Below, piece after piece: positions 1-64,000 of a stretch of 64,000 nucleotides of DNA (positions are counted from its first letter, which is position 1; each line of letters starts with the position of its first letter). Source of the stretch: Cyanobium sp. ATX 6F1 (GTDB lineage: Bacteria; Cyanobacteriota; Cyanobacteriia; PCC-6307; Cyanobiaceae); assembly GCF_024346315.1 (NCBI RefSeq), contig NZ_JAGQCS010000011.1, positions 1-64,000 of the forward strand, written 5' to 3'. The notes below the pieces were generated by a model. The model had not been told where the DNA came from and did no database searches. It saw nothing but the letters and a program-made list of their open reading frames with translations. The translations under genes were made by a program, and so were the position numbers.

Positions 1-104
1 GAAGGACTTGGGCTTCTGCATGCCCCATTCTGGTGGCCAGACCCATTGCTGTCACTGGGATCTGGGCAGATTTATGGGCGTCTGTGGAGAGCTCGGCCGC
101 TGAT

Positions 105-626
105 CTACGCGCAACAGGCTCCTAGCGAGGTGGGGCTGCCGGGGTGGTCGCGGCAGATGTGGCCGTTACGCCAGCTCCAGATCCAGGGCGGCACCTGCAG
201 CAGCTGCTGGAGGTCGGGCCGCTCCCGGAGGCTCACGGGAGTGAACTCGGTGGCGTAGCTGAAGGCGGCATCCCGCTGGGCCTGGTTGAGCACCACGCTC
301 CCCTGGGGCCCCGACACCGAGCGGTGCAGGGTGCCGATCGGAATCTCCAGGGCCCCCATCGCCCGCTCCAGCTCCACCAAATGGTGGGGCTGATCCCACT
401 CGGGATTGAGCAGGATGAAGCGGCGCTGGCCGCTGAGCACCAGGTTGTGGTCCACCTGGTGACTGTGCCGATAGAACTGCGGGAACTCAGCGTCATCGGG
501 CGGCGAGGTGGCAGCTCCGCTGTGCAGCACCACATCGGTGCCATTGGCGTGGGGCACGCTGGCATCAAAGAACGTCACCTGCGGCGTTTCCCGGAACACG
601 TGGATCGGAACGAAGCGGAGCTTCAT
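105..626 (-). CDS. Cupin-like conserved protein
   Basis: A 173-residue protein that looks like a single-domain cupin. Histidines and acidic residues in the middle (around HSHQVDHN and the later IGTLHRS) resemble a beta-barrel metal site. No signal peptide or membrane segment is visible. The start is an ATG at 626. Nothing identifies the substrate; sugar-epimerase-like and dioxygenase-like cupins are both possible. It is separated from the leftward ABC-ATPase group to its right by a small hypothetical gene, so it may be co-transcribed with them. The fold assignment is inferred from motif spacing, and function is unknown. Confidence 0.6.
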   Translation of the reverse strand: MKLRFVPIHVFRETPQVTFFDASVPHANGTDVVLHSGAATSPPDDAEFPQFYRHSHQVDHNLVLSGQRRFILLNPEWDQPHHLVELERAMGALEIPIGTLHRSVSGPQGSVVLNQAQRDAAFSYATEFTPVSLRERPDLQQLLQVPPWIWSWRNGHICRDHPGSPTSLGACCA

Positions 627-684
627 GGCCCTGACCGGTGGCTACTCCACTGTTAGCCCCGCCGGGAGCGCAGCGCGGGAGAGC

Positions 685-903
685 TCAGTAGGAGCTTTCC
701 TCCCCCAGCAACGCATCGATGCAGCAGCGGGCTGCCTCCAGGGCGGTCTCGGGGCTGGGCCAGGGGCCCTGGTTCAGCTGACAATGCAGATCCACATCGG
801 CCACGTGCCCGGCGGGATCGCCGATGTGCACGTCCCAGCCGCCCTCCAGGGGCTGCAGGGTGAGCGCATAGCCGCGGTGATGCAGGGCCTTGGCAGGGTC
901 CAT
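685..903 (-). CDS. Small conserved hypothetical protein
   Basis: About 72 residues from an ATG at 903, beginning MDPAKALHHRGYAL and ending in GEESSY. The open frame extends further upstream, but that part overlaps the ABC ATPase gene and has no protein-like character, so the internal ATG, 13 bases after the ABC stop, is preferred. The pattern of tryptophans and acidic residues (GGWDVHIGDPAGHVADVDLH) suggests a small globular beta-rich protein. It is probably translated together with the ABC ATPase upstream. No family is recognised. Confidence 0.55.
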   Translation of the reverse strand: MDPAKALHHRGYALTLQPLEGGWDVHIGDPAGHVADVDLHCQLNQGPWPSPETALEAARCCIDALLGEESSY

Positions 904-916
904 GGGGCGCGTCCGG

Positions 917-1813
917 CTATTCCGATGATGACGGCGGCTGAACATCTGAGCTGCATTCGCCCGCCGGCAGCACCTGGCGGTAGCCCCCTGCCGACACAAC
1001 CTGTAATGGCGTGTCGAACAACGTGCTCAAGGGACCGTCCTGCAGCAGCGCCCCGGCGGGGCCATCGCCCACCACCGCCCCCCGGCGGAGCAGCACGCAA
1101 CGGCTGATCTCGGGGATGATCGCCTCAATCTGGTGGGTCACCAGCAGCAGGGTGGTGCCGGAGCGGGCCAGATCACGCAGGATCTCCAGCAGCTGATGGC
1201 GGGAGCGCAGGTCGAGGCCATTGGTCGGTTCATCGAGCACCAACACCTCGGGATCGTGCACCAGGGCCCGGGCCAGCAGGACGCGCCGCTTCTGACCATC
1301 GGAGAGCTGGGCCAACGGGCGCTCGGCCAGATCCCAGAGGGCCAGCTGGGCCATCAGCTCCCGCACGCGCTCGCGCTGGGCGGTTGTGGGCTGCTGGCTG
1401 CGGCCGATCCCCACCGAGCCGAAAAACCCCGAGAGCACCACATCAAAGGCGCGCACGCGTCCGACATAGCCGATCTGCAGATCGGTGGAGACAAGGCCGA
1501 GGCGCGCGCGCAGGTCCCAGAGGTTCACGGTGTCGCTGCCGAAGATCCGCAGCGCCGAACCGGGCTTGACCAGCGGGTAGAGCTCACGACCAAGAAGCTT
1601 GATCAGGGCGCTCTTGCCGGCCCCGTTGGGGCCGAGCACCACGGTGTGCTCACCCAGGTGCAGGCGCAGGTTGAGGTTCTCGAAGACAAGGCGTGGGCCC
1701 AGGTAGGCGTCCACGGCCTGGAGCTCGAAGTAGGGGGAGGGGGAGGTCAAGACCGGCGGTGAGCTGTTGCGAAGCCTATGGGCCAAGGCAAGAACCCACG
1801 GACTTGATAGCAT
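917..1813 (-). CDS. ABC transporter ATP-binding protein
   Basis: A single ABC nucleotide-binding domain of about 298 residues. Walker A (GPNGAGKS) lies near residue 62, the ABC signature (LSDGQ) near 171 and Walker B (VLVLDEPT) near 192, followed by the switch histidine in VTHQ. It resembles single-domain ATPases of the ModF/metal-uptake type. No permease lies next to it, so its transport role, if any, is unknown. The ATG at 1813 lies inside the palindrome at 1804-1822; a TTG at 1822 or a later TTG is also possible. Transcription of this gene and of the divergent antitoxin could therefore affect each other. Confidence 0.85.
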   Translation of the reverse strand: MLSSPWVLALAHRLRNSSPPVLTSPSPYFELQAVDAYLGPRLVFENLNLRLHLGEHTVVLGPNGAGKSALIKLLGRELYPLVKPGSALRIFGSDTVNLWDLRARLGLVSTDLQIGYVGRVRAFDVVLSGFFGSVGIGRSQQPTTAQRERVRELMAQLALWDLAERPLAQLSDGQKRRVLLARALVHDPEVLVLDEPTNGLDLRSRHQLLEILRDLARSGTTLLLVTHQIEAIIPEISRCVLLRRGAVVGDGPAGALLQDGPLSTLFDTPLQVVSAGGYRQVLPAGECSSDVQPPSSSE

Positions 1814-1822
1814 TGCTATCAA
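1804..1822. promoter_or_regulatory. Palindromic operator of the FitAB-like toxin-antitoxin operon
   Basis: Perfect 9-base inverted repeat around a single base: TTGATAGCA, T, TGCTATCAA. It ends 15 bases before the antitoxin ATG. Ribbon-helix-helix antitoxins of this type usually repress their own operon from such a site. It also covers the likely start of the divergent ABC gene. Confidence 0.75.
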
Positions 1823-1837
1823 ACGTGAACACTGGCC

Positions 1838-2074
1838 ATGGCTGACCTACTGGTGCGTGGGGTTGACGACGCCATCGTGCGGGCCTTGAAGGAGCGAGCT
1901 GGAGCCCACGGCCGCAGCGCCGAGGCGGAGCACCGCGCCATTTTGGCGAGCGTGCTCCAAAAGCCCCCACGGCGCAGCCTGGCGGAGTTGCTCGCAGCCA
2001 TGCCGGATGCAGGCCTGGATGCAGATTTCGAGCGATCCTCCAGCGACCGCGCACCGAACGATGTTTTTGGTTGA
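1838..2074 (+). CDS. FitA/VapB-type ribbon-helix-helix antitoxin
   Basis: 78 residues. The N-terminus (MADLLVRGVDDAIVRALKERA) has the short beta strand and helix of FitA-like Arc/MetJ-fold antitoxins, and the acidic, flexible C-terminus is typical of the toxin-wrapping tail. It is followed by a PIN toxin gene that overlaps it by 14 bases. It is expected to neutralise that toxin and to repress the operon through the palindrome just upstream. Start at the ATG at 1838. Confidence 0.85.
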   Translation: MADLLVRGVDDAIVRALKERAGAHGRSAEAEHRAILASVLQKPPRRSLAELLAAMPDAGLDADFERSSSDRAPNDVFG

Positions 2075-2489
2075 CACCAACGTCATCAGCGAAGCGCGCA
2101 AAGGGCCGCGTTCCAACACCGGCGTCAGGGATTTCTTCACGACCTGCACAAAGGAAGAGCGAAGGCTCTTTCTGGCCTCGATCACGGTGGGCGAACTGCG
2201 CCGAGGCATCAGCTTGATCCGCTATCGCGGCGATGAAGTCCAGGCCCAACGGTTGGAGGTCTGGCTCTCTGAGGTGCTGGTCAACTTCGGATCCAGCATC
2301 CTCAGTTTCGATGGCGAGGCCGCCCAGGTGTGGGGGGAGTTGCGGGTACCCCATCCCGAACATGCGCTCGACAAACAGATCGCGGCGATCGCCCTGCTGC
2401 ATGACCTGACGGTGGTGACCCGCAACACGGTTGACTTCAACGGCACCGGGGTGAACCTGCTGAATCCCTTCCAGGTCACTCCCCGCTGA
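2061..2489 (+). CDS. FitB/VapC-type PIN-domain toxin
   Basis: 142 residues from the ATG at 2061, beginning MFLVDTNVISEARK. The open frame runs further upstream, but the PIN fold starts here and this ATG overlaps the antitoxin by 14 bases. Acidic residues expected for a PIN nuclease are visible: D5 in VDTN, the glutamate of ISEARK and D in the HALDKQIAA stretch; VVTRNTVDF near the end is also typical. PIN toxins cleave RNA, often tRNA or rRNA. The gene looks intact, as does its antitoxin. Confidence 0.88.
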   Translation: MFLVDTNVISEARKGPRSNTGVRDFFTTCTKEERRLFLASITVGELRRGISLIRYRGDEVQAQRLEVWLSEVLVNFGSSILSFDGEAAQVWGELRVPHPEHALDKQIAAIALLHDLTVVTRNTVDFNGTGVNLLNPFQVTPR

Positions 2490-2523
2490 GATGTCCCTCC
2501 ACAGTGGGAGCCCCCATGCCCCC

Positions 2524-2896
2524 TCAGGCCAGCGCCTCCTGGTAGAGCCACTCATCCTGGGCACCGCGGCCGAAACGGTAGCGCTCCTTGAGCACACCGC
2601 TGCGGCCTCGGCGGCTCCAGCGGGCTTGGAAGGCACCGTTCCAGCAGCTCCCTCCGCCGCTGGCGCTCACTGCTGCCAGGTTCCGGGTGGGTACGCAGCA
2701 GGTGATCGATCTCCCCGGCCTCCACGCCGGCCAGGGCGAAAGCGCTGTAGCGCGAGCGCATCAACTTCTCGGCCGTTGAGGTCAACCGCTGGCCGCGGAT
2801 CAACGGCGCGCAACAGGCAACATAGGCCCCGCCGCCGCAGGGGCAATCCTTCGGCAGCGGGGAGGCAGAGGCAGCAAAGCCCTGGGCCACAGGCAA
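2524..2896 (-). pseudogene. YchJ-family (UPF0225) gene with internal deletion and frameshift
   Basis: The N-terminal half has the YchJ SEC-C-like start (KDCPCGGGAYVACC) and the LMRSRYSAFALA motif, and runs to a basic stretch near 2642. The frame then changes: in another frame the sequence resumes as GAFQARWSRRGRSGVLKERY and ends WLYQEALA before a stop at 2524, matching the YchJ C-terminus. The middle strands of the domain, roughly 25-30 residues, are missing. This is a real decayed gene or an assembly error. No ATG is visible; TTG at 2896 or GTG at 2890 could start it. Confidence 0.7.
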
Positions 2897-3023
2897 CGGG
2901 AACGCCTGCTCAGTCTGGGCTGGAGGCAGGCGACCAGGGCCGGCGGAAGGGTGGCAATGACTACAGGAGCCTCAAATCTGGCGATTAGGCTCCCCATGGC
3001 CTGATCGATGGAATGAACCACTG

Positions 3024-5186
3024 GTGTGGATGCGTCGCCTCTCCAGGGATTCAGCCAATCAGCTGAGCATCAAATCAAAGCTGATCCTGATGCTGCTGCT
3101 GGTGAGCGGCTTTTCCACGCTGATCTCAGCGGCCCTGGGCTATCGAAGCGGCCAGATCAATCTCACCAATCGGGTCTTCAATCAGCTCACCAGTGTTCGA
3201 GCTTCAAAGGCCTATCAGATCGAATCCTATTTTCGGAACATCCAGAATCACACGCAGACCTTGAGTGAAGACCTTTCCATCGTTGCTGCCGTCGAGCAGT
3301 TCGATGCGGCCTTCAAGCAACTCAAAGGTGTTGCCGAGCCGGCCCAATCAGACCGGGCCTTGGAGACGTACTACCGCAAGGAATTCCTACCAAGGCTGGA
3401 TAAATACCATGCCGGCACTCCGAACCTTCCCGCCTATCTGGCCAATGACCCGGCCACGCGCTACCTCCAGTACAACTACATTGCGGCCAATCCCAATCCC
3501 GTAGGAAAAAAGCAGCAACTCGCCGCCGCCAAGGATGGCAGCGGCTACTCCCAGGTCCATGGGCGCTATCACCCGATCTTTCGCAACATCGTCGCCAAGT
3601 TCGGCTACTACGACATGTTCCTGATCAACCCCCAGGGACAGATCGTCTACACCGTTTTCAAGGAAACCGATTACGCCACCAACCTTGAGAATGGCCCCTA
3701 CAAGGACAGCAATCTGGCCGAGTTGGTGCGTCAGGTGATCGCCTCGAAGGAGAAGGGCTTCACCCGGCTGGTCGACTTTGCCGCCTATGCCCCCTCCTAC
3801 GGCACACCCGCTTCCTTCATCGCCGCTCCGATCTACAACGGCTCCAAGTTGGTGGGCGTTCTGGCCTTTCAGTTGCCCGTCGACGAGATCAACAACGTGA
3901 TGACCGGCAACCAGGACTGGAAAGAAGATGGACTGGGGAAATCAGGCGAAACGATCCTGGTGGGCCAGGACAACCTGATGCGTTCGGCCTCGCGCTTCTA
4001 TCTGGAGGATCCCAAGGCCTTTCTGGCGCAGTTGCAGTCCCGCGGCATGAAGGAGGACGCGATCGCACGCCTGCGCCAGTTCAACACCACAATCCTGCAG
4101 CAGCCGGTGACCAGCCCAGCGGTGACCAAGGCGATCGCCGGTGGCTCCGGAACCCTGCAGGTCGTCGACTATCGCGGCGTGCCGGTGCTGAGTTCCTATG
4201 CGCCACTGGCGATCAAGGGTTTCGACTGGGTGATCCTCTCCCAGATGGACCTGGCGGAGGCCTATGCACCGATCCATGCCTTCCAGCGTCAGATTCTGAT
4301 CACCGTGACGCTGCTGATCCTGCTGGTCACCCTCCTGGCCATGGCCCTGGCCCATCTGTTCGTGAAGCCTGTCCAGCAACTGATCGAGAGTGCCCGCAAG
4401 GTCTCTTCCGGCGAACTCACGAGCATCCCGGAAGTGAATTCCAAGGACGAATTCGGTGAGTTGGGTCGATCCTTCAATGCCGTCGTGCAGAGTCTCCAGA
4501 CTCAGACAGCGCTGGTCGATCAAAAGAACCATGAGAATGAGCAGCTGCTGTTCAGCGTCTTTCCGGCGGCGATCGCACGGCGGCTGCAACGGGGTGAAAC
4601 CCAGATCGCCGAAGACGTCACCAACGTGGCGGTGCTGTTCGCCGATCTCAAGGGATTCTCCAAACTCTCTTCTTCGCTCACGGCCTATGAGTCGGTGGCG
4701 ATTCTCAACGATCTGGTGGGTTCCTTTGATGATCTAGCCGAACGATTCGGGCTGGAGAAAATCAAGACGATCGGCGACAGCTATCTGGCGGTCTGCGGCC
4801 TCTCGGTGCCCTATCTCGACCATGACAAACGGGCCCTCGATTTCGCCATCGAGATGCTCGGCATCCTGCGCCGTTTCAACCTCGAGCGGGGCTTCTCGCT
4901 CGGCATCCAGATCGGCATCCACTCCGGCGACATTATTGCCGGCATCGTCGGCAAGAGTCGAGTCGTCTATGACATCTGGGGCGTAACGGTGAAACAGGCC
5001 CATGGCCTCAGCCAGGAGTGTCCATCCGGCAGCGTTCTCGTTTCCGAGGTGGTGCATCACCGGCTCGAGGATCTCTACCAGTTCGAGCTCATCGCCGCAT
5101 CAACCAATGGTCAAAAGTCTCAGCAGGCCTGGCGGTTGACGAGCAGCACCGTGCCAGCGGTCGGCGAGGTTCTCTCCGAGCCATGA
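3024..5186 (+). CDS. Membrane receptor with Cache-type sensor, HAMP and class III cyclase-like domain
   Basis: 720 residues: first membrane helix at about 19-41, a large Cache-like outer domain to about 420, second helix about 421-444, HAMP about 446-500, and a class III nucleotide-cyclase domain from about 535 to 700. Metal-site aspartates are present in FADLKGFS (near 540) and IGDSY (near 584), as is the lysine in EKIKTIGD. The final catalytic segment reads YDIWGVTVKQAHG where active cyclases have WGDTVNxAxR, so the adenine-reading Asp and the catalytic Asn and Arg are replaced. Activity is therefore doubtful. Its stop overlaps the ATG of the channel gene. GTG at 3024 or ATG at 3030 may start it. 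Confidence 0.85.
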   Translation: MWMRRLSRDSANQLSIKSKLILMLLLVSGFSTLISAALGYRSGQINLTNRVFNQLTSVRASKAYQIESYFRNIQNHTQTLSEDLSIVAAVEQFDAAFKQLKGVAEPAQSDRALETYYRKEFLPRLDKYHAGTPNLPAYLANDPATRYLQYNYIAANPNPVGKKQQLAAAKDGSGYSQVHGRYHPIFRNIVAKFGYYDMFLINPQGQIVYTVFKETDYATNLENGPYKDSNLAELVRQVIASKEKGFTRLVDFAAYAPSYGTPASFIAAPIYNGSKLVGVLAFQLPVDEINNVMTGNQDWKEDGLGKSGETILVGQDNLMRSASRFYLEDPKAFLAQLQSRGMKEDAIARLRQFNTTILQQPVTSPAVTKAIAGGSGTLQVVDYRGVPVLSSYAPLAIKGFDWVILSQMDLAEAYAPIHAFQRQILITVTLLILLVTLLAMALAHLFVKPVQQLIESARKVSSGELTSIPEVNSKDEFGELGRSFNAVVQSLQTQTALVDQKNHENEQLLFSVFPAAIARRLQRGETQIAEDVTNVAVLFADLKGFSKLSSSLTAYESVAILNDLVGSFDDLAERFGLEKIKTIGDSYLAVCGLSVPYLDHDKRALDFAIEMLGILRRFNLERGFSLGIQIGIHSGDIIAGIVGKSRVVYDIWGVTVKQAHGLSQECPSGSVLVSEVVHHRLEDLYQFELIAASTNGQKSQQAWRLTSSTVPAVGEVLSEP

Positions 5187-6667
5187 ACACTTCCTCGCCT
5201 CTCTTGATGTGGGGGATCGGCCTGGCGATCGGCTTTCCCCTGCTCACGATCCTGCTGGGCGAACTGATCCATCGCCTGAAGCGACGGGGTCTGGCGATTG
5301 CGAGCACGGTTCGACTGGTGCGCGATGTGCTGCTGCCGATCCTGGTGCTGCTGGTCTTCCTGCAGCACCTGCTGATGGTCGACCCCAGCGGCCGCCTGTT
5401 CAAGGCCGTCGAGACGGTGTTCTGGGTCTGCGTGATCCACGCCGCCCTTTCCCTGCTCAACGTGATCCTGTTTGAGCAGGCCGAGGCCGACACCTGGCGC
5501 TCAAGGGTGCCGAAGCTGCTGATCGATCTGGCGCGCCTGTTTCTGATCCTGCTGGGTAGCGCCTTCGTGCTGGCCACGGTCTGGAACGCCGATCTCGCTG
5601 GCCTGGTCACCGCCCTGGGGGTGAGTTCGATCGTCATCGGCCTGGCCCTGCAGGACACGCTCGGCAGTGTGATGTCAGGGATTGCGCTGCTGTTCGAGCG
5701 CCCGTTCACGGTGGGGGACTGGCTGGAGGTGGGCGGCGTGGTGGGCCAGGTGATCGACATCAACTGGCGCGCCGTGAGGTTGCTGACCCTGGAGCAGGAG
5801 ATGGTCGTGATCCCCCACAAGCTGATCAGCAGCGAGATCATCCGTAATTTCACCAAGCCCAACAAGATCCACGCCGAACGGATTCAGATCGGTTTTTCTT
5901 ACAACGATCCGCCCAACCTGGCCCGGCAGGTGCTGAAGAGCACGGCCCTGGAAACCAAGGGCATTCTGCTCGATCCAGAGCCCGATGTGTTCACGCTCGC
6001 CTATGCCGACTTTGCCGTGTCCTATGAGGTGAAGTTCTTCATTCGCGATTACGGCGATGTGGAGCAGATCCGCGAACGTTTCATGACCAGGGTCTGGTAT
6101 GCCGCCAAGCGCAACAACCTCTCGATTCCTTTTCCGATCCGCACCGTCTACAACTACCACGGGCCCACGAGCCAGCAGAAAGGCATCGCCAAGAAATTCA
6201 ACGAAAGCCTGCAGGCCATTCCCTCCTACGTTCCGATCAATCGCGAGGAGAGCAGCGCCGCCACCTCAACAACAGGCATCGCCCTGCAGCATTTTGCCGC
6301 GGGCGAAAAGGTGATCCGCCAGGGGCGTATGGGCAATGAGCTCTACATCATCGTCGCCGGCCAGGCGGTGATGTCCACCCGGGATGAAAGCGGCGAGGAG
6401 CTGGAGTTACTTGCCCTCAGAAGTGGTGAGTTCTTCGGCGAGATGAGTCTGTTTTCCGGTGAACCCAGCGTCGTGACCATCGCCGCCAGCAATGACCTGG
6501 AGGTGATGAAGCTCCCAGCGGCGGTGGTCAATCAGATGATCGATCGCCAGCCCAGCTTTGCCCGCGAGATCGGCCAGATCCTCGAGATCCGCCGCCTGGC
6601 GATCCAGGAGACGAAACAGGCCCACCGGCAGTCGCTCCAGGACCAGCAGGCGGGCCAACGCACCTGA
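5183..6667 (+). CDS. MscS-family channel with C-terminal cyclic-nucleotide-binding-type domain
   Basis: 494 residues from the ATG at 5183, which overlaps the stop of the cyclase-like gene (ATGA); the frame is open upstream but shadows that gene. Four or five membrane segments fill residues 5-170, with an MscS pore and beta domain (GVSSIVIGLALQDTLGSVMS, then VGDWLEVGGVVG). A cNMP-binding-type domain spans about 365-460, with GEFFGEMSLFSGEPSVVTI. This architecture is that of bCNG channels. The arginine that normally holds the nucleotide phosphate (in a GEPRSAT-like motif) is absent; the sequence reads GEPSVVT. The channel may answer another ligand, or only membrane tension. Confidence 0.85.
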   Translation: MNTSSPLLMWGIGLAIGFPLLTILLGELIHRLKRRGLAIASTVRLVRDVLLPILVLLVFLQHLLMVDPSGRLFKAVETVFWVCVIHAALSLLNVILFEQAEADTWRSRVPKLLIDLARLFLILLGSAFVLATVWNADLAGLVTALGVSSIVIGLALQDTLGSVMSGIALLFERPFTVGDWLEVGGVVGQVIDINWRAVRLLTLEQEMVVIPHKLISSEIIRNFTKPNKIHAERIQIGFSYNDPPNLARQVLKSTALETKGILLDPEPDVFTLAYADFAVSYEVKFFIRDYGDVEQIRERFMTRVWYAAKRNNLSIPFPIRTVYNYHGPTSQQKGIAKKFNESLQAIPSYVPINREESSAATSTTGIALQHFAAGEKVIRQGRMGNELYIIVAGQAVMSTRDESGEELELLALRSGEFFGEMSLFSGEPSVVTIAASNDLEVMKLPAAVVNQMIDRQPSFAREIGQILEIRRLAIQETKQAHRQSLQDQQAGQRT

Positions 6668-6686
6668 TGGATGGGTCCCGCCACCG

Positions 6687-6860
6687 ATGAGCCCTCTGTT
6701 CGCCTGTGCAGGTTGTGGTGTTCGGATCGAACGCTCCATGCGCCTCTATCTTGGGCAGAAGGGGCATGTGCTCTGCTCCACCTGCAAGGACAAGCTGGAG
6801 GCTGATCCGCCCGCTTCAGCGGCGCCAAGCGATCTGCGGAGCCAGCCGCCATCGGGCTGA
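6687..6860 (+). CDS. Small zinc-ribbon-like protein
   Basis: 57 residues from the ATG at 6687: MSPLFACAGCGVRIERSM, then GHVLCSTCKDKLEA. Two CxxC pairs 20 or so residues apart suggest a single treble-clef or ribbon zinc site. It lies 19 bases after the MscS gene in the same direction, so it may be the last gene of that operon. No partner or function is known from the sequence, and the gene is short enough that spurious translation cannot be excluded. Confidence 0.5.
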   Translation: MSPLFACAGCGVRIERSMRLYLGQKGHVLCSTCKDKLEADPPASAAPSDLRSQPPSG

Positions 6861-7022
6861 AACGGAGGAGTGAAGCGCGCCTGGGGCGCGGATGGATGAT
6901 CGCAGGCTCCCTCAACTCCTTGCTGCGATCACCCGATGCTGGGCAGAGCAGATCAACCGCGTCGCTCCCAACAGCTTGATCAGCGCGACCATCACCCCCT
7001 GGGCCCAGGACCCGCCGGCCGC

Positions 7023-7604
7023 TCAGCGGTACACCGAGCGACCATCCCCAGGAAGCAGCGTGAGGCTGGAGGGATCAATGCGCCAACCGGCGCTCACCTC
7101 CACCTCCTGGTCCTCCCCAACGCCCCACAGCTCCGCCGCCAACAGCCTCCCTTCGCTGCCGACGTAGTCGGCGAAGCGACAGCTGCCCGGGCGGCGGTTC
7201 ATCGTGCGGGCTGTGGCTGTCACTGTGGCCTTGCCCTGCTCCCGCAGGGTATAGACCTGGCCCTGCCAGGTCAGCTCGGTGGGCAGGGGCTGGAGCAGGT
7301 GTGCGTCCACCGTCTCCAGCCAGCTCACCTCCAGCCAGTCGTCCTCGCAGACCACCAGCCAGCGCGCGTCCTGGCGGTCGCGGACCAGGTACTCGAGCCA
7401 TTGGAAACCGTCCTCCTCGTAGACCAGCCGGTCCTCCACCACCCAGTCGCGGGCGTCGGCCTGCACGATGTCGCCCAATTGCAGATCAAACAAGGTGCGG
7501 TCCCGCAGCGGCAGCGGGCGCGCTCCGAGCCGCCGCCGCGAGCGCTGCAGCACCAGCACGACCGCGGCCACCGCCACCAACAGCAGCAGCAGAAAAACGG
7601 CCAT
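7023..7604 (-). CDS. DUF4178-type membrane-anchored protein
   Basis: 193 residues: one N-terminal membrane helix (MAVFLLLLLVAVAAVVLVL) followed by a soluble domain with the DUF4178 look (LQLGDIVQADARDWVVEDRLVYEEDGFQWLEYLV, later WLEVSWLE). Families of this kind are found beside membrane-bound spermidine-synthase-like proteins and DUF350 proteins, which is the arrangement here. The gene follows the aminopropyltransferase-like gene by about 40 bases on the same strand and is likely in its operon. Role unknown; an envelope-associated function is inferred from the neighbours. Confidence 0.75.
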   Translation of the reverse strand: MAVFLLLLLVAVAAVVLVLQRSRRRLGARPLPLRDRTLFDLQLGDIVQADARDWVVEDRLVYEEDGFQWLEYLVRDRQDARWLVVCEDDWLEVSWLETVDAHLLQPLPTELTWQGQVYTLREQGKATVTATARTMNRRPGSCRFADYVGSEGRLLAAELWGVGEDQEVEVSAGWRIDPSSLTLLPGDGRSVYR

Positions 7605-7644
7605 GCGGACCCAGGCAACGGCGCAGATTTCAGGCTATCGGGGC

Positions 7645-9195
7645 TCAGTCGGGCCGCCAGAGGCTCTGGCGTTGGTAGTCGGTCAGCACCGGGCGGCTCA
7701 GCCGGTTGGGCTGCACCGATTGACCGGGTCCCGGCCGTAGATCCCGGGGCAGCTCGAACAGCCTGGCCAACTGGGTGCGATCGATCCAGCGGCCCTCAAA
7801 GGGCAGCGCGCCCGCGGCCAGCGTCCGCCCAGGCCGGTGGGCGAGCACAAACCCCCAGGGGCCGAAGCTGGGCACATCGACGCTGTAGGGCAGGGTCTCG
7901 AGATCCAACACCGCAAAGGTGGCCTGAATCGAGGCCAGCACCTTCGGTGTGAAGAAGGGGGTCGAGGCCTGGGTCACCACCAGACCATCGGCCGCGAGCT
8001 GACGGAGCAGAAGGCCGTAGAACCCCACGCTGTAGAGCCGGGCCAGGGGAGAGGTGGTGGGATCCGGGAAATCGGCAATGACCACGTCGTAGGGGCCGGG
8101 CAGGTCTCGCACCAGGGCGAAGGCATCGCCGATGTGAATGTGCACGCGCCGATCATCGAGGCTGCCGCGGTTCAGCTGGCGCAGGAACGATTGCTTCCGG
8201 GCCAGCCGAAGCATCGCCGGATCCAGTTCCACCAGATCAACCCGCTGCACCCCGGGCCAGCGGAGCAGTTCCCGAAGGGCCAGGCCATCCCCCGCCCCGA
8301 GCAGCAGCACCCGCCGCGCCCGGCCATGGAGGGCCATCGCCGGGTGCACCAGGGCCTCGTGGTAGCGGTATTCATCGAGACTGGAGAACTGCAGGTTGCC
8401 GTCCAGGAAGAGACGCAGGTCATCCCGCCGTCGGGTCAGCACGATTCGCTGGAAGCGGGTCTGCAAGCGACCGATCACCGGATCGTCGTAGAGGCGGTCT
8501 TCGATGCGATCGCCCAGGGGCGCCACCACCAGGGCGGCCACCCCCACCAAGGGAACCAGGGCGCTCACCGGCCAGCGCCAGCGCCGCAGCTGGGGAAATC
8601 CCCAGCACAGGGCCCCACCGGAGAGCAAGGGCACCACCGCCAGCAAGGCCGCCGTGGGCAGCAGCCCCAGGGAGGGCAGCAACAGCAGGGGGAAGGCCAG
8701 GGACCCCACCAGTGCACCGAGATAATCGAGGGCGAGCACCCGCGCGAGGGCGGTGCGCAGCTGCTCCTGTCCCTCCAGCATGCGGGTCAGAATCGGCAGC
8801 TCCATGCCCCCCAGCACACCCACCAGCAGGGTGAGCACCACCAAGCCCAGCCAGAGGGGACCATCGGCGGCGAACAGGGAGAAAAGCGCCAGCGGGCCGA
8901 GCAGGCAGAAGGGACTCAGGCACAGCTCAATGACCACGAAGCTGCGCAGCAGCGGCCCCTGGGGCCGAGGGCCCATCGCCACAAACTGGCTCAACCAGGC
9001 CCCCAGACCCATCGCCGCCAGGAAGGTGCCCACCACCACCCCGGTGGCCAGGGCGGCATCGCCGGCCAGGTAGCTGGCCTGCGTCACCAGCAGCAGCTCC
9101 AGCACCAGCCCAACGATGGAGGAGATCGCCGCACTGGCCAGGAGCAGACGGACCTGCAACGGCGTGAGCGGCGTGAGCGACGCTCGCTGACTCAC
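7645..9195 (-). CDS. Membrane-embedded polyamine aminopropyltransferase-like protein
   Basis: About 516 residues starting at a GTG at 9195 (VSQRASLTPLTPL), whose bases overlap the stop of the upstream gene; a longer reading to 9234 would overlap that gene further. The first ~200 residues hold about seven membrane helices. The C-terminal half is a spermidine-synthase-like Rossmann domain with a SAM-type loop (VLLLGAGDGLALRELL), VDLVELDPAM, and the catalytic-region motif DVVIADFPDPTT. Substrate unknown; soluble spermidine synthase would use putrescine and decarboxylated SAM. It sits between DUF4178 and small membrane genes in one leftward operon. Confidence 0.88.
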   Translation of the reverse strand: MSQRASLTPLTPLQVRLLLASAAISSIVGLVLELLLVTQASYLAGDAALATGVVVGTFLAAMGLGAWLSQFVAMGPRPQGPLLRSFVVIELCLSPFCLLGPLALFSLFAADGPLWLGLVVLTLLVGVLGGMELPILTRMLEGQEQLRTALARVLALDYLGALVGSLAFPLLLLPSLGLLPTAALLAVVPLLSGGALCWGFPQLRRWRWPVSALVPLVGVAALVVAPLGDRIEDRLYDDPVIGRLQTRFQRIVLTRRRDDLRLFLDGNLQFSSLDEYRYHEALVHPAMALHGRARRVLLLGAGDGLALRELLRWPGVQRVDLVELDPAMLRLARKQSFLRQLNRGSLDDRRVHIHIGDAFALVRDLPGPYDVVIADFPDPTTSPLARLYSVGFYGLLLRQLAADGLVVTQASTPFFTPKVLASIQATFAVLDLETLPYSVDVPSFGPWGFVLAHRPGRTLAAGALPFEGRWIDRTQLARLFELPRDLRPGPGQSVQPNRLSRPVLTDYQRQSLWRPD

Positions 9196-9422
9196 TTGGC
9201 GCCGCCCGGACCACGGCCCTGGAAGCCAGCCCAATCGCGGCTGGGCGTGGCCGGGCGCCAGCGGCCTGACGTGTAGGTGCCGCGATGGCTGACGCCACCG
9301 GAGTCGGAGGCGGTGGGGGGGCCGTCCTGTCCGAGCCGGTAGAGGAGGGGGCGGGTGATCGCCAACCCCGTGCCCACCAGCACCGCCGTCACCACCAGGG
9401 CGAGCATCAGCTGACGTTCCAT
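9192..9422 (-). CDS. Small membrane-anchored protein of the aminopropyltransferase cluster
   Basis: 76 residues with one hydrophobic N-terminal helix (LMLALVVTAVLVGTGLAI) and a short basic, glycine- and proline-rich tail. The ATG at 9422 overlaps the stop of the upstream gene (TGATG) and its own stop overlaps the GTG of the next, so translation is tightly coupled. No family is recognised; position suggests an accessory role for the membrane complex of the cluster. Confidence 0.65.
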   Translation of the reverse strand: MERQLMLALVVTAVLVGTGLAITRPLLYRLGQDGPPTASDSGGVSHRGTYTSGRWRPATPSRDWAGFQGRGPGGAK

Positions 9423-10465
9423 CAAGGCTCAGGCAGGGCGCTGGCGAGTGGGGTGGTCGGCAGCGGCGCGAGGGCGCTGACGTTGATGGGCCACGGTGTC
9501 ACCACCCCATCCTCCACGAGCAGATCCAGCCATTCCAGCTCCAGGCCACCCCCTGCCAACGTCGGCGGCAGCTCGACACGAACGCGAACGCTGCGGGGCT
9601 CATCCAGCCGCAGGTGCCACCGGGCGGACACCGTCCAGCACGCGTCGTCAGAGCCCTCAACGTGGCGAAGCTTGAGCGGCTGGCGCTCCTGCAACAGCGC
9701 TCTGCCGAGGGCATCGGTGAGGCGCAGCTCCAGGGTCAGACCATCGGGGGGAGCACCGGTGCCGGCCGGGTGATGAGAAGGCTCTTCGTAGCGGGCCTCC
9801 ACCCGCAGCCGCAACAACCCCGGCCCCCCCAGGATCAGTCGCTCAGACCCTGTCGCCTCGTCGAAGCGGCGATGGAAGCGCAGGCGGCAGTCGCCGTAGA
9901 CCGCCCTCCAGAGCATCACAACCAGCACGGCAGCCACCAGCGCCGTGATCAACAACAAGGGGCGATCGACGCTGTGGTTCTCGACGCTGAGGCGAATCAG
10001 CAAGGGATCAGACAGCGGCACTCCGGCCACACCCAGCAGGTCCTGGTTCTGCAGCCGCAAGCGGTAGGAGCCGCCCACACGCGGCCGCAGGTTCAAGGTG
10101 AGCGCGTCGTCCTGTTCGTCGTAGGTGCCGCTCTCCCCCTCCTCGCTCCAGGTGCCCAGCTCCCGCCAGCCTTCCTTGCTGAGCTGGAGCACGGGTTGGC
10201 CGGCCGCATCGAGCAGATCCACATCCAGCAGCAGGCTGCTGTTCGGCGGCAGCTCGGCCCGCAGATCAAGGCGCGGACTGCCCAACCAACCGTCCTGGAG
10301 ATGGAACGGCTGACTCTCCACGGGCCCATCGCCAACGAGCGAAAGCATCTGCCGCTCCCGGGGCAGCAGCAGCGTCAGCAGCAGCACAAGTAAGGGCAGA
10401 AGAGGAAGGAGCGCGGCCAGCAGGGGCCAGCGCACCACGGCGAATCGCTGGACGGGCGGTGCCAT
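9422..10465 (-). CDS. Two-helix membrane protein with beta-rich domains
   Basis: 347 residues. A strongly hydrophobic helix at about 10-34 is followed by a beta-rich outer region of about 130 residues (SYRLRLQNQDLL and similar), a second helix near 170-190 (LLLITALVAAVLVVMLW), and a C-terminal region rich in beta strands and arginine. It is the first gene of the leftward cluster and overlaps the next by one base. The topology suggests an envelope sensor or structural partner of the aminopropyltransferase-like protein. No named family is recognised. Confidence 0.7.
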   Translation of the reverse strand: MAPPVQRFAVVRWPLLAALLPLLPLLVLLLTLLLPRERQMLSLVGDGPVESQPFHLQDGWLGSPRLDLRAELPPNSSLLLDVDLLDAAGQPVLQLSKEGWRELGTWSEEGESGTYDEQDDALTLNLRPRVGGSYRLRLQNQDLLGVAGVPLSDPLLIRLSVENHSVDRPLLLITALVAAVLVVMLWRAVYGDCRLRFHRRFDEATGSERLILGGPGLLRLRVEARYEEPSHHPAGTGAPPDGLTLELRLTDALGRALLQERQPLKLRHVEGSDDACWTVSARWHLRLDEPRSVRVRVELPPTLAGGGLELEWLDLLVEDGVVTPWPINVSALAPLPTTPLASALPEP

Positions 10466-10576
10466 CGTGCTCTCCGAGCCCGGGTCTCGAGGCGCCCGGA
10501 ACTCCTTCTGGGTACCCTACGGGCGCACTGACCATCCTGGCCCCCGACGACCGGTGCCGCCTCCCACCTGAAGCCG

Positions 10577-10786
10577 ATGCCCCGACCCCTCCTTCAGCTC
10601 CTGTTCACCGTGGGCTGGACCTTGGTGGGCGTGATGCTCATCTATGCCGGCACCGTTCTCTTTGATCGCCTGGCGCCGATCGACTACCGGGCCGAAATCC
10701 GCAAAGGCAATGTGGCCGCCGGGCTGGTGCTGTCGGCCGTGATCCTGGCGGTGGCCGCCGTGGTCGTAACCATTCTCGCCACCTAA
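10577..10786 (+). CDS. DUF350 (YjfL-like) membrane protein
   Basis: 69 residues with two membrane helices separated by the motif APIDYRAEIRKGNVAAGLVLSA, which is the hallmark of the DUF350 family: a polar loop with an IxKGN-type sequence followed by a small-residue helix. It diverges from the membrane cluster to the left, and DUF350 proteins are known companions of DUF4178 and spermidine-synthase-like membrane proteins. Its stop overlaps the convergent stop of the GH57 gene by two bases. ATG at 10577. Confidence 0.85.
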   Translation: MPRPLLQLLFTVGWTLVGVMLIYAGTVLFDRLAPIDYRAEIRKGNVAAGLVLSAVILAVAAVVVTILAT

Positions 10787-12243
10787 CCGATCACCGCCTC
10801 ACCGCGCCGGTGGATCGCGTTGGCGTAGTCGGTCCAGGCGCCCTGGCCCCAATAGCGGAAGCAACTGGTTTCCAGCAGCAGCAGGTGGAGCAGCGCCTCT
10901 AGATAGGGCGCGGTTTTGGTGATGGCGGGATCCTGCGCCACCAGGGGGTCAAACACCTGGTGGAAACGGGCACTGAGGCGATTCATCGGCTCCAGCACGT
11001 TGCCGTAGCCCTCCACCCAGCTGAGGTTGTTGGTCCAGGACGCTCCCGCCATCGAGAACTGGGGATCGTTGGCCTGGAGTGCGGCGATCGCCGCTGCGGT
11101 GGATTCCGGCGTGGGGTGACTGCCCGTGAGTTGCCAGAGCTTGTGTTGTTGGACCGCCTGGATTTTCGGGTAATCATCTGGGCTGACACCGGCGGCCTCC
11201 AGCAACTCCAGATACTCGGTGCCATTGATCGCCACCGTTCTTGAATCCGTTCCCGATTCGCTCCCCTGGGCGGCAATTTTCTGATGGGCCTGGATGAAGG
11301 CAGAGGGGAATTCGTTCATCATCACGCCGCCATTTTCACCGTCGGCAATCTGCGACACGAGCGAAGGAATCGATCGTCCCCCCAGCTCTTGCCGCCCCAG
11401 GCCCAGGGCTTCATAGCAGGGCTGCATCTGGCCCACCAGCTTGGTATCGGAGCCCTGGGTTTTGATCAAGGCCGTGATGGACACCGTTTCGCCGCTGGAG
11501 TTGCGCACCACGAGTTGGTTGGGGCCGTATTTCTGCGCCTGGCTGAGGCTGGAGCCATCAAGGTTCTCCACGCTGTGCTCCTGCACCAGCAGCCACCGGT
11601 AGCCGCACTCCCGCAGGGCCTTGATGAATTCATAGAGGGTGTCGGGGTGGTTGGGGAGCGCCATTTCAGGCGGTGAGAATCCCTTCACCCGTTGCAACGC
11701 CTCAGGGCCGAAGAGGGCCGAGAAATGGTGTTGCCAGGCCAGGATCTGCAGCTTGAGGTCGGGGATGGGCGTGGAGGGGGCCACCGCATGGCTCCAGAAG
11801 GTGCCGAGCCATTCCACGTGGGGCTGAAGGCTGGGATCGCAGGCGAGAAACTTGAGGGCATCGAGAATGTCGACGCGGCCCATCTGCTCAAAGCCCCAGA
11901 GCAAATTGCCCGAATAATCCAACATGATCCGAGGGTTGCAGCCGCCCTGAATCAGCTGGGGGAGGATTTCCGCGAGGCGCTTGTAGCAGTGGGCAAAGGC
12001 TTCGGCGTTGTGGTTATCGCCCTCGCCGGGGTGCTCGAACATGTACTGGAGATGGGAGATCAACTCGCCATGGGCCCCGGCAGGAATCGTCGGCTGGTGC
12101 ATGTGCAGGGCACAGGCGAAGCCGGAGCGGATCTGCCCCAGCTTGAGCGTGGTGCGCGGCAGAAAAACGGGGCCGGCCTGCTGCATCAGGGCGAGGAGTT
12201 CGGCTTCACGGCCGGCGATCGGCGGCAGGGCTGAGTCGGTCAT
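10783..12243 (-). CDS. Glycoside hydrolase family 57 protein
   Basis: 486 residues. The N-terminus has the GH57 conserved region (CALHMHQPTIPAGAHGELISHLQYM), followed by further family-like stretches (MLDYSGNLLWGFEQMG; WLGTFWSHAVAPSTPIPDLKLQI). GH57 enzymes are alpha-amylases, amylopullulanases or glucan branching enzymes acting on glycogen; this one lacks any signal peptide, so a cytoplasmic role in glycogen metabolism is likely. The exact reaction cannot be told from sequence. It is shorter than typical branching enzymes of the family. Gene convergent with the DUF350 gene. Confidence 0.82.
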   Translation of the reverse strand: MTDSALPPIAGREAELLALMQQAGPVFLPRTTLKLGQIRSGFACALHMHQPTIPAGAHGELISHLQYMFEHPGEGDNHNAEAFAHCYKRLAEILPQLIQGGCNPRIMLDYSGNLLWGFEQMGRVDILDALKFLACDPSLQPHVEWLGTFWSHAVAPSTPIPDLKLQILAWQHHFSALFGPEALQRVKGFSPPEMALPNHPDTLYEFIKALRECGYRWLLVQEHSVENLDGSSLSQAQKYGPNQLVVRNSSGETVSITALIKTQGSDTKLVGQMQPCYEALGLGRQELGGRSIPSLVSQIADGENGGVMMNEFPSAFIQAHQKIAAQGSESGTDSRTVAINGTEYLELLEAAGVSPDDYPKIQAVQQHKLWQLTGSHPTPESTAAAIAALQANDPQFSMAGASWTNNLSWVEGYGNVLEPMNRLSARFHQVFDPLVAQDPAITKTAPYLEALLHLLLLETSCFRYWGQGAWTDYANAIHRRGEAVIG

Positions 12244-12397
12244 GGCAATGGTGTCGCGCCGGCGCGATCAAGGGGGAGGGGTCCATCCGCCGCCATCATC
12301 GCGGCGTCACAGCCCAGGCCTGGCGGCAGAACTCCGGGCCGGCTGCCAGGCCAGCGGCGCTCCCCTCTTAGCGTTTGGTCAGTTGCTGCCGTCCAAG

Positions 12398-12658
12398 GTG
12401 CAGAAGCCACCCCTCCTCCTGGCCGCTGCGGTTCTGGCCCTTCCGCTGCTGATCCCTGACCCAGCACTGGCGCAGAAGCGGATCCCCAAACTTCCGGGGT
12501 ATGACCAGTGTCCGCTTGGGTATGTCAATGACCTCAAGCAGCATTGCAACTCACCCATCTACTACGAGGTGAAGCCCACCTACGGAAAGCCCTGTGACTC
12601 GGGATGGATGAACATCGGGGCGGGTTACTGCAAGAAGAAGACGCTGGGAATCTTCTGA
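12398..12658 (+). CDS. Small secreted cysteine-containing protein
   Basis: About 86 residues from a GTG at 12398 (a TTG at 12383 is an alternative). It has a clear signal peptide, VQKPPLLLAAAVLALPLLI ending in DPALAQ, with cleavage likely after the alanine before QKRIP. The mature part, about 60 residues, has four cysteines (GYDQCPLGY, QHCNSPIYY, KPCDSGW, GYCKKK), so two disulphides are likely. It is divergent from GH57. Function unknown. Confidence 0.65.
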   Translation: MQKPPLLLAAAVLALPLLIPDPALAQKRIPKLPGYDQCPLGYVNDLKQHCNSPIYYEVKPTYGKPCDSGWMNIGAGYCKKKTLGIF

Positions 12659-12769
12659 TCTCACAGAATCTGGGACCGCACACGCATCAACGGTCAGGCC
12701 CCGCAAGACCTCAGGGTGGAGGTGATCGGGCATCATCAGGGAGACTGGAGCGCTCGGCGGATGATCCCG

Positions 12770-13200
12770 ATGCGGTACACGCTGGTTGCGGCGGCCCTGC
12801 TCCTGCCCCTGCTGGCCGGATGCGACAGCGTCTGGCGCTGGACAACCCAGCCCTTCCGCCTGAGCTGCAGCCTCGACTCCGCATCACCCACGATCTTCCG
12901 CATCGACCCCCGTAGTCAGCAGGTGCAGGAGCTGGATCCGAAAACCGGCGAGGTGACGCGCACCGTCACCACCAATGAACCGCCACCCAAACTGGGTGGC
13001 GGTTCATCGATGACAGCACGGTGACGATCACGCCGCGGCAGATCAGCTGGGAGACCCGCATGTACCGGCCCCAGTGGGTGCGGGACAGCCGGTCGATCGA
13101 TCTCACCACCCTGCGCTACACCTCGGAATCGAGCGTGCAGGTCGATATGGGCCCGGAGATGAGCCAGGAGACCCGCACGGGACGCTGCCGCAGGATCTAA
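12770..13200 (+). pseudogene. Lipoprotein gene frameshifted at a 31-bp hairpin
   Basis: Begins with a lipoprotein signal, MRYTLVAAALLLPLLAGCDS, then FRIDPRSQQVQELDPKTGEVTRTVTTN, and stops at 13024. In a different frame the sequence continues without interruption as DDSTVTITPRQISWETRM, then RSIDLTTLRYTSESS, to a stop at 13200. The change of frame coincides with a perfect hairpin at 12976-13006. Either an inserted palindrome has split the gene, or the reading is restored by frameshifting or is a sequencing artefact. The product would be an outer or inner membrane lipoprotein of about 140 residues. Confidence 0.65.
12976..13006. repeat. Perfect 13-bp inverted repeat (hairpin) within the lipoprotein gene
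   Basis: TGAACCGCCACCC at 12976-12988 and its exact complement GGGTGGCGGTTCA at 12994-13006, with a 5-base loop. No second copy was seen in the window. Confidence 0.8.
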
Positions 13201-13541
13201 CGACGGAACTCCGGCCGGTCCTCCTCACAGGTCACCAGCAGCAGGGTGTCGTCGAGAGCGGTTTCGGTGTGGGTGTCGCCCGGCTCCACGAAGTAGTAGC
13301 CGCCGGCAGTGATGGTGTGTTTATCGTCGCCATCGGCCTGCACCCGCATCGCTCCACGCACCACAAACACCTGGCACCAGAAGGCATGGTGATGGCGTGG
13401 AATCGTCAGGCCCTGCGGCAGGCGGTAGAGGCCTGATTCCACGTTGTGGTCGCCTTCCCACAGACGGCAGGCCTGCATCGGGACCCCCCGCACATCGATC
13501 GGCTGCCACTGCTGCTCGTGGGTGGGGAGGTAGCGGGTCAT
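13197..13541 (-). CDS. Cupin-domain protein
   Basis: 114 residues from the ATG at 13541; the open frame continues upstream but only as a shadow of the next gene. A single cupin: PQGLTIPRHHHAFWCQVFVVRGAMRV gives the first metal motif with clustered histidines, and GGYYFVEPGDTHTETALDDTLLL gives the second with another histidine. Likely a small metal-binding beta-barrel; substrate unknown. Its stop overlaps the end of the convergent lipoprotein gene. Confidence 0.75.
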   Translation of the reverse strand: MTRYLPTHEQQWQPIDVRGVPMQACRLWEGDHNVESGLYRLPQGLTIPRHHHAFWCQVFVVRGAMRVQADGDDKHTITAGGYYFVEPGDTHTETALDDTLLLVTCEEDRPEFRR

Positions 13542-13618
13542 CGGTGATCGGCTGCGCTGAACCGTGAGTGAACTCTGCCGCAACACCCCTGTCAGCAGCC
13601 AGGCAACGGCCGAGTCGT

Positions 13619-14143
13619 TCAGAAGGAGTCTTCCGTCTGGCCGGCGAAGCGGCCGGCGTAGCTCTCGCTGCCCTGCAGGAGCTGGAACACGAACTGGCAG
13701 ATCGCGGTGCCGGGAACCACGGCCAGGGGTGCTGGGCCGAAGTTGCTCATCTCGAGCACCTGCTGGCTGTCGATCCCCGGCCCCATGAAGGGGGCGCTGA
13801 TGTGCACCATCAGGCCCAACCGCGCGAAACGGCTGCGACCCTCCAGCCAGCCGCACAGCCCGGGGCCCAGGCGCAGGCGCTCGCGGGTGATGCCGAGCAC
13901 CGTTTCGCCGGGCATGATCAGGATGTGCCCGCCCTTGGGCACCTCGATCTTCTCGGTGAGCTGCCGGTAGTCGGTGTGCTCACGCACCTCGATCACCGCG
14001 TGGACCTTGCGGAACACGCGAAAGGAGGGGGCGAGGGTGAGGTCGAGCGAGGCAGGGCCCAGCCGCTCGGGATCGAAGGGCGTGACCGTGATGGCGCCCT
14101 GCTCGATCGCCTGAAGGATCGCCTCTCTGCCGAGAACGGCCAT
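13619..14143 (-). CDS. dcd: dCTP deaminase
   Basis: 174 residues, close to the usual length for the family. dCTP deaminase converts dCTP to dUTP and ammonia for thymidylate synthesis. Visible family motifs are the start region LGPASLDLTLAPSFRVF, the arginine-rich LEGRSRFARLGLMVHISA and the catalytic glutamate region QQVLEMSNFGPAPLAV near residue 133, then PGTAICQFVF. The enzyme acts as a trimer in the cytoplasm. ATG at 14143. Confidence 0.9.
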   Translation of the reverse strand: MAVLGREAILQAIEQGAITVTPFDPERLGPASLDLTLAPSFRVFRKVHAVIEVREHTDYRQLTEKIEVPKGGHILIMPGETVLGITRERLRLGPGLCGWLEGRSRFARLGLMVHISAPFMGPGIDSQQVLEMSNFGPAPLAVVPGTAICQFVFQLLQGSESYAGRFAGQTEDSF

Positions 14144-14226
14144 GGATGTCCTTTGGGGTGGGCGGTTGTGGATTGTCTCAGGCGGCCGATCGGGTGCCGC
14201 TCGCAGAAGGCCTGGGCGGGGAGGAT

Positions 14227-15147
14227 TCAGCCAGGAGGCGCTGCGGATCCTGTGGCGTCAGCAGTGTCATCGGCAGGCAGGCCTGAACGCCTGGGCGGGT
14301 TGAGGTTCTGCAGCAGGGGCAGCGGGCCCAGTTGCTCAAGCCGGAAGTTGGCGCCATAGCTGGGGGTGGGCCGCTGGGAGAAGAACCGCGCCCGGGGTTG
14401 CCGCCCCAGCCCTCGGCTCAAGACGGCACCGGCGGCGGAGGCGCGGCTGCGCAGGCGCAGGGTGGCGAGCACCAGCTGCTGCAGCAAGCCCGGCGCCACG
14501 GGCCAGCCCAGGCTGCCCGCCGTCTGGCGATCGAGCAGGCCGGTCAGCACCCGTTGCAGCGCCGGCCGTAGGGGGGCGGGCCAGTCGGCCAGCAGCATGG
14601 CCAGGGTGGCGTCGGCGACGCGGCGGTTGCTGGGGGCCAGAGCGAATACCTCCCGTTCCACCTGCTCGTTGAGCGCCATCAGCTCCACCAGGCTGCCCGG
14701 GATGGCGCTGATCCCCATCCGCTGCCCCACCGCCTGCCAGAAGCGGAACAGGTGCTCCTGCTCCAGGTCGTTGAGGCCCCGCCAGCCGTAACGACTCAGC
14801 CAGCGGATCGGCTCGGCCACGAACGTAGAGAGCACGTAGAGGAAGTCGTCGTTGCCGATGGCGTAGTGGCCGTGGATGTGGTTCATGCGCTCGATCACCG
14901 CCGCACCCGCCTCGCTGTCGACCCCATGACGCAGCAGTTCGGCCACCATCAGGCCGGTGTCGTCGTAGCGCTTGCGCGGCCGCTGGGCGAACTCACCGGT
15001 GCGATCCAGCAGAGCAGAGATCGAGGGCACGCAGAAGGTCTTGAGCAGGGCCAGCTCAAGGGAGCGGGTGAGATCCCAGGGGAACACCACGCCGGCGAGC
15101 TGGTGGCAGGTGGCTTCGGCCTCCTGCAGCGGGCTGGGATCGCTCAT
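14227..15147 (-). CDS. MpaB/DUF2236-type oxygenase family protein
   Basis: 306 residues from the ATG at 15147 (MSDPSPLQEAEATC); the longer open frame upstream has no protein-like character. The pattern resembles MpaB/latex-clearing-protein type oxygenases: FAQRPRKRYDDTGLMVAELLRHG, ERMNHIHGHYAIGNDDFLYVLSTFVAEPIRW with the family's conserved histidines and the DFLYVL motif. Such proteins bind a haem-like or iron cofactor; substrate here unknown. Stop at 14227, about 80 bases before the dcd start. Confidence 0.75.
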   Translation of the reverse strand: MSDPSPLQEAEATCHQLAGVVFPWDLTRSLELALLKTFCVPSISALLDRTGEFAQRPRKRYDDTGLMVAELLRHGVDSEAGAAVIERMNHIHGHYAIGNDDFLYVLSTFVAEPIRWLSRYGWRGLNDLEQEHLFRFWQAVGQRMGISAIPGSLVELMALNEQVEREVFALAPSNRRVADATLAMLLADWPAPLRPALQRVLTGLLDRQTAGSLGWPVAPGLLQQLVLATLRLRSRASAAGAVLSRGLGRQPRARFFSQRPTPSYGANFRLEQLGPLPLLQNLNPPRRSGLPADDTADATGSAAPPG

Positions 15148-15349
15148 GGCTCCAGGGGATCGGTCTGCCTGTTCGAAACAAGAAGGGACCATCGCTGGAA
15201 ACCCTATGGCGCCCGCGAAGGAAGTGGGCGCACATCCACGGCCGCAGGACGAGCGCATCAAGGATCCGTTCGGTTGCCCTACATCGGGTCACGACCACCA
15301 CCGGCAGATCGGGTGGCACAACCCCGTGCTGGCAAAGGCCGAGGAATCG

Positions 15350-15913
15350 CATGGTGGGCCGGGTGCTCACCGGCAACGGCATCACCGCCTACGGCAACGG
15401 CGCCTACCTCCTGATCGGCGGCGACGACCTGAGCGACACCGAGCGCGACGAGCTGCTGCAGCTGTGCCGCCAGCGCCTCGATGCCTTCCGTGCCCAGCGT
15501 GGCGAAGAGGTGGCTTGTTTGCCTTTCAGAAGCCTTCGGCTTCGGCCACCGCTTGCCGATCAGTGGCTCCATCAAGGTCCGCGTGCTCACCCGCACCATG
15601 GCCGTTGCGAATGCTGCGGCACGGGCTGTTGCTCAGCCAATCCCGCACCAGTGCGCCCTGGAGGTGGTTCACATCATCCCCAGAAATACTCAAAGCAATG
15701 CCGGCAAACGGGACACGGATCGCTCCGACTTTCGCGGACTCCTCGTCAACTACCAGATCAGGCAGGAGGACAGCCGCCGGATGCTGCTGGAGAACGAACT
15801 GGCGCTCTGCATCGCCGATGCCTATCCGGTGAGCGAAGGGCACAGCCTGGTGATCCCCCGGCGCCATGGGGCCGACGGGCTGGAGTTGCACCAGCCGGAG
15901 TGGAATGCGATGG
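15350..15913 (+). pseudogene. Truncated and frameshifted copy of the HNH-HIT gene (copy 1)
   Basis: Homologous to 20050-20695 of the longer copy. It starts at MVGRVLTGNGITAYGNGAY and includes RDELLQLCRQRLDAFRAQRGEE, then changes frame to HQCALEVVHIIPRNT and GRDTDRS-like sequence, then the start of a HIT-like domain (LCIADAYPVSEGHSLVIPRRH). A stretch after IIPRN is deleted, an inverted short repeat is inserted near 15527, and the copy ends abruptly at 15913, two bases before the VapC stop. It lacks the N-terminus and the HIT active site, so it is not functional. Confidence 0.8.
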
Positions 15914-15915
15914 GC

Positions 15916-16332
15916 TCAGCTCTCCAGGTAACGCTCCACCGTGTTGGTGGTCCAGGTTGCGATGCCGATGCCGAAGAAGTCCTGATCCTCCGTCCAGATG
16001 GCGCATTCCAATGGCAACGCCAGCGCCAGGGCAGGCCAGTCATCCTTGTCACGGATCCTCACCAAGGCCTCCTCCTTGGCCGACCCGAGCACGCTGTTTT
16101 CCACAACCTGGACCATCAACAGCAGGCTGAGCAAAGCCTCAGCGCAGACCTCTGCATTGAGTCCTCTCTTCCTGGCGAGATCACTCACGTAGGCGGTCGC
16201 CTCGGCCACGTTGGCTTCAGCGACAAAGAAGTCCACTTGATCGGCGTAATGGGCGATGAGCGCGCGCACCCGAAGGCCGAGACAACCGCGAATGAGGATG
16301 TTCGCGTCCAGGACCAGACGCTTGCGCTCCAC
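15916..16332 (-). CDS. PIN-domain toxin (VapC-like)
   Basis: 138 residues: MERKRLVLDANILIRGCLG at the N-terminus with the first PIN aspartate (D9), a glutamate in VAEANVAEAT near 40, and the C-terminal acidic cluster CAIWTEDQDFFG near 115. An RNA-cleaving toxin of the VapC class. It lies two bases downstream of its antitoxin and its end abuts a truncated HNH-HIT copy. The gene appears intact. Confidence 0.87.
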   Translation of the reverse strand: MERKRLVLDANILIRGCLGLRVRALIAHYADQVDFFVAEANVAEATAYVSDLARKRGLNAEVCAEALLSLLLMVQVVENSVLGSAKEEALVRIRDKDDWPALALALPLECAIWTEDQDFFGIGIATWTTNTVERYLES

Positions 16333-16334
16333 CC

Positions 16335-16604
16335 TCAGGCCGACGGTTGCTCAGGGCGGCCTTGCCGCCAGGCCTTGAAGTCGGCACTGAGCTCGTCTTC
16401 GCTCAAACCGAGACGCTCCAGTTCAGCCTGCATCAGCCGGCCAGCCTCCAACACCTTGTCCCGATCACTCAGGTTGCCCTGCTGGGGCAAGGGCACGTAG
16501 AGGCCAATGGTGCGGCCATGGCGGGTCACCTCAATCGGCGTGGACGATTCCAGATGGGAGGCCAGCCTGGACCTGAGTTCACGGATGCCAATACGGGTCG
16601 TCAC
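16335..16604 (-). CDS. Phd/YefM-type antitoxin of VapBC
   Basis: 89 residues from a GTG at 16604 (VTTRIGIRELRSRL). The start is chosen because a strong Shine-Dalgarno (GGGAGGAAGG) lies a few bases upstream and because the conserved Phd fold begins here; the open frame extends to 16661 across the operator. The central strand VTRHGRTIGLYVPL is typical for Phd/YefM folds, and the acidic C-terminus (ELERLGLSEDELSADFK) would bind the PIN toxin. Confidence 0.83.
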   Translation of the reverse strand: MTTRIGIRELRSRLASHLESSTPIEVTRHGRTIGLYVPLPQQGNLSDRDKVLEAGRLMQAELERLGLSEDELSADFKAWRQGRPEQPSA

Positions 16605-16620
16605 GCCTTCCTCCCGCCAA

Positions 16621-16632
16621 ATGTGTACACAT
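16621..16632. promoter_or_regulatory. Palindromic operator of the VapBC operon
   Basis: Perfect 12-base palindrome, ATGTGTACACAT, about 17 bases upstream of the antitoxin start. Placement matches an autorepression site. Confidence 0.7.
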
Positions 16633-16646
16633 CCTAGGGCTGGCTG

Positions 16647-16743
16647 GGGCGGCACAACCACTCCCGGAGCCGGGTTGGCTGCAGCCGCCGCGCGCTCACA
16701 CCAGAAGGGATCCCAGTAGCAGCGACTGCCTGACGGGCCGCCC
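16647..16743. repeat. Short intergenic repeat, copy A (97 bp)
   Basis: Matches the copy at 18898-18993 along its length. Shared blocks include GGGTTGGCTGCAGCCGC, GGGATCCCAG and TGACGGGCCGCC. The ends are inverted repeats, GGGCGGC at 16647 and GCCGCCC at 16737. No coding frame is conserved. It resembles a small non-autonomous (MITE- or REP-like) element, inserted upstream of the VapBC operon. Confidence 0.7.
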
Positions 16744-16766
16744 AGGGCCCGAAGCCCACCGGATCA

Positions 16767-17018
16767 TTATCTTTGCCGCAACGCCCGAACAGCCGCGATC
16801 AGTTCAGGCAGGGATTGCTCACAGATCAGCAACACCTGCTCACTGTCGAGATCGAAGTACTGATGGGCGATCACATCGCGAAAACCCATGGCCCCCTTCC
16901 AATCCACCGATGGGAATTCGGCCTGCAGACGACCAGGCCAGTGGCGTTCAAAAAGCTTGAGAGCCTCACCGATCGCGAGGAACTGCATGCAGATCACGTC
17001 AAGCAGATCCCGGCCCAC
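16767..17018 (-). CDS. HEPN (HepT-like) toxin, short N-terminus
   Basis: 83 residues from a GTG at 17018, with family features FLAIGEALKLFERHWPGRLQ and the RxxxxH motif region FRDVIAHQYFDLD that forms the RNase or AMP-acceptor site. Usual HepT proteins have about 30-40 more residues at the N-terminus; here a stop blocks the frame just upstream. The partner nucleotidyltransferase gene next to it is frameshifted, so the module is probably decaying. Confidence 0.65.
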   Translation of the reverse strand: MGRDLLDVICMQFLAIGEALKLFERHWPGRLQAEFPSVDWKGAMGFRDVIAHQYFDLDSEQVLLICEQSLPELIAAVRALRQR

Positions 17019-17051
17019 CTCCGTATCAACTTGAGATGGGTCCTCCTTCCG

Positions 17052-17356
17052 TCATGGCCGCAGGCCTTCGTCGAGGATGCGCTGCTTGAGGGAGGGTTCA
17101 TGCGCTCGCGCAGTCGCACCACATCCACAGACGTGCTCAGCAACGTTTCCAGCTCCTGCTTGAGGTGCACCAGGGCATAGGGAGTGAGCGGATCCAGCCG
17201 CACCCACACGTCGACATCGCTGTCGGGGCGGGCGTCGCCACGGGCAACGGAACCGAAGACGCCGATATCGACCACGTTGAAGCGCTGTTGCCAGTCTCCA
17301 CGATGGAGCCGCAGGGTGCTGAGAACCTGTTCTGTCCGTGGGCTGGTGATGGTCAT
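17052..17356 (-). pseudogene. MNT-type nucleotidyltransferase antitoxin, C-terminal frameshift
   Basis: From the ATG at 17356: MTITSPRTEQVLSTLRLHRG, then the nucleotidyltransferase motif GVFGSVARGDARPDSDVDVW, as in MntA antitoxins that AMPylate HepT toxins. After RERMNP the frame is lost; in another frame the sequence continues SLKQRILDEGLRP and stops at 17052. One base appears deleted near 17094. The longer unshifted reading continues to 16994 but overlaps the HEPN gene with unlikely sequence. Either a sequencing error or a decayed antitoxin. Confidence 0.7.
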
Positions 17357-17818
17357 CGGGGTTCCGATCTGGAGGCCGTTCTGCCGGGATGGCTGCGCTG
17401 ATGCACCGCTACCAAACGCTGCGATCCGAACGGAATCGCACCCAACGACAGGAGCTGCACTGAAGTTGCCTGGCGCAAGCACTCTGGGAAGGGTCAACCA
17501 CCACAGGCTGATCCCCCTCACAACGGTTGGATCCCATGGGCCTCCACTGGGGCGAGCCTGCGAGGGAGTCGGTTTTTCCTGCCCATTGGCGCTTGAGTCC
17601 GAGGCGTGAGGGCGATTGCGCGCAGCCGCGGGGTTTGGGACGGGGGCGGGCACGGGGGTTCATGGTGGTGCGGACATGGGCTGGACCGCTTTGCCTAGGA
17701 TCGCGAGGGTCGCCCGTTCGACAAGGTCAACCCCCTAGGGGCATCGGAGCCAGCCCATTCCCGTGAACGGCAAGCCATTCGTTGAGATCATCAGATCCAT
17801 CCCAAGCCAGCAGATTCG
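17357..17818. other. Intergenic region without supported gene
   Basis: About 460 bases between the MNT start and the alcohol dehydrogenase. Short open frames occur on both strands but none has protein-like composition or a recognised motif. The two flanking genes diverge, so the promoters of both probably lie here. Confidence 0.4.
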
Positions 17819-18838
17819 ATGACCGCACAGATCGAGGCCCTCGCTGCCCTCGGCGCCGGGCAACCGCTCCAGCCCTTTTCCTACACCCCCGGTCCCCTCG
17901 GCAGCGATCAGGTGGAAATCGCCGTAGAGAGCTGCGGCATCTGCCATAGCGATCTCTCCATGCTCGACAACGAGTGGGGCATGACCGCCTATCCGTTTAT
18001 TCCCGGCCATGAAGTGATCGGCCGGGTGGCCGCCCTCGGGGAGCACACGAAGCGTCTGAGCATCGGCGACCGGGTTGGTCTGGGCTGGTTTTCCGGCAGC
18101 TGCGGCGCCTGCGACCAATGCCTCTCCGGCAACCAGAACCTCTGCCTTAAGGCCGAAGCCACCATCGTCGGGCGCCACGGAGGCTTCGCGACGCGGGTGC
18201 GGGCCGAGTGGACCTGGGTGTCTCCCTTGCCGGAAGGCCTCGACGCCGAGAAGGCAGGCCCCCTTTTCTGCGGTGGCATCACCGTCTTCAATCCGATCGT
18301 GGAATTGGGTATCAAACCCACCGACAGCGTGGCGGTGATCGGGATCGGCGGGCTGGGTCACATGGCCCTGAAGTTTCTGCGGGCCTGGGGATGCGACGTC
18401 ACCGCCTTCACCAGCAGCGACTCGAAACGGGAGGAAGCGCTCCAGCTGGGCGCCCACCGCACCTTGAACTCCCGCAACGCCGAAGAACTGGCAGGGGCTG
18501 CGAGCAGCTTCGACTTCATTCTCAACACCACCAACGCCAACCTCGACTGGAACACCTACATCGCCGCCCTCAAACCCAAGGGGCGTCTGCACACCGTGGG
18601 GGCCGTACCTGAACCGATCGCCTTGGCCGCTTTTCCGATGATTCTCGGGCAGAAAAGCCTCTCCGCTTCACCGCTGGGGAGCCCTTCCACCACCGACAAG
18701 ATGCTGCATTTCAGCTGTCGCCACGGCATCGCGCCCACCACGGAGTTCTTTCCCATGTCGAAGGTCAATGAAGCCCTGGATCACCTCCGCTCCGGCAAAG
18801 CCCGCTACCGCATCGTGCTGATCAACGACCTGGGGTGA
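17819..18838 (+). CDS. Zinc-dependent alcohol dehydrogenase (cinnamyl/YahK-type)
   Basis: 339 residues of the medium-chain zinc dehydrogenase family. The catalytic zinc site is visible in SCGICHSDLSML (about residue 38-46) and PGHEVIG (near 65), the structural zinc cysteines in GSCGACDQCLSGNQNLC (near 97-111), and the Rossmann loop in VIGIGGLGHMALKF near 170. Such enzymes reduce aldehydes with NADPH. It lies amid toxin-antitoxin modules, unlike most housekeeping genes, and has no operon partner. Gene intact. Confidence 0.9.
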   Translation: MTAQIEALAALGAGQPLQPFSYTPGPLGSDQVEIAVESCGICHSDLSMLDNEWGMTAYPFIPGHEVIGRVAALGEHTKRLSIGDRVGLGWFSGSCGACDQCLSGNQNLCLKAEATIVGRHGGFATRVRAEWTWVSPLPEGLDAEKAGPLFCGGITVFNPIVELGIKPTDSVAVIGIGGLGHMALKFLRAWGCDVTAFTSSDSKREEALQLGAHRTLNSRNAEELAGAASSFDFILNTTNANLDWNTYIAALKPKGRLHTVGAVPEPIALAAFPMILGQKSLSASPLGSPSTTDKMLHFSCRHGIAPTTEFFPMSKVNEALDHLRSGKARYRIVLINDLG

Positions 18839-18897
18839 GGCCCACAAGCGGCTGCTGAGACTGTGGCCCCAGCGGCAGCGGATATCGAGATGACTGG

Positions 18898-18993
18898 GGC
18901 GGCCACAGCAGTACCCGCAGCAGGGTTGGCTGCAGCCGCATCACGCCCACGCCAGAGGGGATCCCAGCAAGGGCGAAGCCCTGACGGGCCGCC
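18898..18993. repeat. Short intergenic repeat, copy B (96 bp)
   Basis: Second copy of the element at 16647-16743, in the same orientation. Ends are GGCGGCC (18898) and its complement GGCCGCC (18987). It lies between the alcohol dehydrogenase and the second MNT/HEPN pair. Confidence 0.7.
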
Positions 18994-19087
18994 GAAGACC
19001 TGCCTGCCGATCCGAAGTGGGCTGGCACATCAGCCCACCAACCCCAACACGGCTGCATCGCCTGGCGGGTGGCTTCACAATGGGGTG

Positions 19088-19435
19088 ATGAGCACGGCAT
19101 CCACGCCCACGATCGAGGAACGGCTCCAGGCCATGGCCGGGGTGATCCATGGCGTCATCCCCGGGGCGCAGGTGCGGCTGTTCGGTTCGAGGGCTCGCGG
19201 CACCAGCGGACCTGATTCCGACATCGATCTGCTGATCACCGCCCCAGATGAGTGGCTGGCGCAGCATCACCGTTTCCAGGTGCTGAACGATCTGTGGGGT
19301 CGGCTGGCCCAGGCGGATGTGTCGCTCGATCTGCTGCTGTACTCCCGGAGCGAATGCGAGGAGCGCCAGCACTGGCGGAGCCATGTGATTGGCAGGGCCT
19401 ACCGGGAAGGACGGCTACTGCATGGCGCTCTCTGA
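19088..19435 (+). CDS. MNT-type nucleotidyltransferase (antitoxin)
   Basis: 115 residues from the ATG at 19088: VRLFGSRARGTSGPDSDIDLLIT is the nucleotidyltransferase motif with the paired aspartates of the metal site. It overlaps a HEPN gene by 14 bases. Minimal nucleotidyltransferase and HEPN pairs act as toxin-antitoxin modules in which the nucleotidyltransferase modifies or binds the HEPN RNase. Both genes of this pair are intact, unlike the pair at 16.8-17.4 kb. Confidence 0.83.
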   Translation: MSTASTPTIEERLQAMAGVIHGVIPGAQVRLFGSRARGTSGPDSDIDLLITAPDEWLAQHHRFQVLNDLWGRLAQADVSLDLLLYSRSECEERQHWRSHVIGRAYREGRLLHGAL

Positions 19436-19820
19436 AGCGGAAGGTCTGCTGCGCATCGCCGCCGTCGATTTGGAGAGCGCTCAGGCTTCCTTCGACCCGA
19501 CCGTCTTTCGCGAAGGTGCCTGGGGTTTCTGGCTGCAGCAGGCCGTGGAGAAGGCGTTGAAGGCCTGGCTGCTGCATCTGGGCAGCGATCCGCCGCTCAC
19601 CCATGACCTGCGCCGTCTGGTGTTGCTGCTTGAGGCCAAGGGAGTAGCCACGGCCAAGCTGCAACCGCTCGCTCAGCTCACCGTCTATGCCGTGCAGTTC
19701 CGCTATGACGCCGATCCCACACCCCTGGGGTTGGATCGGGAAGACCTCAACCGGCAGGTGAAGGAACTGATCGCCCGGGTGCAGGCGCTGGTCATGCCGG
19801 GTTCCGAAACTGAGGCGTGA
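19422..19820 (+). CDS. HEPN-domain protein (toxin of MNT/HEPN pair)
   Basis: 132 residues from the ATG at 19422, overlapping the nucleotidyltransferase gene. The all-helical HEPN pattern is visible (EAEGLLRIAAVDLESAQASF, WGFWLQQAVEKALKAWLLHLG, LTHDLRRLVLLLEA), with FRYDADP near residue 100 at the position of the HEPN active-site arginine. This resembles the PF05168 branch rather than HepT. It is expected to be an RNase restrained by its partner. Confidence 0.8.
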   Translation: MALSEAEGLLRIAAVDLESAQASFDPTVFREGAWGFWLQQAVEKALKAWLLHLGSDPPLTHDLRRLVLLLEAKGVATAKLQPLAQLTVYAVQFRYDADPTPLGLDREDLNRQVKELIARVQALVMPGSETEA

Positions 19821-19887
19821 CGGTGTCTGCCATGCCCCACCCCCCTCTGCTGCCTTCCATCGCCTGCGCGCGTTCATCGCCGAGCGC

Positions 19888-20898
19888 ATGCGCATGAGAC
19901 CTATCGACCAGCCGTTGATGCTCCTGGAACTGCTCGGCCATGGGTTTGCCAGGCAACAGCCAGCCCAGCCCCAGTGCAGGACGTCGCCCGCAGGATCCTG
20001 GGAGAAGACTTGACCCAGATCGACACCTACGTGCAGCGGGTGAAGCGCATGGTGGGCCGGGTGCTCACCGGCAACGGCATCACCGCCTACGGCAACGGCG
20101 CCTACAGCCTGATCGGCGGCGACGAACTGAGCGATGGCGTTACCTGGCCGAAGGCCAGCGTGGCGGAGCCACTACGCGACGAACTGCAGCAGCTCTGCCG
20201 GCAGCGCCTTGATGCCTTCCGCTCCCAGCGCGGCGAAGAGGTATTTGCCCACCGCAGCCGCCACCGCACGCCGATCAGCGGCTCGATCAAGTACCGCGTG
20301 CTCACCCGCGCCCGGGGCCGCTGCGAATGCTGCGGCGCGGGCTGTTGCTCAGCAAATCCCGCACCAGTGCGCCCTGGAGGTGGATCACATCATCCCCAGA
20401 AACCAGGGAGGACCCGACGACCTCTCCAACTTCCAGGCCCTCTGCTTCCGCTGCAATGCCGGCAAGCGGGACACGGACCGCACCGACTTTCGCGGACTCC
20501 TCGCCAGCTACCAGCACAGGCAGGAGGGCTGTGTGTTCTGCGCGCTGGAGGGCAGCGGCCGGGTGCTGCTGGAGAACGAGCTGGCGCTCTGCATCGCCGA
20601 TGCCTATCCGGTGAGTGAGGGGCACAGCCTGGTGATCCCCAGACGCCATGTGTCCGACGGGCTGGAGTTGCACCAGCCGGAGTGGAATGCGGTGGTGGAA
20701 CGGCTCAAGCGTCGGCGCGAGCAGATCGCGGCTGATGATGCCGGGATCAGCGGCTGGAATCTGGGGCTGAACTCAGGCGAAGCGGCCGGACAGACGGTGT
20801 TTCATGCGCACTGGCATCTGATCCCCCGCCGCACAGGTGATGACAAATCCCCCCGCGGAGGCGTTCGGGGGGTTATCAAGGGCAAGCAGGAGTACTGA
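19888..20898 (+). pseudogene. HNH nuclease-HIT fusion gene with frameshifts (copy 2)
   Basis: Three frames together give one family-like protein: MRMRPIDQPLMLLELLGHG (from ATG 19888), then QDVARRILGEDLTQIDTYVQ and VGRVLTGNGITAYGNGAYSL in a second frame through YRVLTRARGRCECCGA, then HQCALEVDHIIPRNQGG and LSNFQALCFRCNAGKRD in a third, completing an HNH motif, followed by a HIT domain (GHSLVIPRRHVSDGLELHQ, then TVFHAHWHLIPRR with the HxHxH triad). The parts after 20370 are open to 20898. The shift inside the HNH domain is shared with copy 1. The ancestral product would be a nuclease fused to a nucleotide hydrolase. Confidence 0.75.
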
Positions 20899-20901
20899 GC
20901 C

Positions 20902-21447
20902 GTGGCCACCAAGACGCCAACGCGCAAGAAGCTGGACAGGCCAGCGGTCTTGGCACGGATCGAGGAGATCCTCTCGGCAGGGGCACCGGATGCCGAAAGC
21001 CTGCTGGCTTTCGCAGAGCTCATCAACGGAAAGCCTTTCCCTGAGCCTGTTCTCACGTTGACTGAGCTCAAAACGGCTGTCTGCAAGGTGTTCGGCAGCA
21101 AGAACGCCACAGAGCTACGCAAGTCGAGCGAGTTCAATCTCGCGATGGCTGGGCGCAGCTTTGATCTCAAGACCAAGGCTGATTGGCTCAAGCTCTATCG
21201 GGAGTGGGTTGGGGTTCCCCGCAGCGAGCGGGACAAAATAGGCAAGACATCCATCAACGGCATCGATGTCTTGGAGAATTTCAGACCTTGGCATGTGTTC
21301 TCTCTGGAACCATCGACAGCCAGTGCGGATGACATCAAAGAGGCCTTCCGCAGGCTGGCCAAAGAACACCATCCCGATGTGGGCGGCGATCCGCGCGTGA
21401 TGGAGCGGCTCCAGAAAATGCGTGACTCCCTTCTTGCCTTTCTCTGA
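20902..21447 (+). CDS. J-domain protein (DnaJ-like) of unknown role
   Basis: 181 residues from a GTG at 20902. The C-terminal ~60 residues are a J domain: PWHVFSLEPSTASADDIKEA then FRRLAKEHHPDVGGDPRVME, with the HPD motif that stimulates Hsp70. The N-terminal ~120 residues are helical and of unknown fold. It lies 5 bases before an HNH-nuclease gene, so the two form an operon. Base composition is lower in GC than the neighbours, and the pair sits at the edge of the integron array, suggesting transfer. Confidence 0.8.
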   Translation: MATKTPTRKKLDRPAVLARIEEILSAGAPDAESLLAFAELINGKPFPEPVLTLTELKTAVCKVFGSKNATELRKSSEFNLAMAGRSFDLKTKADWLKLYREWVGVPRSERDKIGKTSINGIDVLENFRPWHVFSLEPSTASADDIKEAFRRLAKEHHPDVGGDPRVMERLQKMRDSLLAFL

Positions 21448-21452
21448 ACAAG

Positions 21453-22535
21453 ATGATGACGACGACATCCAAGCGATCACGTGACGCCTTCTCCTTTCAG
21501 GAGTCAGCCAAAATCCTTGGCATCAGCGCCAAGAAGCTCGATGGGATTTGCAAATTCTTTGATGCCCACAATGACGATGAATGGGAGCTGATCGAAGGAG
21601 AGTTCTTTGAATACGAACTAGGGCAAGCTCGTAGTCGCCGCTTTTACGAAGAAGGCGTCATGGCGATTGCAAAGTATCTGGAAGAGAAGGAAGGTGGAAG
21701 CATCATCGCCAAAATCCATGAGTTCTTCACCCACCACCGCGCGCGGGTGACACGCACCCTCGTCAAACGACGCATCATTCAAGTCACCCAAGATCGGAGC
21801 ACCATCGAAATCCGAGGCGATCTGATTTTTTTGGAGCAACGCTCAGTTGTCAGGGTTCTGGGCACCAATGGCAAAGGGATGGCTGGCACGATCACAAGGA
21901 TCCAAGAGGAAAGCGCAGGGTTAGAAGGTGCAGAGGGTTTAGAGATCGGCGTTCATTTCGATAGCTTTGATGGCAAAGATCAACGCCATTGGAGCCAGCG
22001 CGGCATTGTGCGGCTGGCGAAGACGATGAACGACAAGGGCAAGATCAGCAAGGCACGCAAGGCCTGGGTGAAAGCCGTCGCGGAAGTTGCTGAAGACTGC
22101 TTTGAAGCCCAGCGAAAGCTGCTGGAGAGCCACGAGGCGCGGGTCAAGGCGGCAAAAGACAAAGTTCGTCAGAAGGCCCTACGCAAAGATGGCTCTGGCT
22201 GTGCAGTCTCGGGCCACAAGCCATCAGCATCCGATCAGAATCCGGTTGAACTGGAGGCACATCACCTTTTTGACGCTAGTTCAAGGCCTGATCTTGCGGC
22301 CTATGAAGAAAACTTGATTGCGATCAGCAGCAGCATCCATCGCAACTTTCACAAGTGGATGGGCGCCAAGCCCTGCGAACCCAAAGATTTTGTTGACTAT
22401 CTCTTAGGCAACGAGATGAGCCATTTTGATGGTGCGCCGAGCGTCAAGAAAAGGAAGGAGCAGAAGCTGGAGAGACTGATGAATCGGGTGGAGTTGTTGC
22501 AGGCGAGGTTTGAGGGGAATCATTTGCTTTACTAA
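21453..22535 (+). CDS. HNH-nuclease-domain protein paired with J-domain protein
   Basis: 360 residues. The N-terminus has a helix-turn-helix-like stretch (SFQESAKILGISAKKLDGIC); the middle holds a beta-rich domain (ITRIQEESAGLEG, GLEIGVHFDSFDG). The C-terminus carries an HNH-like nuclease core: GCAVSGHKPS, VELEAHHLFDASSRPDL, then NLIAISSSIHRNFHKWMG, with histidines at the expected spacing. Its TAA stop lies inside the outer core box of the first attC-like site. No named family is recognised. Low GC; function possibly defence-related, but this is inference. Confidence 0.75.
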   Translation: MMTTTSKRSRDAFSFQESAKILGISAKKLDGICKFFDAHNDDEWELIEGEFFEYELGQARSRRFYEEGVMAIAKYLEEKEGGSIIAKIHEFFTHHRARVTRTLVKRRIIQVTQDRSTIEIRGDLIFLEQRSVVRVLGTNGKGMAGTITRIQEESAGLEGAEGLEIGVHFDSFDGKDQRHWSQRGIVRLAKTMNDKGKISKARKAWVKAVAEVAEDCFEAQRKLLESHEARVKAAKDKVRQKALRKDGSGCAVSGHKPSASDQNPVELEAHHLFDASSRPDLAAYEENLIAISSSIHRNFHKWMGAKPCEPKDFVDYLLGNEMSHFDGAPSVKKRKEQKLERLMNRVELLQARFEGNHLLY

Positions 22536-22617
22536 CGCTCCAGCTCAGAAGCGGGCAGATAATGTTCAGAATGCGCAGGCAGCTTATGCATCCATCATCT
22601 CAATCTGGATGTTGGAC
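22531..22617 (-). other. attC-like recombination site 1
   Basis: 87 bp, beginning with an imperfect core (TACTAAC) and ending GTTGGAC. It contains CTCCAGCTCAGAAGCGGG and TCAATCTGGATGTTGG, as in the other sites. The left core overlaps the TAA stop of the HNH gene, as expected if the last cassette was inserted at a secondary site. Confidence 0.65.
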
Positions 22618-22828
22618 GGCATGCTATGAGAAAATTGATCCTATGGAACGACCAGGCACTTTCAGAAATCAACCATCAGCGAATTGGTGGATACATTCAT
22701 CTCTGCAATTGCCCGGAAACGAACAGTGTAAGCAGTAATTGACTGGCAATGGACACATGATTAAAGGCAAGACGCATTAAAAAGATATGCACTCAGTCCC
22801 AGGCAAATAAACGGTTTGGCAGTGATTT

Positions 22829-23074
22829 TTAAGCCTGCTTGTGATGCTCATCGTTGCGTTGCTGAGACTCCTCCTTTCCCTCTAGCCAATAGATTCCCTT
22901 GAACTTATCAAGTGCCATGCGCCGATAGGCCTCCTCACTCATCACGACTTCAGCAGTGAAGTAGTAAGTCAGCTCGCCTCCATCGCTAGATGAAACAACC
23001 TTTGGCTGGAATGTGCGACTACCATCCGAGTCGGTAGGCGTGAGAGAGAAATGTCCAGGGCGAAGACGTCCCAT
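22829..23074 (-). CDS. Small cassette-borne protein
   Basis: 81 residues from the ATG at 23074. Beta-rich then helical (LTYYFTAEVVMSEEAYRRMA, then charged end). No known family is recognised. It is the leftmost cassette gene. About 210 bases on each side are noncoding, which is long for a cassette, so other small genes or a promoter may lie there. Weak but plausible. Confidence 0.5.
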   Translation of the reverse strand: MGRLRPGHFSLTPTDSDGSRTFQPKVVSSSDGGELTYYFTAEVVMSEEAYRRMALDKFKGIYWLEGKEESQQRNDEHHKQA

Positions 23075-23297
23075 GATCTTTCTAGGATTGGTTGGTGGCA
23101 GAGCAAATTATGCCATATGCAACTTCAAGCTGCAGGCTTTCCCTTGCTGGATAACTCTAGCTTGGCTGTATAGCTATATCTCTTGCGATATTATCCCAAG
23201 ACACCACGTTCATTGCTGCGTGTCGACACCGTCGATGTCAATAAACATTTGGCAAGTCATTCATCAGTGACTCGACAAGGTTTCATTAGCCTAGACC

Positions 23298-23383
23298 GCC
23301 CAACGCTCCAGATCAGAAGCGGGAGCATTATGAACGGATGCAAGCCAATCAAATGCCCAGTCTTCTGTATCTTATTGTTAGGC
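23298..23383 (-). other. attC-like recombination site 2
   Basis: 86 bp with good core boxes on both ends: GCCCAAC on the left and GTTAGGC on the right. Shares CTCCAGATCAGAAGCGGG and AGTCTTCTGTATCT with site 3. It lies 3 bases beyond the stop of the RelA/SpoT-like gene on its downstream side. Confidence 0.85.
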
Positions 23384-23386
23384 ATA

Positions 23387-24463
23387 TTACTGGGAAAGAT
23401 CCATGCCGCCTGTATATTGAGTAGCTCTAGCGAGTATGGCGCATCCATCATCGATTAGGCGAAGAAAATCACGAGCATCAGAGAAATAATTCTTAAACGC
23501 CAAACGAACATCTTCAGAGGTGTCGGCTCTCACCAGGACAATGTCTCTATCAGGCATTTCCTTCTCGAACTCAAAAAGTGCTCTGAGCGCATCCGGAGCG
23601 TCTCGATACTGCTTGACTTCCAGTGGCTTTCCCTCTGAAATAATCAGAATCGCATTTCTCCTCGCTGAAATAATCTGATCGGCTGAGTTAAGGCCTCGAA
23701 GCATGTGCAGCAGCCCCAATTCCCTTTCTGCAGCAAGGAAGTCTGTCACAAGATCACGATCATCAAGATCCGGCAAGGCACCTTTCATGCCTTCATGGGC
23801 TCGAGCTAATATTTCGCTCGCCATCTTCATTACTGTTTCGTAACGTGTATCCCCGTGCTTAAACTTTGGCTGACTTTCTGTAATGAAGCCGATGACCTCA
23901 ACTGTCGTAGCCCAAGCGTGCTGGACCAAGGTTCGATACTGAATCTCTACATACAGTCCTTTCAGAGGGCGTCCGACAACGGAGTTGACATCATACTCGT
24001 ACACATCATGCACTCCTCTATAGCCAGATTCCTTGGGGTTCTTGATGTAATCGTACTTGTCTTTATCGTCTGCATTGCGTCGCTTGTGCTTGAAGCGAGC
24101 CTTATGGAAATGATCCCTAAAAGAATAGAGCTCCTCGATGCTTCTAAATATTAGCCTGCAGCCGGCTACATCGTCCATGCGAGACAGGTTCATTCTCGGG
24201 AATCGATTCAGCTTGTGAAATATTGTCCTCTTACGCTTGTGGCGCTGGGCAAAGATAATGCCCTTGTCTCTGCCTCTCTGAATAAGATTGACCTTAAATG
24301 TATTTAGAACTGCTCTGTGAGCTGCTCGCCACTCATCGATAACCTGGAGATCCTCCGAGTTTGCAGTTCCTTCCCGCACCCGCTGTCCAGCACGGTTTAC
24401 TCTCGACTTTGATCCACCAGGGAACGCCTGTTCTTGGTCGGGGGAATGGCTTGGGTTCTCCAT
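23387..24463 (-). CDS. RelA/SpoT-domain protein (possible toxic small alarmone synthetase)
   Basis: 358 residues from the ATG at 24463; the frame is open to 24496, but the earlier codons overlap a site. A synthetase-like domain is visible: MDDVAGCRLIFRSIEELYSF, then YIKNPKESGYRGVHDVYEY and YVEIQYRTLVQHAWATTVE, which match the RelA/SpoT fold (substrate-binding and catalytic regions). The hydrolase and ACT/TGS parts of full RelA/SpoT are absent, so it could be a small alarmone synthetase or a toxSAS-like toxin that pyrophosphorylates tRNA. No antitoxin is recognised beside it. Starts soon after the attC-like core at 24484 and ends at the next site. Confidence 0.8.
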   Translation of the reverse strand: MENPSHSPDQEQAFPGGSKSRVNRAGQRVREGTANSEDLQVIDEWRAAHRAVLNTFKVNLIQRGRDKGIIFAQRHKRKRTIFHKLNRFPRMNLSRMDDVAGCRLIFRSIEELYSFRDHFHKARFKHKRRNADDKDKYDYIKNPKESGYRGVHDVYEYDVNSVVGRPLKGLYVEIQYRTLVQHAWATTVEVIGFITESQPKFKHGDTRYETVMKMASEILARAHEGMKGALPDLDDRDLVTDFLAAERELGLLHMLRGLNSADQIISARRNAILIISEGKPLEVKQYRDAPDALRALFEFEKEMPDRDIVLVRADTSEDVRLAFKNYFSDARDFLRLIDDGCAILARATQYTGGMDLSQ

Positions 24464-24477
24464 GACACAATTATGGC

Positions 24478-24484
24478 GCCTAAC
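24478..24484 (-). other. Partial attC-like core
   Basis: GCCTAAC, i.e. GTTAGGC on the minus strand, 15 bases before the start of the RelA/SpoT-like gene. Its partner core is not evident in the 24485-24571 interval, so the site looks incomplete or diverged. Confidence 0.45.
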
Positions 24485-24571
24485 GTTCGCCTTCACTTGG
24501 CCGCATGGAGCCGATGAACACCGCTGACAATGAGTGGAGGTGGCTCAGATACATGGTGATCTTAAGTATCG

Positions 24572-25132
24572 CTACGACACGATGGCGACCTTGGAGTGCA
24601 TGGCAACATGCTCGAGGTTACTGTAGCGGTAATACCTGCCAACGATCCTGCATGCCTTTACTTCTAGGCTGTTCAAGTTCCAGAAATATTCGACCTCATC
24701 CTTTCTTGCTTGACGGACATAAGCCATCGGAACAAAGTATCGGCCACCGTCCATTGAAATGAACGTTAGCTCCCTTAGTGTCATGCCGTTGAGCTCTAGA
24801 TGGACAGGGTAAGCGTAACTGTTGCGGTCCGGATACAGCAATGTCCAGCGCTCAGCAAATAAGCGTGTTCGTTCGCCAATCTTGATCTGGTATGTGTTGT
24901 CGGTGACAGCGATCCACACTTCAGTGCCATCAATATCGGTCTTGGACCAACTGCTGGATTCAAGCATTCTCTCGAAGTTCTGGAGCGTGTTGCGTGGCTT
25001 TAGGTCTGCAGACAATTTTTGAAGCTCAGCGCGCTGATCAGAACCCGCCTTGATGTAGTAGCGGTGAGTTATGAGCCAGGAGAGTAAGCCACCAATGGCT
25101 GCTCCTGCGGCGAAAGTGAGAAACTCGTTCAT
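24572..25132 (-). CDS. Membrane-anchored cassette protein of unknown function
   Basis: 186 residues from the ATG at 25132 (MNEFLTFAAGAAIGGLLSWL), five bases after the attC-like core. One N-terminal membrane helix is followed by a soluble beta-rich domain (WIAVTDNTYQIKIGERTRLF, VHLELNGMTLRELTFISMD). No family is recognised. Its placement right after an attC-like core is typical for a cassette gene; the longer open frame to 25189 would cover the site and is not preferred. Confidence 0.65.
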   Translation of the reverse strand: MNEFLTFAAGAAIGGLLSWLITHRYYIKAGSDQRAELQKLSADLKPRNTLQNFERMLESSSWSKTDIDGTEVWIAVTDNTYQIKIGERTRLFAERWTLLYPDRNSYAYPVHLELNGMTLRELTFISMDGGRYFVPMAYVRQARKDEVEYFWNLNSLEVKACRIVGRYYRYSNLEHVAMHSKVAIVS

Positions 25133-25137
25133 GGGAC

Positions 25138-25224
25138 GCCTAACGCCCAAGATCAGAAGCGGGCCAAGATTCACTGGCATCACAAGCAATCAATGATCCC
25201 GTCTTCTGCATCTGGATGTTAGTC
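25138..25224 (-). other. attC-like recombination site 3
   Basis: 87 bp: GCCTAAC on the left and GTTAGTC on the right, with CAAGATCAGAAGCGGG and CGTCTTCTGCATCTGGATG arms that pair. On the minus strand the first arm carries two extra bases relative to the second, as in integron attC sites read leftward. Starts just after the CSD/DUF1294 stop at 25232. Confidence 0.88.
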
Positions 25225-25231
25225 CGCGCCA

Positions 25232-25843
25232 TCATGCCTGCACATTGCGGATCAACCCTGAATGCCATGCAACAAAACCCGCGACGTTGATGGCCACTGT
25301 GACCCAGAAGATAGCCACGAAGTTTGACTTGGAACACTTGTGGCGCAGTAGCTGCTGAGCGAGCAGGGCGCCCGGCCAGCCGCCAACCACCCCAAGCAAG
25401 TGCAATGTCCTCTCCGGCGTGCGCCAGCTTCCATTGATAGCAGCCGACTTATCGACCGCGTATGCAATAAACGTCAAGAGACTGAGCCCGAAGTACACAG
25501 CGGAAACCATGGGGTTGACCGACCACCTGCTCGCGACATAGATCCAGACTGAAGCGAAGGCCGGGATGACCAGCAGTCGTGGGAGAGTCCATGCTGCAGG
25601 CGACTCCGATCGGTATGTCTTGGGTGCACGATTACCTACGAGGTACTGGACTGAGCGCGCACGCTGCTTGCCGTTTGGGCCTAGCTCGATCTCAAAGGTT
25701 AAAGCCTTCCCGGTTGTCGGGCGCTTGATGCTGGGTGGGAAAGCCTTGATATGAACAAAGATATCCTTGCCACCCTGAGCTGGCTCAATGAACCCGAAGC
25801 CTCGCTCATCATTCCACGATTTTAGGTTACCTCGTAGTCGCAT
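25232..25843 (-). CDS. Cold-shock-domain and DUF1294 membrane protein
   Basis: 203 residues from the ATG at 25843. The N-terminal ~65 residues are a cold-shock domain (RLRGNLKSWNDERGFGFIEP, then DIFVHIKAFP), which binds single-stranded nucleic acid. The rest has three or four membrane helices and ends like DUF1294 (WRTPERTLHLLGVVGGWPGA, LLRHKCSK). The same fusion is common in bacteria. The open frame to 25942 contains the attC-like core, so the later ATG is preferred. It is the first (rightmost) cassette gene. Confidence 0.85.
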   Translation of the reverse strand: MRLRGNLKSWNDERGFGFIEPAQGGKDIFVHIKAFPPSIKRPTTGKALTFEIELGPNGKQRARSVQYLVGNRAPKTYRSESPAAWTLPRLLVIPAFASVWIYVASRWSVNPMVSAVYFGLSLLTFIAYAVDKSAAINGSWRTPERTLHLLGVVGGWPGALLAQQLLRHKCSKSNFVAIFWVTVAINVAGFVAWHSGLIRNVQA

Positions 25844-25858
25844 CGGTGTTTTGCGTCG

Positions 25859-26008
25859 GTCTAACAATGATTGGGCGGGTCCGATAACCATCTGCAATGC
25901 TTGGCCCCTTCCGCATAACAAGCCTTGCCGCGAAAACACCAAGCTTCAAGATGCCATCCATTGCAAGAGTTCCCCAAGGATCGGCAGCCGTTGATCGCCA
26001 CGTTAGAC
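25859..26008 (-). other. attC-like recombination site 4 (long)
   Basis: About 150 bp between GTCTAAC (25859) and GTTAGAC (26002). Core boxes fit the attC consensus; the long middle differs from the other three sites. It lies 15 bases upstream of the CSD gene start and marks the right edge of the array, 117 bases before the helicase start. Confidence 0.7.
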
Positions 26009-26125
26009 GGATCCGATATCCAGGCAGTTCGTTGCGATACTTCTAAGCACTGAGGCGGCCTTCTGCGTTCGGCCCCACTCCAGCCCTTCATCCTCGATCA
26101 TTTCTGCAGACAGGCTCAGGCTGAA

Positions 26126-29100
26126 TTGAGCACCCCACCCCCCAACCCCGGCCTCTACGACCACCTCCTTACCGAGGTCCTGGAGCAGCAGTTGGCGGGC
26201 GTACCCCAGGAGTTGGTGGGCCTCGATCCCCTCGACCCCGAGGAAGCGCCCCACAAGCTCTCGCGCCACCTCGCCGCCTTGGTGCGCAGCGCCCTGGCCA
26301 GCCTTCCCGATGGACATCCCACAGCAGCCCAGCTGAAGCTGGTGAACCAGTTGGTGGCCTTGCTGATTGCCCAGGTGCCCCGGGCCGTTAGCCCCGGTGA
26401 TGCCGTCCACCCCAGTAGCCAAAACCTCAGCAGCATCCTTGCCTCCCCGCTGCTTCCTGGCCAAGCCAAGCCGTTGCGTCCCCTGATCCCCCTGGCCGAC
26501 AGCACCCTGCTGGTGAACGCCAGCGGCGAGCCATCGGTGGGGCAGGCGTTGATCCACGAAATCCCCTCCGCCCAGCGGATTGACCTGCTCTGCGCCTTCA
26601 TCAAGTGGAGCGGCCTGCGTCTGCTGCAGGAGCCCTTGGCCGACCTGCTGCGCGCCGGCCGGCCGTTGAGGGTGCTCACCACCGTCTACATGGGTGCCAC
26701 CGACCGCCGCGCCCTTGATTGGCTCGTGGCCCACGGCGCCGAGGTGCGTGTCAGCTACGACACCCGCCGTACCCGTCTGCATGCCAAGGCCTGGTTGTTT
26801 CACCGCGCCTCGGGCGCAGCCACCGCCTACATCGGCTCCTCCAACCTCTCCACCGCCGCCTTGCACGACGGCCTGGAGTGGAACGTGCGCCTCTCCGCCC
26901 AAGACAACGAGGGCATCCTCTCCAAGTTCCAGGCCACCTTTGAGAGCTACTGGGAGGAGGGCGAATTCGAGCCTTACCGGGCCAGCGAGATCGAGCAGCG
27001 TCGCTTTGATCGGGCCGCGGCGAACGAAACCACCAGCGACGCCACACCGCTCAGCTTCTTCGACATCCGCCCTCACGCCTACCAGCAGGAGATCCTCGAA
27101 AAGCTCGCCGCCGAGCGCAGCCTCCACAACCGCTGGCGCAACCTGGTGGTGGCCGCCACCGGCACCGGCAAAACCGTGATCGCCGCCCTCGATTACGCCC
27201 GCCTGGCGTCTGATTTCGGCAACCAGTGCACCGCCCTGGCCGGTCCGGGCTACCCCAGCCTGCTGTTCGTGGCTCACCGGAAGGAAATCCTGGAACAGAG
27301 CCTCGCCACCTTCCGCCAGGTGCTGCGCGATGGCTCCTTCGGTGAGCTGCTGGTGGATGGCCAGCGTCCCGGCCAGTGGCGCCATGTGTTCGCCTCGGTG
27401 CAGTCGCTCGCGGGGATCGATCCGGCGGGCCTGGCGCCGGGCAGCTTCAACGTGGTGATCGTCGATGAGTTCCACCACGCCGCCGCCTCCAGCTACGAGC
27501 GCTGGCTGGCCCACCTGGCGCCGTCCCTGCTGCTCGGCCTCACCGCCACCCCCGAACGCACAGACGGGCTCGACATCCTCCATTGGTTCGGTGGCCACAC
27601 CGCCGCCGAGCTGCGCCTCTGGAGCGCCCTCGATCAGGGCCTGCTGGCGCCCTTCCACTACTTCGGCCTCCACGACGGCACCGACCTCTCGCAGATCGAA
27701 TGGCGCCGCAACGGCTACGCCACAGAAGCTCTCACCAACCTCTACACCGCCGACGACGCCCGCCTGCGCCTGATCCTGCGCGAACTCGAAGGCAAGATCA
27801 CCCACCTGTCCACGATGCGGGCCCTGGGCTTCTGCGTGAGCGTGGAGCACGCCGCCTGGATGGCCCGCAAGTTCGCCGCTGCCGGCCTGCGCGCCGCCTC
27901 CCTGGATGCCAACAGCCCTCGCGACGAGCGCGCCGAGCAGATCCGCCGCCTGCGGTCCGGTGAGCTGCAGATCCTCTTCGCCGTGGATCTGTTCAACGAA
28001 GGGCTCGACATCCCCGAGATCGACACGGTGCTGTTCCTGCGGCCCACCGAGAGCGCGATCGTGTTCCTGCAGCAGCTCGGCCGCGGTCTGCGCCTCTGCC
28101 CAGGCAAGAGCTGCCTCACTGTTCTGGATTTCATCGGCCAGGCCCACCGCAACTTCCGCCACGACATCCGCTACCGCGCCCTGCTCGGCGGCAGCCGCGA
28201 CCAGCTGCGCCAGCAGATCGAAACCGGCTTCCCCTTCCTCCCCGCCGGCTGCAGCCTCCAGCTCGATCGCGTCTCCACGGAGCGGGTGCTTTCCAATCTG
28301 CGCGAGTCGCTGCCCAGCCGCCGGCCCCAGCTGCTCGCCGAATGCCGCCGCCTCGGGGCCTGTTCGCTGGCGGAGCTGCTCGACGGACTCGGCATGGAGC
28401 TGGGGGAGTTCTATCGGGTGGCGGGGTGTTGGGCGTTGCTGCAGCGGGAGCTGGGGTGGGCGGTGGCGGAGGCCTCCGGGGAGCCCACGGCGGATGAAGA
28501 GCGGTTGGGGCGGGGCATCGCCGGCGGTTTGCTGCACCTCGACGACCCCGAGCGCCTGCGTTGGCTGGTGGATCAGCTGCAGCGGCCGCTGGCACCCGAT
28601 CCGGCGGGGTTGGACCTGTGTGCGGAGCGCCAGTGGCGGATGCTGCTGGCCCAGCTCTGGGGCAGTGGCCGCCAGCACCTGCCGCTGGCCGAGGCGTTGG
28701 TGCGGCTCTGGGCCGCCGCCGCCATCCGCGCCGAGCTGGTGGAGCTGTTCGCGCTGCTGCTGGAGCGCACCGACCACCTGGTGGCACCGCTCGCCTGGCC
28801 GTTTCAGGGTGAAGGCGAACCAGCCCCGCCAGTGCCCCTGAAGCTCCACGGCCGTTACTCCCGCGCCGAGGTATTCGCGGCGTTCGGGTTATTGAACGAA
28901 GCCCGCCCCTTCCCCGGCCGCGAGGGTGTGTTCTTTGATGAGGCCTCCCGATGCGACGTGTTCTTCATCACCCTGAAGAAGAGTGAGCGGTTGTTCTCCC
29001 CCACCACCCGCTACAACGACTACGCCATCTCACCGCGCGAGTTCCACTGGGAGAGCCAGAGCCTCACCCGCGAAGCCTCAGCCACCGGCCAGCGCTACAT

Positions 29101-29299
29101 CCACCACCGCGCCCGCGGCAGCCGCGTGCTGTTGTTGGTGCGGGAGGAGAACCGGCGTGGCGGCGTCACGCTGCCGTTTCTGTGCCTGGGCTTTGCCGAT
29201 TATGTGAGCAACGAAGGCGAGCGGCCGATGGCGATTCGCTGGCGGCTGCACAGGGCGATTCCGGGGGCCTTCTATCCGGAGCTGGCGGTGGCGGTTTAG
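26126..29299 (+). CDS. PLD-domain, DEAD-box helicase with DUF3427 C-terminus
   Basis: 1057 residues from a TTG at 26126. Order: a PLD-like nuclease domain at about 130-290 with the HxKxW motif (RRTRLHAKAWLFH) and GSSNLS; a superfamily 2 helicase at about 310-690 with ATGTGKTVIAALD (Walker A), VDEFHHA (motif II), LGLTATPER and the QLGRGLR arginine finger; and a DUF3427 domain from about 700 to the end. Proteins of this type probably couple DNA translocation with nuclease activity, and some lie in defence islands. The 3' end is copied several times downstream. The long open frame on the opposite strand is a shadow. Confidence 0.9.
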   Translation: MSTPPPNPGLYDHLLTEVLEQQLAGVPQELVGLDPLDPEEAPHKLSRHLAALVRSALASLPDGHPTAAQLKLVNQLVALLIAQVPRAVSPGDAVHPSSQNLSSILASPLLPGQAKPLRPLIPLADSTLLVNASGEPSVGQALIHEIPSAQRIDLLCAFIKWSGLRLLQEPLADLLRAGRPLRVLTTVYMGATDRRALDWLVAHGAEVRVSYDTRRTRLHAKAWLFHRASGAATAYIGSSNLSTAALHDGLEWNVRLSAQDNEGILSKFQATFESYWEEGEFEPYRASEIEQRRFDRAAANETTSDATPLSFFDIRPHAYQQEILEKLAAERSLHNRWRNLVVAATGTGKTVIAALDYARLASDFGNQCTALAGPGYPSLLFVAHRKEILEQSLATFRQVLRDGSFGELLVDGQRPGQWRHVFASVQSLAGIDPAGLAPGSFNVVIVDEFHHAAASSYERWLAHLAPSLLLGLTATPERTDGLDILHWFGGHTAAELRLWSALDQGLLAPFHYFGLHDGTDLSQIEWRRNGYATEALTNLYTADDARLRLILRELEGKITHLSTMRALGFCVSVEHAAWMARKFAAAGLRAASLDANSPRDERAEQIRRLRSGELQILFAVDLFNEGLDIPEIDTVLFLRPTESAIVFLQQLGRGLRLCPGKSCLTVLDFIGQAHRNFRHDIRYRALLGGSRDQLRQQIETGFPFLPAGCSLQLDRVSTERVLSNLRESLPSRRPQLLAECRRLGACSLAELLDGLGMELGEFYRVAGCWALLQRELGWAVAEASGEPTADEERLGRGIAGGLLHLDDPERLRWLVDQLQRPLAPDPAGLDLCAERQWRMLLAQLWGSGRQHLPLAEALVRLWAAAAIRAELVELFALLLERTDHLVAPLAWPFQGEGEPAPPVPLKLHGRYSRAEVFAAFGLLNEARPFPGREGVFFDEASRCDVFFITLKKSERLFSPTTRYNDYAISPREFHWESQSLTREASATGQRYIHHRARGSRVLLLVREENRRGGVTLPFLCLGFADYVSNEGERPMAIRWRLHRAIPGAFYPELAVAV

Positions 29300-29308
29300 C
29301 GTTGGTTC

Positions 29309-29539
29309 ATGGATCACGAAGAGCGGATCACTATCAATTCGGCGGTTCGTTTTGGCAAGCCCTGCGTCCGCGGTACCCGTCTCACGGTGGGAGATGTTCT
29401 TGGCGCGTTGGCGAGCGGCATGACGGAAGCTGAGCTTCTGGGGGATTTTCCGCAGCTCAACCACGAGGATGTGCTGGCCTGCCTGGCCTATGCCGCCGAC
29501 CGTGAACGGCGCCTGGTCATCCGTTCCGCAGCGGCGTGA
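29309..29539 (+). CDS. DUF433-family antitoxin
   Basis: 76 residues, a DUF433 protein: ITINSAVRFGKPCVRGTRLT, VGDVLGALASGMTEAELLGD, FPQLNHEDVLACLAYAADRE. DUF433 proteins usually act as antitoxins of DUF5615 PIN-like toxins, and one such gene overlaps the stop. The start is the ATG at 29309, 9 bases after the helicase stop. Intact. Confidence 0.85.
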   Translation: MDHEERITINSAVRFGKPCVRGTRLTVGDVLGALASGMTEAELLGDFPQLNHEDVLACLAYAADRERRLVIRSAAA

Positions 29540-29814
29540 ACCTGCGGCTGCTTGGACTTGGTGGGGCGGATGATCTGGTGATCTGGGACCATGCCCGCCG
29601 CGAGGATGTCCTGCTGGTGACCAAGGACGAGGATTTCCTTCGACTCAGTGTGAGCCGAGGATTTCCCCCCAAGGTGATCTGCCTGGGCATCGGGAATGCC
29701 GGCAATGCCGCCACCGCCGATCTGCTTCTGAACAATCTCGAGGCCATCGAAGCCTTCAAGGCCCATCCAGAGGCCGGCTTTCTTCTTCTCAGCCCCGAAG
29801 CTCAGTCTCCGTAA
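29536..29814 (+). pseudogene. DUF5615 PIN-like toxin, N-terminus deleted
   Basis: 92 residues from a GTG at 29536, overlapping the DUF433 stop. The body matches DUF5615 (HVRLLGLGGADD-like start, ADDLVIWDHARREDVLLVTK, then DFLRLSV and PKVICLGIGNAGN). The family normally begins with a beta strand carrying the catalytic aspartate (FDENL-like), roughly 20-25 residues before this point, and that is missing. The toxin is therefore likely inactive. It ends about 3 bases before a copy of the helicase 3' end. Confidence 0.65.
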
Positions 29815-29817
29815 GGA

Positions 29818-30522
29818 TGTGCGTAGCGCCAGTGGCGGATGCTGCTGGCCCAGCTCTGGGGCAGTGGCCGAAATCACCTGCCCTTGCCCGAAGCCCTCGC
29901 GCGGCTCTGGGTCGCCGCATCCATTCGCGCCGAGCTGGTGGAGCTGTTCGCGCTCCTGCTGGAGCGCACAAACCACCTGGTGACGCCGCTCGCCTGGCCG
30001 TTTCAGGCCGAAGGCGATCCAGCCCCGCCGGTGCCCTTGAAGCTCCACGGCCGCTACTCCCGCGCCGAAGTGTTCGCGGCGTTCGGCTTATTGAACGAGG
30101 CCCGCCCCTTCCCCGGCCGCGTAGCCGAAGGCTTCTGCGCAGCAGTTGGTGTGTTCTTCGATGAGGCCACGCGCTGCGACGTGTTCTTCATCACCCTGAA
30201 GAAGAGCGAGCGTTTGTTCTCTCCCACCACCCGCACCAACGACTACGCCATCTCACCGCGTGAGTTCCACTGGGAGAGCCAGAGCCTCACCCGCGAAGCC
30301 TCAGCCACCGGCCAGCGCAATATCCACCATCGCGAGCGCAGCAGCCGCGTGCTGTTGCTGGTGCGGGAGGAGAACCGGCGCGGCGGCGTCACGCTGCCGT
30401 TCCTGTGCCTCGGCTTTGCCGACTACGTGAGCCACGAAGGCGAACGCCCGATGGCGATTCGCTGGCGGCTGCAGCGGCCGATTCCGGGTGCGTTTTATCC
30501 GGAGCTGGCGGTGGCGGTGTGA
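29818..30522 (+). pseudogene. Partial copy of the helicase 3' end (tail copy 2, 705 bp)
   Basis: Matches 28617-29299 of the helicase: starts SRQWRMLLAQLWGSGRNHLP-like and runs through LKLHGRYSRAEVFAAFGLLN and SPREFHWESQSLTREASATG to ELAVAV and a stop. It lacks the helicase and PLD parts. At 30121-30147 an in-frame 27-base insertion replaces one codon. A short internal ATG (29839) could express the tail as a ~227-residue DUF3427 fragment, but no evidence supports that it is functional. Confidence 0.85.
30121..30147. repeat. 27-base in-frame insertion, copy 1
   Basis: Within the second helicase tail. Contains two hairpin-forming parts: AGCC, GAA, GGCT and then CTGCGCAG, and ends GCAGTT. It adds 8 net codons without shifting the frame. 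The same sequence, differing at a few positions, occurs at 31933-31959 at a different site of another tail copy. Confidence 0.8.
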
Positions 30523-30575
30523 GGGGGCCGCCCAGCTTTCGGCCTCTCCTATCCTTGGGGTTCTGGAGGACTTCC

Positions 30576-30770
30576 ATGGCTCTCGCCATTGAGCTCAACG
30601 ATGAACAGTCCCGGGCTCTGGCCGAGGTGGCCGGGCTGCTCAACGTGCCCCAGGAGGTCCTGGCCTCGGCCGCCGTCCGCGATCTGCTTAGCCGACCCTC
30701 CGCAGACTTCGAAGCAGCCGCATCGAACGTGCTGGCAAAGAATGAGGAGCTGTACCGTCGTCTGGCGTGA
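30576..30770 (+). CDS. Small antitoxin of a Phd/Doc-like pair
   Basis: 64 residues from the ATG at 30576 (MALAIELNDEQSRALAEVAG). It resembles the small ribbon-helix-helix antitoxins that precede Doc/Fic toxins (LNVPQEVLASAAVRDLLSRP). Its stop overlaps the GTG start of the Doc-like gene. It lies 50 bases after tail copy 2. Because the toxin is broken, it may no longer have a partner. Confidence 0.7.
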   Translation: MALAIELNDEQSRALAEVAGLLNVPQEVLASAAVRDLLSRPSADFEAAASNVLAKNEELYRRLA

Positions 30771-31115
30771 TCCGCTATCTCCGCCTCGTTGAGGTACTGG
30801 AGCTGCACCGCCGATTGATCGCCACGTCCGGCGGTTCACCCGGATTGCGGGATCTTTTCAGGTGTTGATCTCTATCCAACTCTCATCGAAAAGTCTGCCG
30901 TTCTTGGCTTTTCCCTGATCAAGAATCATCCCTTTGTGGATGGCAACAAGCGTGTTGGCCATGCAGCCATGGAAGTGATGTTGATGCTTAACCGCTATCA
31001 GTTGACCGCTTCCAACGAATCCACCGAAGCCGTTGTTCTTGCTGTGGCCTCCGGAACGCTTGATCGGCAGGAATTTACCGAGTGGGTTAGGGAGCAGATC
31101 AAGCCCTTGGGATGA
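30767..31115 (+). pseudogene. Doc-type (Fic) toxin with internal deletion and frameshift
   Basis: From GTG 30767: [20 protein letters not shown], then GLRD, a stop in frame. In another frame it resumes with [20 protein letters not shown], then the Fic motif [26 protein letters not shown], to a stop at 31115. About 30-40 residues between the parts are missing. The catalytic histidine survives, but the gene cannot make a full-length toxin. Confidence 0.75.
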
Positions 31116-31137
31116 GGTTGGCGGCCGATAGGGCCAC

Positions 31138-31197
31138 CGGCGACTGCAGCGGCCGATTCCGGGGGCCTTCGATCCGGAGCTGGCGGTGGCGGTTTGA
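31138..31197 (+). pseudogene. Helicase 3'-end remnant (tail copy 3)
   Basis: About 60 bases that match the last codons of the helicase gene (RLQRPIPGAFDPELAVAV and stop). It lies 23 bases after the Doc pseudogene and 37 before HicB. Bases after the stop, GGGGGCC, resemble those after tail copy 2. Confidence 0.7.
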
Positions 31198-31233
31198 GGG
31201 GGCCAGACTGTAGGCCTACCCAGCCCGGCGACC

Positions 31234-31452
31234 ATGACGACCGCCACCCCCCAGCGCCTCACGGCAATCCTGCACCGGGAAGACGAGGTCAACGTGGCGG
31301 AATGCCCCGAGGTCGACACCGCGAGCCAGGGTGACTCGATCGAGGAAGCCCTGGCCAACCTGCGCGAGGCGACCGAGCTCTACTTGGAGGAATGCCCGCA
31401 ACCTGCGCTGGCGCCCCGACTGCTGACCACCTTTGAGGTCAACGTTGCCTAA
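31234..31452 (+). CDS. hicB: HicB-type antitoxin
   Basis: 72 residues: LTAILHREDEVNVAECPEVD followed by ASQGDSIEEALANLREATEL, the pattern of the HicB partial RNase-H-like fold, without a C-terminal DNA-binding domain. It precedes and overlaps HicA. HicB normally neutralises HicA by binding its active site. Confidence 0.85.
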   Translation: MTTATPQRLTAILHREDEVNVAECPEVDTASQGDSIEEALANLREATELYLEECPQPALAPRLLTTFEVNVA

Positions 31453-31690
31453 GTTGCCTCGGCTGCCGGCATCAGCCGCCATCGCCGCATTGCAGCGCCT
31501 CGGTTGTGAGATCGTGCGCCAGAAAGGCCGCCATGTGGTGCTGCGAAGACAATCCCTCAACCCGGAAAATGGCGATGCCAGCGTCACATGCGTGGAGCCT
31601 CCCCATCGGCGTGACCTGGCGGTGGGGACCTTGGGAAGCGTGCTTCGCCAGGCAGGTATCGACCCGGCAACGTTCATCGATGTCCTCTGA
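31445..31690 (+). CDS. hicA: HicA-type mRNA-interferase toxin
   Basis: About 81 residues from a TTG at 31445 (or 31433), overlapping the end of hicB. It has the dsRNA-binding-like fold of HicA: AAIAALQRLGCEIVRQKGRH, with the catalytic histidine in RQKGRHVVLRR, then VTCVEPPHRRDLAVGTLGSV and LRQAGIDPATF. HicA cleaves mRNA in a translation-independent way. The order (antitoxin first) is the less common one. Intact. Confidence 0.83.
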   Translation: MPKLPRLPASAAIAALQRLGCEIVRQKGRHVVLRRQSLNPENGDASVTCVEPPHRRDLAVGTLGSVLRQAGIDPATFIDVL

Positions 31691-31708
31691 CGCTTTTCAT
31701 CGCGGAGC

Positions 31709-32112
31709 CTGAACCTACGCTTGGACGGCAGCTACAGCCGCGCTTCCTGCAGCGCATCACCCTGCGAACAAGCGAAGCCCTCTTCTCCCCCACCACCCGC
31801 ACCAACGACGTCGCCATCTCGCCGCGTGAGTTCCACGGGGAGAGCCAGAGCCTCACCCGCGAAGCCTCAGCCACCGGCCAGCGCACCATCCACCACCGCG
31901 AGCGCGGCAGCCTGGTGCTGTTGTTGGTGCGGGTAGCCTCAGGCTTCTGCGCAGCAGTTGAGAACCGACGCGGCGGCGTCACGCTGCCGTTTCTGTGCCT
32001 GGGTTTTGCCGACTACGTGAGCCATGAAGGTGAGCGGCCGATGGCGATTCGCTGGCGGCTGCAGCGGCCGATTCCGGGGGCGTTCTACCCGAAGCTGGCG
32101 GTGGCGGTTTGA
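31709..32112 (+). pseudogene. Partial copy of the helicase 3' end (tail copy 4)
   Basis: Begins with a short match to the LKLHGRYSRA region, then jumps to ITLRTSEALFSPTTRTND and continues in one frame to PREFHGESQSLTREASATGQ and ELAVAV-like end and stop at 32112. It lacks about 60 residues present in copy 2. A 27-base in-frame insertion lies at 31933-31959, at a different place from that in copy 2. Follows hicA by 18 bases. Confidence 0.82.
31933..31959. repeat. 27-base in-frame insertion, copy 2
   Basis: Same element as at 30121-30147 but with AGCC, TCA, GGCT in the first hairpin. It replaces one GAG codon of the helicase tail and keeps the frame. Confidence 0.8.
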
Positions 32113-32142
32113 GGGAACCCAAGGCTCCATTAACCTGACTCC

Positions 32143-32469
32143 ATGGACACGGCTGCCCCACTGCTGACCTTGCTGGTCGACCGGCTGGAGCCGCTCAGGC
32201 ACCTGTGCAACCGCTACGGCGTGGATCGGCTTGAAGTGTTCGGCTCGGCGGCGAAGGGCCTGTTTGACCCTGCCAGCAGTGATCTGGACTTCATCGTGCA
32301 GATGACGGACCAACGAGAACCAGGCTATGCCCGGCGCTTCTGTTCCTTCGCCGATGACTTGGAAGCCCTTTTCGGCCGTCCGGTGGATCTCCTGACGGAA
32401 TCCATGATCCACAATCCCTATTTCCGCAAAGACGTGGACGCGTCACGGCGGCTTCTCCTGGAACTCTGA
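32143..32469 (+). CDS. MNT-type nucleotidyltransferase without intact partner
   Basis: 108 residues from the ATG at 32143: GVDRLEVFGSAAKGLFDPAS followed by SDLDFIVQM, the nucleotidyltransferase signature. It lies 30 bases after tail copy 4. A HepT-type partner is expected downstream, and a short frame at 32472 begins MRREALRR as such genes often do, but soon loses resemblance, so the partner appears lost. Confidence 0.78.
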   Translation: MDTAAPLLTLLVDRLEPLRHLCNRYGVDRLEVFGSAAKGLFDPASSDLDFIVQMTDQREPGYARRFCSFADDLEALFGRPVDLLTESMIHNPYFRKDVDASRRLLLEL

Positions 32470-32471
32470 AC

Positions 32472-32750
32472 ATGCGAAGGGAGGCGCTGAGAAGGGATCC
32501 CCCATGCTTTAGCCAGCGACTTGAACGCATCCAACGCCTGGGAGTCTGTTGCGCACAGATTGCGAGCAGCCTCTCCACAGACGTTCCTGAATCTGCCCAG
32601 AACCATGTGACTGCAGTGGTTCTAGGCGAAAGAATGAGGCATGCACAAGCCCAAGTCCGTCCGTCCGTCCCTGGCAGCCGGAGCAGACCATCCTGTTGCC
32701 GCCATCACCAGCTCTCCAATGTGAGTTCGTCCACCTGGGCGAAGGCCTGA
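32472..32750 (+). pseudogene. Possible HepT remnant after MNT gene
   Basis: A short frame from ATG 32472 starts MRREALRRDPP, where HepT genes usually begin after an MNT gene. After about ten codons there is no family resemblance. The call rests only on position and the first residues, so it may be noncoding. Confidence 0.25.
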
Positions 32751-33091
32751 TCGGCGCTCACCAGGCTGCAGCCTTCGCTGAGAGCATGGCTGGCGATCAG
32801 CAGGTCCATCAAACCCAGGGGCTTGCCTCGTTGCTCCAGCTGGGCCCGAAGCCTGCCATAGGTGCGAGCGCATCCTTCGCTCCAGGGCAGGATCTCCAGA
32901 GCCTCCAGCGCCCCCTCGATCAGCTGGCGCTTGTTGGCAGGCAGCACGCGCCGCTCCAGCCCGTAGCGGATCTCCGCCGCCACGATCACCGAAAGGCAGC
33001 ACTGCTGCTCCGCCAACCAGCCATCGAGGCGAGGCGAGCGCCCATCCAGAAGGGCGCGCACAGCGTTCGTATCGAGCATCCGCCTAGTCAT
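32705..33091 (-). CDS. PIN-domain toxin (VapC-like)
   Basis: 128 residues from the ATG at 33091 (MTRRMLDTNAVRALLDGRSP). PIN residues are visible: D7 in LDTN, the glutamate in IVAAEIRYGLER, and the acidic LGLMDLLIASHALSEGCSLV near 100. Family VapC. Its antitoxin is 19 bases upstream. The open frame continues upstream but across the antitoxin gene. Confidence 0.88.
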   Translation of the reverse strand: MTRRMLDTNAVRALLDGRSPRLDGWLAEQQCCLSVIVAAEIRYGLERRVLPANKRQLIEGALEALEILPWSEGCARTYGRLRAQLEQRGKPLGLMDLLIASHALSEGCSLVSADQAFAQVDELTLESW

Positions 33092-33110
33092 TTCGGCCCT
33101 TGCGACATCG

Positions 33111-33371
33111 TCACGGCCAGTTGCCCTCCGGCGCTGCGGCTGGATCGCGTAGGTGATCAAAAAAGCTGTCCAGTTCTGCGCGTTCGCCTGGCTCGGCCAG
33201 CAGGGCATCACGCTGCTCCAGCCAGACGCGGGCGGAGGGCCGCAGCGGCGTGAGCACCACCGCGCCGGATTCGGGATCCCGGTGCACCTCCACCTCCGAT
33301 CCCTCGAAGCGGAATTCGGCAGGCAGGCGCACCGCCTGGCTGCGCCCATTCCGAAACAGCTTGGCGCGCAT
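33111..33371 (-). CDS. AbrB-type VapB antitoxin
   Basis: 86 residues from the ATG at 33371 ([20 protein letters not shown]). The swapped-hairpin AbrB fold is seen in [20 protein letters not shown] then [19 protein letters not shown]; the acidic C-terminal tail binds the toxin. Antitoxin of the PIN gene downstream. Upstream lie two inverted repeats likely to be operator sites. Confidence 0.85.
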
Positions 33372-33372
33372 T

Positions 33373-33409
33373 TCACTGAAGTGATAGATACCAAGTCTAG
33401 ACCACTTGG
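33373..33409. promoter_or_regulatory. Inverted-repeat operators upstream of VapB
   Basis: Two inverted repeats just upstream of the antitoxin ATG: TCACT, GA, AGTGA at 33373-33384 and CCAAGT, 7 bases, ACTTGG at 33391-33409. The second includes GTCTAGAC. They fit an autorepressed VapBC operon. Confidence 0.65.
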
Positions 33410-33649
33410 CCGCCATCAGGCTGCCCCCTGGCGGCGGAGCAGCACCTCGCCATGGTCAAGCGCCTCGCGCACGACCGGAGCACCATTTCACGCATCCTGG
33501 CCAGGTGGCGTTCCTCGAAGGGCATCACCACCAGGACGTCGGCATCCAAATCCCAGCGCCTCGCGGGTCACCAGAGGTGTCGGGGTGGAAGTCATGGGCC
33601 CCTTCATCGCGAAGCTACCCAGCCAACAACGCCCACGACCAGCAGCGCC
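33410..33649 (-). other. Possible nucleotidyltransferase remnant
   Basis: The minus strand contains fragments in several frames resembling an MNT C-terminal half (TREALGFDADVLVVMP and [13 protein letters not shown]), but no continuous gene. It may be a decayed MNT gene; the call is weak. Confidence 0.25.
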
Positions 33650-34024
33650 TCAGGCCAGGAACTGCCTCACCAAGCCAATCAGCTCCTTCTTGCTGAACGA
33701 CTCCAAGGGCGGCGGCGGCGGCTCCACCTGCCTCTGCTCAAGAACCCTGGCCAGCTCGGGCTTCTTCAACTTGGTGTAGCCCTTGATCCCGTGGGTCTTG
33801 CACAGCTGCTTGAGGGCCGCCACCGACAACTTGAGAAAGCTCCCCTTGCCCAGCAGAGCCTTGCGGTGTTGGGAGGCGGCATCGGGTGGATCCTGCAGAT
33901 GGCTGAGGGCTTCTCCCGAGCGCTGGAGATGCTCCCCCACACGCCGATAGACCCGGGCATCGGTGCCGGCGAGTTCCCGGTGGCTCTGCTCCAGCAGATC
34001 GGCGATCGATGGGCCCGCGCTCAT
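33650..34024 (-). CDS. SAP-like motif protein
   Basis: 124 residues. The C-terminal part contains two helix-extended-helix motifs (LSVAALKQLCKTHGIKGYTK, and ESFSKKELIGLVRQFLA), similar to SAP or Rho-N nucleic-acid-binding modules. The N-terminal half is helical. Start ATG overlaps the stop of the coiled-coil gene upstream (ATGA). No named family is recognised; possibly a nucleoid or stress protein. Confidence 0.6.
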   Translation of the reverse strand: MSAGPSIADLLEQSHRELAGTDARVYRRVGEHLQRSGEALSHLQDPPDAASQHRKALLGKGSFLKLSVAALKQLCKTHGIKGYTKLKKPELARVLEQRQVEPPPPPLESFSKKELIGLVRQFLA

Positions 34025-34479
34025 GGCTGCTCGTTGATCTGGGCGGGTCCGTTGCCGGGGTCGGCCGCTTCGCCGGCGAGTGCCACAGCGCGCGCCTTCA
34101 CCTGACGCCAGCGGCGGGCCTGGGCGATCAGCTGCCGGAACATCTCCACGAGCCAGAAGCCGCTCTGGCGCTCACTTTCATCAATCAGGCCCACCATCGC
34201 ATCGCCGGTGTCCTCCAGTTCGCGGATCACGGCGCCGAGCTTGGCGTTCATGGCATGGAGCCGCGTCTTGGTGTGCGCTTCATCGGCCAGGTCGGCCGCC
34301 AGTTCCCCCAGTTCCCGTTGCAGCTCGGCGATCACCACACCGCGACGGTCGCTCTGGGCCTTGAGCACCCCCCGGGAGCGGTTGGCCGACACCAGCGCCG
34401 CACGGCATTCGCTGTAGGTGGCCTCGAGAGCCTCCGGCTCTGGTGAGCTGGGGAACTCGCTGGCGGAGCGCAGGGCCAT
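34021..34479 (-). CDS. Coiled-coil hypothetical protein
   Basis: 152 residues, mostly helical with heptad-like stretches (AELQRELGELAADLADEAHT, LHAMNAKLGAVIRELEDTGD). Overlaps the SAP-like gene and is probably co-expressed. No domain is recognised; the sequence looks like a conserved cyanobacterial structural or regulatory protein. Start at the ATG at 34479. Confidence 0.6.
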   Translation of the reverse strand: MALRSASEFPSSPEPEALEATYSECRAALVSANRSRGVLKAQSDRRGVVIAELQRELGELAADLADEAHTKTRLHAMNAKLGAVIRELEDTGDAMVGLIDESERQSGFWLVEMFRQLIAQARRWRQVKARAVALAGEAADPGNGPAQINEQP

Positions 34480-34586
34480 GCCGCGTAGAAGAACTGGAGG
34501 CAGGATGACAGCCTTGGATCTGGGCTGACGGTTTGCCTGAAAGCATGGAACGCGGGAGCGCCCCAGCCAAGCCCAGCTCCGCTAAA

Positions 34587-34596
34587 TTACATGTAA
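34587..34596. promoter_or_regulatory. Palindromic operator of MazEF-like operon
   Basis: Perfect 10-base palindrome TTACATGTAA, about 15 bases before the antitoxin ATG. Confidence 0.65.
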
Positions 34597-34610
34597 CTTC
34601 CTGGGGGACG

Positions 34611-34847
34611 ATGGCGATGGACGAAGCAAAGCGTGCTCTCACCCGAGAAAAAGTCCGCGCCCACCGGGAGCGGCTACGGCGCCAGGGTCTGCGGCCGATC
34701 CAGATCTGGGTGCCGGATGTGCGCACTCCCGAGTTCGCCGCCGAGGCCCGGCGGCAATGCCTGCTCGTCAACGCAAGCGCTCAGGAGGCAGACGACCAGG
34801 CCTTCGTGGATGCCATTTCTATCTGGCCGGATCATTGCCCTGAATGA
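34611..34847 (+). CDS. MazE-type antitoxin (DUF3018-like)
   Basis: 78 residues from the ATG at 34611, with a purine-rich site upstream (TGGGGGAC). Features match the DUF3018 antitoxin family: TREKVRAHRERLRRQGLRPI then QIWVPDVRTPEFAAEARRQ. It binds MazF; the gene overlaps the toxin by 4 bases. A palindromic operator lies just before it. Confidence 0.85.
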   Translation: MAMDEAKRALTREKVRAHRERLRRQGLRPIQIWVPDVRTPEFAAEARRQCLLVNASAQEADDQAFVDAISIWPDHCPE

Positions 34848-35173
34848 AACGGAGTGAAATCTGGACCGTCGCCGGAGGTGGCGCCTACACCTCAAAGCCG
34901 CGCCCTGCCGTGATCGTGCAAGACGATGCCTTCGCGGAGCGGGACTCAATCACCCTCTGCCCACTCACCACTGATCCCGCCGACGCCCCCGTGTTTCGGA
35001 TTCCTGTGGAGCCAAGCAGCCGCAATGGCCTCTCCAGCCGTAGCTGGCTGATGGCGGACAAGCTCAGCACCGTTCCCCGTGAACGCCTCGGCAGCCGGAT
35101 CGGCCAGCTCGAGGACGACCTGCTGCTGCGCCTGAACCGCTCGATCCTGGTGTTCCTCGGTTTGGCGCGCTGA
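34844..35173 (+). CDS. mazF: MazF/PemK-type endoribonuclease toxin
   Basis: 109 residues. MazF features: MKRSEIWTVAGGGAYTSKPR, the core PAVIVQDDAF, ITLCPLTTDPADAPVFRIPV and MADKLSTVPRERLGSRIGQL. MazF cuts mRNA at short sequences. Starts in the overlap with its antitoxin (ATGA) and appears intact. It is the last toxin in the chain before the actinobacterial-like gene. Confidence 0.88.
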   Translation: MKRSEIWTVAGGGAYTSKPRPAVIVQDDAFAERDSITLCPLTTDPADAPVFRIPVEPSSRNGLSSRSWLMADKLSTVPRERLGSRIGQLEDDLLLRLNRSILVFLGLAR

Positions 35174-35176
35174 GCC

Positions 35177-35233
35177 TTTTGTTCATCACCCTGAAGAAGT
35201 CCGAGCGGTTGTTTTCCCCCACCAACCGCTCCG
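35177..35233 (+). pseudogene. Helicase 3'-end remnant (tail copy 5)
   Basis: About 57 bases reading FITLKKSERLFSPTNRS, matching an internal part of the DUF3427 tail (28957-29013). It begins 4 bases after the mazF stop and lacks both ends. Confidence 0.75.
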
Positions 35234-35398
35234 TGGACCTGCGGCACCAGCGTCTGCACCGAAGCCTCACGTCGCCCTGCGCCCTCAGACAAGACCGCTC
35301 GATCGGTCTCCAGCGCAGCTCAAGGCTCGCTGGGCCGGCGATCTGGATGGCACGAGTACCGTCTCAACGGGAACGAGAACGGGCTCGAGGTTCACCGG

Positions 35399-36250
35399 AT
35401 GGTTGGGGACGTGTGTGCTGCCGACGGAGCGCGGCTCGAGCCTGTGGTCGGTGTGGCGGATGTCTGGCGCTGCCCGACCTGTGGACACCGAACGGACGAA
35501 GCCGGCGACGGACGGCTCGGTGACGGGTTCGACGTCAACCACCGGCAGTGGGGCCTGCGCGGGGATGTGCATGCCTGGCAGGCCATGCGTGAGCTCGTCA
35601 GGGCGACACCCACGCCGAACGATCGCGGTGCGGTCCGTGCGGCCTACGTCGATGCCCTGCGTCGCGTGGCCGACGTCGACATCGATCAGACCGATGAGCG
35701 GGTCGTGCACCGGCCCCACCTCGACCATGGGGGGATGTCCGGCGGATCGCTCGACGTCGAGTGGTGGCGGTCCAAGGGCATTCCACTGCTCGTCGAGCGG
35801 GCGCTGCAGCGGCGTCCCCCGTTGCGATCGCCGTCCACGCGACGCCCCGGCGGCCATGGGATCGACATCGTCGTGTGGACGATCCTGCTGGCGATTCCGG
35901 CAGCGTTGGTCGGTGGCGGAGGGTTCCTGCTGCATCAGCGCTTGGCCGGCACGCGCGTCGAGGCCAAGGTGCTTGCGTGCAACACATCGGGAGCGATCAT
36001 CCGTGGAGCGTCCACGTATCGCACTGAGTGCATCGCCCGGTGGGAGATCGGCGGTCGGCTCGTGATCGGTGGGTTCACGGGGGGTAACGGGGAGGCCGAC
36101 GTGGGCAGCACCATCGACGCAACGGTGCGCGGCGACACCGCCTACAGCCGGTCGCTTGGTCTCCCCGTCATGCTGATCGCCATGGGACTGCCGTTCCTCG
36201 CGCTTCCCGTGCTCGCGATCCGCACGAGAGTGCGGAGCCGGATCAGCTGA
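35399..36250 (+). CDS. Membrane protein of unknown family, actinobacteria-like
   Basis: 283 residues from the ATG at 35399; the same frame is open upstream to about 35285 and may start earlier. A single CPTCGHRT zinc-knuckle-like motif lies near residue 25, one hydrophobic helix near 160-180 (VVWTILLAIPAALVGGGGFL), a beta-rich outer domain and a second helix near the C-terminus (VMLIAMGLPFLALPVLAI). The codon choice is heavy in GAC, GTC and CGT, unlike the neighbours, and suggests transfer from an actinobacterium. Function unknown. Confidence 0.65.
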   Translation: MVGDVCAADGARLEPVVGVADVWRCPTCGHRTDEAGDGRLGDGFDVNHRQWGLRGDVHAWQAMRELVRATPTPNDRGAVRAAYVDALRRVADVDIDQTDERVVHRPHLDHGGMSGGSLDVEWWRSKGIPLLVERALQRRPPLRSPSTRRPGGHGIDIVVWTILLAIPAALVGGGGFLLHQRLAGTRVEAKVLACNTSGAIIRGASTYRTECIARWEIGGRLVIGGFTGGNGEADVGSTIDATVRGDTAYSRSLGLPVMLIAMGLPFLALPVLAIRTRVRSRIS

Positions 36251-36288
36251 CCAGCTGCGTTCTGGGGATGGTTCAGGGGTTGATCGGC

Positions 36289-38034
36289 TCAGGACGAACA
36301 GCTGTAGTGGGACACGCCTCCGGCGTTGAAGAATTCCCTGGGCTTCAGGCGGTCGTACCTCGCCGCCAGCTCCGCGGATGGCTCGTCGTAGGGATAGCTG
36401 AACACCTCCTGCAGCTCCTGGACCAGGTTGAAATCACCTTGCGCCGCCTGTTCATAAGCCGGTGCAATGAGCCATTCGCGCCAGGTGATCGCGGGGTTCA
36501 CCTGTTTCATCGCTGAGGATGTCTCGCCGAGGTCGCCGTTACGCGTGATCTGATCACGCCAGCGTTGCAGCCATTGCGTCCATTGGGCATCGAGCTGCTC
36601 TGAACTGGGCAGGTAGAAGCTCTCTTTCAAGGTGGAGAGTTGATCTGGAATCTCAGACAGCCGGCGGAAGAAGATCGTGTAGTCCGCCTTGGAGAGCACC
36701 ATCAGCTCCAGCAGCTCGTTCACCAGCGCGGCGTCGTAGCGAATCAGGCCGAGCTTGCTGGCCCACATCGCCTCGATCTCCTGGCGCATCACTTCGGCGA
36801 AGCCGTCGCGGATCTGATCCAGCTTTGCCACTGCCTCGGTGTTGCCCTCGAGCAGTGGCCGGAGGGCAGCCGAGAACATCTGGTAATTGGCTTCGGCCGC
36901 CACCGGTTGGTTGAAGAAGCAGAAGTGCTCGCCGCCGCCGGTCCAGGGCTGAAAGCGGGGATCGAACAGTTCGCAGAAGCCGAAGGGTCCGTAGTCGAGG
37001 GTGTAGCCACCGGCGGCGCAGTTGTCGCTGTTGAAATTGCCCTGGCAGTAGCCAACCCGCATCCAGTTCGCCACCAGTGCGATGAGCCGCCCGCGAAACA
37101 ATTCCGCCAGCTCAACCACCTGATCGCTGAAATCCAGACTCGGATCAATCTCCGGCCGGTAGTTCCGCTCGATCAGGTGCTGAACGATCATCCGCAGCTC
37201 GTTCAGCGCATCCGGATGGGCCTCGCTGCGGGCGCGACGGGCGAACAGCTCCAGCTGGCCCACCCGCAGAAACGATGGTGCCACTCGTGTGGTGATCGCC
37301 GCAGGGTTGTCCACCAGGATGTCGGGATCGAACGAGCGGGAGTTCGGGGAGTACCAGGGCCGGCGCACGGTTTCAGACCCAGACACCACCAGGGTCAGGG
37401 ATCGTGAAGTGGGCACCCCCAGGGCGTGCATGAACTCCTGGGCCAGAAACTCGCGCACGCTGGAGCGGAGCACGGCGCGTCCATCGGCCCCGCGGCAGTA
37501 GGGGGTCGGGCCACCGCCTTTCAGTTGCATCTCCCAACGCCTGCCGTTGAAGACACCTTCAAACACGGAAATGGCCCGGCCATCGCCGTAGCCGTTGCCG
37601 GTTCCAAACGGGCACTGCTGGATGTACTCCGTGCCGTAGATCGAGAGGGCATACCCGGTGGCCCAACCCAACGGTCGCATCGGCTCCCGCGCCACCGTGA
37701 TGTCGCCGGAAAACAGACGGCGGAACTGGTCGTCCTGTGCCAGCGCATCGCTCAGGCCCAGCTCGCCAAAGAGGGTTCTGCTGTGCGCCACAACCTCCGG
37801 CGCTGGAAGTGGGGTTGGTGTCACCGGCACGTAATGACCGGAGAACACCTGGCGGGGCTGGTGGTCGCGGCCATCACCCGTCGCCTGGGGATCCGCCTGC
37901 AGGGAATCCAGCAGCGAATAGTCGGCCCGTTGGGCAAACTCCGCGAACGTTGTTGTCAGAACTGCTGCCGGCACTGTTGTCGTCACGGGTCTCTCGGGTG
38001 TTGGGCGGCCTGGCCCTGACGTTGAGGTCATCAT
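36289..38034 (-). CDS. selO: Protein adenylyltransferase SelO (YdiU family)
   Basis: About 581 residues from the ATG at 38034; a longer reading is open but non-conserved. SelO features: [20 protein letters not shown], the glycine-rich [40 protein letters not shown] with the nucleotide-binding lysine, [20 protein letters not shown], and [20 protein letters not shown]. It transfers AMP to proteins, in bacteria linked to redox stress. The C-terminal YSCSS resembles the family's redox Cys (Sec in some). Intact. Confidence 0.9.
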
Positions 38035-38166
38035 CCTGGCGAACCTGTCGTCCTCGGTGTCCTGCCGGTGGGGAGGAGCGGCAAAGGGCGATCCGCTGGC
38101 GCCTGCAGCGATCACTCTGCGTCAGGCCGTACAAGATGAATCGAGAACCCTCCTTGCAAAAGAACC

Positions 38167-38439
38167 ATGAAATTCATGATCACCTGGACGATCTCGCCCT
38201 CCCACTACAGGGCCACCGTGGAGCGTTTCCTGAGCACCGCGGCCCCCGATGTCGACGGGCTCACAACCGTGGGCCGCTGGCACATGCCCGGATCCTCCCG
38301 CGGCTGGCATGTGGTCGAGGGGTCTGCCGAGGCCGTGGCCACCCTCGAGGCGTTCTGGGGCGATCTGCTGGAGATCCAGGTCTTCCCGGTGCTCGAAGAC
38401 GCCGAAGCGGCTCGCAGCCTGGCGTCCCAGGCGAGCTGA
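38167..38439 (+). CDS. DUF3303-family protein
   Basis: 90 residues: MKFMITWTISPSHYRATVER, then TTVGRWHMPGSSRGWHVVEG and VFPVLEDAEA, matching the small DUF3303 family with a ferredoxin-like dimeric barrel look. Function unknown. Divergent from selO. Confidence 0.75.
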   Translation: MKFMITWTISPSHYRATVERFLSTAAPDVDGLTTVGRWHMPGSSRGWHVVEGSAEAVATLEAFWGDLLEIQVFPVLEDAEAARSLASQAS

Positions 38440-38747
38440 TCGCTGAATCACCCTGACGCCGTTCCACCAGGCCGGTGGCGGCGAGCGGGGGAATGGTGGG
38501 ACGCACGGTTCCTCGGGCACCAAGTGGTGTCCGAGAGCGCCATGGAGACCAGAACCTTCCGGGCAGCCGATGGAGATCGCTGTTGACGCCGGCGATGGAG
38601 ACGCCCCAGCCCTGCGTCAACGTTCTGGAGTGATCCTTGTCGCCACAGAGCCGGCAGCCGCTCGGTGACCCAAGGCGCCCGTGTCCTGGCAATGTTTCTG
38701 CAGATCAAGTTCCCGGAAGTCCCGCTTGGAGTCCTGCCTTGAAAGCC
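38440..38747. other. Intergenic region without supported gene
   Basis: About 300 bases after the DUF3303 stop. Short frames on both strands lack motifs. Only the promoter of the secreted protein gene is expected here. Confidence 0.4.
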
Positions 38748-39329
38748 ATGCCCACCATCCATGGCTTGATGCCATGGGCCGCCCTGCTGTTGATGGCTGG
38801 GCCGATCACCGCCCGGGCGGCAGGCGCCCCCCCGGCTTCCCCTGTGGCGCTGAAGTTTGCCGATCAGACCTACCTTCATCGCTGGTCATCGAACCACCAG
38901 CACGAGTTCACACCTGTTGGCCAGGAAGACCTGAGTCGCTGGACGGACATGGTCACCATCAACACCTACCCAGGGGTGAGCGATGGTGAAGGGCTGGCTG
39001 ATGTGGCCAACCGTGTACTGGGCAACTACACGCGCAACAAGGCCATGGTGCTGCGCACCGATTCGATTCCCCGCACCCCCGCCAGGCCCGCTGAACACTT
39101 GATCGTGGTCGTCTTCCCCGCTCGCGACACCATCGAGGCCGTCTTCGCCCGGTTGAGGATGGCCGACGGCCGCGGCACCGCGGTGATCTACAGCCACCGC
39201 CTCTATGGAGGCAAGGCGGGGGAGGCCATGGCGGCCTGGCTGAAGGCCCATGGAACCACCTTGGAACGTCGTTTGATGGCCCTCCAGGAGGTTCCCTCCC
39301 ACCGCATCCTCGAGCCCGCCAGCCGTTGA
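38748..39329 (+). CDS. Secreted protein of unknown function
   Basis: 193 residues from the ATG at 38748 (MPTIHGLMPWAALLLMAGPI). Signal peptide ending near TARAAG. The mature domain has beta strands (VALKFADQTYLHRWSSNHQH, EFTPVGQEDLSRWTDMVTIN) and AVIYSHRLYGGKAGEAMAAW near the end. No family is recognised; similar proteins occur in cyanobacteria. Located in the periplasm or outside. Confidence 0.7.
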   Translation: MPTIHGLMPWAALLLMAGPITARAAGAPPASPVALKFADQTYLHRWSSNHQHEFTPVGQEDLSRWTDMVTINTYPGVSDGEGLADVANRVLGNYTRNKAMVLRTDSIPRTPARPAEHLIVVVFPARDTIEAVFARLRMADGRGTAVIYSHRLYGGKAGEAMAAWLKAHGTTLERRLMALQEVPSHRILEPASR

Positions 39330-39631
39330 ACAGGAACCAACCCGGTGCCTGGCGGGTGGAAATCGGCAAGAGCAGCGAATGGGATGCCCACCACCCATGG
39401 GCGGCCGGGCGGCGGAAGCAAATTCTCGAGCGCATCGCAGCAGAGGTGGTGCGTCAGAAGGCGCCCAGCTGCAGCGCCTTGATCGGCGAGCCGCCGGGTT
39501 TCATCACGATCAGGCAGCGCCCCGTGCAGCGTGCATGGCTTCGATGAACGCCCGGCCCAGATGTGCTGCCCAGAGGCCACCGGCCGGGTTGGGATGAGAA
39601 GGTGCGGGGGTCCGTCCCGATCTTCACGGCC
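39330..39631. other. Intergenic region without supported gene
   Basis: About 300 bases. The longest plus frame (39326-39547) lacks motifs, and minus-strand frames are fragments (CLIVMKPGGSPIKALQLGAF in one frame, preceded by another) that may be a decayed gene. Confidence 0.35.
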
Positions 39632-40297
39632 ATGGCCACCTACCTGATCACCGGCGCCAACCGGGGCATCGGCACCGAGTACTGCCGCCAGCTCAAGGCC
39701 CGGGGCGACACCGTGATCGCGGTCTGCCGCAGCTCCTCGCCGGAGCTGGACGCCCTCGGGGTGCGGACCCTCACGGGAGTGGACATCACCTCCGCTGACG
39801 CCATCGCCGGCCTGGTGGAACGGCTCGATGGCCTGCCGATCGACGGCCTGATCCACAACGCCGGCCTCCTGGAGCGCACAAGCCTGGGGGATCTCGATGT
39901 CGAGAGCCTGCGGCGCCAGTTCGAGGTCAATGCCCTCGGCCCCATGCGGCTCACCCATGCCCTGCTGGGCCATCTCCATGTGGGCTCCAAGCTGATCCTG
40001 ATGACCAGCCGCATGGGCTCGATCGCCGACAACAGCTCCGGAGGCTCCTATGGCTACCGGATGTCGAAGGTGGCGCTGTGCATGGCTGGCAAATCGTTGG
40101 CGATCGATCTCCAACCGCGTGGCATCGCCGTGGCCCTCCTCCACCCCGGGCTGGTGCGCACGCGCATGACCGGCTTCAGCGCCCAGGGCATCTCTGTGGA
40201 GCAGGCGGTGCAGGGCCTGCTGGAGCGCATCGATGCCCTCAGCCTGGAGACCTCCGGCACCTTCTGGCATGCCAACGGCGAGGTGTTGCCCTGGTAG
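39632..40297 (+). CDS. Short-chain dehydrogenase/reductase
   Basis: 221 residues from the ATG at 39632. Rossmann start MATYLITGANRGIGTEYCRQ with the TGxxxGIG loop, DGLIHNAGLL with NAG, and the catalytic YGYRMSK (Y and K) near residue 138. Classical SDR fold with NAD(P)H. Substrate unknown; several such proteins in cyanobacteria are uncharacterised. Convergent with the NADH dehydrogenase gene. Confidence 0.85.
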   Translation: MATYLITGANRGIGTEYCRQLKARGDTVIAVCRSSSPELDALGVRTLTGVDITSADAIAGLVERLDGLPIDGLIHNAGLLERTSLGDLDVESLRRQFEVNALGPMRLTHALLGHLHVGSKLILMTSRMGSIADNSSGGSYGYRMSKVALCMAGKSLAIDLQPRGIAVALLHPGLVRTRMTGFSAQGISVEQAVQGLLERIDALSLETSGTFWHANGEVLPW

Positions 40298-40313
40298 AGC
40301 CTGCCCGCCCCCC

Positions 40314-41744
40314 TCAGCCCCCCAGCACCGCCGCCTCGGGCTCGCTCTTCCCACTGGACCTGGCCCGCTCCAGGCCCACATCCACCCCCAGGTGCTGGTC
40401 AGGCCGGCCGGTGATCAGCAGGGCCCGGCGCTGGCGGGTGGCGATCTGCCACAGCCAGCGGCTGAGCAGGGTGATGCGGTTTTCGGTGTCGGGGATGAAG
40501 GCCAGGTGGGCCACCCCCCAGAGCAGCCAGCCGGCCAGGCCGGTGAGCCGCAGCCCGCGCAGATCGGCCACCGCATAGAGCGGCCCGATCACCGCCATCG
40601 TGCCGAGGTCGTTCCAGCAGAACGCGGCACTGTCGCGTCCGGCCAGTCCGTTGAGCAGATCCCTGGCGACCCAGGCGCCCATCTGCACCGCGGGGCCCGC
40701 CATCCCCGGCAGGGGCGCCCCGTCGCTGGTGTGGCGGTAACAGCAGAGATCCCCCAGCACCCGCACCTCCGGGTGGCCGGGAATCGAGAAATCCGGTTCC
40801 ACCAGCACCCGCCCGCCCCGGTCGGTGGCGCAACCACTGCGCTCCGCCAGCAACTTGCCCAGCCGCGAGGCGCGCACACCGGCGGTCCAGCAGATGGTGG
40901 CGGCCTGCAACAGCTCGGCGGTCGGCTCGCTGGCGCTGCCCTGGTTCGAGCCGGAGGGTTTGAGCCGCACGGTGCCGGGCTCGATCGCCTCCACCATCGT
41001 GTTCAGCCGCACCTCGACGCCGTTGGCACGCAGGTAACCAGCCGCGGAGGCCGAAAGGCTGGGATGCATCGCCGGCAGCACCCGGTCCACCGCATCCACC
41101 AGCACCACCTGGCACTCCTGCTCCTGGAGTTGCTTGAAATCGCGGCGGATGGCGGAGCGCATCAGCTCCACCAGGGATCCGGCCAGTTCGCAACCCGCCG
41201 GGCCGGCCCCCACCACCACCACCGAGAGCAGGAAACGGCGCCGCTCCGGTTCGGTGCACTGCTCGGCCTCCTCCATGGCCATCAGCAGGCGCCGGCGGAT
41301 CTCCTGGGCGTGCTCGAGGATCTTCATCGGCGGCGCCAGGGGGCGCCATTCCTCATGGCCGAAGTAGGCCGTGCCGGAGCCGCTGGCCAGCACCAAGTGG
41401 TCGTAGCCGTAGCGCTGGTCGTTGAACACCACCTCCCGCCGCTCCAGGTCAAGGTCCACCACCTCCCCGAGCAGCACCTGCACGTTGCGGGCCTGGCCGA
41501 CCATCTGGCGCAGGGGCGAGGCCACGTCGGCGGCGGACACCAGACCCGAGGCCACCTGGTAGAGCAGCGGCTGGAACAGGTTGAAGTTGCGCTTGTCGAT
41601 CAGGGTGACGCGCACAGGTTGACCGGCCAGGGCCTGGCAGACGCGCAGCCCGGCGAAACCGCCGCCCACCACCACCACGTGGGGGGCACCTGCCAGCTCA
41701 GGGGTGGGGGACTCGAGTTCGAGAAAGAAACGTTCCGCTGCCAT
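40314..41744 (-). CDS. Type II NADH dehydrogenase
   Basis: 476 residues. Two dinucleotide-binding loops: VVVVGGGFAGLRVCQALAGQ for FAD near residue 24 and SVVVVGAGPAGCELAGSLVE for NAD(P)H near 174, plus FQPLLYQVASG near 58. Non-proton-pumping NDH-2 passes electrons to plastoquinone at the membrane. The C-terminus has a hydrophobic stretch (LTGLAGWLLWGVAHLAFIPD) typical of membrane anchoring in NDH-2. Start at the ATG at 41744. Confidence 0.88.
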   Translation of the reverse strand: MAAERFFLELESPTPELAGAPHVVVVGGGFAGLRVCQALAGQPVRVTLIDKRNFNLFQPLLYQVASGLVSAADVASPLRQMVGQARNVQVLLGEVVDLDLERREVVFNDQRYGYDHLVLASGSGTAYFGHEEWRPLAPPMKILEHAQEIRRRLLMAMEEAEQCTEPERRRFLLSVVVVGAGPAGCELAGSLVELMRSAIRRDFKQLQEQECQVVLVDAVDRVLPAMHPSLSASAAGYLRANGVEVRLNTMVEAIEPGTVRLKPSGSNQGSASEPTAELLQAATICWTAGVRASRLGKLLAERSGCATDRGGRVLVEPDFSIPGHPEVRVLGDLCCYRHTSDGAPLPGMAGPAVQMGAWVARDLLNGLAGRDSAAFCWNDLGTMAVIGPLYAVADLRGLRLTGLAGWLLWGVAHLAFIPDTENRITLLSRWLWQIATRQRRALLITGRPDQHLGVDVGLERARSSGKSEPEAAVLGG

Positions 41745-41861
41745 CCGCTCCGGCTCGGAAACAGTGCCTCAAACCGTAATCAGGTGAACCGTTTTCGGGG
41801 ACGCCGATGGGGTTCTCCGCACAGGAGCGTCCCCTCACCCCCATAACCTGGGCCCGAGTCC

Positions 41862-42485
41862 ATGCCCGTTTCAGCGATGCGATCCGTGCCGCTCCAGCTC
41901 GCACCCGGCACGGATGTGCGCCGTGCGCTCGAACAGCTGGCCCTGCAGGAAAAGGCCAGCGGCTTCGTGCTCGGCGTGGTGGGCAACCTCTCCCAGGCCG
42001 CCTTCCAGTGCCCGGGTGCCCAGCAGCCGACGCTGATCCTGGGCGAGCTGGAGATCATCACCCTCCAGGGCACGCTCGCGCCCAGCGGAGTGCATCTGCA
42101 CCTGAGCGTCTCCGATCCGCAGTGCCAGGTGTGGGGCGGCCACATCGAACCGGGCACGTTGGTGCTCAAGGGAGCCGACCTGCTCGTGGGCCTGCTCGAT
42201 GGTCCGCTGCCCACAAGCGCGGCGGCGGCGGCAGTGGAGGCGGCGGTGGCGAACGCCGCACCCCTAGGTGGGCCGCGCGTGGAGATCGCCGTGCTCTCGG
42301 GGTGCCCCTACAGCGCACGGGCCCTGCGCATGCTGCGCACCCTGGGCATTCCCTTCCAGGTGATCGACCCGGTCGCCCCCGGCCCCCTGCCCCAGGTGTT
42401 CATCGACGGGAAACTGATCGGCGGCTACGACGCCTTCGCCGAGCTCCAGGGCCAGGGCGCGCTGGAGGGGCTGCGCCAGGGATGA
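41862..42485 (+). CDS. PPC (DUF296)-glutaredoxin fusion protein
   Basis: 207 residues. The first ~135 form a PPC/DUF296 domain (SGFVLGVVGNLSQAAFQCPG, LELHLSVSDPQ-like, HIEPGTLVLKGADLLVGLLDG), normally involved in DNA binding or metal-dependent trimers. The rest is a glutaredoxin-like domain: EIAVLSGCPYSARALRMLRT with CPYS (monothiol), then PQVFIDGKLIGGYDAF. The fusion is unusual and suggests redox-controlled nucleic-acid binding or Fe-S trafficking. ATG at 41862. Confidence 0.8.
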   Translation: MPVSAMRSVPLQLAPGTDVRRALEQLALQEKASGFVLGVVGNLSQAAFQCPGAQQPTLILGELEIITLQGTLAPSGVHLHLSVSDPQCQVWGGHIEPGTLVLKGADLLVGLLDGPLPTSAAAAAVEAAVANAAPLGGPRVEIAVLSGCPYSARALRMLRTLGIPFQVIDPVAPGPLPQVFIDGKLIGGYDAFAELQGQGALEGLRQG

Positions 42486-43033
42486 GCCTCCTGCGGCTCT
42501 CCACCGGCGAGGGCTGCGGCCTGGTGATCGGCGCCTACCCGCCGTTCCGTTATGACGCCCGAGGCGGTGGCGGCCTGGGAGAGCTGGGGCCAGCGAATCA
42601 GGCGGGGCTGCAGGCGCTGGAGTTCGACCCCACGGCCCTGCCAATCCCGCCGCTCACCTGGCGCACCACGCGCTTCCTCGGTCTGCCCCTGCCGCCAGGG
42701 CTCTCGATCGCCATCGAAGCGGAGCAGCTGGCCGGCAGCCTTGATTCCGCCACGGGCACCCTGGCCCTGCACTTCAAGGCCCGCTTCCACTTCGCCATCG
42801 GCTCCGTCTACCGCGCCCCGGCCCTGCAGGTCGACACCCAGCTCAGCTCCGGGGCCGTGAGCAGCCGCCGGCACCAGCGCAGCGGATCCCCCCTGGCGGC
42901 CGATGGCTCCGCTGTGCTCGTTGGTGTGGCGATGATTCCCCCCAGCGGCGAGGCCTGGCTCGATCGCTTCCTGGGTCTACCCGATGAGGCCCTGGCCGTG
43001 CTGCGCTGCCGCCTCACCCCCGCCGCCCGATGA
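42482..43033 (+). CDS. Conserved cyanobacterial hypothetical protein
   Basis: 183 residues from the ATG at 42482, overlapping the fusion gene's stop (ATGA). The frame is open upstream, but this overlaps the neighbour. Beta-rich (RLSTGEGCGLVIGAYPPFRY, TWRTTRFLGLPLPPGLSIAI) with no membrane segment or known motif. It overlaps the next small membrane-protein gene by four bases, so the three form one operon. Confidence 0.65.
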   Translation: MSLLRLSTGEGCGLVIGAYPPFRYDARGGGGLGELGPANQAGLQALEFDPTALPIPPLTWRTTRFLGLPLPPGLSIAIEAEQLAGSLDSATGTLALHFKARFHFAIGSVYRAPALQVDTQLSSGAVSSRRHQRSGSPLAADGSAVLVGVAMIPPSGEAWLDRFLGLPDEALAVLRCRLTPAAR

Positions 43034-43269
43034 CCCCCACCTTCCAACGGATCGCCCTGCTGCTGGCCTGGGCCCTGATCTGGGGCACCGGCGGCTCCCT
43101 GATCGACGCCGGGCTGATCCAGGCCGGGGTCTATTCGCTCGAAACCGGCCAGCTGGGCACCGCCACCACCTTCGCCCTCTGGACCCTGGCCTGGGGCCCC
43201 CTGGGGCTCTGGCTCTACCGGCGGCTCAACCGCCCCGAGGATCCGCCGGAGGAGCCGCCCCAGGGGTGA
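43030..43269 (+). CDS. Small membrane protein
   Basis: 79 residues with two hydrophobic helices (IALLLAWALIWGTGGSLID and TFALWTLAWGPLGLWLYRRL). Overlaps the previous stop. Family unrecognised; shares an operon with the PPC-glutaredoxin fusion. Confidence 0.7.
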   Translation: MTPTFQRIALLLAWALIWGTGGSLIDAGLIQAGVYSLETGQLGTATTFALWTLAWGPLGLWLYRRLNRPEDPPEEPPQG

Positions 43270-43347
43270 CACCAGCCAATCCCCTGCCCGACCCGTGGCG
43301 CGAACAGTACAGACGTACTAGCCTGCTGGCAGCATTCCCCGTTCCCC

Positions 43348-43671
43348 ATGGCGCCCGCGCTTCTCGATGGCGGCCCCCTCGGCGCCGTGTCCCTCAAGCC
43401 CGGCCAGATCGACCCCGCGGTCGAGCCCCTGCGCAAGGCCCGGCCCCAACGCTTCCGTGATGCCCGCCCCGGCCACCTGGCGGTGGTGGCCATGGCCGGC
43501 CGCCCCTGGTTCATCGGCCGCGTCAGCGATCTCGACCGCGGCCATCGGGCCGCCCAGTCCTTCGCCCGGGTGATCGACATCGACACCGGCGAAATCCAGC
43601 GCATCCCCGCCCCCTGGATCGTGGAATTGCTGGGCGACGCGGCCCAAGCGGGGCCGTCTATGGGGCAGTGA
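43348..43671 (+). CDS. Small conserved hypothetical protein
   Basis: 107 residues from the ATG at 43348. Contains a central beta barrel-like segment (HLAVVAMAGRPWFIGRVSDL, AAQSFARVIDIDTGEIQRIP). No membrane segment. Similar small proteins are seen in cyanobacteria; function unknown. Confidence 0.6.
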   Translation: MAPALLDGGPLGAVSLKPGQIDPAVEPLRKARPQRFRDARPGHLAVVAMAGRPWFIGRVSDLDRGHRAAQSFARVIDIDTGEIQRIPAPWIVELLGDAAQAGPSMGQ

Positions 43672-43838
43672 TGCCTTCGCCAGGTGGCTTGGGTGCAGCG
43701 CTGGAAGGGGTTGAGCCGCCGAAGGATTCGCTCCGGACAGGGCTACTCAGTCCCGCTGACATGCCTTACCTTCAGGCCAAGGAATGACCGTTCCGCCGAA
43801 AGGCTGAATCAATCCTTTCCTGTGCTGCAGATCACCCC

Positions 43839-44186
43839 TTGGCCGAAGCATCGGAAACCCCGGACTATCCCCTTCGCCAGAAGCGGCAGCGCCTGCCGTC
43901 CTCCATGGCGCGGGTGGATGCCACCTTCTTCAGCCCCAATGGGAAAAGCATCCACGGTCGGCTCTGGGACATCAGCCCCACCGGCGCCGGCCTCCAGTTC
44001 AACCACGACGTGACGATCGCCGAAAACACCATCGGCCGGCTTGTGCTTGAGCACAGCTACAGCAAAGCTGAACTGGAGCTGGAGGTGGAGGTGTGCTGGG
44101 TCGCGCACGGCCCCTCGTCGTCGCTGATGGGCACCGTGTTCTCCAGGACGCTCAAGCTGGGAACGTTCCTGGACCAATACCTTTAA
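43839..44186 (+). CDS. PilZ-domain protein
   Basis: 115 residues from a TTG at 43839. A single PilZ domain: RQKRQRLPSSMARVDATFFS, then IHGRLWDISPTGAGLQFNHD, giving the DISxxGAG motif that binds cyclic di-GMP, and VEVCWVAHGP. The N-terminal arginine motif is present in modified form. Such proteins translate c-di-GMP levels into motility or adhesion responses. It may affect the cellulose-synthase-like protein further along, but there is no direct link. Confidence 0.8.
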   Translation: MAEASETPDYPLRQKRQRLPSSMARVDATFFSPNGKSIHGRLWDISPTGAGLQFNHDVTIAENTIGRLVLEHSYSKAELELEVEVCWVAHGPSSSLMGTVFSRTLKLGTFLDQYL

Positions 44187-44623
44187 TCCCCCTCCTCAGG
44201 CCGCCTGGCCCGGCCCCGGTTGCCCTTGATCCGGGCCCTGAGCCGCTTAGCCATGAGCCGCCGCTCCACCGAGCCCTTCGAGGGTCGGGTGGGTCGGCGC
44301 GGCGGCGGCGGCGGGCTGATCGCCCAGCGCAACAGCTCCTGCAGGCGCCGCAGGGCGACCTGCCTGTTGAGCCATTGGGAGCGCTCCTCGCTGGCCGTGA
44401 TCACCACCGTGCCCTCCACCAGCCGGCCCGCCAGGCGCTGCAGCGCCCGCTGCTGGAGCGCCCGTGGCAGGGCCTCCGAGGCTTCCAGGGCAAACACCAG
44501 TTCCACCCGCGAATCCGTGGTGTTCACCCCCTGCCCCCCCGGTCCCGAGGAGCGCGAGAAGCGCCAGGCCAGCTCCCGGGCGGGAATCGTCAGCGTTTCG
44601 CTCAGTTTCAGATCGCCCGCCAT
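44183..44623 (-). CDS. arfB: Peptidyl-tRNA hydrolase ArfB
   Basis: 146 residues: the GGQ motif in RSSGPGGQGVNTTDSRVELV, and a basic C-terminal tail (RPSKGSVERRLMAKRLRARI) that enters the mRNA channel. ArfB rescues stalled ribosomes. Convergent with the PilZ gene. Confidence 0.92.
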   Translation of the reverse strand: MAGDLKLSETLTIPARELAWRFSRSSGPGGQGVNTTDSRVELVFALEASEALPRALQQRALQRLAGRLVEGTVVITASEERSQWLNRQVALRRLQELLRWAISPPPPPRRPTRPSKGSVERRLMAKRLRARIKGNRGRARRPEEGD

Positions 44624-44646
44624 TCCTCCCCCACGGTCTCAACCGC

Positions 44647-44961
44647 TCAAGGCTGAGCGGAGTGTTCACGCTTGTTCAACCGCTTCACCGCCAGTGCCGC
44701 CTCCGTGGCCGTCACCGCGGCCACCAGCAGCAGGCCCCCGAGGCCGATCAGTTGGTTCTGCTGCTTGGCCATGGCTTCCGCCCCCTGAGCCAACAGCGCT
44801 CCAAGCACGAACCAGGCACTGGTGACGGCCGAGGTGATCCAGTAGGCCTTCCAGCGGCGTTGGTAGATGTATCCGGTGCCCAGGCCCGGCACCACGTTCA
44901 ACAGCGCCGCCACCCAGCCTGATGAGGCGGCCAGGATGGTGTCTTGGCTGGGTGTCGTCAC
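44647..44961 (-). CDS. TM2-like small membrane protein
   Basis: 104 residues from a GTG at 44961. Two or three membrane segments, with GWVAALLNVVPGLGTGYIYQ and ITSAVTSAWFVLGALLAQ, as in TM2-type proteins. Ends with a charged tail. Function unknown. Confidence 0.65.
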   Translation of the reverse strand: MTTPSQDTILAASSGWVAALLNVVPGLGTGYIYQRRWKAYWITSAVTSAWFVLGALLAQGAEAMAKQQNQLIGLGGLLLVAAVTATEAALAVKRLNKREHSAQP

Positions 44962-45026
44962 AGGATCGCTGCGAATGCCCTGAACTCTGGCGACACCCGG
45001 CCGCCACTGTTGCCATCACGGTTGCC

Positions 45027-45605
45027 ATGAAGGTTGCGAGGATGGTGACCATGCCCCCTGATCCAAGCCTCCGCAGTCAGCTGCTCATCGCCCTGCAACG
45101 CCCCGAGCGGGCCCCGAGCGGGTCCATCCGCACCCTGATCGAAGCCCTGGAGCGGGAGCAACCGGCCGACCTTGATCAGCAGCTCGATCAGCTGGCGGGG
45201 GTCTGGGAGTTGCGTTGGAGCAGCGGGCCCAGGCCCGAACGGCTCCTGGGACCCTGGGCCCAGAGCCTGCAGCTGCTCGACCCCGCCCAGGGCCGCGCCT
45301 TGAATGTGTTGAGGCTGAGCGGGCTGGATGGCCTGGGGCAGATCACGGCGTCGGCCGCGATCGAGCGGATTGGCCCGCGGCGACTGAGTGTGCGCTTCGA
45401 GCAGGTCGGCTGGAGCGGTCCGCGCCTCGGAGGCCGGCGGCTGGATCTGCTGCGAAGCGTGCGCCAGAGCTTTCCCGCCTGGCTCGATGTCACCGTGCTG
45501 GATCAGGAGCTGCGCATCTGCCGAGGCAACGCCGGCAGCCTGTTTGCCCTCACCCGTCTGCCGCTGGAGCTCAGCGCATTCCCATGGCCGAGCGGATCTG
45601 GTTGA
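45027..45605 (+). CDS. PAP/fibrillin-family protein
   Basis: About 192 residues from the ATG at 45027 (45051 is an alternative). SLRSQLLIALQRPERAPSG, IRTLIEALEREQPADLDQQL and LAGVWELRWSSGP fit the plastid-lipid-associated (fibrillin) domain of cyanobacteria and chloroplasts, which binds lipids or protects thylakoids. Near the end SLFALTRLPLEL. No transit peptide is needed in a bacterium. Confidence 0.78.
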   Translation: MKVARMVTMPPDPSLRSQLLIALQRPERAPSGSIRTLIEALEREQPADLDQQLDQLAGVWELRWSSGPRPERLLGPWAQSLQLLDPAQGRALNVLRLSGLDGLGQITASAAIERIGPRRLSVRFEQVGWSGPRLGGRRLDLLRSVRQSFPAWLDVTVLDQELRICRGNAGSLFALTRLPLELSAFPWPSGSG

Positions 45606-45942
45606 GGCAGAGCTGACCACTGGAGCAGGTGTTGATCAGACGGCCGTTCACCTGGGCCAGCGGAGTGCCCAGGGGTGGTGCGGCCGCCTCGGCGGGGGCG
45701 GCGCTCCCCCCTCCGCTGGCCGAACTGCCTGAGAAACCAGCGGGAGCGAAGGACGACGGCTGGCTGCCGTTGACGGCCGCGCGGGCTGCGCTGAGGGCGC
45801 CGGCGTATTGGGGCATGGCCGTGTTGTTGAGCGCTCCCTGGGCCGCCCCGGCGGCGGTGACATCGAGCAGGGTCTGGGCCTGGAGGGGCGCACCCCAGCC
45901 CAGGAGCACCAACAGCAACAGCGGCAGCGGGCGGTGGGTCAC
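45571..45942 (-). CDS. Secreted protein with alanine-rich mature part
   Basis: About 123 residues from a GTG at 45942 (VTHRPLPLLLLVLLGWGAPL), with a signal peptide ending near QAQ. The mature part is Ala/Ser/Gly-rich with NTCSSGQLCLNQIRSAMGM near the C-terminus, where two cysteines may bridge. Overlaps the end of the PAP gene. Start is uncertain. Confidence 0.6.
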   Translation of the reverse strand: MTHRPLPLLLLVLLGWGAPLQAQTLLDVTAAGAAQGALNNTAMPQYAGALSAARAAVNGSQPSSFAPAGFSGSSASGGGSAAPAEAAAPPLGTPLAQVNGRLINTCSSGQLCLNQIRSAMGMR

Positions 45943-45993
45943 AGGGCGGGTGTGGGGCGCAACAGTGAGCTTCAACCTAGCGGCGCTCTCCGC

Positions 45994-46530
45994 ATGGATC
46001 CGGTCTTCGTCTACGGCACCCTCAAACGCGGCCAGGTCAACCACCACTGGCTGCGGGGTGCCGCCTTTCTGGGGCGCCGGCGCCTGGGCGGTGCCTGTCT
46101 CTACGACCTGGGGCCCTACCCCATGGCCGTCCCCGGAGACGGCCTGATCCATGGCGAGCTGTTCGCGGTCGATGGCCCGGGCCTGCTGCGGCTCGATGGG
46201 CTTGAGGATGTGCCCCTGCTCTATCAGCGCCACCGACGGCCCCTCGCTGACGGCACCCTCGCCTGGACCTACCTCGGCCAGGCGCCCCAGGTGGCCGGCC
46301 GAGCGCTGGTGCCCTTCGCGGACTGGGGCAGCACACCGGTGTTCCTGAGCGAGCCGATCGCCCACCAGGATCCCCCCCTGACGGTGTTGGCGGCGGATAG
46401 GCGCACGGGAGTGGTGCAGCATCTTACGCCGGCTGAGCTGCGGCGCTGGGAGCGCCAGGGGCTGCAGAGCCTGCAGGTGAGCGGCCCAGGTGGTGAGAAC
46501 TTCCTGGCGCTGGCTCCTACGGCGCCTTGA
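45994..46530 (+). CDS. Gamma-glutamylcyclotransferase-like protein
   Basis: 178 residues from the ATG at 45994: MDPVFVYGTLKRGQVNHHWL has the YGTLKRG motif of the AIG2/GGCT fold, LYDLGPYPMAVPGDGLIHGE and LFAVDGPGLLRLDGLEDVPL carry the conserved glutamate region. Such enzymes form 5-oxoproline from gamma-glutamyl amines or amino acids. Divergent from the secreted protein gene. Confidence 0.85.
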   Translation: MDPVFVYGTLKRGQVNHHWLRGAAFLGRRRLGGACLYDLGPYPMAVPGDGLIHGELFAVDGPGLLRLDGLEDVPLLYQRHRRPLADGTLAWTYLGQAPQVAGRALVPFADWGSTPVFLSEPIAHQDPPLTVLAADRRTGVVQHLTPAELRRWERQGLQSLQVSGPGGENFLALAPTAP

Positions 46531-47410
46531 TCGGCAACGAGATCACCTGCTCGATCCGCCCCAGCAACCGAGGGGGCGCCCCCGCAACCTGCACCGTCAC
46601 CAGATCCGGGCGGCCGGCCAACACCTTGAGACCCGCTCCGAGGGGAAGACGGCGCTCCCCCTTGAACAGCCCCCAATAGAGCTGGTTGCCCCTGGCGTCC
46701 TGCACATCCAGCCAACTCACCCCGCTGGCCTTGAACACCACCTGGGGGGATGGCTCGCTGCTGGCGGGGGCATCACTGGCCGGGCCATCGCTGGCAGGAA
46801 CTGTGCTGGCAGGGGACTCGGCGTCCTGCAGGGGCGAGGCCGTCTGGGGCCTCAGTCGCTGCAGGCCAACCACCACCGCTGCCGCCAGCAGCGCCACCCC
46901 CAGCGAAAGTCCCAGCAGGCCTGCGCCCCGGCGCAGACGCCCAACGGAAAACCCCTGGGGCAGCCATTGGGGCAGCACCCAGTGGCGCACGGTGATCGCC
47001 TGCTCGCCCCCCAGTCCCTCCGACGCCACCGATGGCTCAGCTGCCCGGGCTGGCGCGGCTGGCGAACTCTGAGCCGCCGGAGGTCCGGGCGGGCGCGGCG
47101 GCAACTCAACCTTGGCGGGGGCGGTCCCGCCGGCGGCGGGCAGGGCCGGGCGACCGCCTGGGGGTTCGCCGCTGCCCAGGACGTGGCGCACCTGGTCCAG
47201 CAACAGTTGGTTTTCCTCCGCGATCAGCCGCTGTTGATCCAGCAGCGGTTCCAGGCGTTGTTCGAACTTGCGCTCGAACATCTGCGGCAGTTCCCCCAGC
47301 AGACCCTCCAGGTCCGCCAGTTGGGCGCGTGCCTCATCGAGTTCCCGCTGCAACGCCTCGATCTCCTGCGGGTCATCCGAGGGCTGGTCATTGGATCGGT
47401 CCTCGGACAA
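46517..47410 (-). CDS. Coiled-coil membrane protein with DUF4115-like domain
   Basis: 297 residues from a TTG at 47410 (LSEDRSNDQPSDDPQEIEAL); a Shine-Dalgarno AGGAGGGG lies about 8 bases upstream. Coiled coil over residues 15-70, a proline-rich linker, one membrane helix near 170-190 (LLGLSLGVALLAAAVVVGL), and a C-terminal DUF4115/RodZ-like domain (VSWLDVQDARGNQLYWGLFK, GERRLPLGAGLKVLAG). RodZ helps place the cell wall machinery; role here inferred from domain only. Confidence 0.7.
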   Translation of the reverse strand: MSEDRSNDQPSDDPQEIEALQRELDEARAQLADLEGLLGELPQMFERKFEQRLEPLLDQQRLIAEENQLLLDQVRHVLGSGEPPGGRPALPAAGGTAPAKVELPPRPPGPPAAQSSPAAPARAAEPSVASEGLGGEQAITVRHWVLPQWLPQGFSVGRLRRGAGLLGLSLGVALLAAAVVVGLQRLRPQTASPLQDAESPASTVPASDGPASDAPASSEPSPQVVFKASGVSWLDVQDARGNQLYWGLFKGERRLPLGAGLKVLAGRPDLVTVQVAGAPPRLLGRIEQVISLPIKAP

Positions 47411-47502
47411 AGGTTGCTCCCCTCCTGCTGCGCGTTGGAATCTGCTGACCAGGAAGCTGGCCTGCGGCTCGGCCCGAACCCGGCTCGAAACCGTGCGGAA
47501 AG

Positions 47503-49668
47503 TCAGATTAACGGGCCCGCGCCGCCCTGCCCTGACGCCGACACCTGAGCGGTTCGGTGGTTCTGAGGCAACAGGCTGCGGTGGAACCAGCCGCCTCCCC
47601 CCAGGGGTGACACCAGCCGCAGGACCGCCGCCAGCAGTGCCCGGGGCTCGAACGGCGCCTGGCGGGTGGGCCAGAGGCCACAGCGGCGGTAGAGCTCCCG
47701 TTGCAGGGCTTGGCGGGTTTCGCCCTCCAGGCCGTGCCAACGCCCCCCCAGCCGCACGCCGCCGCGCCCCGCCGGATCCAGCCGCTCCACCCGCAAGGCC
47801 AACCGCGTCGCCTCAGGAAGGAGACCCACCAGTTCAAGAATCGCCCCTAGCCCTGGGGGCGCCGCGCCGGAGTCAAGCCGCAGCTCGACCCCCTCCTCCC
47901 CGATCGCCCGCAGCCGGGCCGCCCAGGTGCTGGCCCCATCGCCCAGGCTCACGACCTGGTCGCGGGCGAACCAGGGGGCCGCGCTCTGGGGCAGGCGGTC
48001 CCAGCAGGTGCGCAGGGCCAGCAGCAGCAGCAGCACACTCAAACCCGACCACACCAGCCCCAGGGCCTGGCCGGCGGGGGTCAGGGCGGCAACGGCAACC
48101 TCACGCGCCGGATCAGCCCCGATCACCAGGTGCACCAGGTTGAGCAGCTGCGCCGCCAGCAACGCCAGCAGTGGAACCAGCAACCAGGGCTCGGGGCCAG
48201 GTCGTCGGCCTGGACTGAGCGCCTTGGGGGTGACATGGAACCGTTGCGGGTGGCCGAAGCCGGTGGCGAGCACGGCCGCGGTGATCGGCACCAGGAAGAT
48301 CCAGCGGTAGAGCTCCGGCATGAGGGCGGAGCGGGAGCCGCGGCTGAACCAACCCAGCAGCAGCAGCTGGCCCAGGTAAAACGGCAGGGCGATCCCCAGC
48401 AAGCCGCCGGCGCTCAGCCGGATCGGCACCACCCCCAGCAGCCCCAGGCTCAGGGGCATCAGCAGCAGCAGCAACTGGGGGATCACGTTGAACCAGTGCT
48501 GGATGCCCTCCAGGTAGGCGAGGCGCTGCAGCGGGCTGAGCCCGGGGATCGTGAGCGGGTTGGCTCCGGTGCGCAGGGTCTGCAGGGTGCCGCTGGCCCA
48601 GCGGCTGCGCTGGCGTGCCATGGCCGCCGCCGTCAGCGGGGCCAGGCCGGCGCTGAGCTTCTCGTCGAGGTAGAGGTTGCGGTAGCCGGCGGCGGTGATC
48701 CGGATGCCGGTGGCCAGATCCTCCGAGGCGGTGCCGGTTTCGAAGCGTCCCACCACCTCCAGGGCCGAACGGCGCACCACGAAGGAGGTGCCGGCGCAGA
48801 CCACCGCCCCCACGGCCGCCCGGGTTGGCTCGATCCAGCGGTAGAAGCTCTCCTCATCGGGCATCAGCCAGCGCTCCAGGCGCAGGTTGCGCATCACCGG
48901 ATCGGCCGTCATGTACGACTGGGGGGTCTGCACGAAGCCCACGGCCGGGTCGGCGAACAGCCCCACCGTGCGCCGCAGGAAGGGCTCCAGCGGCACCACA
49001 TCGGCATCGAACACCACCACCAGCTCGCCGTCGGCGTGCCCCAGGGCGTGGTTGAGGTTGCCCGCCTTGGCGTGGATCCTGTCGGTGCGGCTCAGGTAAC
49101 GGCAACCCAGACGCGCGCACAGTTGCTGCAGCTCCGGCCGGCCGCTGTCATCCAGCAGCCACACCCGGTGGTGGGGGTAGTCGATCGCCAGGCAACCGCG
49201 CAGGCAACGCTCGATCAGCTCCGGCGGCTCGCCGTAGCTCGGAACCAGCACATCCACGCTCGGCCAGGCGGGCTCCCCAGGCCCCGCCGGCGGCGGAGCG
49301 TTCGGCTCGGCCAGCGGCCGATGGGGAAACCAGGTGAGGCCCAGCTGCAGGAAGCCATTGGTCAGCAGCACCAGCTCCGCCACCAGCATCAGCAGGCTCA
49401 GCCCAGCGGCCTCCGGTGTGGCCAGGTTGAGGGTGGAGCTGAGCCGCCAGAGCAGATAGCGCAGCCCCAGCAGGGCCAGCACCACCACCGCCGATCGCCG
49501 CGCCGCCAGGGGCTGGCTGGCCTCAGCGCGCCAGGAGAGCCCCAGGGCCCAGACCAGCACCGCCAGCAGCACCCAGGCTTCGGCGCCACGGGGGGCCAGG
49601 GCGGCCACCAGCAGGGGCAGAGCCCCCCAGAGCAGATAGGGCAGGGAGGTGATGGGAGATCGCTCCAT
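47503..49668 (-). CDS. Cellulose-synthase-like glycosyltransferase (GT2)
   Basis: 721 residues. Several membrane helices flank a GT2 domain at about 135-360 with the processive D, D, D, QxxRW set: HHRVWLLDDSGRPELQQL, VVVFDADVVPLEPFLR, the ED in GTASEDLATGIRI, and MARQRSRWASGTLQTL. Resembles BcsA-type synthases that make beta-glucans; the C-terminal region may be a degenerate PilZ-type domain. No BcsB or BcsZ gene is adjacent. It could make cellulose or another exopolysaccharide. ATG at 49668. Confidence 0.87.
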   Translation of the reverse strand: MERSPITSLPYLLWGALPLLVAALAPRGAEAWVLLAVLVWALGLSWRAEASQPLAARRSAVVVLALLGLRYLLWRLSSTLNLATPEAAGLSLLMLVAELVLLTNGFLQLGLTWFPHRPLAEPNAPPPAGPGEPAWPSVDVLVPSYGEPPELIERCLRGCLAIDYPHHRVWLLDDSGRPELQQLCARLGCRYLSRTDRIHAKAGNLNHALGHADGELVVVFDADVVPLEPFLRRTVGLFADPAVGFVQTPQSYMTADPVMRNLRLERWLMPDEESFYRWIEPTRAAVGAVVCAGTSFVVRRSALEVVGRFETGTASEDLATGIRITAAGYRNLYLDEKLSAGLAPLTAAAMARQRSRWASGTLQTLRTGANPLTIPGLSPLQRLAYLEGIQHWFNVIPQLLLLLMPLSLGLLGVVPIRLSAGGLLGIALPFYLGQLLLLGWFSRGSRSALMPELYRWIFLVPITAAVLATGFGHPQRFHVTPKALSPGRRPGPEPWLLVPLLALLAAQLLNLVHLVIGADPAREVAVAALTPAGQALGLVWSGLSVLLLLLALRTCWDRLPQSAAPWFARDQVVSLGDGASTWAARLRAIGEEGVELRLDSGAAPPGLGAILELVGLLPEATRLALRVERLDPAGRGGVRLGGRWHGLEGETRQALQRELYRRCGLWPTRQAPFEPRALLAAVLRLVSPLGGGGWFHRSLLPQNHRTAQVSASGQGGAGPLI

Positions 49669-49925
49669 TGGAGACTGATTCCTACCGGCGACGGGACCGA
49701 CTGGATGGGTTGAGGCTCAGGGCTTGAAGCTGTCCAAAACCTCGGCCGTTGCGAGACAGCTCAACGCGGTTGAGCGGCTCGAACGAGCCGAGGCGGGTTC
49801 CCGGTGATGTAACCAACCGTAAAGCCAATGCAACGAAACATTGAGCGCCGATGGCTGGGCGGGTGGCGGCGGCAGGCCCACCCAGCCCTGGCAAAGCGAT
49901 AGGTTCCCATCAGCACGGCCTTCCC

Positions 49926-51080
49926 ATGGTTTCGCCCCCCGCGCAGCAGGCGCTCTCCACCCTCTCCGCCTCCGCTCAAGGCGGGGCTCCGATCGGCGTG
50001 ATGATCTGCGGCCATGGCAGCCGCAACCGCCTGGCGGTGGCCGAGTTCGCCCAGCTGGCCGAGGGCCTGCGCCGCCAACTGCCCCAGATCCCGGTCGAAT
50101 ACGGCTACCTGGAGTTCGCCCGGCCGATCCTGCGGGATGGCCTGGAGCGCCTGCGGCAGCAAGGGGTGGGCCGGGTGCTGGCGGTGCCGGGGATGCTGTT
50201 CGCCGCCGGCCATGCCAAGAACGACATCCCCTCGGTGCTCAACACCTACGCCGCCGAGACCGGGCTGCAGATCGACTACGGCCGCGAACTGGGCATCGAC
50301 CTCAAGATGATCCAGGCGGCCGGGGCGCGCATCCGCGAGGCCCTTGATCGCGCCCCAGTGGGACCAAATGGTCCCATCCCCCTGCACGACACCCTGCTGG
50401 TGGTGGTGGGCCGCGGTTCCTCCGATCCCGACGCCAACTCCAACGTCGCCAAGGTGACGCGGATGCTGGTGGAGGGCTTCGGCTTCGGCTGGGGCGAAAC
50501 GCTCTATTCCGGTGTCACCTTCCCGCTGGTGGAACCGGGCCTGCGCCACGTGGTGCGGCTGGGCTACCGCCGCATCCTGGTCTTTCCCTATTTCCTGTTC
50601 TCGGGCGTGCTGGTGAGCCGCATCCGCCAGCACAGCGAGCGCGTGGCGGCCGAGCATCCCGAGGTGGAGTTCCTGCCGGTCGACTACCTGGGGGATCACC
50701 CGCTGGTGATCGACACCTTCATCGAGCGGGTGGAGGAGGTGGTGCGGGGCGACACCAACATGAACTGCTCCCTGTGCAAATACCGGGCCCAGGTGCTCGG
50801 CTTCGAGCGCGAGGTGGGCGCCCCCCAGGAGAGTCATCACCACCACGTCGAGGGGCTCTGTGAAGCCTGCGACCTCTGCGAGAACGAGTGCACCGGCGCC
50901 TGCCAGAGCGACGGCGTTCCGATCCCGGTGGCCGGCCACGACCACGGGCCTCACCACAGCCATGAGCACAGCCATAGCCATGCCCACGGCCCCCACCATC
51001 CGCCCTACCCCCACGCCGATCACCCCCTCGGACCCCGCAGCCTGAGGACGAACCCACCGGAGCAGGAACCGCCTTCCTGA
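49926..51080 (+). CDS. cbiX: Sirohydrochlorin cobaltochelatase CbiX (long form)
   Basis: 384 residues from the ATG at 49926. Two tandem CbiX-type halves: PIGVMICGHGSRNRLAVAEF with the metal-binding histidine, VLAVPGMLFAAGHAKNDIPS, then DTLLVVVGRGSSDPDANSNV and FPYFLFSGVLVSRIRQ. The tail contains an MxCxxC site (TNMNCSLCKYRAQV) and a Cys-rich stretch (LCEACDLCENECTGACQ) for an Fe-S centre, then a long histidine-rich run. CbiX inserts cobalt into sirohydrochlorin for cobalamin; similar chelatases add iron for sirohaem. The His-rich end may store metal. Confidence 0.88.
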   Translation: MVSPPAQQALSTLSASAQGGAPIGVMICGHGSRNRLAVAEFAQLAEGLRRQLPQIPVEYGYLEFARPILRDGLERLRQQGVGRVLAVPGMLFAAGHAKNDIPSVLNTYAAETGLQIDYGRELGIDLKMIQAAGARIREALDRAPVGPNGPIPLHDTLLVVVGRGSSDPDANSNVAKVTRMLVEGFGFGWGETLYSGVTFPLVEPGLRHVVRLGYRRILVFPYFLFSGVLVSRIRQHSERVAAEHPEVEFLPVDYLGDHPLVIDTFIERVEEVVRGDTNMNCSLCKYRAQVLGFEREVGAPQESHHHHVEGLCEACDLCENECTGACQSDGVPIPVAGHDHGPHHSHEHSHSHAHGPHHPPYPHADHPLGPRSLRTNPPEQEPPS

Positions 51081-51486
51081 GCCGCGCGGGCGGCCCACCC
51101 AAGCGTCTCGATCTCGCCCGCGTCTCAATGGACACAGCGCCGATCAGTCCTGCCTATCAATGGGGGGTTTCCACAGGCTCCGGGTGTTTTCCCCAGCTCA
51201 AACGGGGTTTTTCCACAGTTCAAGCCACCTGAAGGGTTGCTGGGCCAAGAGCGTTGGGGATTTCCCGATTTGGCACCAACGGAACTTGACAGCCACGCGC
51301 CATCGACCAAGGTCCGGGGCGCCCAGCACTGACGCCATGCAAGTCCCCTGCGCTGGAAGCCATCTCATTTTGATGCGACGTGCGCTCAGAAGAGACCTCC
51401 GCTTTGACGCCTCGGGGCCTGTTGTGTCTTTCTTAGGGGGTAGTCACGGACGGCAGACCTTGGACGGCGTTGGCGGGGTTGATGGG
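51081..51486. other. Intergenic region with DnaA-box-like sequences
   Basis: About 400 bases without a supported gene. GTTTCCACA (51167), TTTTCCCCA (51187) and TTTTCCACA (51209), all on the same strand within 51 bases, resemble cyanobacterial DnaA boxes. Not enough to call an origin. Confidence 0.4.
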
Positions 51487-51777
51487 ATGGAGCAGACGCC
51501 AAGGAACCAGGAACGTGACCACCTTTCCCGTTGCATCGCCCGCCAGACGGCTGATAAGCCCGCCGTTCCGGACGCCGCCAGCGTCAGCCTGGAAGCCGAG
51601 GTTCCCGAGGTCCTGTTCGATGGCATGCGGGAGTTCATCCAGGCTCACCCCCACTGGGATCAATACCGGGTGATGACCTCGGCCCTGGCCGGGTTCCTGT
51701 TCCAGAACGGCTGCACCGATCGCACCGTGGCCCAGCACTACCTGCACGGCCTGTTCCGGCGCCAGGGCCAGCCCTGA
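51487..51777 (+). CDS. DUF2811-family protein
   Basis: 96 residues from the ATG at 51487; the DUF2811 domain is clear: VSLEAEVPEVLFDGMREFIQ, AHPHWDQYRVMTSALAGFLF, QNGCTDRTVAQHYLHGLFRR. A small cyanobacteria-specific domain of unknown function. The first ~30 residues are variable. Ends before a terminator hairpin. Confidence 0.8.
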   Translation: MEQTPRNQERDHLSRCIARQTADKPAVPDAASVSLEAEVPEVLFDGMREFIQAHPHWDQYRVMTSALAGFLFQNGCTDRTVAQHYLHGLFRRQGQP

Positions 51778-51825
51778 GCTCAGCCCTGGGACAGGGAACG
51801 CATCAACCTGCTCAGGCACAAAAAA

Positions 51826-51851
51826 AAAGCGGGAGGCTGAACTCCCGCTTT
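51826..51851. terminator. Bidirectional rho-independent terminator
   Basis: Perfect stem AAAGCGGGAG, loop GCTGAA, CTCCCGCTTT. A run of A on the left gives a T tract for the leftward GMC gene, which ends at 51959; a shorter one serves the rightward DUF2811 gene. Confidence 0.85.
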
Positions 51852-51958
51852 GGATCTCCCTTGCCCGACCCGTTGAAGGTCGCCCCCAGAGTGTGCGGCT
51901 TCTCGCCGGTGGGAACTGTGGTCATCGACACCACAGGAGCCGTTCGATGTCGAAGTGC

Positions 51959-53608
51959 TCACAGAGCCTTGAGCTCACCGCTGCGCAGGTCCGCGGCAGC
52001 CCGCTCGCAGGCCCGCCAGGTGATCGCCATCTCCGTGAGCGTCGGGCTCTGCCAGCCGGCGCTGGGCCAGCAGGCCCCATCCACCACAAGCAGATTGGGG
52101 GCCCGCCAGCAACGGTTCCAGGGGTCGACGACACCCTCGTTCTCCGTCGCCGCCATCGGCGCGCCTCCGAGCTCATGGATGTAGTAGCCGGGGGGTGGGG
52201 CCTCCGGGGCCAGGGCGATGCTGCGGCGCAGCAGTGGCTCGATCAAGGGCATCAGGAACAGGTCTTCGAGCGGACGGATCTCGCCGCCGGCGGCCGCCAC
52301 CACCTCCCCCATGCGCCGGTGCATGTGCGCCACCATCCGCTGTTCGTTCTCGCCCCAGGCGCAATCGATGTGGGCGATCGGCAGGCCCCAGGCATCGCTG
52401 CGGGCGGTGTCCAGGCGCACATGGTTGCGGGGGTCACTCAGCATCTCCCCATGGCCGATCAGGAAACCCACGGCCTCGCTGCGGCGGCGCTTGAGCATCC
52501 CGGGCGGATCGAAGCGCTGCACGGCACCCCAGAGCCCATAACCGCGCAGGAAGGGCAACCCCTCGCGCGCCTCGAGATTCACGGTGTTGGGGATGAAGAC
52601 GCTGCCCGCCCCCGAGAGCTCCTGGGCACGGGGGGGGGCGGGCTGATCGGGCAGGCGAAAGAAACGGCTGCTGGAGATGTGATCCATCAGGCCATGGCCC
52701 AGGCCCCCGGAGGGATCCACCAGGCCGCCGGCGCGCTGGTCCTCGCCGGAGGCCAGCAGCAGCCGCACGCTCTCGATCGTCGAGGCGCACAGCACCACCA
52801 ACGGAGCCGTTTCGCGCCGGCGCGTGCGGCTCAGGCGCTCGACATAGACCACCGCCTCGGCGCGGGATCCGGAGCGATCCAGCTCCACATGGCTCACCAC
52901 CGCATCACTGCGCACGCTCACCCGGCCGGTGGCCAGCGCCCGCCCCAGGCAGCCCCCCTGGGAGCTGGAGGCCGGCCAGCCGGCGCGGGCACCACCCCGG
53001 TGCAGGGCAAAGCCACGGGAATGAATGAGAGGCAGCCGCAGCTCCTGGTCGATCGCCCCCTGCAGATGCACTTCAGCTGGGGTGAAGGGCAAGGGCGGGC
53101 CGTAGTCGCCATCCGGTAACTGGGGCAGACCATCGCGGCCGCCGCGCACGCCCAGCAGCCTCTCCAGCCGGGCGTAGTAGGGAGCCAGGTGGTCGTGGCC
53201 GATGGGCCAGCTCGGGCCATGGCCATCGCGCTCGCCGGCCTTGAACTCGAGATCCGACAACCGCAGGGTGATGCCGCCCCAGGTGAGGCTCTTACCGCCC
53301 ACCTGCCGGCCCCGGGTCCACAGGAACGGCCGCTCCGACGGGGTGCCGTAGGGGTTCTCGCCCTCGTCGACGAACAACTCGGGATTGGCCTTCCAGTAGC
53401 CGGGGTGGCTGGCCTGCCGTTTCTGGGCTCCGCTGGTGAGTTTGGCCAGCCGCCGCACGGTGTTCAGCGGTTCGGAGCCCAGGGCCCGCTCGACGCTCAG
53501 GTTCGGGCCGGCCTCGAGCACCAGCACCTGCAGACCGGCCTCGGCCAGCACCATGGCCGCCACCCCGCCGGTGGCGCCGGAGCCCACGACGATCGCGTCG
53601 AAGGGCAT
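51959..53608 (-). CDS. GMC-family oxidoreductase
   Basis: 549 residues. FAD-binding start FDAIVVGSGATGGVAAMVLA and VLVLEAGPN, then the GMC motif PFLWTRGRQVGGKSLTWGGI. The C-terminal substrate domain ends PNLLVVDGACWPSAGWQSPT, with LTEMAITWRA. GMC enzymes oxidise alcohols or sugars. Substrate unknown. Start overlaps the stop of the small membrane gene (TGATG). Confidence 0.87.
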   Translation of the reverse strand: MPFDAIVVGSGATGGVAAMVLAEAGLQVLVLEAGPNLSVERALGSEPLNTVRRLAKLTSGAQKRQASHPGYWKANPELFVDEGENPYGTPSERPFLWTRGRQVGGKSLTWGGITLRLSDLEFKAGERDGHGPSWPIGHDHLAPYYARLERLLGVRGGRDGLPQLPDGDYGPPLPFTPAEVHLQGAIDQELRLPLIHSRGFALHRGGARAGWPASSSQGGCLGRALATGRVSVRSDAVVSHVELDRSGSRAEAVVYVERLSRTRRRETAPLVVLCASTIESVRLLLASGEDQRAGGLVDPSGGLGHGLMDHISSSRFFRLPDQPAPPRAQELSGAGSVFIPNTVNLEAREGLPFLRGYGLWGAVQRFDPPGMLKRRRSEAVGFLIGHGEMLSDPRNHVRLDTARSDAWGLPIAHIDCAWGENEQRMVAHMHRRMGEVVAAAGGEIRPLEDLFLMPLIEPLLRRSIALAPEAPPPGYYIHELGGAPMAATENEGVVDPWNRCWRAPNLLVVDGACWPSAGWQSPTLTEMAITWRACERAAADLRSGELKAL

Positions 53609-53799
53609 CAGGAGGGGGTCACCTGCCGATCCGTGCTGGGTGTGGCGCTGGGGGTGCGGGCCCCCAACAGCTCCAGGGTGGCCAGGATCCCATCACCGAT
53701 CAGATCGATGCTCAACCACACCAGCACCGCCATCACCAGCAGCGGGTGCGTAGCGGAGCGCTCCGGAGCCGCTGGGGAGGGTGCGTCCGTGATCTCCAT
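53608..53799 (-). CDS. Small membrane protein upstream of GMC oxidoreductase
   Basis: 63 residues with one membrane helix (HPLLVMAVLVWLSIDLIGDG). In some bacteria GMC dehydrogenases are partnered by small subunits, and this gene overlaps the GMC start, so a partner role is possible but not shown by motif. Confidence 0.6.
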   Translation of the reverse strand: MEITDAPSPAAPERSATHPLLVMAVLVWLSIDLIGDGILATLELLGARTPSATPSTDRQVTPS

Positions 53800-54074
53800 C
53801 GCAGCCGAGTTCTGGTGGAAGAGTTTGGGGACGAGGTTAGGCCAGCCCCATGGGCGCAGAGGCGCACGAGAGGGGTCGATTCACAGCCAATTCTCAGTTC
53901 GTCGACCTCGTCGCGCAAAATGCTTCCAGCGCAGGAGCATCAAGCGACGCCGACTGGATTGCGGGCGCGGACGTGCCGCAAAATGTCGTTCTTGTTACCA
54001 GTGCAGGTCAATTTTGGCCTGTTCGGGTAGGTCGGTCCTGGAACTCACAATTACTATCAGCGCTTGGCCTGCCT

Positions 54075-57000
54075 ATGGCGCTTAACGTGCTACTCAGCTA
54101 CCTGCCCCCCAGTCGCTGGTCGCTGCTTCGATCGAGTTCCAAGATCACTGGCCTCGCGGTCGGTCTTGCCGCTCTCCTGGCCGGCGTTCCGGTTTCAGCG
54201 GGCGAGGTGAGCGCCACCGGCGGCGCCCTGGGCCTGGGCACTGCGGTGAATGGGATGGCGGGCGGCAGCTGCGCATCGGGCCTGTGCCAGGTGGGCGGCG
54301 GCACGGCGGCGGGCAGCAACCTTTTTCACCGTTTTTCGGCCTTCGACACCCGCGGCGGCATCACGGGTGTGAACTTCGCCACCGGCGGCGCCTCGAACGT
54401 GTTCGTTGGGGTGACCAGCCCCCTGGGCAGCTTCATCGACAAACTTGTCTCGTTCTCTAGCCCCGGCAACCTGTTCTGGCTCTCCCCGGGCGGCATCGCC
54501 ATCAGCGGCGCCGGCGGTTTCGCCAACATCCAGCAGCTGAACCTCAGCACCGCCACCGGCTGGCGGCTGGGCAATGGGGTGTTCGATGCGGCCGGCACCA
54601 CCGCCGGCCAGGCGGCGTTGCTCAGCGGCGCTCCCCTGCAGGGGGCGGCCGGAGCTCTCACCGATCCGGCCAGCCTGGCGGCGATCGGCCTGCAGAACAA
54701 CGGCGATCTGAGCCTTTCCGGCGGCCTGCTCACCGTCGACCAGAGCCTGCTGCTCGATGCCCAGGGGGGCAACGTGCTGCTGCAGGCCGCCGGGATCCAG
54801 GCACCCAGTATCACGATCAACGGCCACTCCGTGCTGCAGAACACGGCCCTGAGCGCCAGCGGCGCCAACGGCGGCTCGGTCACGATCGCCGCCGCGGGTT
54901 CGGTGGTGAGTGGGGCGCCGATCGAGGCCAAAGGCGGCAGCGGCGCCGGCGGCAGCCTTTCCATCACCGCTGGCCAGGCGGTGGTGCAGAGCGCCGGCGC
55001 ACTGCTCGACGTCAGCGGCGCCAGTGCTGGCGGCTCGATCAGCGTGCAGGCGGGCAAGAGCCTGTTCACATCAAGCACCGCCTCAGCCCTGGGCACGGGC
55101 GCTGGCGCCAAGGGCGGCACGATCGAATTCAGCGCCCCTACAGTGCATTTGGCGGCGGCCCAGCTCGATGCCAGCGGCAGCGGCGGTGGCGGGGCCGTGC
55201 GCGTGGGCGGCGGCTTCCAGGGCCAAGCGCTGAGCCTGGGCGGCGCCAACGCCAGCAGCACCACGGTGACCGCCGCCAGCAGCCTCAAGGCCGATGCCAC
55301 GGATCTGGGCAACGGCGGCCAGGTGGTGGTCTGGTCGGAGCAGAGCACCAGCTTCCGCGGCTCGGTGAGCGCCAAGGGCGGCCCCAATGGCGGCGACGGC
55401 GGCGTGCTGGAGGTCTCCGGCAAGGAACAGCTCCTGTTCGGAGGCATGGGCGATGCTTCGGCGCCCAAGGGCACGCCGGGCAGCCTGCTGCTCGATCCGA
55501 AGAACATCGTGATCGCGGCCGATGCCATTGGCTACGACGTCACCCAGCTGGTGGACCCCAACCCCGGAATCAGCGACAACTTCGCCCAGGAGGTGACGGT
55601 GCTCAGTAGCGGCAACATCGTCGCTACCGATCCCTTCGACGATGCCTTCGGCATCGATGCCGGCGCCACCTACCTGTTCAACGGCAGCACGGGGGCCTTG
55701 CTCTCCACCCTCTCAGGAACGCTCCCCAACAACCAGGTGGGCAGCGGCGGCGTCACCGCGCTCACCAACGGCAACTATCTGATCTACAGCCCCCTGTGGA
55801 CGGGCAACTCGCTGACTAGCCAACTGGGTGCCGTCACCTGGGGCAGCGGCACGAGCGGGATCATTGGAGCCGTGTCCAGCTCCAACTCGTTGGTGGGCAG
55901 CCAGGCCTTTGATCAGGTGGGCATTGGCCGCATCACGGAGGTGGGCAGCGGCAACTACGTGGTGCGCAGCTACAGGTGGGCCAACGGGACGGCCACGAAT
56001 GCCGGTGCTGTGACCTGGGGCAGCGGCACCAGCGGCATCAGCGGTGTGGTCAGTGCGGCCAACTCGCTTGTGGGCTCGGCCACCGGTGATCTCGTGGGCA
56101 GCGGTGATCTGGCCGTACTGAGCAACGGCAACTACGTGGTGGCCAGCCCGCAATGGGGGAATACGGGCTCTGGTGCACTGGGTGCCGTCACCTGGGGCAG
56201 TGGCTCTAGCGGAATCATTGGAGCCGTGAGCAGCACCAACTCGCTGGTGGGTAGCTCCTTCGGTGACGAGATGGGGAGTGGCGGGGTGATCGCTCTGACC
56301 AACGGCAATTACGTCGTCATCAGTCCGAATTACACAATACCCGCTCCTCTTATTACAACTGCTTTTTTCCCGTCAAAACCCCGTGCGGGTTCAGTCGCCC
56401 AGTTTGATGGATCTACCGGTTTAATTTTTTCAGGCCTCGTCGGCAGCCAAGCCGAGGACCAGGTGGGCAGCGGCGGCATCACCGAGCTCAGCAATGGCAA
56501 CTACGTCGTTGCAAGCCCCAAGTGGGCCAACTCAGCAGGTAGCAGCCTCGGTGCTGTGACTTGGGTCGACCCGCTGGCGGGTGGAAATCAATCTGTGAAT
56601 AGCAGCAACTCCCTGATTGGAAGCAGCTTTGGAGATTCCGTGGGCAGTGGCGGCGTCACCGCTGTCAACAACGGCAACTATGTGATCAGCAGTCCCGATT
56701 GGGACAACAGCGGTGTCTTCAACGCTGGCGCCGTTACCTGGGTCAATGGCAGTAGCGCGGCTAGCGGAACACCGAGTTCAGCCAATTCCCTGGTAGGGAG
56801 TTCCCCGAACGACCGGGTCGGCGGTTCCGGCATCACGGTTCTGACGAATGGCAACTACGTCGTGGAAAGCTCCAGCTGGAGCGGAAGCACCCTGACCAGT
56901 CAACTGGGAGCCGTCACCTGGGGCAGTGGCACGACCGGCATCAGTGGTGTTGTCAGCTCTGGGAACTCCCTCGTTGGAAGTACCATCTTCGACATCGTAG

Positions 57001-60000
57001 GCAATGCCGGCATAACGACCCTGACCAACGGCAACTACGTGGTGGCCAGTTCCTTCTGGGACAACGGCACCGCTATGGATGCCGGAGCGGTCACATGGGG
57101 CAATGGCAGCCTCGGGAGCAGCGGTGTGGTGAGTGGCATCAACTCACTGGTGGGCACCAGTACCAACGATGCCGTGGGCTCTGACGGGGTGACCGCCCTG
57201 ATCAACAACGGCAACTACGTGGTAGCCAGTTCCTCCTGGGACAATGGCACCAATGTGAACGCCGGAGCGGTCACCTGGGCCAATGGCAGCAGCGGCATCA
57301 CTGGTGCGGTGAGCAGCAGCAATTCCTTGGTGGGAAGTACCAGTGCTGATCAAGTCGGCATTGGAGGCATCACGGCTCTCGCCAATGGCAACTTCGTGGT
57401 AAGCAGCTTCTACTGGAGCAACACTGCAGCCAGCAGTTCCCCCTCCTCCGAAGGAGCGGTGACGTGGGGCAACGGCAACAGCGGCATCACAGGTGTGGTG
57501 ACAAGCAGCAATTCACTCGTAGGCCTACAGGCGAATGGCTACTACGGCAGGGTTTCTATCTGCTCGGATGGCTGCTTCTACATCTCAGGCATCAGTGCGC
57601 TGAGCGGTGACCGGTTCGTGATCAACAGCAACTCCTACGGCACCGGCGAAGGACTGCTGCAGATCGCTACGGCCAATGCCCTCACCAATCCCTTCAACTT
57701 CTCCAATTCCCCAGGCAGTGATGTCGGGATCAGCCCCGCCCTGATCACCGCCACGGCCAACACCGGCACCGCCGTGGTGCTGCAGGCCAACAATGACATC
57801 ACGCTCAGGCCAGGCTCGGACATCGTCATCGACAACCCTGGCGGAACGAGTGGATCGGCCCCCGGTGGCAACCTCACCCTCCAGGCCGGGCGCTCGATTG
57901 ATCTGCAATCCAGCATCAGAACTGATGGTGCCAACCTCACCCTCATCGCCAACGATCCCGCCGCCATTTCCACCTTCCGCGATGCCGGCCTGGCGACGGT
58001 CACCATGGCGGCGGGAACCAGCATCGACCTCAACACCAACACCGCCGGTGCCGCTGCCGGTGCGTTGTATCTGAGCCAGTTTTCCTCCACCCTGGGAGTG
58101 CCACCATCGGCTGGGGTGGTCAGCCTGACGGACATCACCGCGGGCCTGATCACCGTGGATGCCCGGGATGGGCTCAGCCTCAACGGTACCTTGAATGCGC
58201 TCAGTAACAGTCCACTGACTGGCTTGCCCAATGCGGGCCGGTCGCTGGTGCTCTATGCCGGCGCAGGCTCGTTCCTGAACCCTGGCGGTTCAAGTGCCCT
58301 CAACTCACCCAACGGTTGGCTTGTCTATGCGGATTCGCGCTCTACGGATGCCAACTTGCTCAACTACGACTTCAAGCAATACGGCAAAACCTTCGACGAC
58401 ACCACACCGATTGCAGCCGCCGGCAAAGGAGTGATCTACGGATTCACCCCCGCCCCACTCACGGTCAGCTTGGTGAATGCCTCCACCAAGAACTACGACA
58501 GCAACGTGGATGCCCCGATCAGTGCAGGCAACTATCTCGTCAGTGGGGCGATCGATGGCGACACCGTTCAACTCAATAACCCCGTGCTTGGCGCATACAC
58601 AACCGCCGGCACCGGTGTGGGCGTAAAGGATGTCGGCACAGGCAAAACCGTCTCCGTCGCTGGTGTCGCCCTTGCACCCACCCAGATCGTTTACGGCTAC
58701 TCGCTGGCCAGCTCAACGGCTACGGGAGTGATCGGGGGAATTACAGCCAGACCATTGACGGCCACGTCGATTAACTCAGGCAACTCGACCTATGGATCGC
58801 CCCTGAGTCCTGGTGCCGTCAACCTATCGAACATTGTCGGAACTGAACTGGTCACGGCTTCCGCCTCCGTCAACACAGGCGCCCTCAGCACAAGCGGCAA
58901 CCCCATCTTTGGTGCCTACACACAGTCCGCCAGCGCAACACTCTCTGGCGCTGATGCCAATAACTACTCCTTCTCTGGTTTCACAACAACAACGCCCAAC
59001 TACAACATCAACAAGCTCGCGCTCTCAGGCGCTGCCATTGCCGCGAGCAGCTCCATCTACGGCTCGGCGCTCGTTCCAGGCGCCGTCAGCTTCTCCAACA
59101 TCGTCGGCCTTGATGCCGTCGGCTCCAGCGCCTTCGTCAATACAGCCGCCCTCAGCATCAGCAATAACCCCGTCTTTGGCTCCTACACCCAGAGCGCCTC
59201 TGCCCTCTCCGGCGCTGATGCCGCTAACTATTCCTTCTTGGGCTTCACAACAGCCACTCCCAATTACTCCATCAGCAAGCTCGCCCTCGCAGGGCCGGCC
59301 ATCGCCGCTGGAACATCCATCTACGGCTCCGCCCTCGCTCCAGGTGTCGTCAGCTTCTCCAACATCGTCGGCCTTGATGCCGTCGGATCCAGCGCCGCCG
59401 TCAATACCTCAACTCTCAGCACAAGCGGCAACCCCATCTTTGGTGCCTACACACAGAGCGCCAGCGCCACACTCTCTGGCGCTGATGCCGCCAACTACTC
59501 CTTCTCTGGCTTCACAACAGCCACGCCCAACTACAACATCAACAAGCTCGCTCTCTCAGGCGCTGCCATTGCCGCGAGCAGCTCCATCTACGGCTCGGCG
59601 CTCGTTCCAGGCGCCGTCAGCTTCTCCAACATCATTGGCCTTGATGCCGTCGGATCCAGCGCCGCCGTCAATACCTCAACTCTCAGCACAAGCGGCAACC
59701 CCATCTTTGGCGCCTACACACAGTCCGCCAGCGCAACACTCTCTGGAGCTGATGCCAATAACTACTCCTTCTCTGGTTTCACAACAACAACGCCCAACTA
59801 CAACATCAACAAGCTCGCTCTCTCAGGCGCTGCCATTGCCGCGAGCAGCTCCATCTACGGCTCGGCGCTCGCTCCAGGTGCCGTAAGCTTCTCCAACATC
59901 ATTGGCCTTGATGCCGTCGGATCCAGCGCCGCCGTCAATACCTCAACTCTCAGCACAAGCGGCAACCCCATCTTTGGCGCCTACACACAGTCCGCCAGCG

Positions 60001-62147
60001 CAACACTCTCTGGAGCTGATACTAATAACTACTCCTTCTCTGGTTTCGCAACAACAACGCCCAACTACAACATCAACCAACTCGCCCTTTCCGGCGCCTC
60101 AGTAATCGCCGAGAACAAGGTGTACAACGGCAGAACCGCGGCCACCCTGTCTGATACCAGCCTTGGCGGACGGTTGCCCGGTGACGTCGTAGTACTCAAT
60201 AGTGGCGCCTCGACCTTCTCCGATCCCAACGTCGGCACAGGAAAGACCGTCACGGTGTCTGGTGCGGGGATCTCCGGCACCGATGCCGCCAACTACAGCC
60301 TCACCAGCGTTCCTACCACCCTCAGCGCCGACATCAGCATCCGCCCCGTCGCCACCTGGGTCGCCAGCACGGCGGGGAACTGGAGTGATTCAGCCAACTG
60401 GGATGCCCTGCCCAGCGCCGCCAATGTGGCGTCCGTGAGGATCCCCGTCGGCAGCGGCGCTCTCACCTACGACGCCGCCGCCGGCAGCACCACCCTGCAA
60501 AGCCTCTTCAACGACCAGAGCCTCAACCTCACTGGTGGCTCCCTGGCGGTGAGTGGTGCCACCACCGTGGGCACCGGCGCCAGCCTGGGCCTCAACGGCG
60601 GCAGCTTCTCCACCGCCTCGCTGCTCAACCGGGGGCTGGTGAATGGCAGCGGGCCGCTGGCGCTCAACGGGAGCTACACCGAGAGCGGCGGCAGCCTCGG
60701 AACGGGCTTCTCCAGCGTCTCGATCACCCAGACCAGTGGCGACCTCAACCTCAGGGGGGTCGGCGCCGTTGGGCCGGTGACCCTCAGCAGCCTGGCCGGT
60801 GGCCTCAATCTCAGCGGTGCGGTGAGTTCGGCCGGCGGCACGATCAGCCTCAGTGCCAGCGGCGCCACTCAGCTTGCCGCCGGCTCCTCGCTCACCAGTC
60901 CCGGCGCTCTGATCTCCGTCAACAGCAGCGGTCCCCTGTCCCTACTCAGCGCCCGCATCGATGCCAGCGGCGCCAGTGCCGGCGGCACCGTGCAGCTCGA
61001 TGGCAGCAGCATCAGCCTCGCCAGCACCAGCTTGAACACCTCCGGTACCAACGATGGCGGTGCGATTCAGATCGGCCTCAAGGCCCTGCCCAGCAACGTC
61101 ACCATCAGCAACTCCAGCCTGATCGCCGATCCACCGGCCCTTGGCGGATCGATCACCATCGACGGCGTCAACATCGCGATCAGTGGCTCCACCCTCAACG
61201 TCTTTGGACTCAGTGGCGGCTCGATCGTGCTGGGCTCAGGCAACACCGCCACCTTGAGCCTCGATGCCTTCACTTCGCTCGTAGGGGGCAGCGGCGCCTC
61301 CTTCAATCTTTTCGGCGGCTCGATCCTCAACAACGCCAGCATCGTGGGCGGCAAACTTTTCGTGAACGGGGTGGCCGTGGGCAGCTCCGCGCCCCTCACC
61401 AGCACAACCATCCCCCTGCTCGTCACCTTCCTCCAGACGATTGATCCGATTCAACCCGGCCTGATCGATTCCACCACCGACTACTCCGACCCTGGTTCTC
61501 CACTCGTGACCCAATGGGAACGACTGGGCATCGATCCACTCACCATCACCCTTACCCAGTCCCTGTTCCTTTTCTCTGATGCCTTCTTGTATCAAGACGA
61601 GGCGATCACTCCTATCTGGGATTGGGCACGCTTGGATCTATTCAATGAACGTTCTCAACGATCTCTCTACGACATCACCCTTACGGTCGATCGTGACCTG
61701 GATCGTCTCGGAACCTCCTTCCAGCAAGATTCCTTGGTCTACATCATGCTTTTGCGCGAAGCGACCGGTGCAGCACCAGGAGTTACCACTGCTGAGATCA
61801 AGGTACCGTCAGGTGGCACCGGCCTCGATGAAACAGCTTTCTATCTGAAACTCGAGCAACAGCTGTATCCCTCCCAGGCCTTCGCCGGCCGTTGGCCCGA
61901 AGGCTCGCTGCTGAGCCTGTCGGCCAATGCATTCGGTCTGTTTGATCGGGCTGTGCAACAACTCACCCCCCTTCAGGTGCAGGATCAGTTCAACGCCGAT
62001 GAGCAGCGGGCGATGGAAGAAACCGCCGCTAAGTTGGGTCTCGATCCCACCGACGGCCAAACCGTGCCGACCCCCTCCCAGTTGCAGCAAAGTTTGCGCG
62101 ACGTGATCCAAGCGGTCCGAGGAAGGATTCGAGCAGGCCAACCATGA
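54075..62147 (+). CDS. Two-partner-secretion exoprotein (filamentous haemagglutinin-like) with MBG/YDG repeats
   Basis: 2690 residues from the ATG at 54075; the open frame starts earlier at 53850 without signal-like sequence. Signal peptide to about residue 38, then a TPS domain (SPGNLFWLSPGGIAISGAGG, NPNG-like), a Ser/Gly/Ala-rich helix region, about a dozen repeats of ~52 residues with ELSNGNYVVASPKWAN-like motifs (DNA 55735-57540), YDG and MBG-like repeats of ~89 residues (58790-60090), then beta-rich domains and a nonrepeated C-terminus of about 240 residues. No TpsB transporter is in the window. The protein is probably a surface adhesin. Its stop overlaps the CHAT gene start. Confidence 0.9.
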   Translation: MALNVLLSYLPPSRWSLLRSSSKITGLAVGLAALLAGVPVSAGEVSATGGALGLGTAVNGMAGGSCASGLCQVGGGTAAGSNLFHRFSAFDTRGGITGVNFATGGASNVFVGVTSPLGSFIDKLVSFSSPGNLFWLSPGGIAISGAGGFANIQQLNLSTATGWRLGNGVFDAAGTTAGQAALLSGAPLQGAAGALTDPASLAAIGLQNNGDLSLSGGLLTVDQSLLLDAQGGNVLLQAAGIQAPSITINGHSVLQNTALSASGANGGSVTIAAAGSVVSGAPIEAKGGSGAGGSLSITAGQAVVQSAGALLDVSGASAGGSISVQAGKSLFTSSTASALGTGAGAKGGTIEFSAPTVHLAAAQLDASGSGGGGAVRVGGGFQGQALSLGGANASSTTVTAASSLKADATDLGNGGQVVVWSEQSTSFRGSVSAKGGPNGGDGGVLEVSGKEQLLFGGMGDASAPKGTPGSLLLDPKNIVIAADAIGYDVTQLVDPNPGISDNFAQEVTVLSSGNIVATDPFDDAFGIDAGATYLFNGSTGALLSTLSGTLPNNQVGSGGVTALTNGNYLIYSPLWTGNSLTSQLGAVTWGSGTSGIIGAVSSSNSLVGSQAFDQVGIGRITEVGSGNYVVRSYRWANGTATNAGAVTWGSGTSGISGVVSAANSLVGSATGDLVGSGDLAVLSNGNYVVASPQWGNTGSGALGAVTWGSGSSGIIGAVSSTNSLVGSSFGDEMGSGGVIALTNGNYVVISPNYTIPAPLITTAFFPSKPRAGSVAQFDGSTGLIFSGLVGSQAEDQVGSGGITELSNGNYVVASPKWANSAGSSLGAVTWVDPLAGGNQSVNSSNSLIGSSFGDSVGSGGVTAVNNGNYVISSPDWDNSGVFNAGAVTWVNGSSAASGTPSSANSLVGSSPNDRVGGSGITVLTNGNYVVESSSWSGSTLTSQLGAVTWGSGTTGISGVVSSGNSLVGSTIFDIVGNAGITTLTNGNYVVASSFWDNGTAMDAGAVTWGNGSLGSSGVVSGINSLVGTSTNDAVGSDGVTALINNGNYVVASSSWDNGTNVNAGAVTWANGSSGITGAVSSSNSLVGSTSADQVGIGGITALANGNFVVSSFYWSNTAASSSPSSEGAVTWGNGNSGITGVVTSSNSLVGLQANGYYGRVSICSDGCFYISGISALSGDRFVINSNSYGTGEGLLQIATANALTNPFNFSNSPGSDVGISPALITATANTGTAVVLQANNDITLRPGSDIVIDNPGGTSGSAPGGNLTLQAGRSIDLQSSIRTDGANLTLIANDPAAISTFRDAGLATVTMAAGTSIDLNTNTAGAAAGALYLSQFSSTLGVPPSAGVVSLTDITAGLITVDARDGLSLNGTLNALSNSPLTGLPNAGRSLVLYAGAGSFLNPGGSSALNSPNGWLVYADSRSTDANLLNYDFKQYGKTFDDTTPIAAAGKGVIYGFTPAPLTVSLVNASTKNYDSNVDAPISAGNYLVSGAIDGDTVQLNNPVLGAYTTAGTGVGVKDVGTGKTVSVAGVALAPTQIVYGYSLASSTATGVIGGITARPLTATSINSGNSTYGSPLSPGAVNLSNIVGTELVTASASVNTGALSTSGNPIFGAYTQSASATLSGADANNYSFSGFTTTTPNYNINKLALSGAAIAASSSIYGSALVPGAVSFSNIVGLDAVGSSAFVNTAALSISNNPVFGSYTQSASALSGADAANYSFLGFTTATPNYSISKLALAGPAIAAGTSIYGSALAPGVVSFSNIVGLDAVGSSAAVNTSTLSTSGNPIFGAYTQSASATLSGADAANYSFSGFTTATPNYNINKLALSGAAIAASSSIYGSALVPGAVSFSNIIGLDAVGSSAAVNTSTLSTSGNPIFGAYTQSASATLSGADANNYSFSGFTTTTPNYNINKLALSGAAIAASSSIYGSALAPGAVSFSNIIGLDAVGSSAAVNTSTLSTSGNPIFGAYTQSASATLSGADTNNYSFSGFATTTPNYNINQLALSGASVIAENKVYNGRTAATLSDTSLGGRLPGDVVVLNSGASTFSDPNVGTGKTVTVSGAGISGTDAANYSLTSVPTTLSADISIRPVATWVASTAGNWSDSANWDALPSAANVASVRIPVGSGALTYDAAAGSTTLQSLFNDQSLNLTGGSLAVSGATTVGTGASLGLNGGSFSTASLLNRGLVNGSGPLALNGSYTESGGSLGTGFSSVSITQTSGDLNLRGVGAVGPVTLSSLAGGLNLSGAVSSAGGTISLSASGATQLAAGSSLTSPGALISVNSSGPLSLLSARIDASGASAGGTVQLDGSSISLASTSLNTSGTNDGGAIQIGLKALPSNVTISNSSLIADPPALGGSITIDGVNIAISGSTLNVFGLSGGSIVLGSGNTATLSLDAFTSLVGGSGASFNLFGGSILNNASIVGGKLFVNGVAVGSSAPLTSTTIPLLVTFLQTIDPIQPGLIDSTTDYSDPGSPLVTQWERLGIDPLTITLTQSLFLFSDAFLYQDEAITPIWDWARLDLFNERSQRSLYDITLTVDRDLDRLGTSFQQDSLVYIMLLREATGAAPGVTTAEIKVPSGGTGLDETAFYLKLEQQLYPSQAFAGRWPEGSLLSLSANAFGLFDRAVQQLTPLQVQDQFNADEQRAMEETAAKLGLDPTDGQTVPTPSQLQQSLRDVIQAVRGRIRAGQP
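55735..57540. repeat. Imperfect repeats of ~52 residues in the exoprotein
   Basis: About 12 copies carrying NGNYVVxSxxW, GAVTWGxGxxG and NSLVGS motifs; they read as blades or strands of a beta-structure. DNA similarity is moderate. A few copies deviate in length. Confidence 0.8.
58790..60090. repeat. Near-identical 267-bp tandem repeats in the exoprotein
   Basis: Five units starting near 58793, 59060, 59324, 59591 and 59858, spaced 267, 264, 267 and 267 bases. The fourth and fifth are nearly identical in DNA, with a few base changes, which implies recent duplication. Each encodes an ~89-residue MBG-like domain. Confidence 0.88.
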
Positions 62148-63427
62148 ACCACCCCAACTCCCACCGACCAAGCCGTTCCCTGGCCGTCTCGCTGCCGTTG
62201 CTGCTGGGCTTAGCCCTGGCGACCCCAGCGGCGCAGGCGACGCCGCCAGGCGCCGCTGCACAGCTGCTGGCCCGTTCATCCGAGAGCACCTCCCCCTTCA
62301 ACTCGGCCCTGTACAACCCGGCGATCCTGCGCATCGGCTTCAGCGAAGCCAAGGGGAAAACCGCCAGTCCCCAGGCGGATGCCTTCCTCGATCTGACCTT
62401 GATTCCACCGGATGGAGAGGTGCAGGGCTCCCGCAGTGAGGTGTCACTCAAGCGCTTCAACGAGCTGCTGCGCAAGCTCTACGGCCAACTGGCGAGTCAA
62501 TCGCCGCTGGATGTCAACGATCCGAACTCACCGGCTCGGCAGCTGTATTCGATTCTGATCCAGCCGATTGCCGCGCAGCTGCAAAAGCAAAAGATCACCA
62601 CGCTGCTGATCTCCGCCGATGCGGGGCTGCAGGCTGTGCCCTATGCCTCCCTCCACGACGGCCAGAGCTACCTGGGTGAGCGCTATGGCCTTGGCATGAC
62701 GCCGGCCCTGGGGCTCACCAAACTGGCAGTGCTGCCCGAGAAAGCCCAACCGCAACTGCTGGCGGCCGGGGCCTCCGAGTTCGTGGGCCTCAATGCCCTG
62801 CCTCTGGTGCCCCAGGAGCTCGACCGGGTGGGCAAGGGCAAGGCGAACCAGAGCTTCCTCAACAGAAGCTTTACGCCCCAAGTGCTGCTCCAGAAGGCGG
62901 GCGATCCACTGATCGATCGGGTGCACATCGCCACCCACGCTGAATTCCTGCCCGGCGGGCCAGCGGCAGCTCGCCTCTACTCAGGCACCGGTCCGATGTC
63001 CCTGCGTCAGTTATCCCAGCTGCGCCAACGCCGCGGCGAGGGTCAGCTGGATGTGTTCAGCCTCAGCGCCTGCCGCACCGCCCTCGGCGATGCCGACAGC
63101 GAACTGGGTTTCGCGGGGTTGGCGCTCCAGGCGGGATCCCGCAGTGCGCTCGGCAGCCTCTGGTACGTCGACGATGTGGCCACATCGGCGCTGTTCGTGC
63201 AGTTCTACCGCTACCTGGACCAGGGCCTTCCCAAGGCCGAGGCGCTGCAATTCACCCGGCGCGCCATGGCGAACGGCCGGATGCGCCTGGTGCGCGATCA
63301 GGTGATCGGGGCCGGGGGCGATGTGCTCCTCTCCAAACTGACCACGTCCCAGCAACGTCGCATCAGCACAGGTCTGCAGCACCCCTTCTTCTGGGCGGGC
63401 ATCCAGTTGCTGGGAACGCCTTGGTAA
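62144..63427 (+). CDS. Secreted CHAT-domain protease-like protein
   Basis: 427 residues. Signal peptide MNHPNSHRPSRSLAVSLPLL and then LALATPAAQA. The CHAT fold has the catalytic pair: histidine in RVHIATHAEFLPGG near residue 265 and cysteine in DVFSLSACRTALGD near 309. CHAT proteins are caspase-like peptidases. It overlaps the exoprotein stop (ATGA), so the two are co-expressed and perhaps linked: the peptidase may cut or anchor the exoprotein. Cyanobacteria often encode such pairs, but a function is not established. Confidence 0.88.
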   Translation: MNHPNSHRPSRSLAVSLPLLLGLALATPAAQATPPGAAAQLLARSSESTSPFNSALYNPAILRIGFSEAKGKTASPQADAFLDLTLIPPDGEVQGSRSEVSLKRFNELLRKLYGQLASQSPLDVNDPNSPARQLYSILIQPIAAQLQKQKITTLLISADAGLQAVPYASLHDGQSYLGERYGLGMTPALGLTKLAVLPEKAQPQLLAAGASEFVGLNALPLVPQELDRVGKGKANQSFLNRSFTPQVLLQKAGDPLIDRVHIATHAEFLPGGPAAARLYSGTGPMSLRQLSQLRQRRGEGQLDVFSLSACRTALGDADSELGFAGLALQAGSRSALGSLWYVDDVATSALFVQFYRYLDQGLPKAEALQFTRRAMANGRMRLVRDQVIGAGGDVLLSKLTTSQQRRISTGLQHPFFWAGIQLLGTPW

Positions 63428-63470
63428 ACGCAGCCGGCCCGCAGCTCAGGCCAACAAGACGCCAACAAAA

Positions 63471-63496
63471 AACCCCCGGCCAAGGGCCGGAGGGTT
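63471..63496 (-). terminator. Terminator for leftward tRNA-fMet transcript
   Basis: GC-rich hairpin around AACCCCCGGCC and GGCCGGAGGGTT, followed by a T run on the minus strand. Confidence 0.75.
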
Positions 63497-63532
63497 GACG
63501 TGAGGGCGCCGATTGACGACCTCTGAAGTTGG

Positions 63533-63606
<74 letters not shown>

Positions 63607-63664
63607 TCGCCTCAAAGATCGTATCCCTCAGGGGTACCCTTCGGCAATCAACTGAGCCAACGGC

Positions 63665-64000
63665 ATGGCCCGCTACTTCCAGTACGTGCGGTTCCCCCTG
63701 CTGTGTTGCCTGATCGGCCTGGGGGCCGTGCTGGTCTCCCGCGGCCTCACCGCCGCCTGGCTCACCCTGGTGCTGCTGGCCCTGGAGATCAGCCTCTCCT
63801 TCGACAACGCCGTGGTCAACGCGCGGGTGCTGGAAGAGCTCACCCCCGGCCAGCAGCGTTTCTTCCTCACCTGGGGGCTGGTGATCCCGGTGTTCGGCGT
63901 GCGCTTCATGGGTCCGCTGCTACTGGTGGCGTTGGCGGGTGGCGTGGGCCTGGGGGAGGCCTTCGATGCCGCCATGCATCATCCCGACCACTACCGTGAG
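63665..64000 (+). CDS. TerC/DUF475 membrane protein (partial, cut by window end)
   Basis: From the ATG at 63665, open to the end of the window. Several membrane segments (YVRFPLLCCLIGLGAVLVS, LTLVLLALEISLSFDNAVVN) with SFDNAV, the TerC signature, and GQQRFFLTWGLVIPVFGVRF. TerC/DUF475 proteins are linked with metal efflux or membrane insertion. The rest lies outside the window. Confidence 0.85.
   Translation, partial: MARYFQYVRFPLLCCLIGLGAVLVSRGLTAAWLTLVLLALEISLSFDNAVVNARVLEELTPGQQRFFLTWGLVIPVFGVRFMGPLLLVALAGGVGLGEAFDAAMHHPDHYRE

Follow-up and report, generated by a model that had tools for sequence, protein, structure and literature searches.

Introduction

Does a receptor built like an adenylate cyclase, encoded directly upstream of a channel built like a cAMP sensor, still speak to that channel through cAMP? 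This question is raised by two genes of Cyanobium sp. ATX 6F1 (genome of 2.96 Mb in 17 contigs), located in the window examined here, i.e. the whole stretch of 64,000 nucleotides from contig NZ_JAGQCS010000011.1. An earlier note on this DNA, made from the letters alone, proposed that both products have lost residues for nucleotide recognition, and that this reflects coordinated change rather than decay.

In the present work, we examine these proposals by means of alignments, structure models and family-wide comparisons. The homologues came from 60 relatives, a scan of a genome collection, 390 genomes of the class and extra retrieved stretches. Receptor residues were counted over the 104 receptors in which all six catalytic sites could be aligned, with related sequences counted individually. 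The features are collected in Table 1.

Table 1. Features of the receptor–channel locus, in window coordinates.
Feature	Position	Strand	Basis and conservation
Receptor, candidate pseudo-cyclase	3024..5186	+	ORF; Pfam; orthologues; 720 aa, GTG start
dCache_1, predicted extracytoplasmic sensor	3603..4238	+	Pfam E 1e-12, residues 194-405
HAMP domain	4347..4499	+	Pfam E 2.4e-13, residues 442-492
Class III cyclase homology domain	4611..5090	+	PF00211 (Guanylate_cyc) E 7e-38, residues 530-689
D541, first metal Asp, present	4644..4646	+	Alignment; D in 62/104 homologues, lost in 42
K579 (EKIKT), adenine-specifying Lys, present	4758..4760	+	K in 85/104 homologues
D585, second metal Asp, present	4776..4778	+	D in 74/104 homologues, lost in 30
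D650 of YDIWG, adenine-specifying Asp, present	4971..4973	+	AC9 C2 alignment; D in 87/104
K657 replacing transition-state Asn	4992..4994	+	Lys in 10/10 close orthologues; Asn in 63/104 homologues
G661 replacing transition-state Arg	5004..5006	+	Arg in just 9/104; the tree requires 37 or more letter changes
ATGA, receptor stop overlapping channel start by 4 bases	5183..5186	+	Also in picocyanobacterial and some Leptolyngbya-type pairs (-4 overlap)
MscS-family channel with C-terminal CNB domain	5183..6667	+	ORF; Pfam; 494 aa
MscS beta and C-terminal domains (MS_channel_2nd, MS_channel_3rd)	5654..6127	+	Pfam
cNMP-binding-type domain	6287..6547	+	PF00027 E 3.1e-19, residues 369-455
E420, ribose-binding Glu of FGE, present	6440..6442	+	E in 95/110 family channels
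S429 replacing phosphate-binding Arg	6467..6469	+	Ser 106, Thr 4, Arg 0 among 110

Results and Discussion

The open reading frame and the Pfam matches give the receptor the layout transmembrane segment, dCache, transmembrane segment, HAMP and class III cyclase homology domain. In the AlphaFold2 single-chain model (pLDDT 85.5), the last of these has the cyclase fold, as seen from its matches to 5oyh (Z 26.8, rmsd 2.1 over 180 residues) and to the mammalian C1 domain in 1azs (Z 26.7, rmsd 2.2 over 186 residues). Its best sequence match in the PDB is the first cyclase domain of AC9, and Rv1625c is also among the closest PDB relatives of the receptor; the dCache part matched no PDB structure by sequence. 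The closest named receptor matches in the genome-collection scan belong to Cyanobium and Synechococcus strains. The dCache-type sensor is also found at the head of methyl-accepting chemotaxis proteins (MCPs) at four further loci (L085-L087 and L201).

The catalytic residues of the cyclase domain can be assigned by two routes. The receptor segment YDIWGVTVKQAHG aligns with YDIWGDTVNIASR of AC9 C2, and the AC9 C2 segment YDIWGDTVNIASRM in this alignment places the base-recognizing Asp at the YDIWG motif, i.e. at D650. In Ma1120, the base Asp is D157, the Asn position is 164 and the Arg is R168 (PMC4215837), and the resulting spacing of +7 and +11 is the same as that between D650, K657 and G661. 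From the alignment and the spacing together it follows that the transition-state Asn and Arg are lost and the base Asp is not. The earlier note was thus right about the Asn and the Arg, replaced in YDIWGVTVKQAHG by K657 and G661, but it mistook the Asp of the WGD motif for the base-reading residue, which is present in YDIWG. Its statement that base recognition is gone is not supported, as Lys579 and D650 are both conserved. The Cyanobium receptor hence lacks two of the six canonical residues, not three, and retains both metal-binding Asps, the Lys and the base Asp.

It is important to point out that a sequencing error can be ruled out as the origin of these changes, since in all ten close orthologues the Arg is missing and Lys occupies the Asn site, and all close channels carry Ser at the phosphate position.

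The channel was modeled in the same way (pLDDT 86.9) and has five predicted N-terminal helices. It is recognized as an MscS protein, with pore helix, beta and C-terminal domains, by PF00924 and PF21082, and by a structural match to 7raz (Z 15.8, rmsd 4.3 over 190 residues). The modeled CNB domain has the expected fold, with Z scores of 15.6-17.2 against CNB structures, among them 4muv (Z 17.2, rmsd 3.3 over 132 residues) and 6flo, the cAMP-independent PKAR of T. brucei (Z 16.1, rmsd 3.8 over 138 residues). In the pocket segment FFGEMSLFSGEPSVVT, the Glu that binds the ribose is kept and the Arg that binds the phosphate has become Ser429. The loss of this Arg, noted earlier from the motif GEPSVVT, extends to every one of the 110 family channels, all of which carry Ser or Thr.

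We now turn our attention to the pairing of the two genes. Both frames are intact and overlap by four bases at ATGA, as described before, and the Pfam domains are those expected. Among the 390 genomes, 77 have both genes, five the receptor alone and three the channel alone, counts that depend on the E-value limits applied. Two of the three lone channels (L205 and L206) have a weaker receptor beside them, and one of the lone receptor matches (L201) is an MCP carrying the same sensor. The receptor lies 5′ of the channel in 142 of the 144 loci holding both, a set that includes repeat retrievals of the same place. Some pairs are 4.5-28 kb apart or on separate contigs. The distance matrices of the receptor domains and those of the channel domains show correlations of 0.87-0.95, which is partly owed to shared species history, and in 98 of 99 pairs the nearest channel is one from the same receptor clade.

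No receptor–channel fusion was found among the retrieved loci; a 953-aa open frame in one genome (G420) was judged to be an Arg-type outgroup channel whose frame is spuriously extended. Clustering of the neighboring genes established no conserved third partner: the clusters are mostly shadow frames of the receptor or the channel, and a set of flanking genes is confined to four close relatives. A GGDEF/EAL-type cluster neighbors eight loci (inspected at L181). A search for the channel on plasmids gave no match at E 1e-40.

Next, the two sides were compared across the family. At least one of the six catalytic residues is missing in 103 of the 104 receptors (one in 45, two in 25, three or more in 33), and two or more are thus missing in 58. 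The commonest pattern, DKDDNA, in which the Arg alone is lost, accounts for 31. The picocyanobacterial clade around the Cyanobium receptor has Lys at the Asn site, another branch keeps Asn and Arg but shows Ser in place of the second metal Asp, and hardly any catalytic residue is left in the most divergent branch. On a quick tree from the dCache and HAMP columns, with the cyclase columns excluded, parsimony requires at minimum nine switches between canonical and non-canonical states at the first metal Asp, four at the Lys, six at the second metal Asp, five at the base Asp, nine at the Asn and four at the Arg. Separate branches have, therefore, lost separate residues.

The controls behave differently. 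Each of the 21 canonical class IIIa cyclases retrieved from related genomes has its six residues complete. The channel Arg persists in MscS-CNB paralogues from the same taxonomic family and in the three outgroup channels of the phylum in which the motif was found (GEPRSAT-like; four were retrieved). That MscS-CNB channels outside the receptor-paired family keep this Arg indicates that it is normally selected for.

Whole-gene dN/dS among close relatives is about 0.07-0.16, and the values per domain are well under 1 in all cases compared, mostly 0.03-0.25. On these sequence comparisons, both proteins are under purifying selection. The alignment of homologues, suggested earlier as a check, reveals orthologues across the class that share the changes on both sides, and we take the residue losses in receptor and channel, as read from these alignments, to be ancient and conserved.

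The class-wide sharing of the changes, the purifying selection and the inheritance of the two genes as a unit bear out the earlier view that this is not simple decay; recent decay is ruled out by the dN/dS values and the conservation. The idea that the pair is merely disappearing and its substitutions are meaningless could appeal to the free variation at the catalytic positions, but it is very improbable considering that the frames are intact in about 80 of the 390 genomes at dN/dS near 0.1, that Ser/Thr is invariant in the channel and that the predicted folds are conserved.

The proposal of coordinated change, on the other hand, cannot be kept in its strict form. The replacement of the channel Arg by Ser or Thr is uniform, the cyclase residues were lost piecemeal, and the receptor of one locus, L149, is the only one of the 104 to have all six residues, its channel being of the Ser type. 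This pattern makes it likelier that the channel changed before the receptor than that both switched at once. The channel Arg was thus probably lost first, and the cyclase residues later and repeatedly, an order obtained by parsimony from the tree and not by reconstruction. It had been argued that homologues with canonical residues in one partner only would speak against coordination; L149 is such a case, but a single one among 104 receptors.

How, then, would the receptor act on the channel? As the cyclase site is partly lost and the cAMP-gripping residue of the channel is lost too, control probably takes a route other than cAMP. The best explanation, to which we assign a probability of roughly 55 %, is that gating of the MscS partner by the pseudo-cyclase receptor is independent of cAMP and works most probably through direct contact. 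The earlier suggestion that the receptor is noncatalytic and acts on the channel is hence the reading that best fits the shared losses, the selection and the unit inheritance. The dCache domain would sense an external ligand, and the HAMP domain would relay the resulting change to the dimeric cyclase-shaped domain. The latter, which may still bind ATP, would serve as a conformational module and gate the adjoining channel via its CNB-shaped domain.

The starting points for this proposal are the observed pairing, residue losses, predicted folds and purifying selection. From them we infer that the receptor would be without catalysis and the CNB domain without a bound cNMP, and that the signal would pass from receptor to channel by a route for which direct contact is preferred. 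A more demanding claim, which we make tentatively and at clearly less than even odds, is that receptor-operated MscS channels of this kind form a class widespread in cyanobacteria, the receptor opening or closing the channel by direct contact with a CNB domain that binds no cyclic nucleotide. Several observations run counter to the best explanation: about 31 receptors that have lost the Arg alone could retain low activity, L149 has a complete site, the conservation of the Lys and the base Asp in most members suggests that nucleotide binding still matters, fusions are absent from the retrieved loci, some pairs lie apart, and the trees share species history. Direct contact, furthermore, would place a dimeric receptor on a heptameric MscS channel, which requires a geometry that is unproven.

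The main rival to direct contact is a different small ligand. Here, the receptor would produce a nucleotide signal slowly, or another product, and the Ser-type CNB domain would bind that ligand, so that the two would still form a messenger system, though one of changed chemistry. The largest subgroup, the 31 DKDDNA receptors, indeed keeps the metal Asps, the Lys, the base Asp and the Asn; Ma1120 works without the Asn (PMC4215837), and a CNB domain without the Arg can bind other ligands, as in the trypanosome PKAR, which has Thr/Asn at this site and binds nucleosides (PMC10959531). We consider this scenario possible but doubtful, because the Ser channel persists in branches whose receptors are without metals, Lys or base Asp, because the Arg site of the receptor is free to vary, with at least 37 letter changes, and because the Glu by which PKAR holds nucleosides is Ala, Thr, Ser or Val at the corresponding channel position, 422. 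Another option considered was that the Ser-type CNB domain still binds cAMP supplied by other cyclases, the receptor merely modulating a normal cAMP-gated channel. Indeed, 95 of 110 channels retain the ribose Glu, and the genome has further cyclases in which Asn and Arg are in place. However, the Glu itself has changed to V, A, Y, M or T in the remaining 15 channels, the Arg is kept in MscS-CNB channels outside the family, and in PKA this Arg neutralizes the cyclic phosphate (PMC10959531), which makes the scenario unlikely.

Finally, the receptor could be one half of a heterodimeric cyclase, contributing the metal site to a partner that brings Asn and Arg, with the channel reading something else. 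The Cyanobium receptor, with both metal Asps and without Asn and Arg, does resemble a C1 half, in line with its best PDB match to the first cyclase domain of AC9. Nevertheless, its own genome and one other (G056) hold a single cyclase of this type at E < 1e-20, and the other cyclases of its genome whose motifs were read (L002-L004) belong to the CHASE2 proteins and carry the motif of another subclass, which makes a catalytic partner of class IIIa improbable. Many family members without metals, moreover, keep Asn/Arg or lack both, and the lost Arg of the channel would be left unexplained, so that we regard this option as quite unlikely.

If direct gating is correct, a cAMP circuit has kept its two halves and dropped the messenger, leaving a direct sensor–channel pair. 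The roughly 100 natural pairs, at varied stages of active-site loss, make the order and the consequences of such a change directly testable. They also call for caution in annotating the receptor as an adenylate cyclase and the channel as a cAMP-gated channel.

Comparison with Known Systems

We found no account of this receptor–channel pair in the open-licence literature, as represented mostly by titles and abstracts. bCNG channels of the MscS superfamily, with a named Synechocystis member, were reportedly described by Caldwell in 2010 and Malcolm in 2012. Going by the titles cited in the reference list of PMC4560390, these are the nearest named kind, sharing with the Cyanobium channel an MscS core and a C-terminal CNB domain. 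They may differ from the present family, in which all members have Ser/Thr for the Arg and the channel gene comes with one for a pseudo-cyclase receptor.

Class IIIa adenylate cyclases with a sensor and a HAMP domain have the fold, the metal Asps, the Lys and the base Asp in common with the Cyanobium receptor, but the latter lacks Asn and Arg, and other branches lack metals, Lys or base Asp. Silent cyclase halves, such as those in mammalian C1/C2 and the alpha subunit of soluble guanylate cyclase, work in product-making heterodimers. Like the receptor they are cyclase-shaped, incomplete in the active site and kept by selection; unlike them, the receptor has no evident heterodimer partner. The Pycsar anti-phage pairs, described in PMC11224242 as a cyclase with a receptor and making cUMP or cCMP, are likewise two-gene units of cyclase and effector. 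The Cyanobium pair is set apart from them by its degraded cyclase, by the lack of a plasmid match to its channel and by its predicted external sensor.

The trypanosome cAMP-independent PKAR (PMC6440977, PMC10959531), whose structure 6flo is among the top matches of the CNB domain, has a small polar residue at the Arg position, as the channel does. A nucleoside pocket of the trypanosome type was nevertheless rejected for the channel family, in which the critical nucleoside-binding Glu is absent. At position 422, which corresponds to Ala202 of PKA RI-alpha, the Cyanobium channel has Ser, and the family has A in 60 channels, T in 31, S in 11, V in five, I in two and G in one.

All six canonical cyclase residues (two metal Asps, Lys, base Asp, Asn and Arg) are kept in only one of the 104 receptor homologues scored, that at L149:51-2315 (G366:C9). 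It adjoins a Ser-type channel, in which Ser replaces the phosphate-binding Arg of the CNB domain, and it offers a natural contrast to the residue-losing receptors for assays.

Receptors of the most degenerate branch, where nearly all these residues are lost, were found to carry an extra globin domain C-terminal to the cyclase domain; for the L026 receptor of this branch the match is weak. In Nitrospirae and one cyanobacterium, the same dCache sensor is followed by an MCP signalling domain.

In genome G041, a GAF/PAS/GGDEF/EAL protein separates receptor and channel, and neighbour clustering places similar frames at 7 further loci. The own genome has a second neighbourhood (L186, G000:C4:122000-136000) containing an Arg-type MscS-CNB channel, a CHASE2-cyclase that retains Asn and Arg and is encoded ca 1 kb from it on the same strand, as well as a CNB-domain glutaminase.

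Coordinates of the features (positions within the locus or the window)
Feature	Position	Remark
dCache sensor + MCP signalling domain	L085-L087, L201:2770-5235	Pfam on L085 and L201 only
Receptor + C-terminal globin domain	L202:3126-5726	
Receptor + C-terminal globin domain	L194:2825-5614	
Receptor + C-terminal globin domain	L198:1957-4590	
GAF/PAS/GGDEF/EAL protein, G041	L181:4459-8370	Strand opposite to receptor and channel
PIN-domain protein	window:2007-2489	Upstream of receptor-channel pair; Pfam
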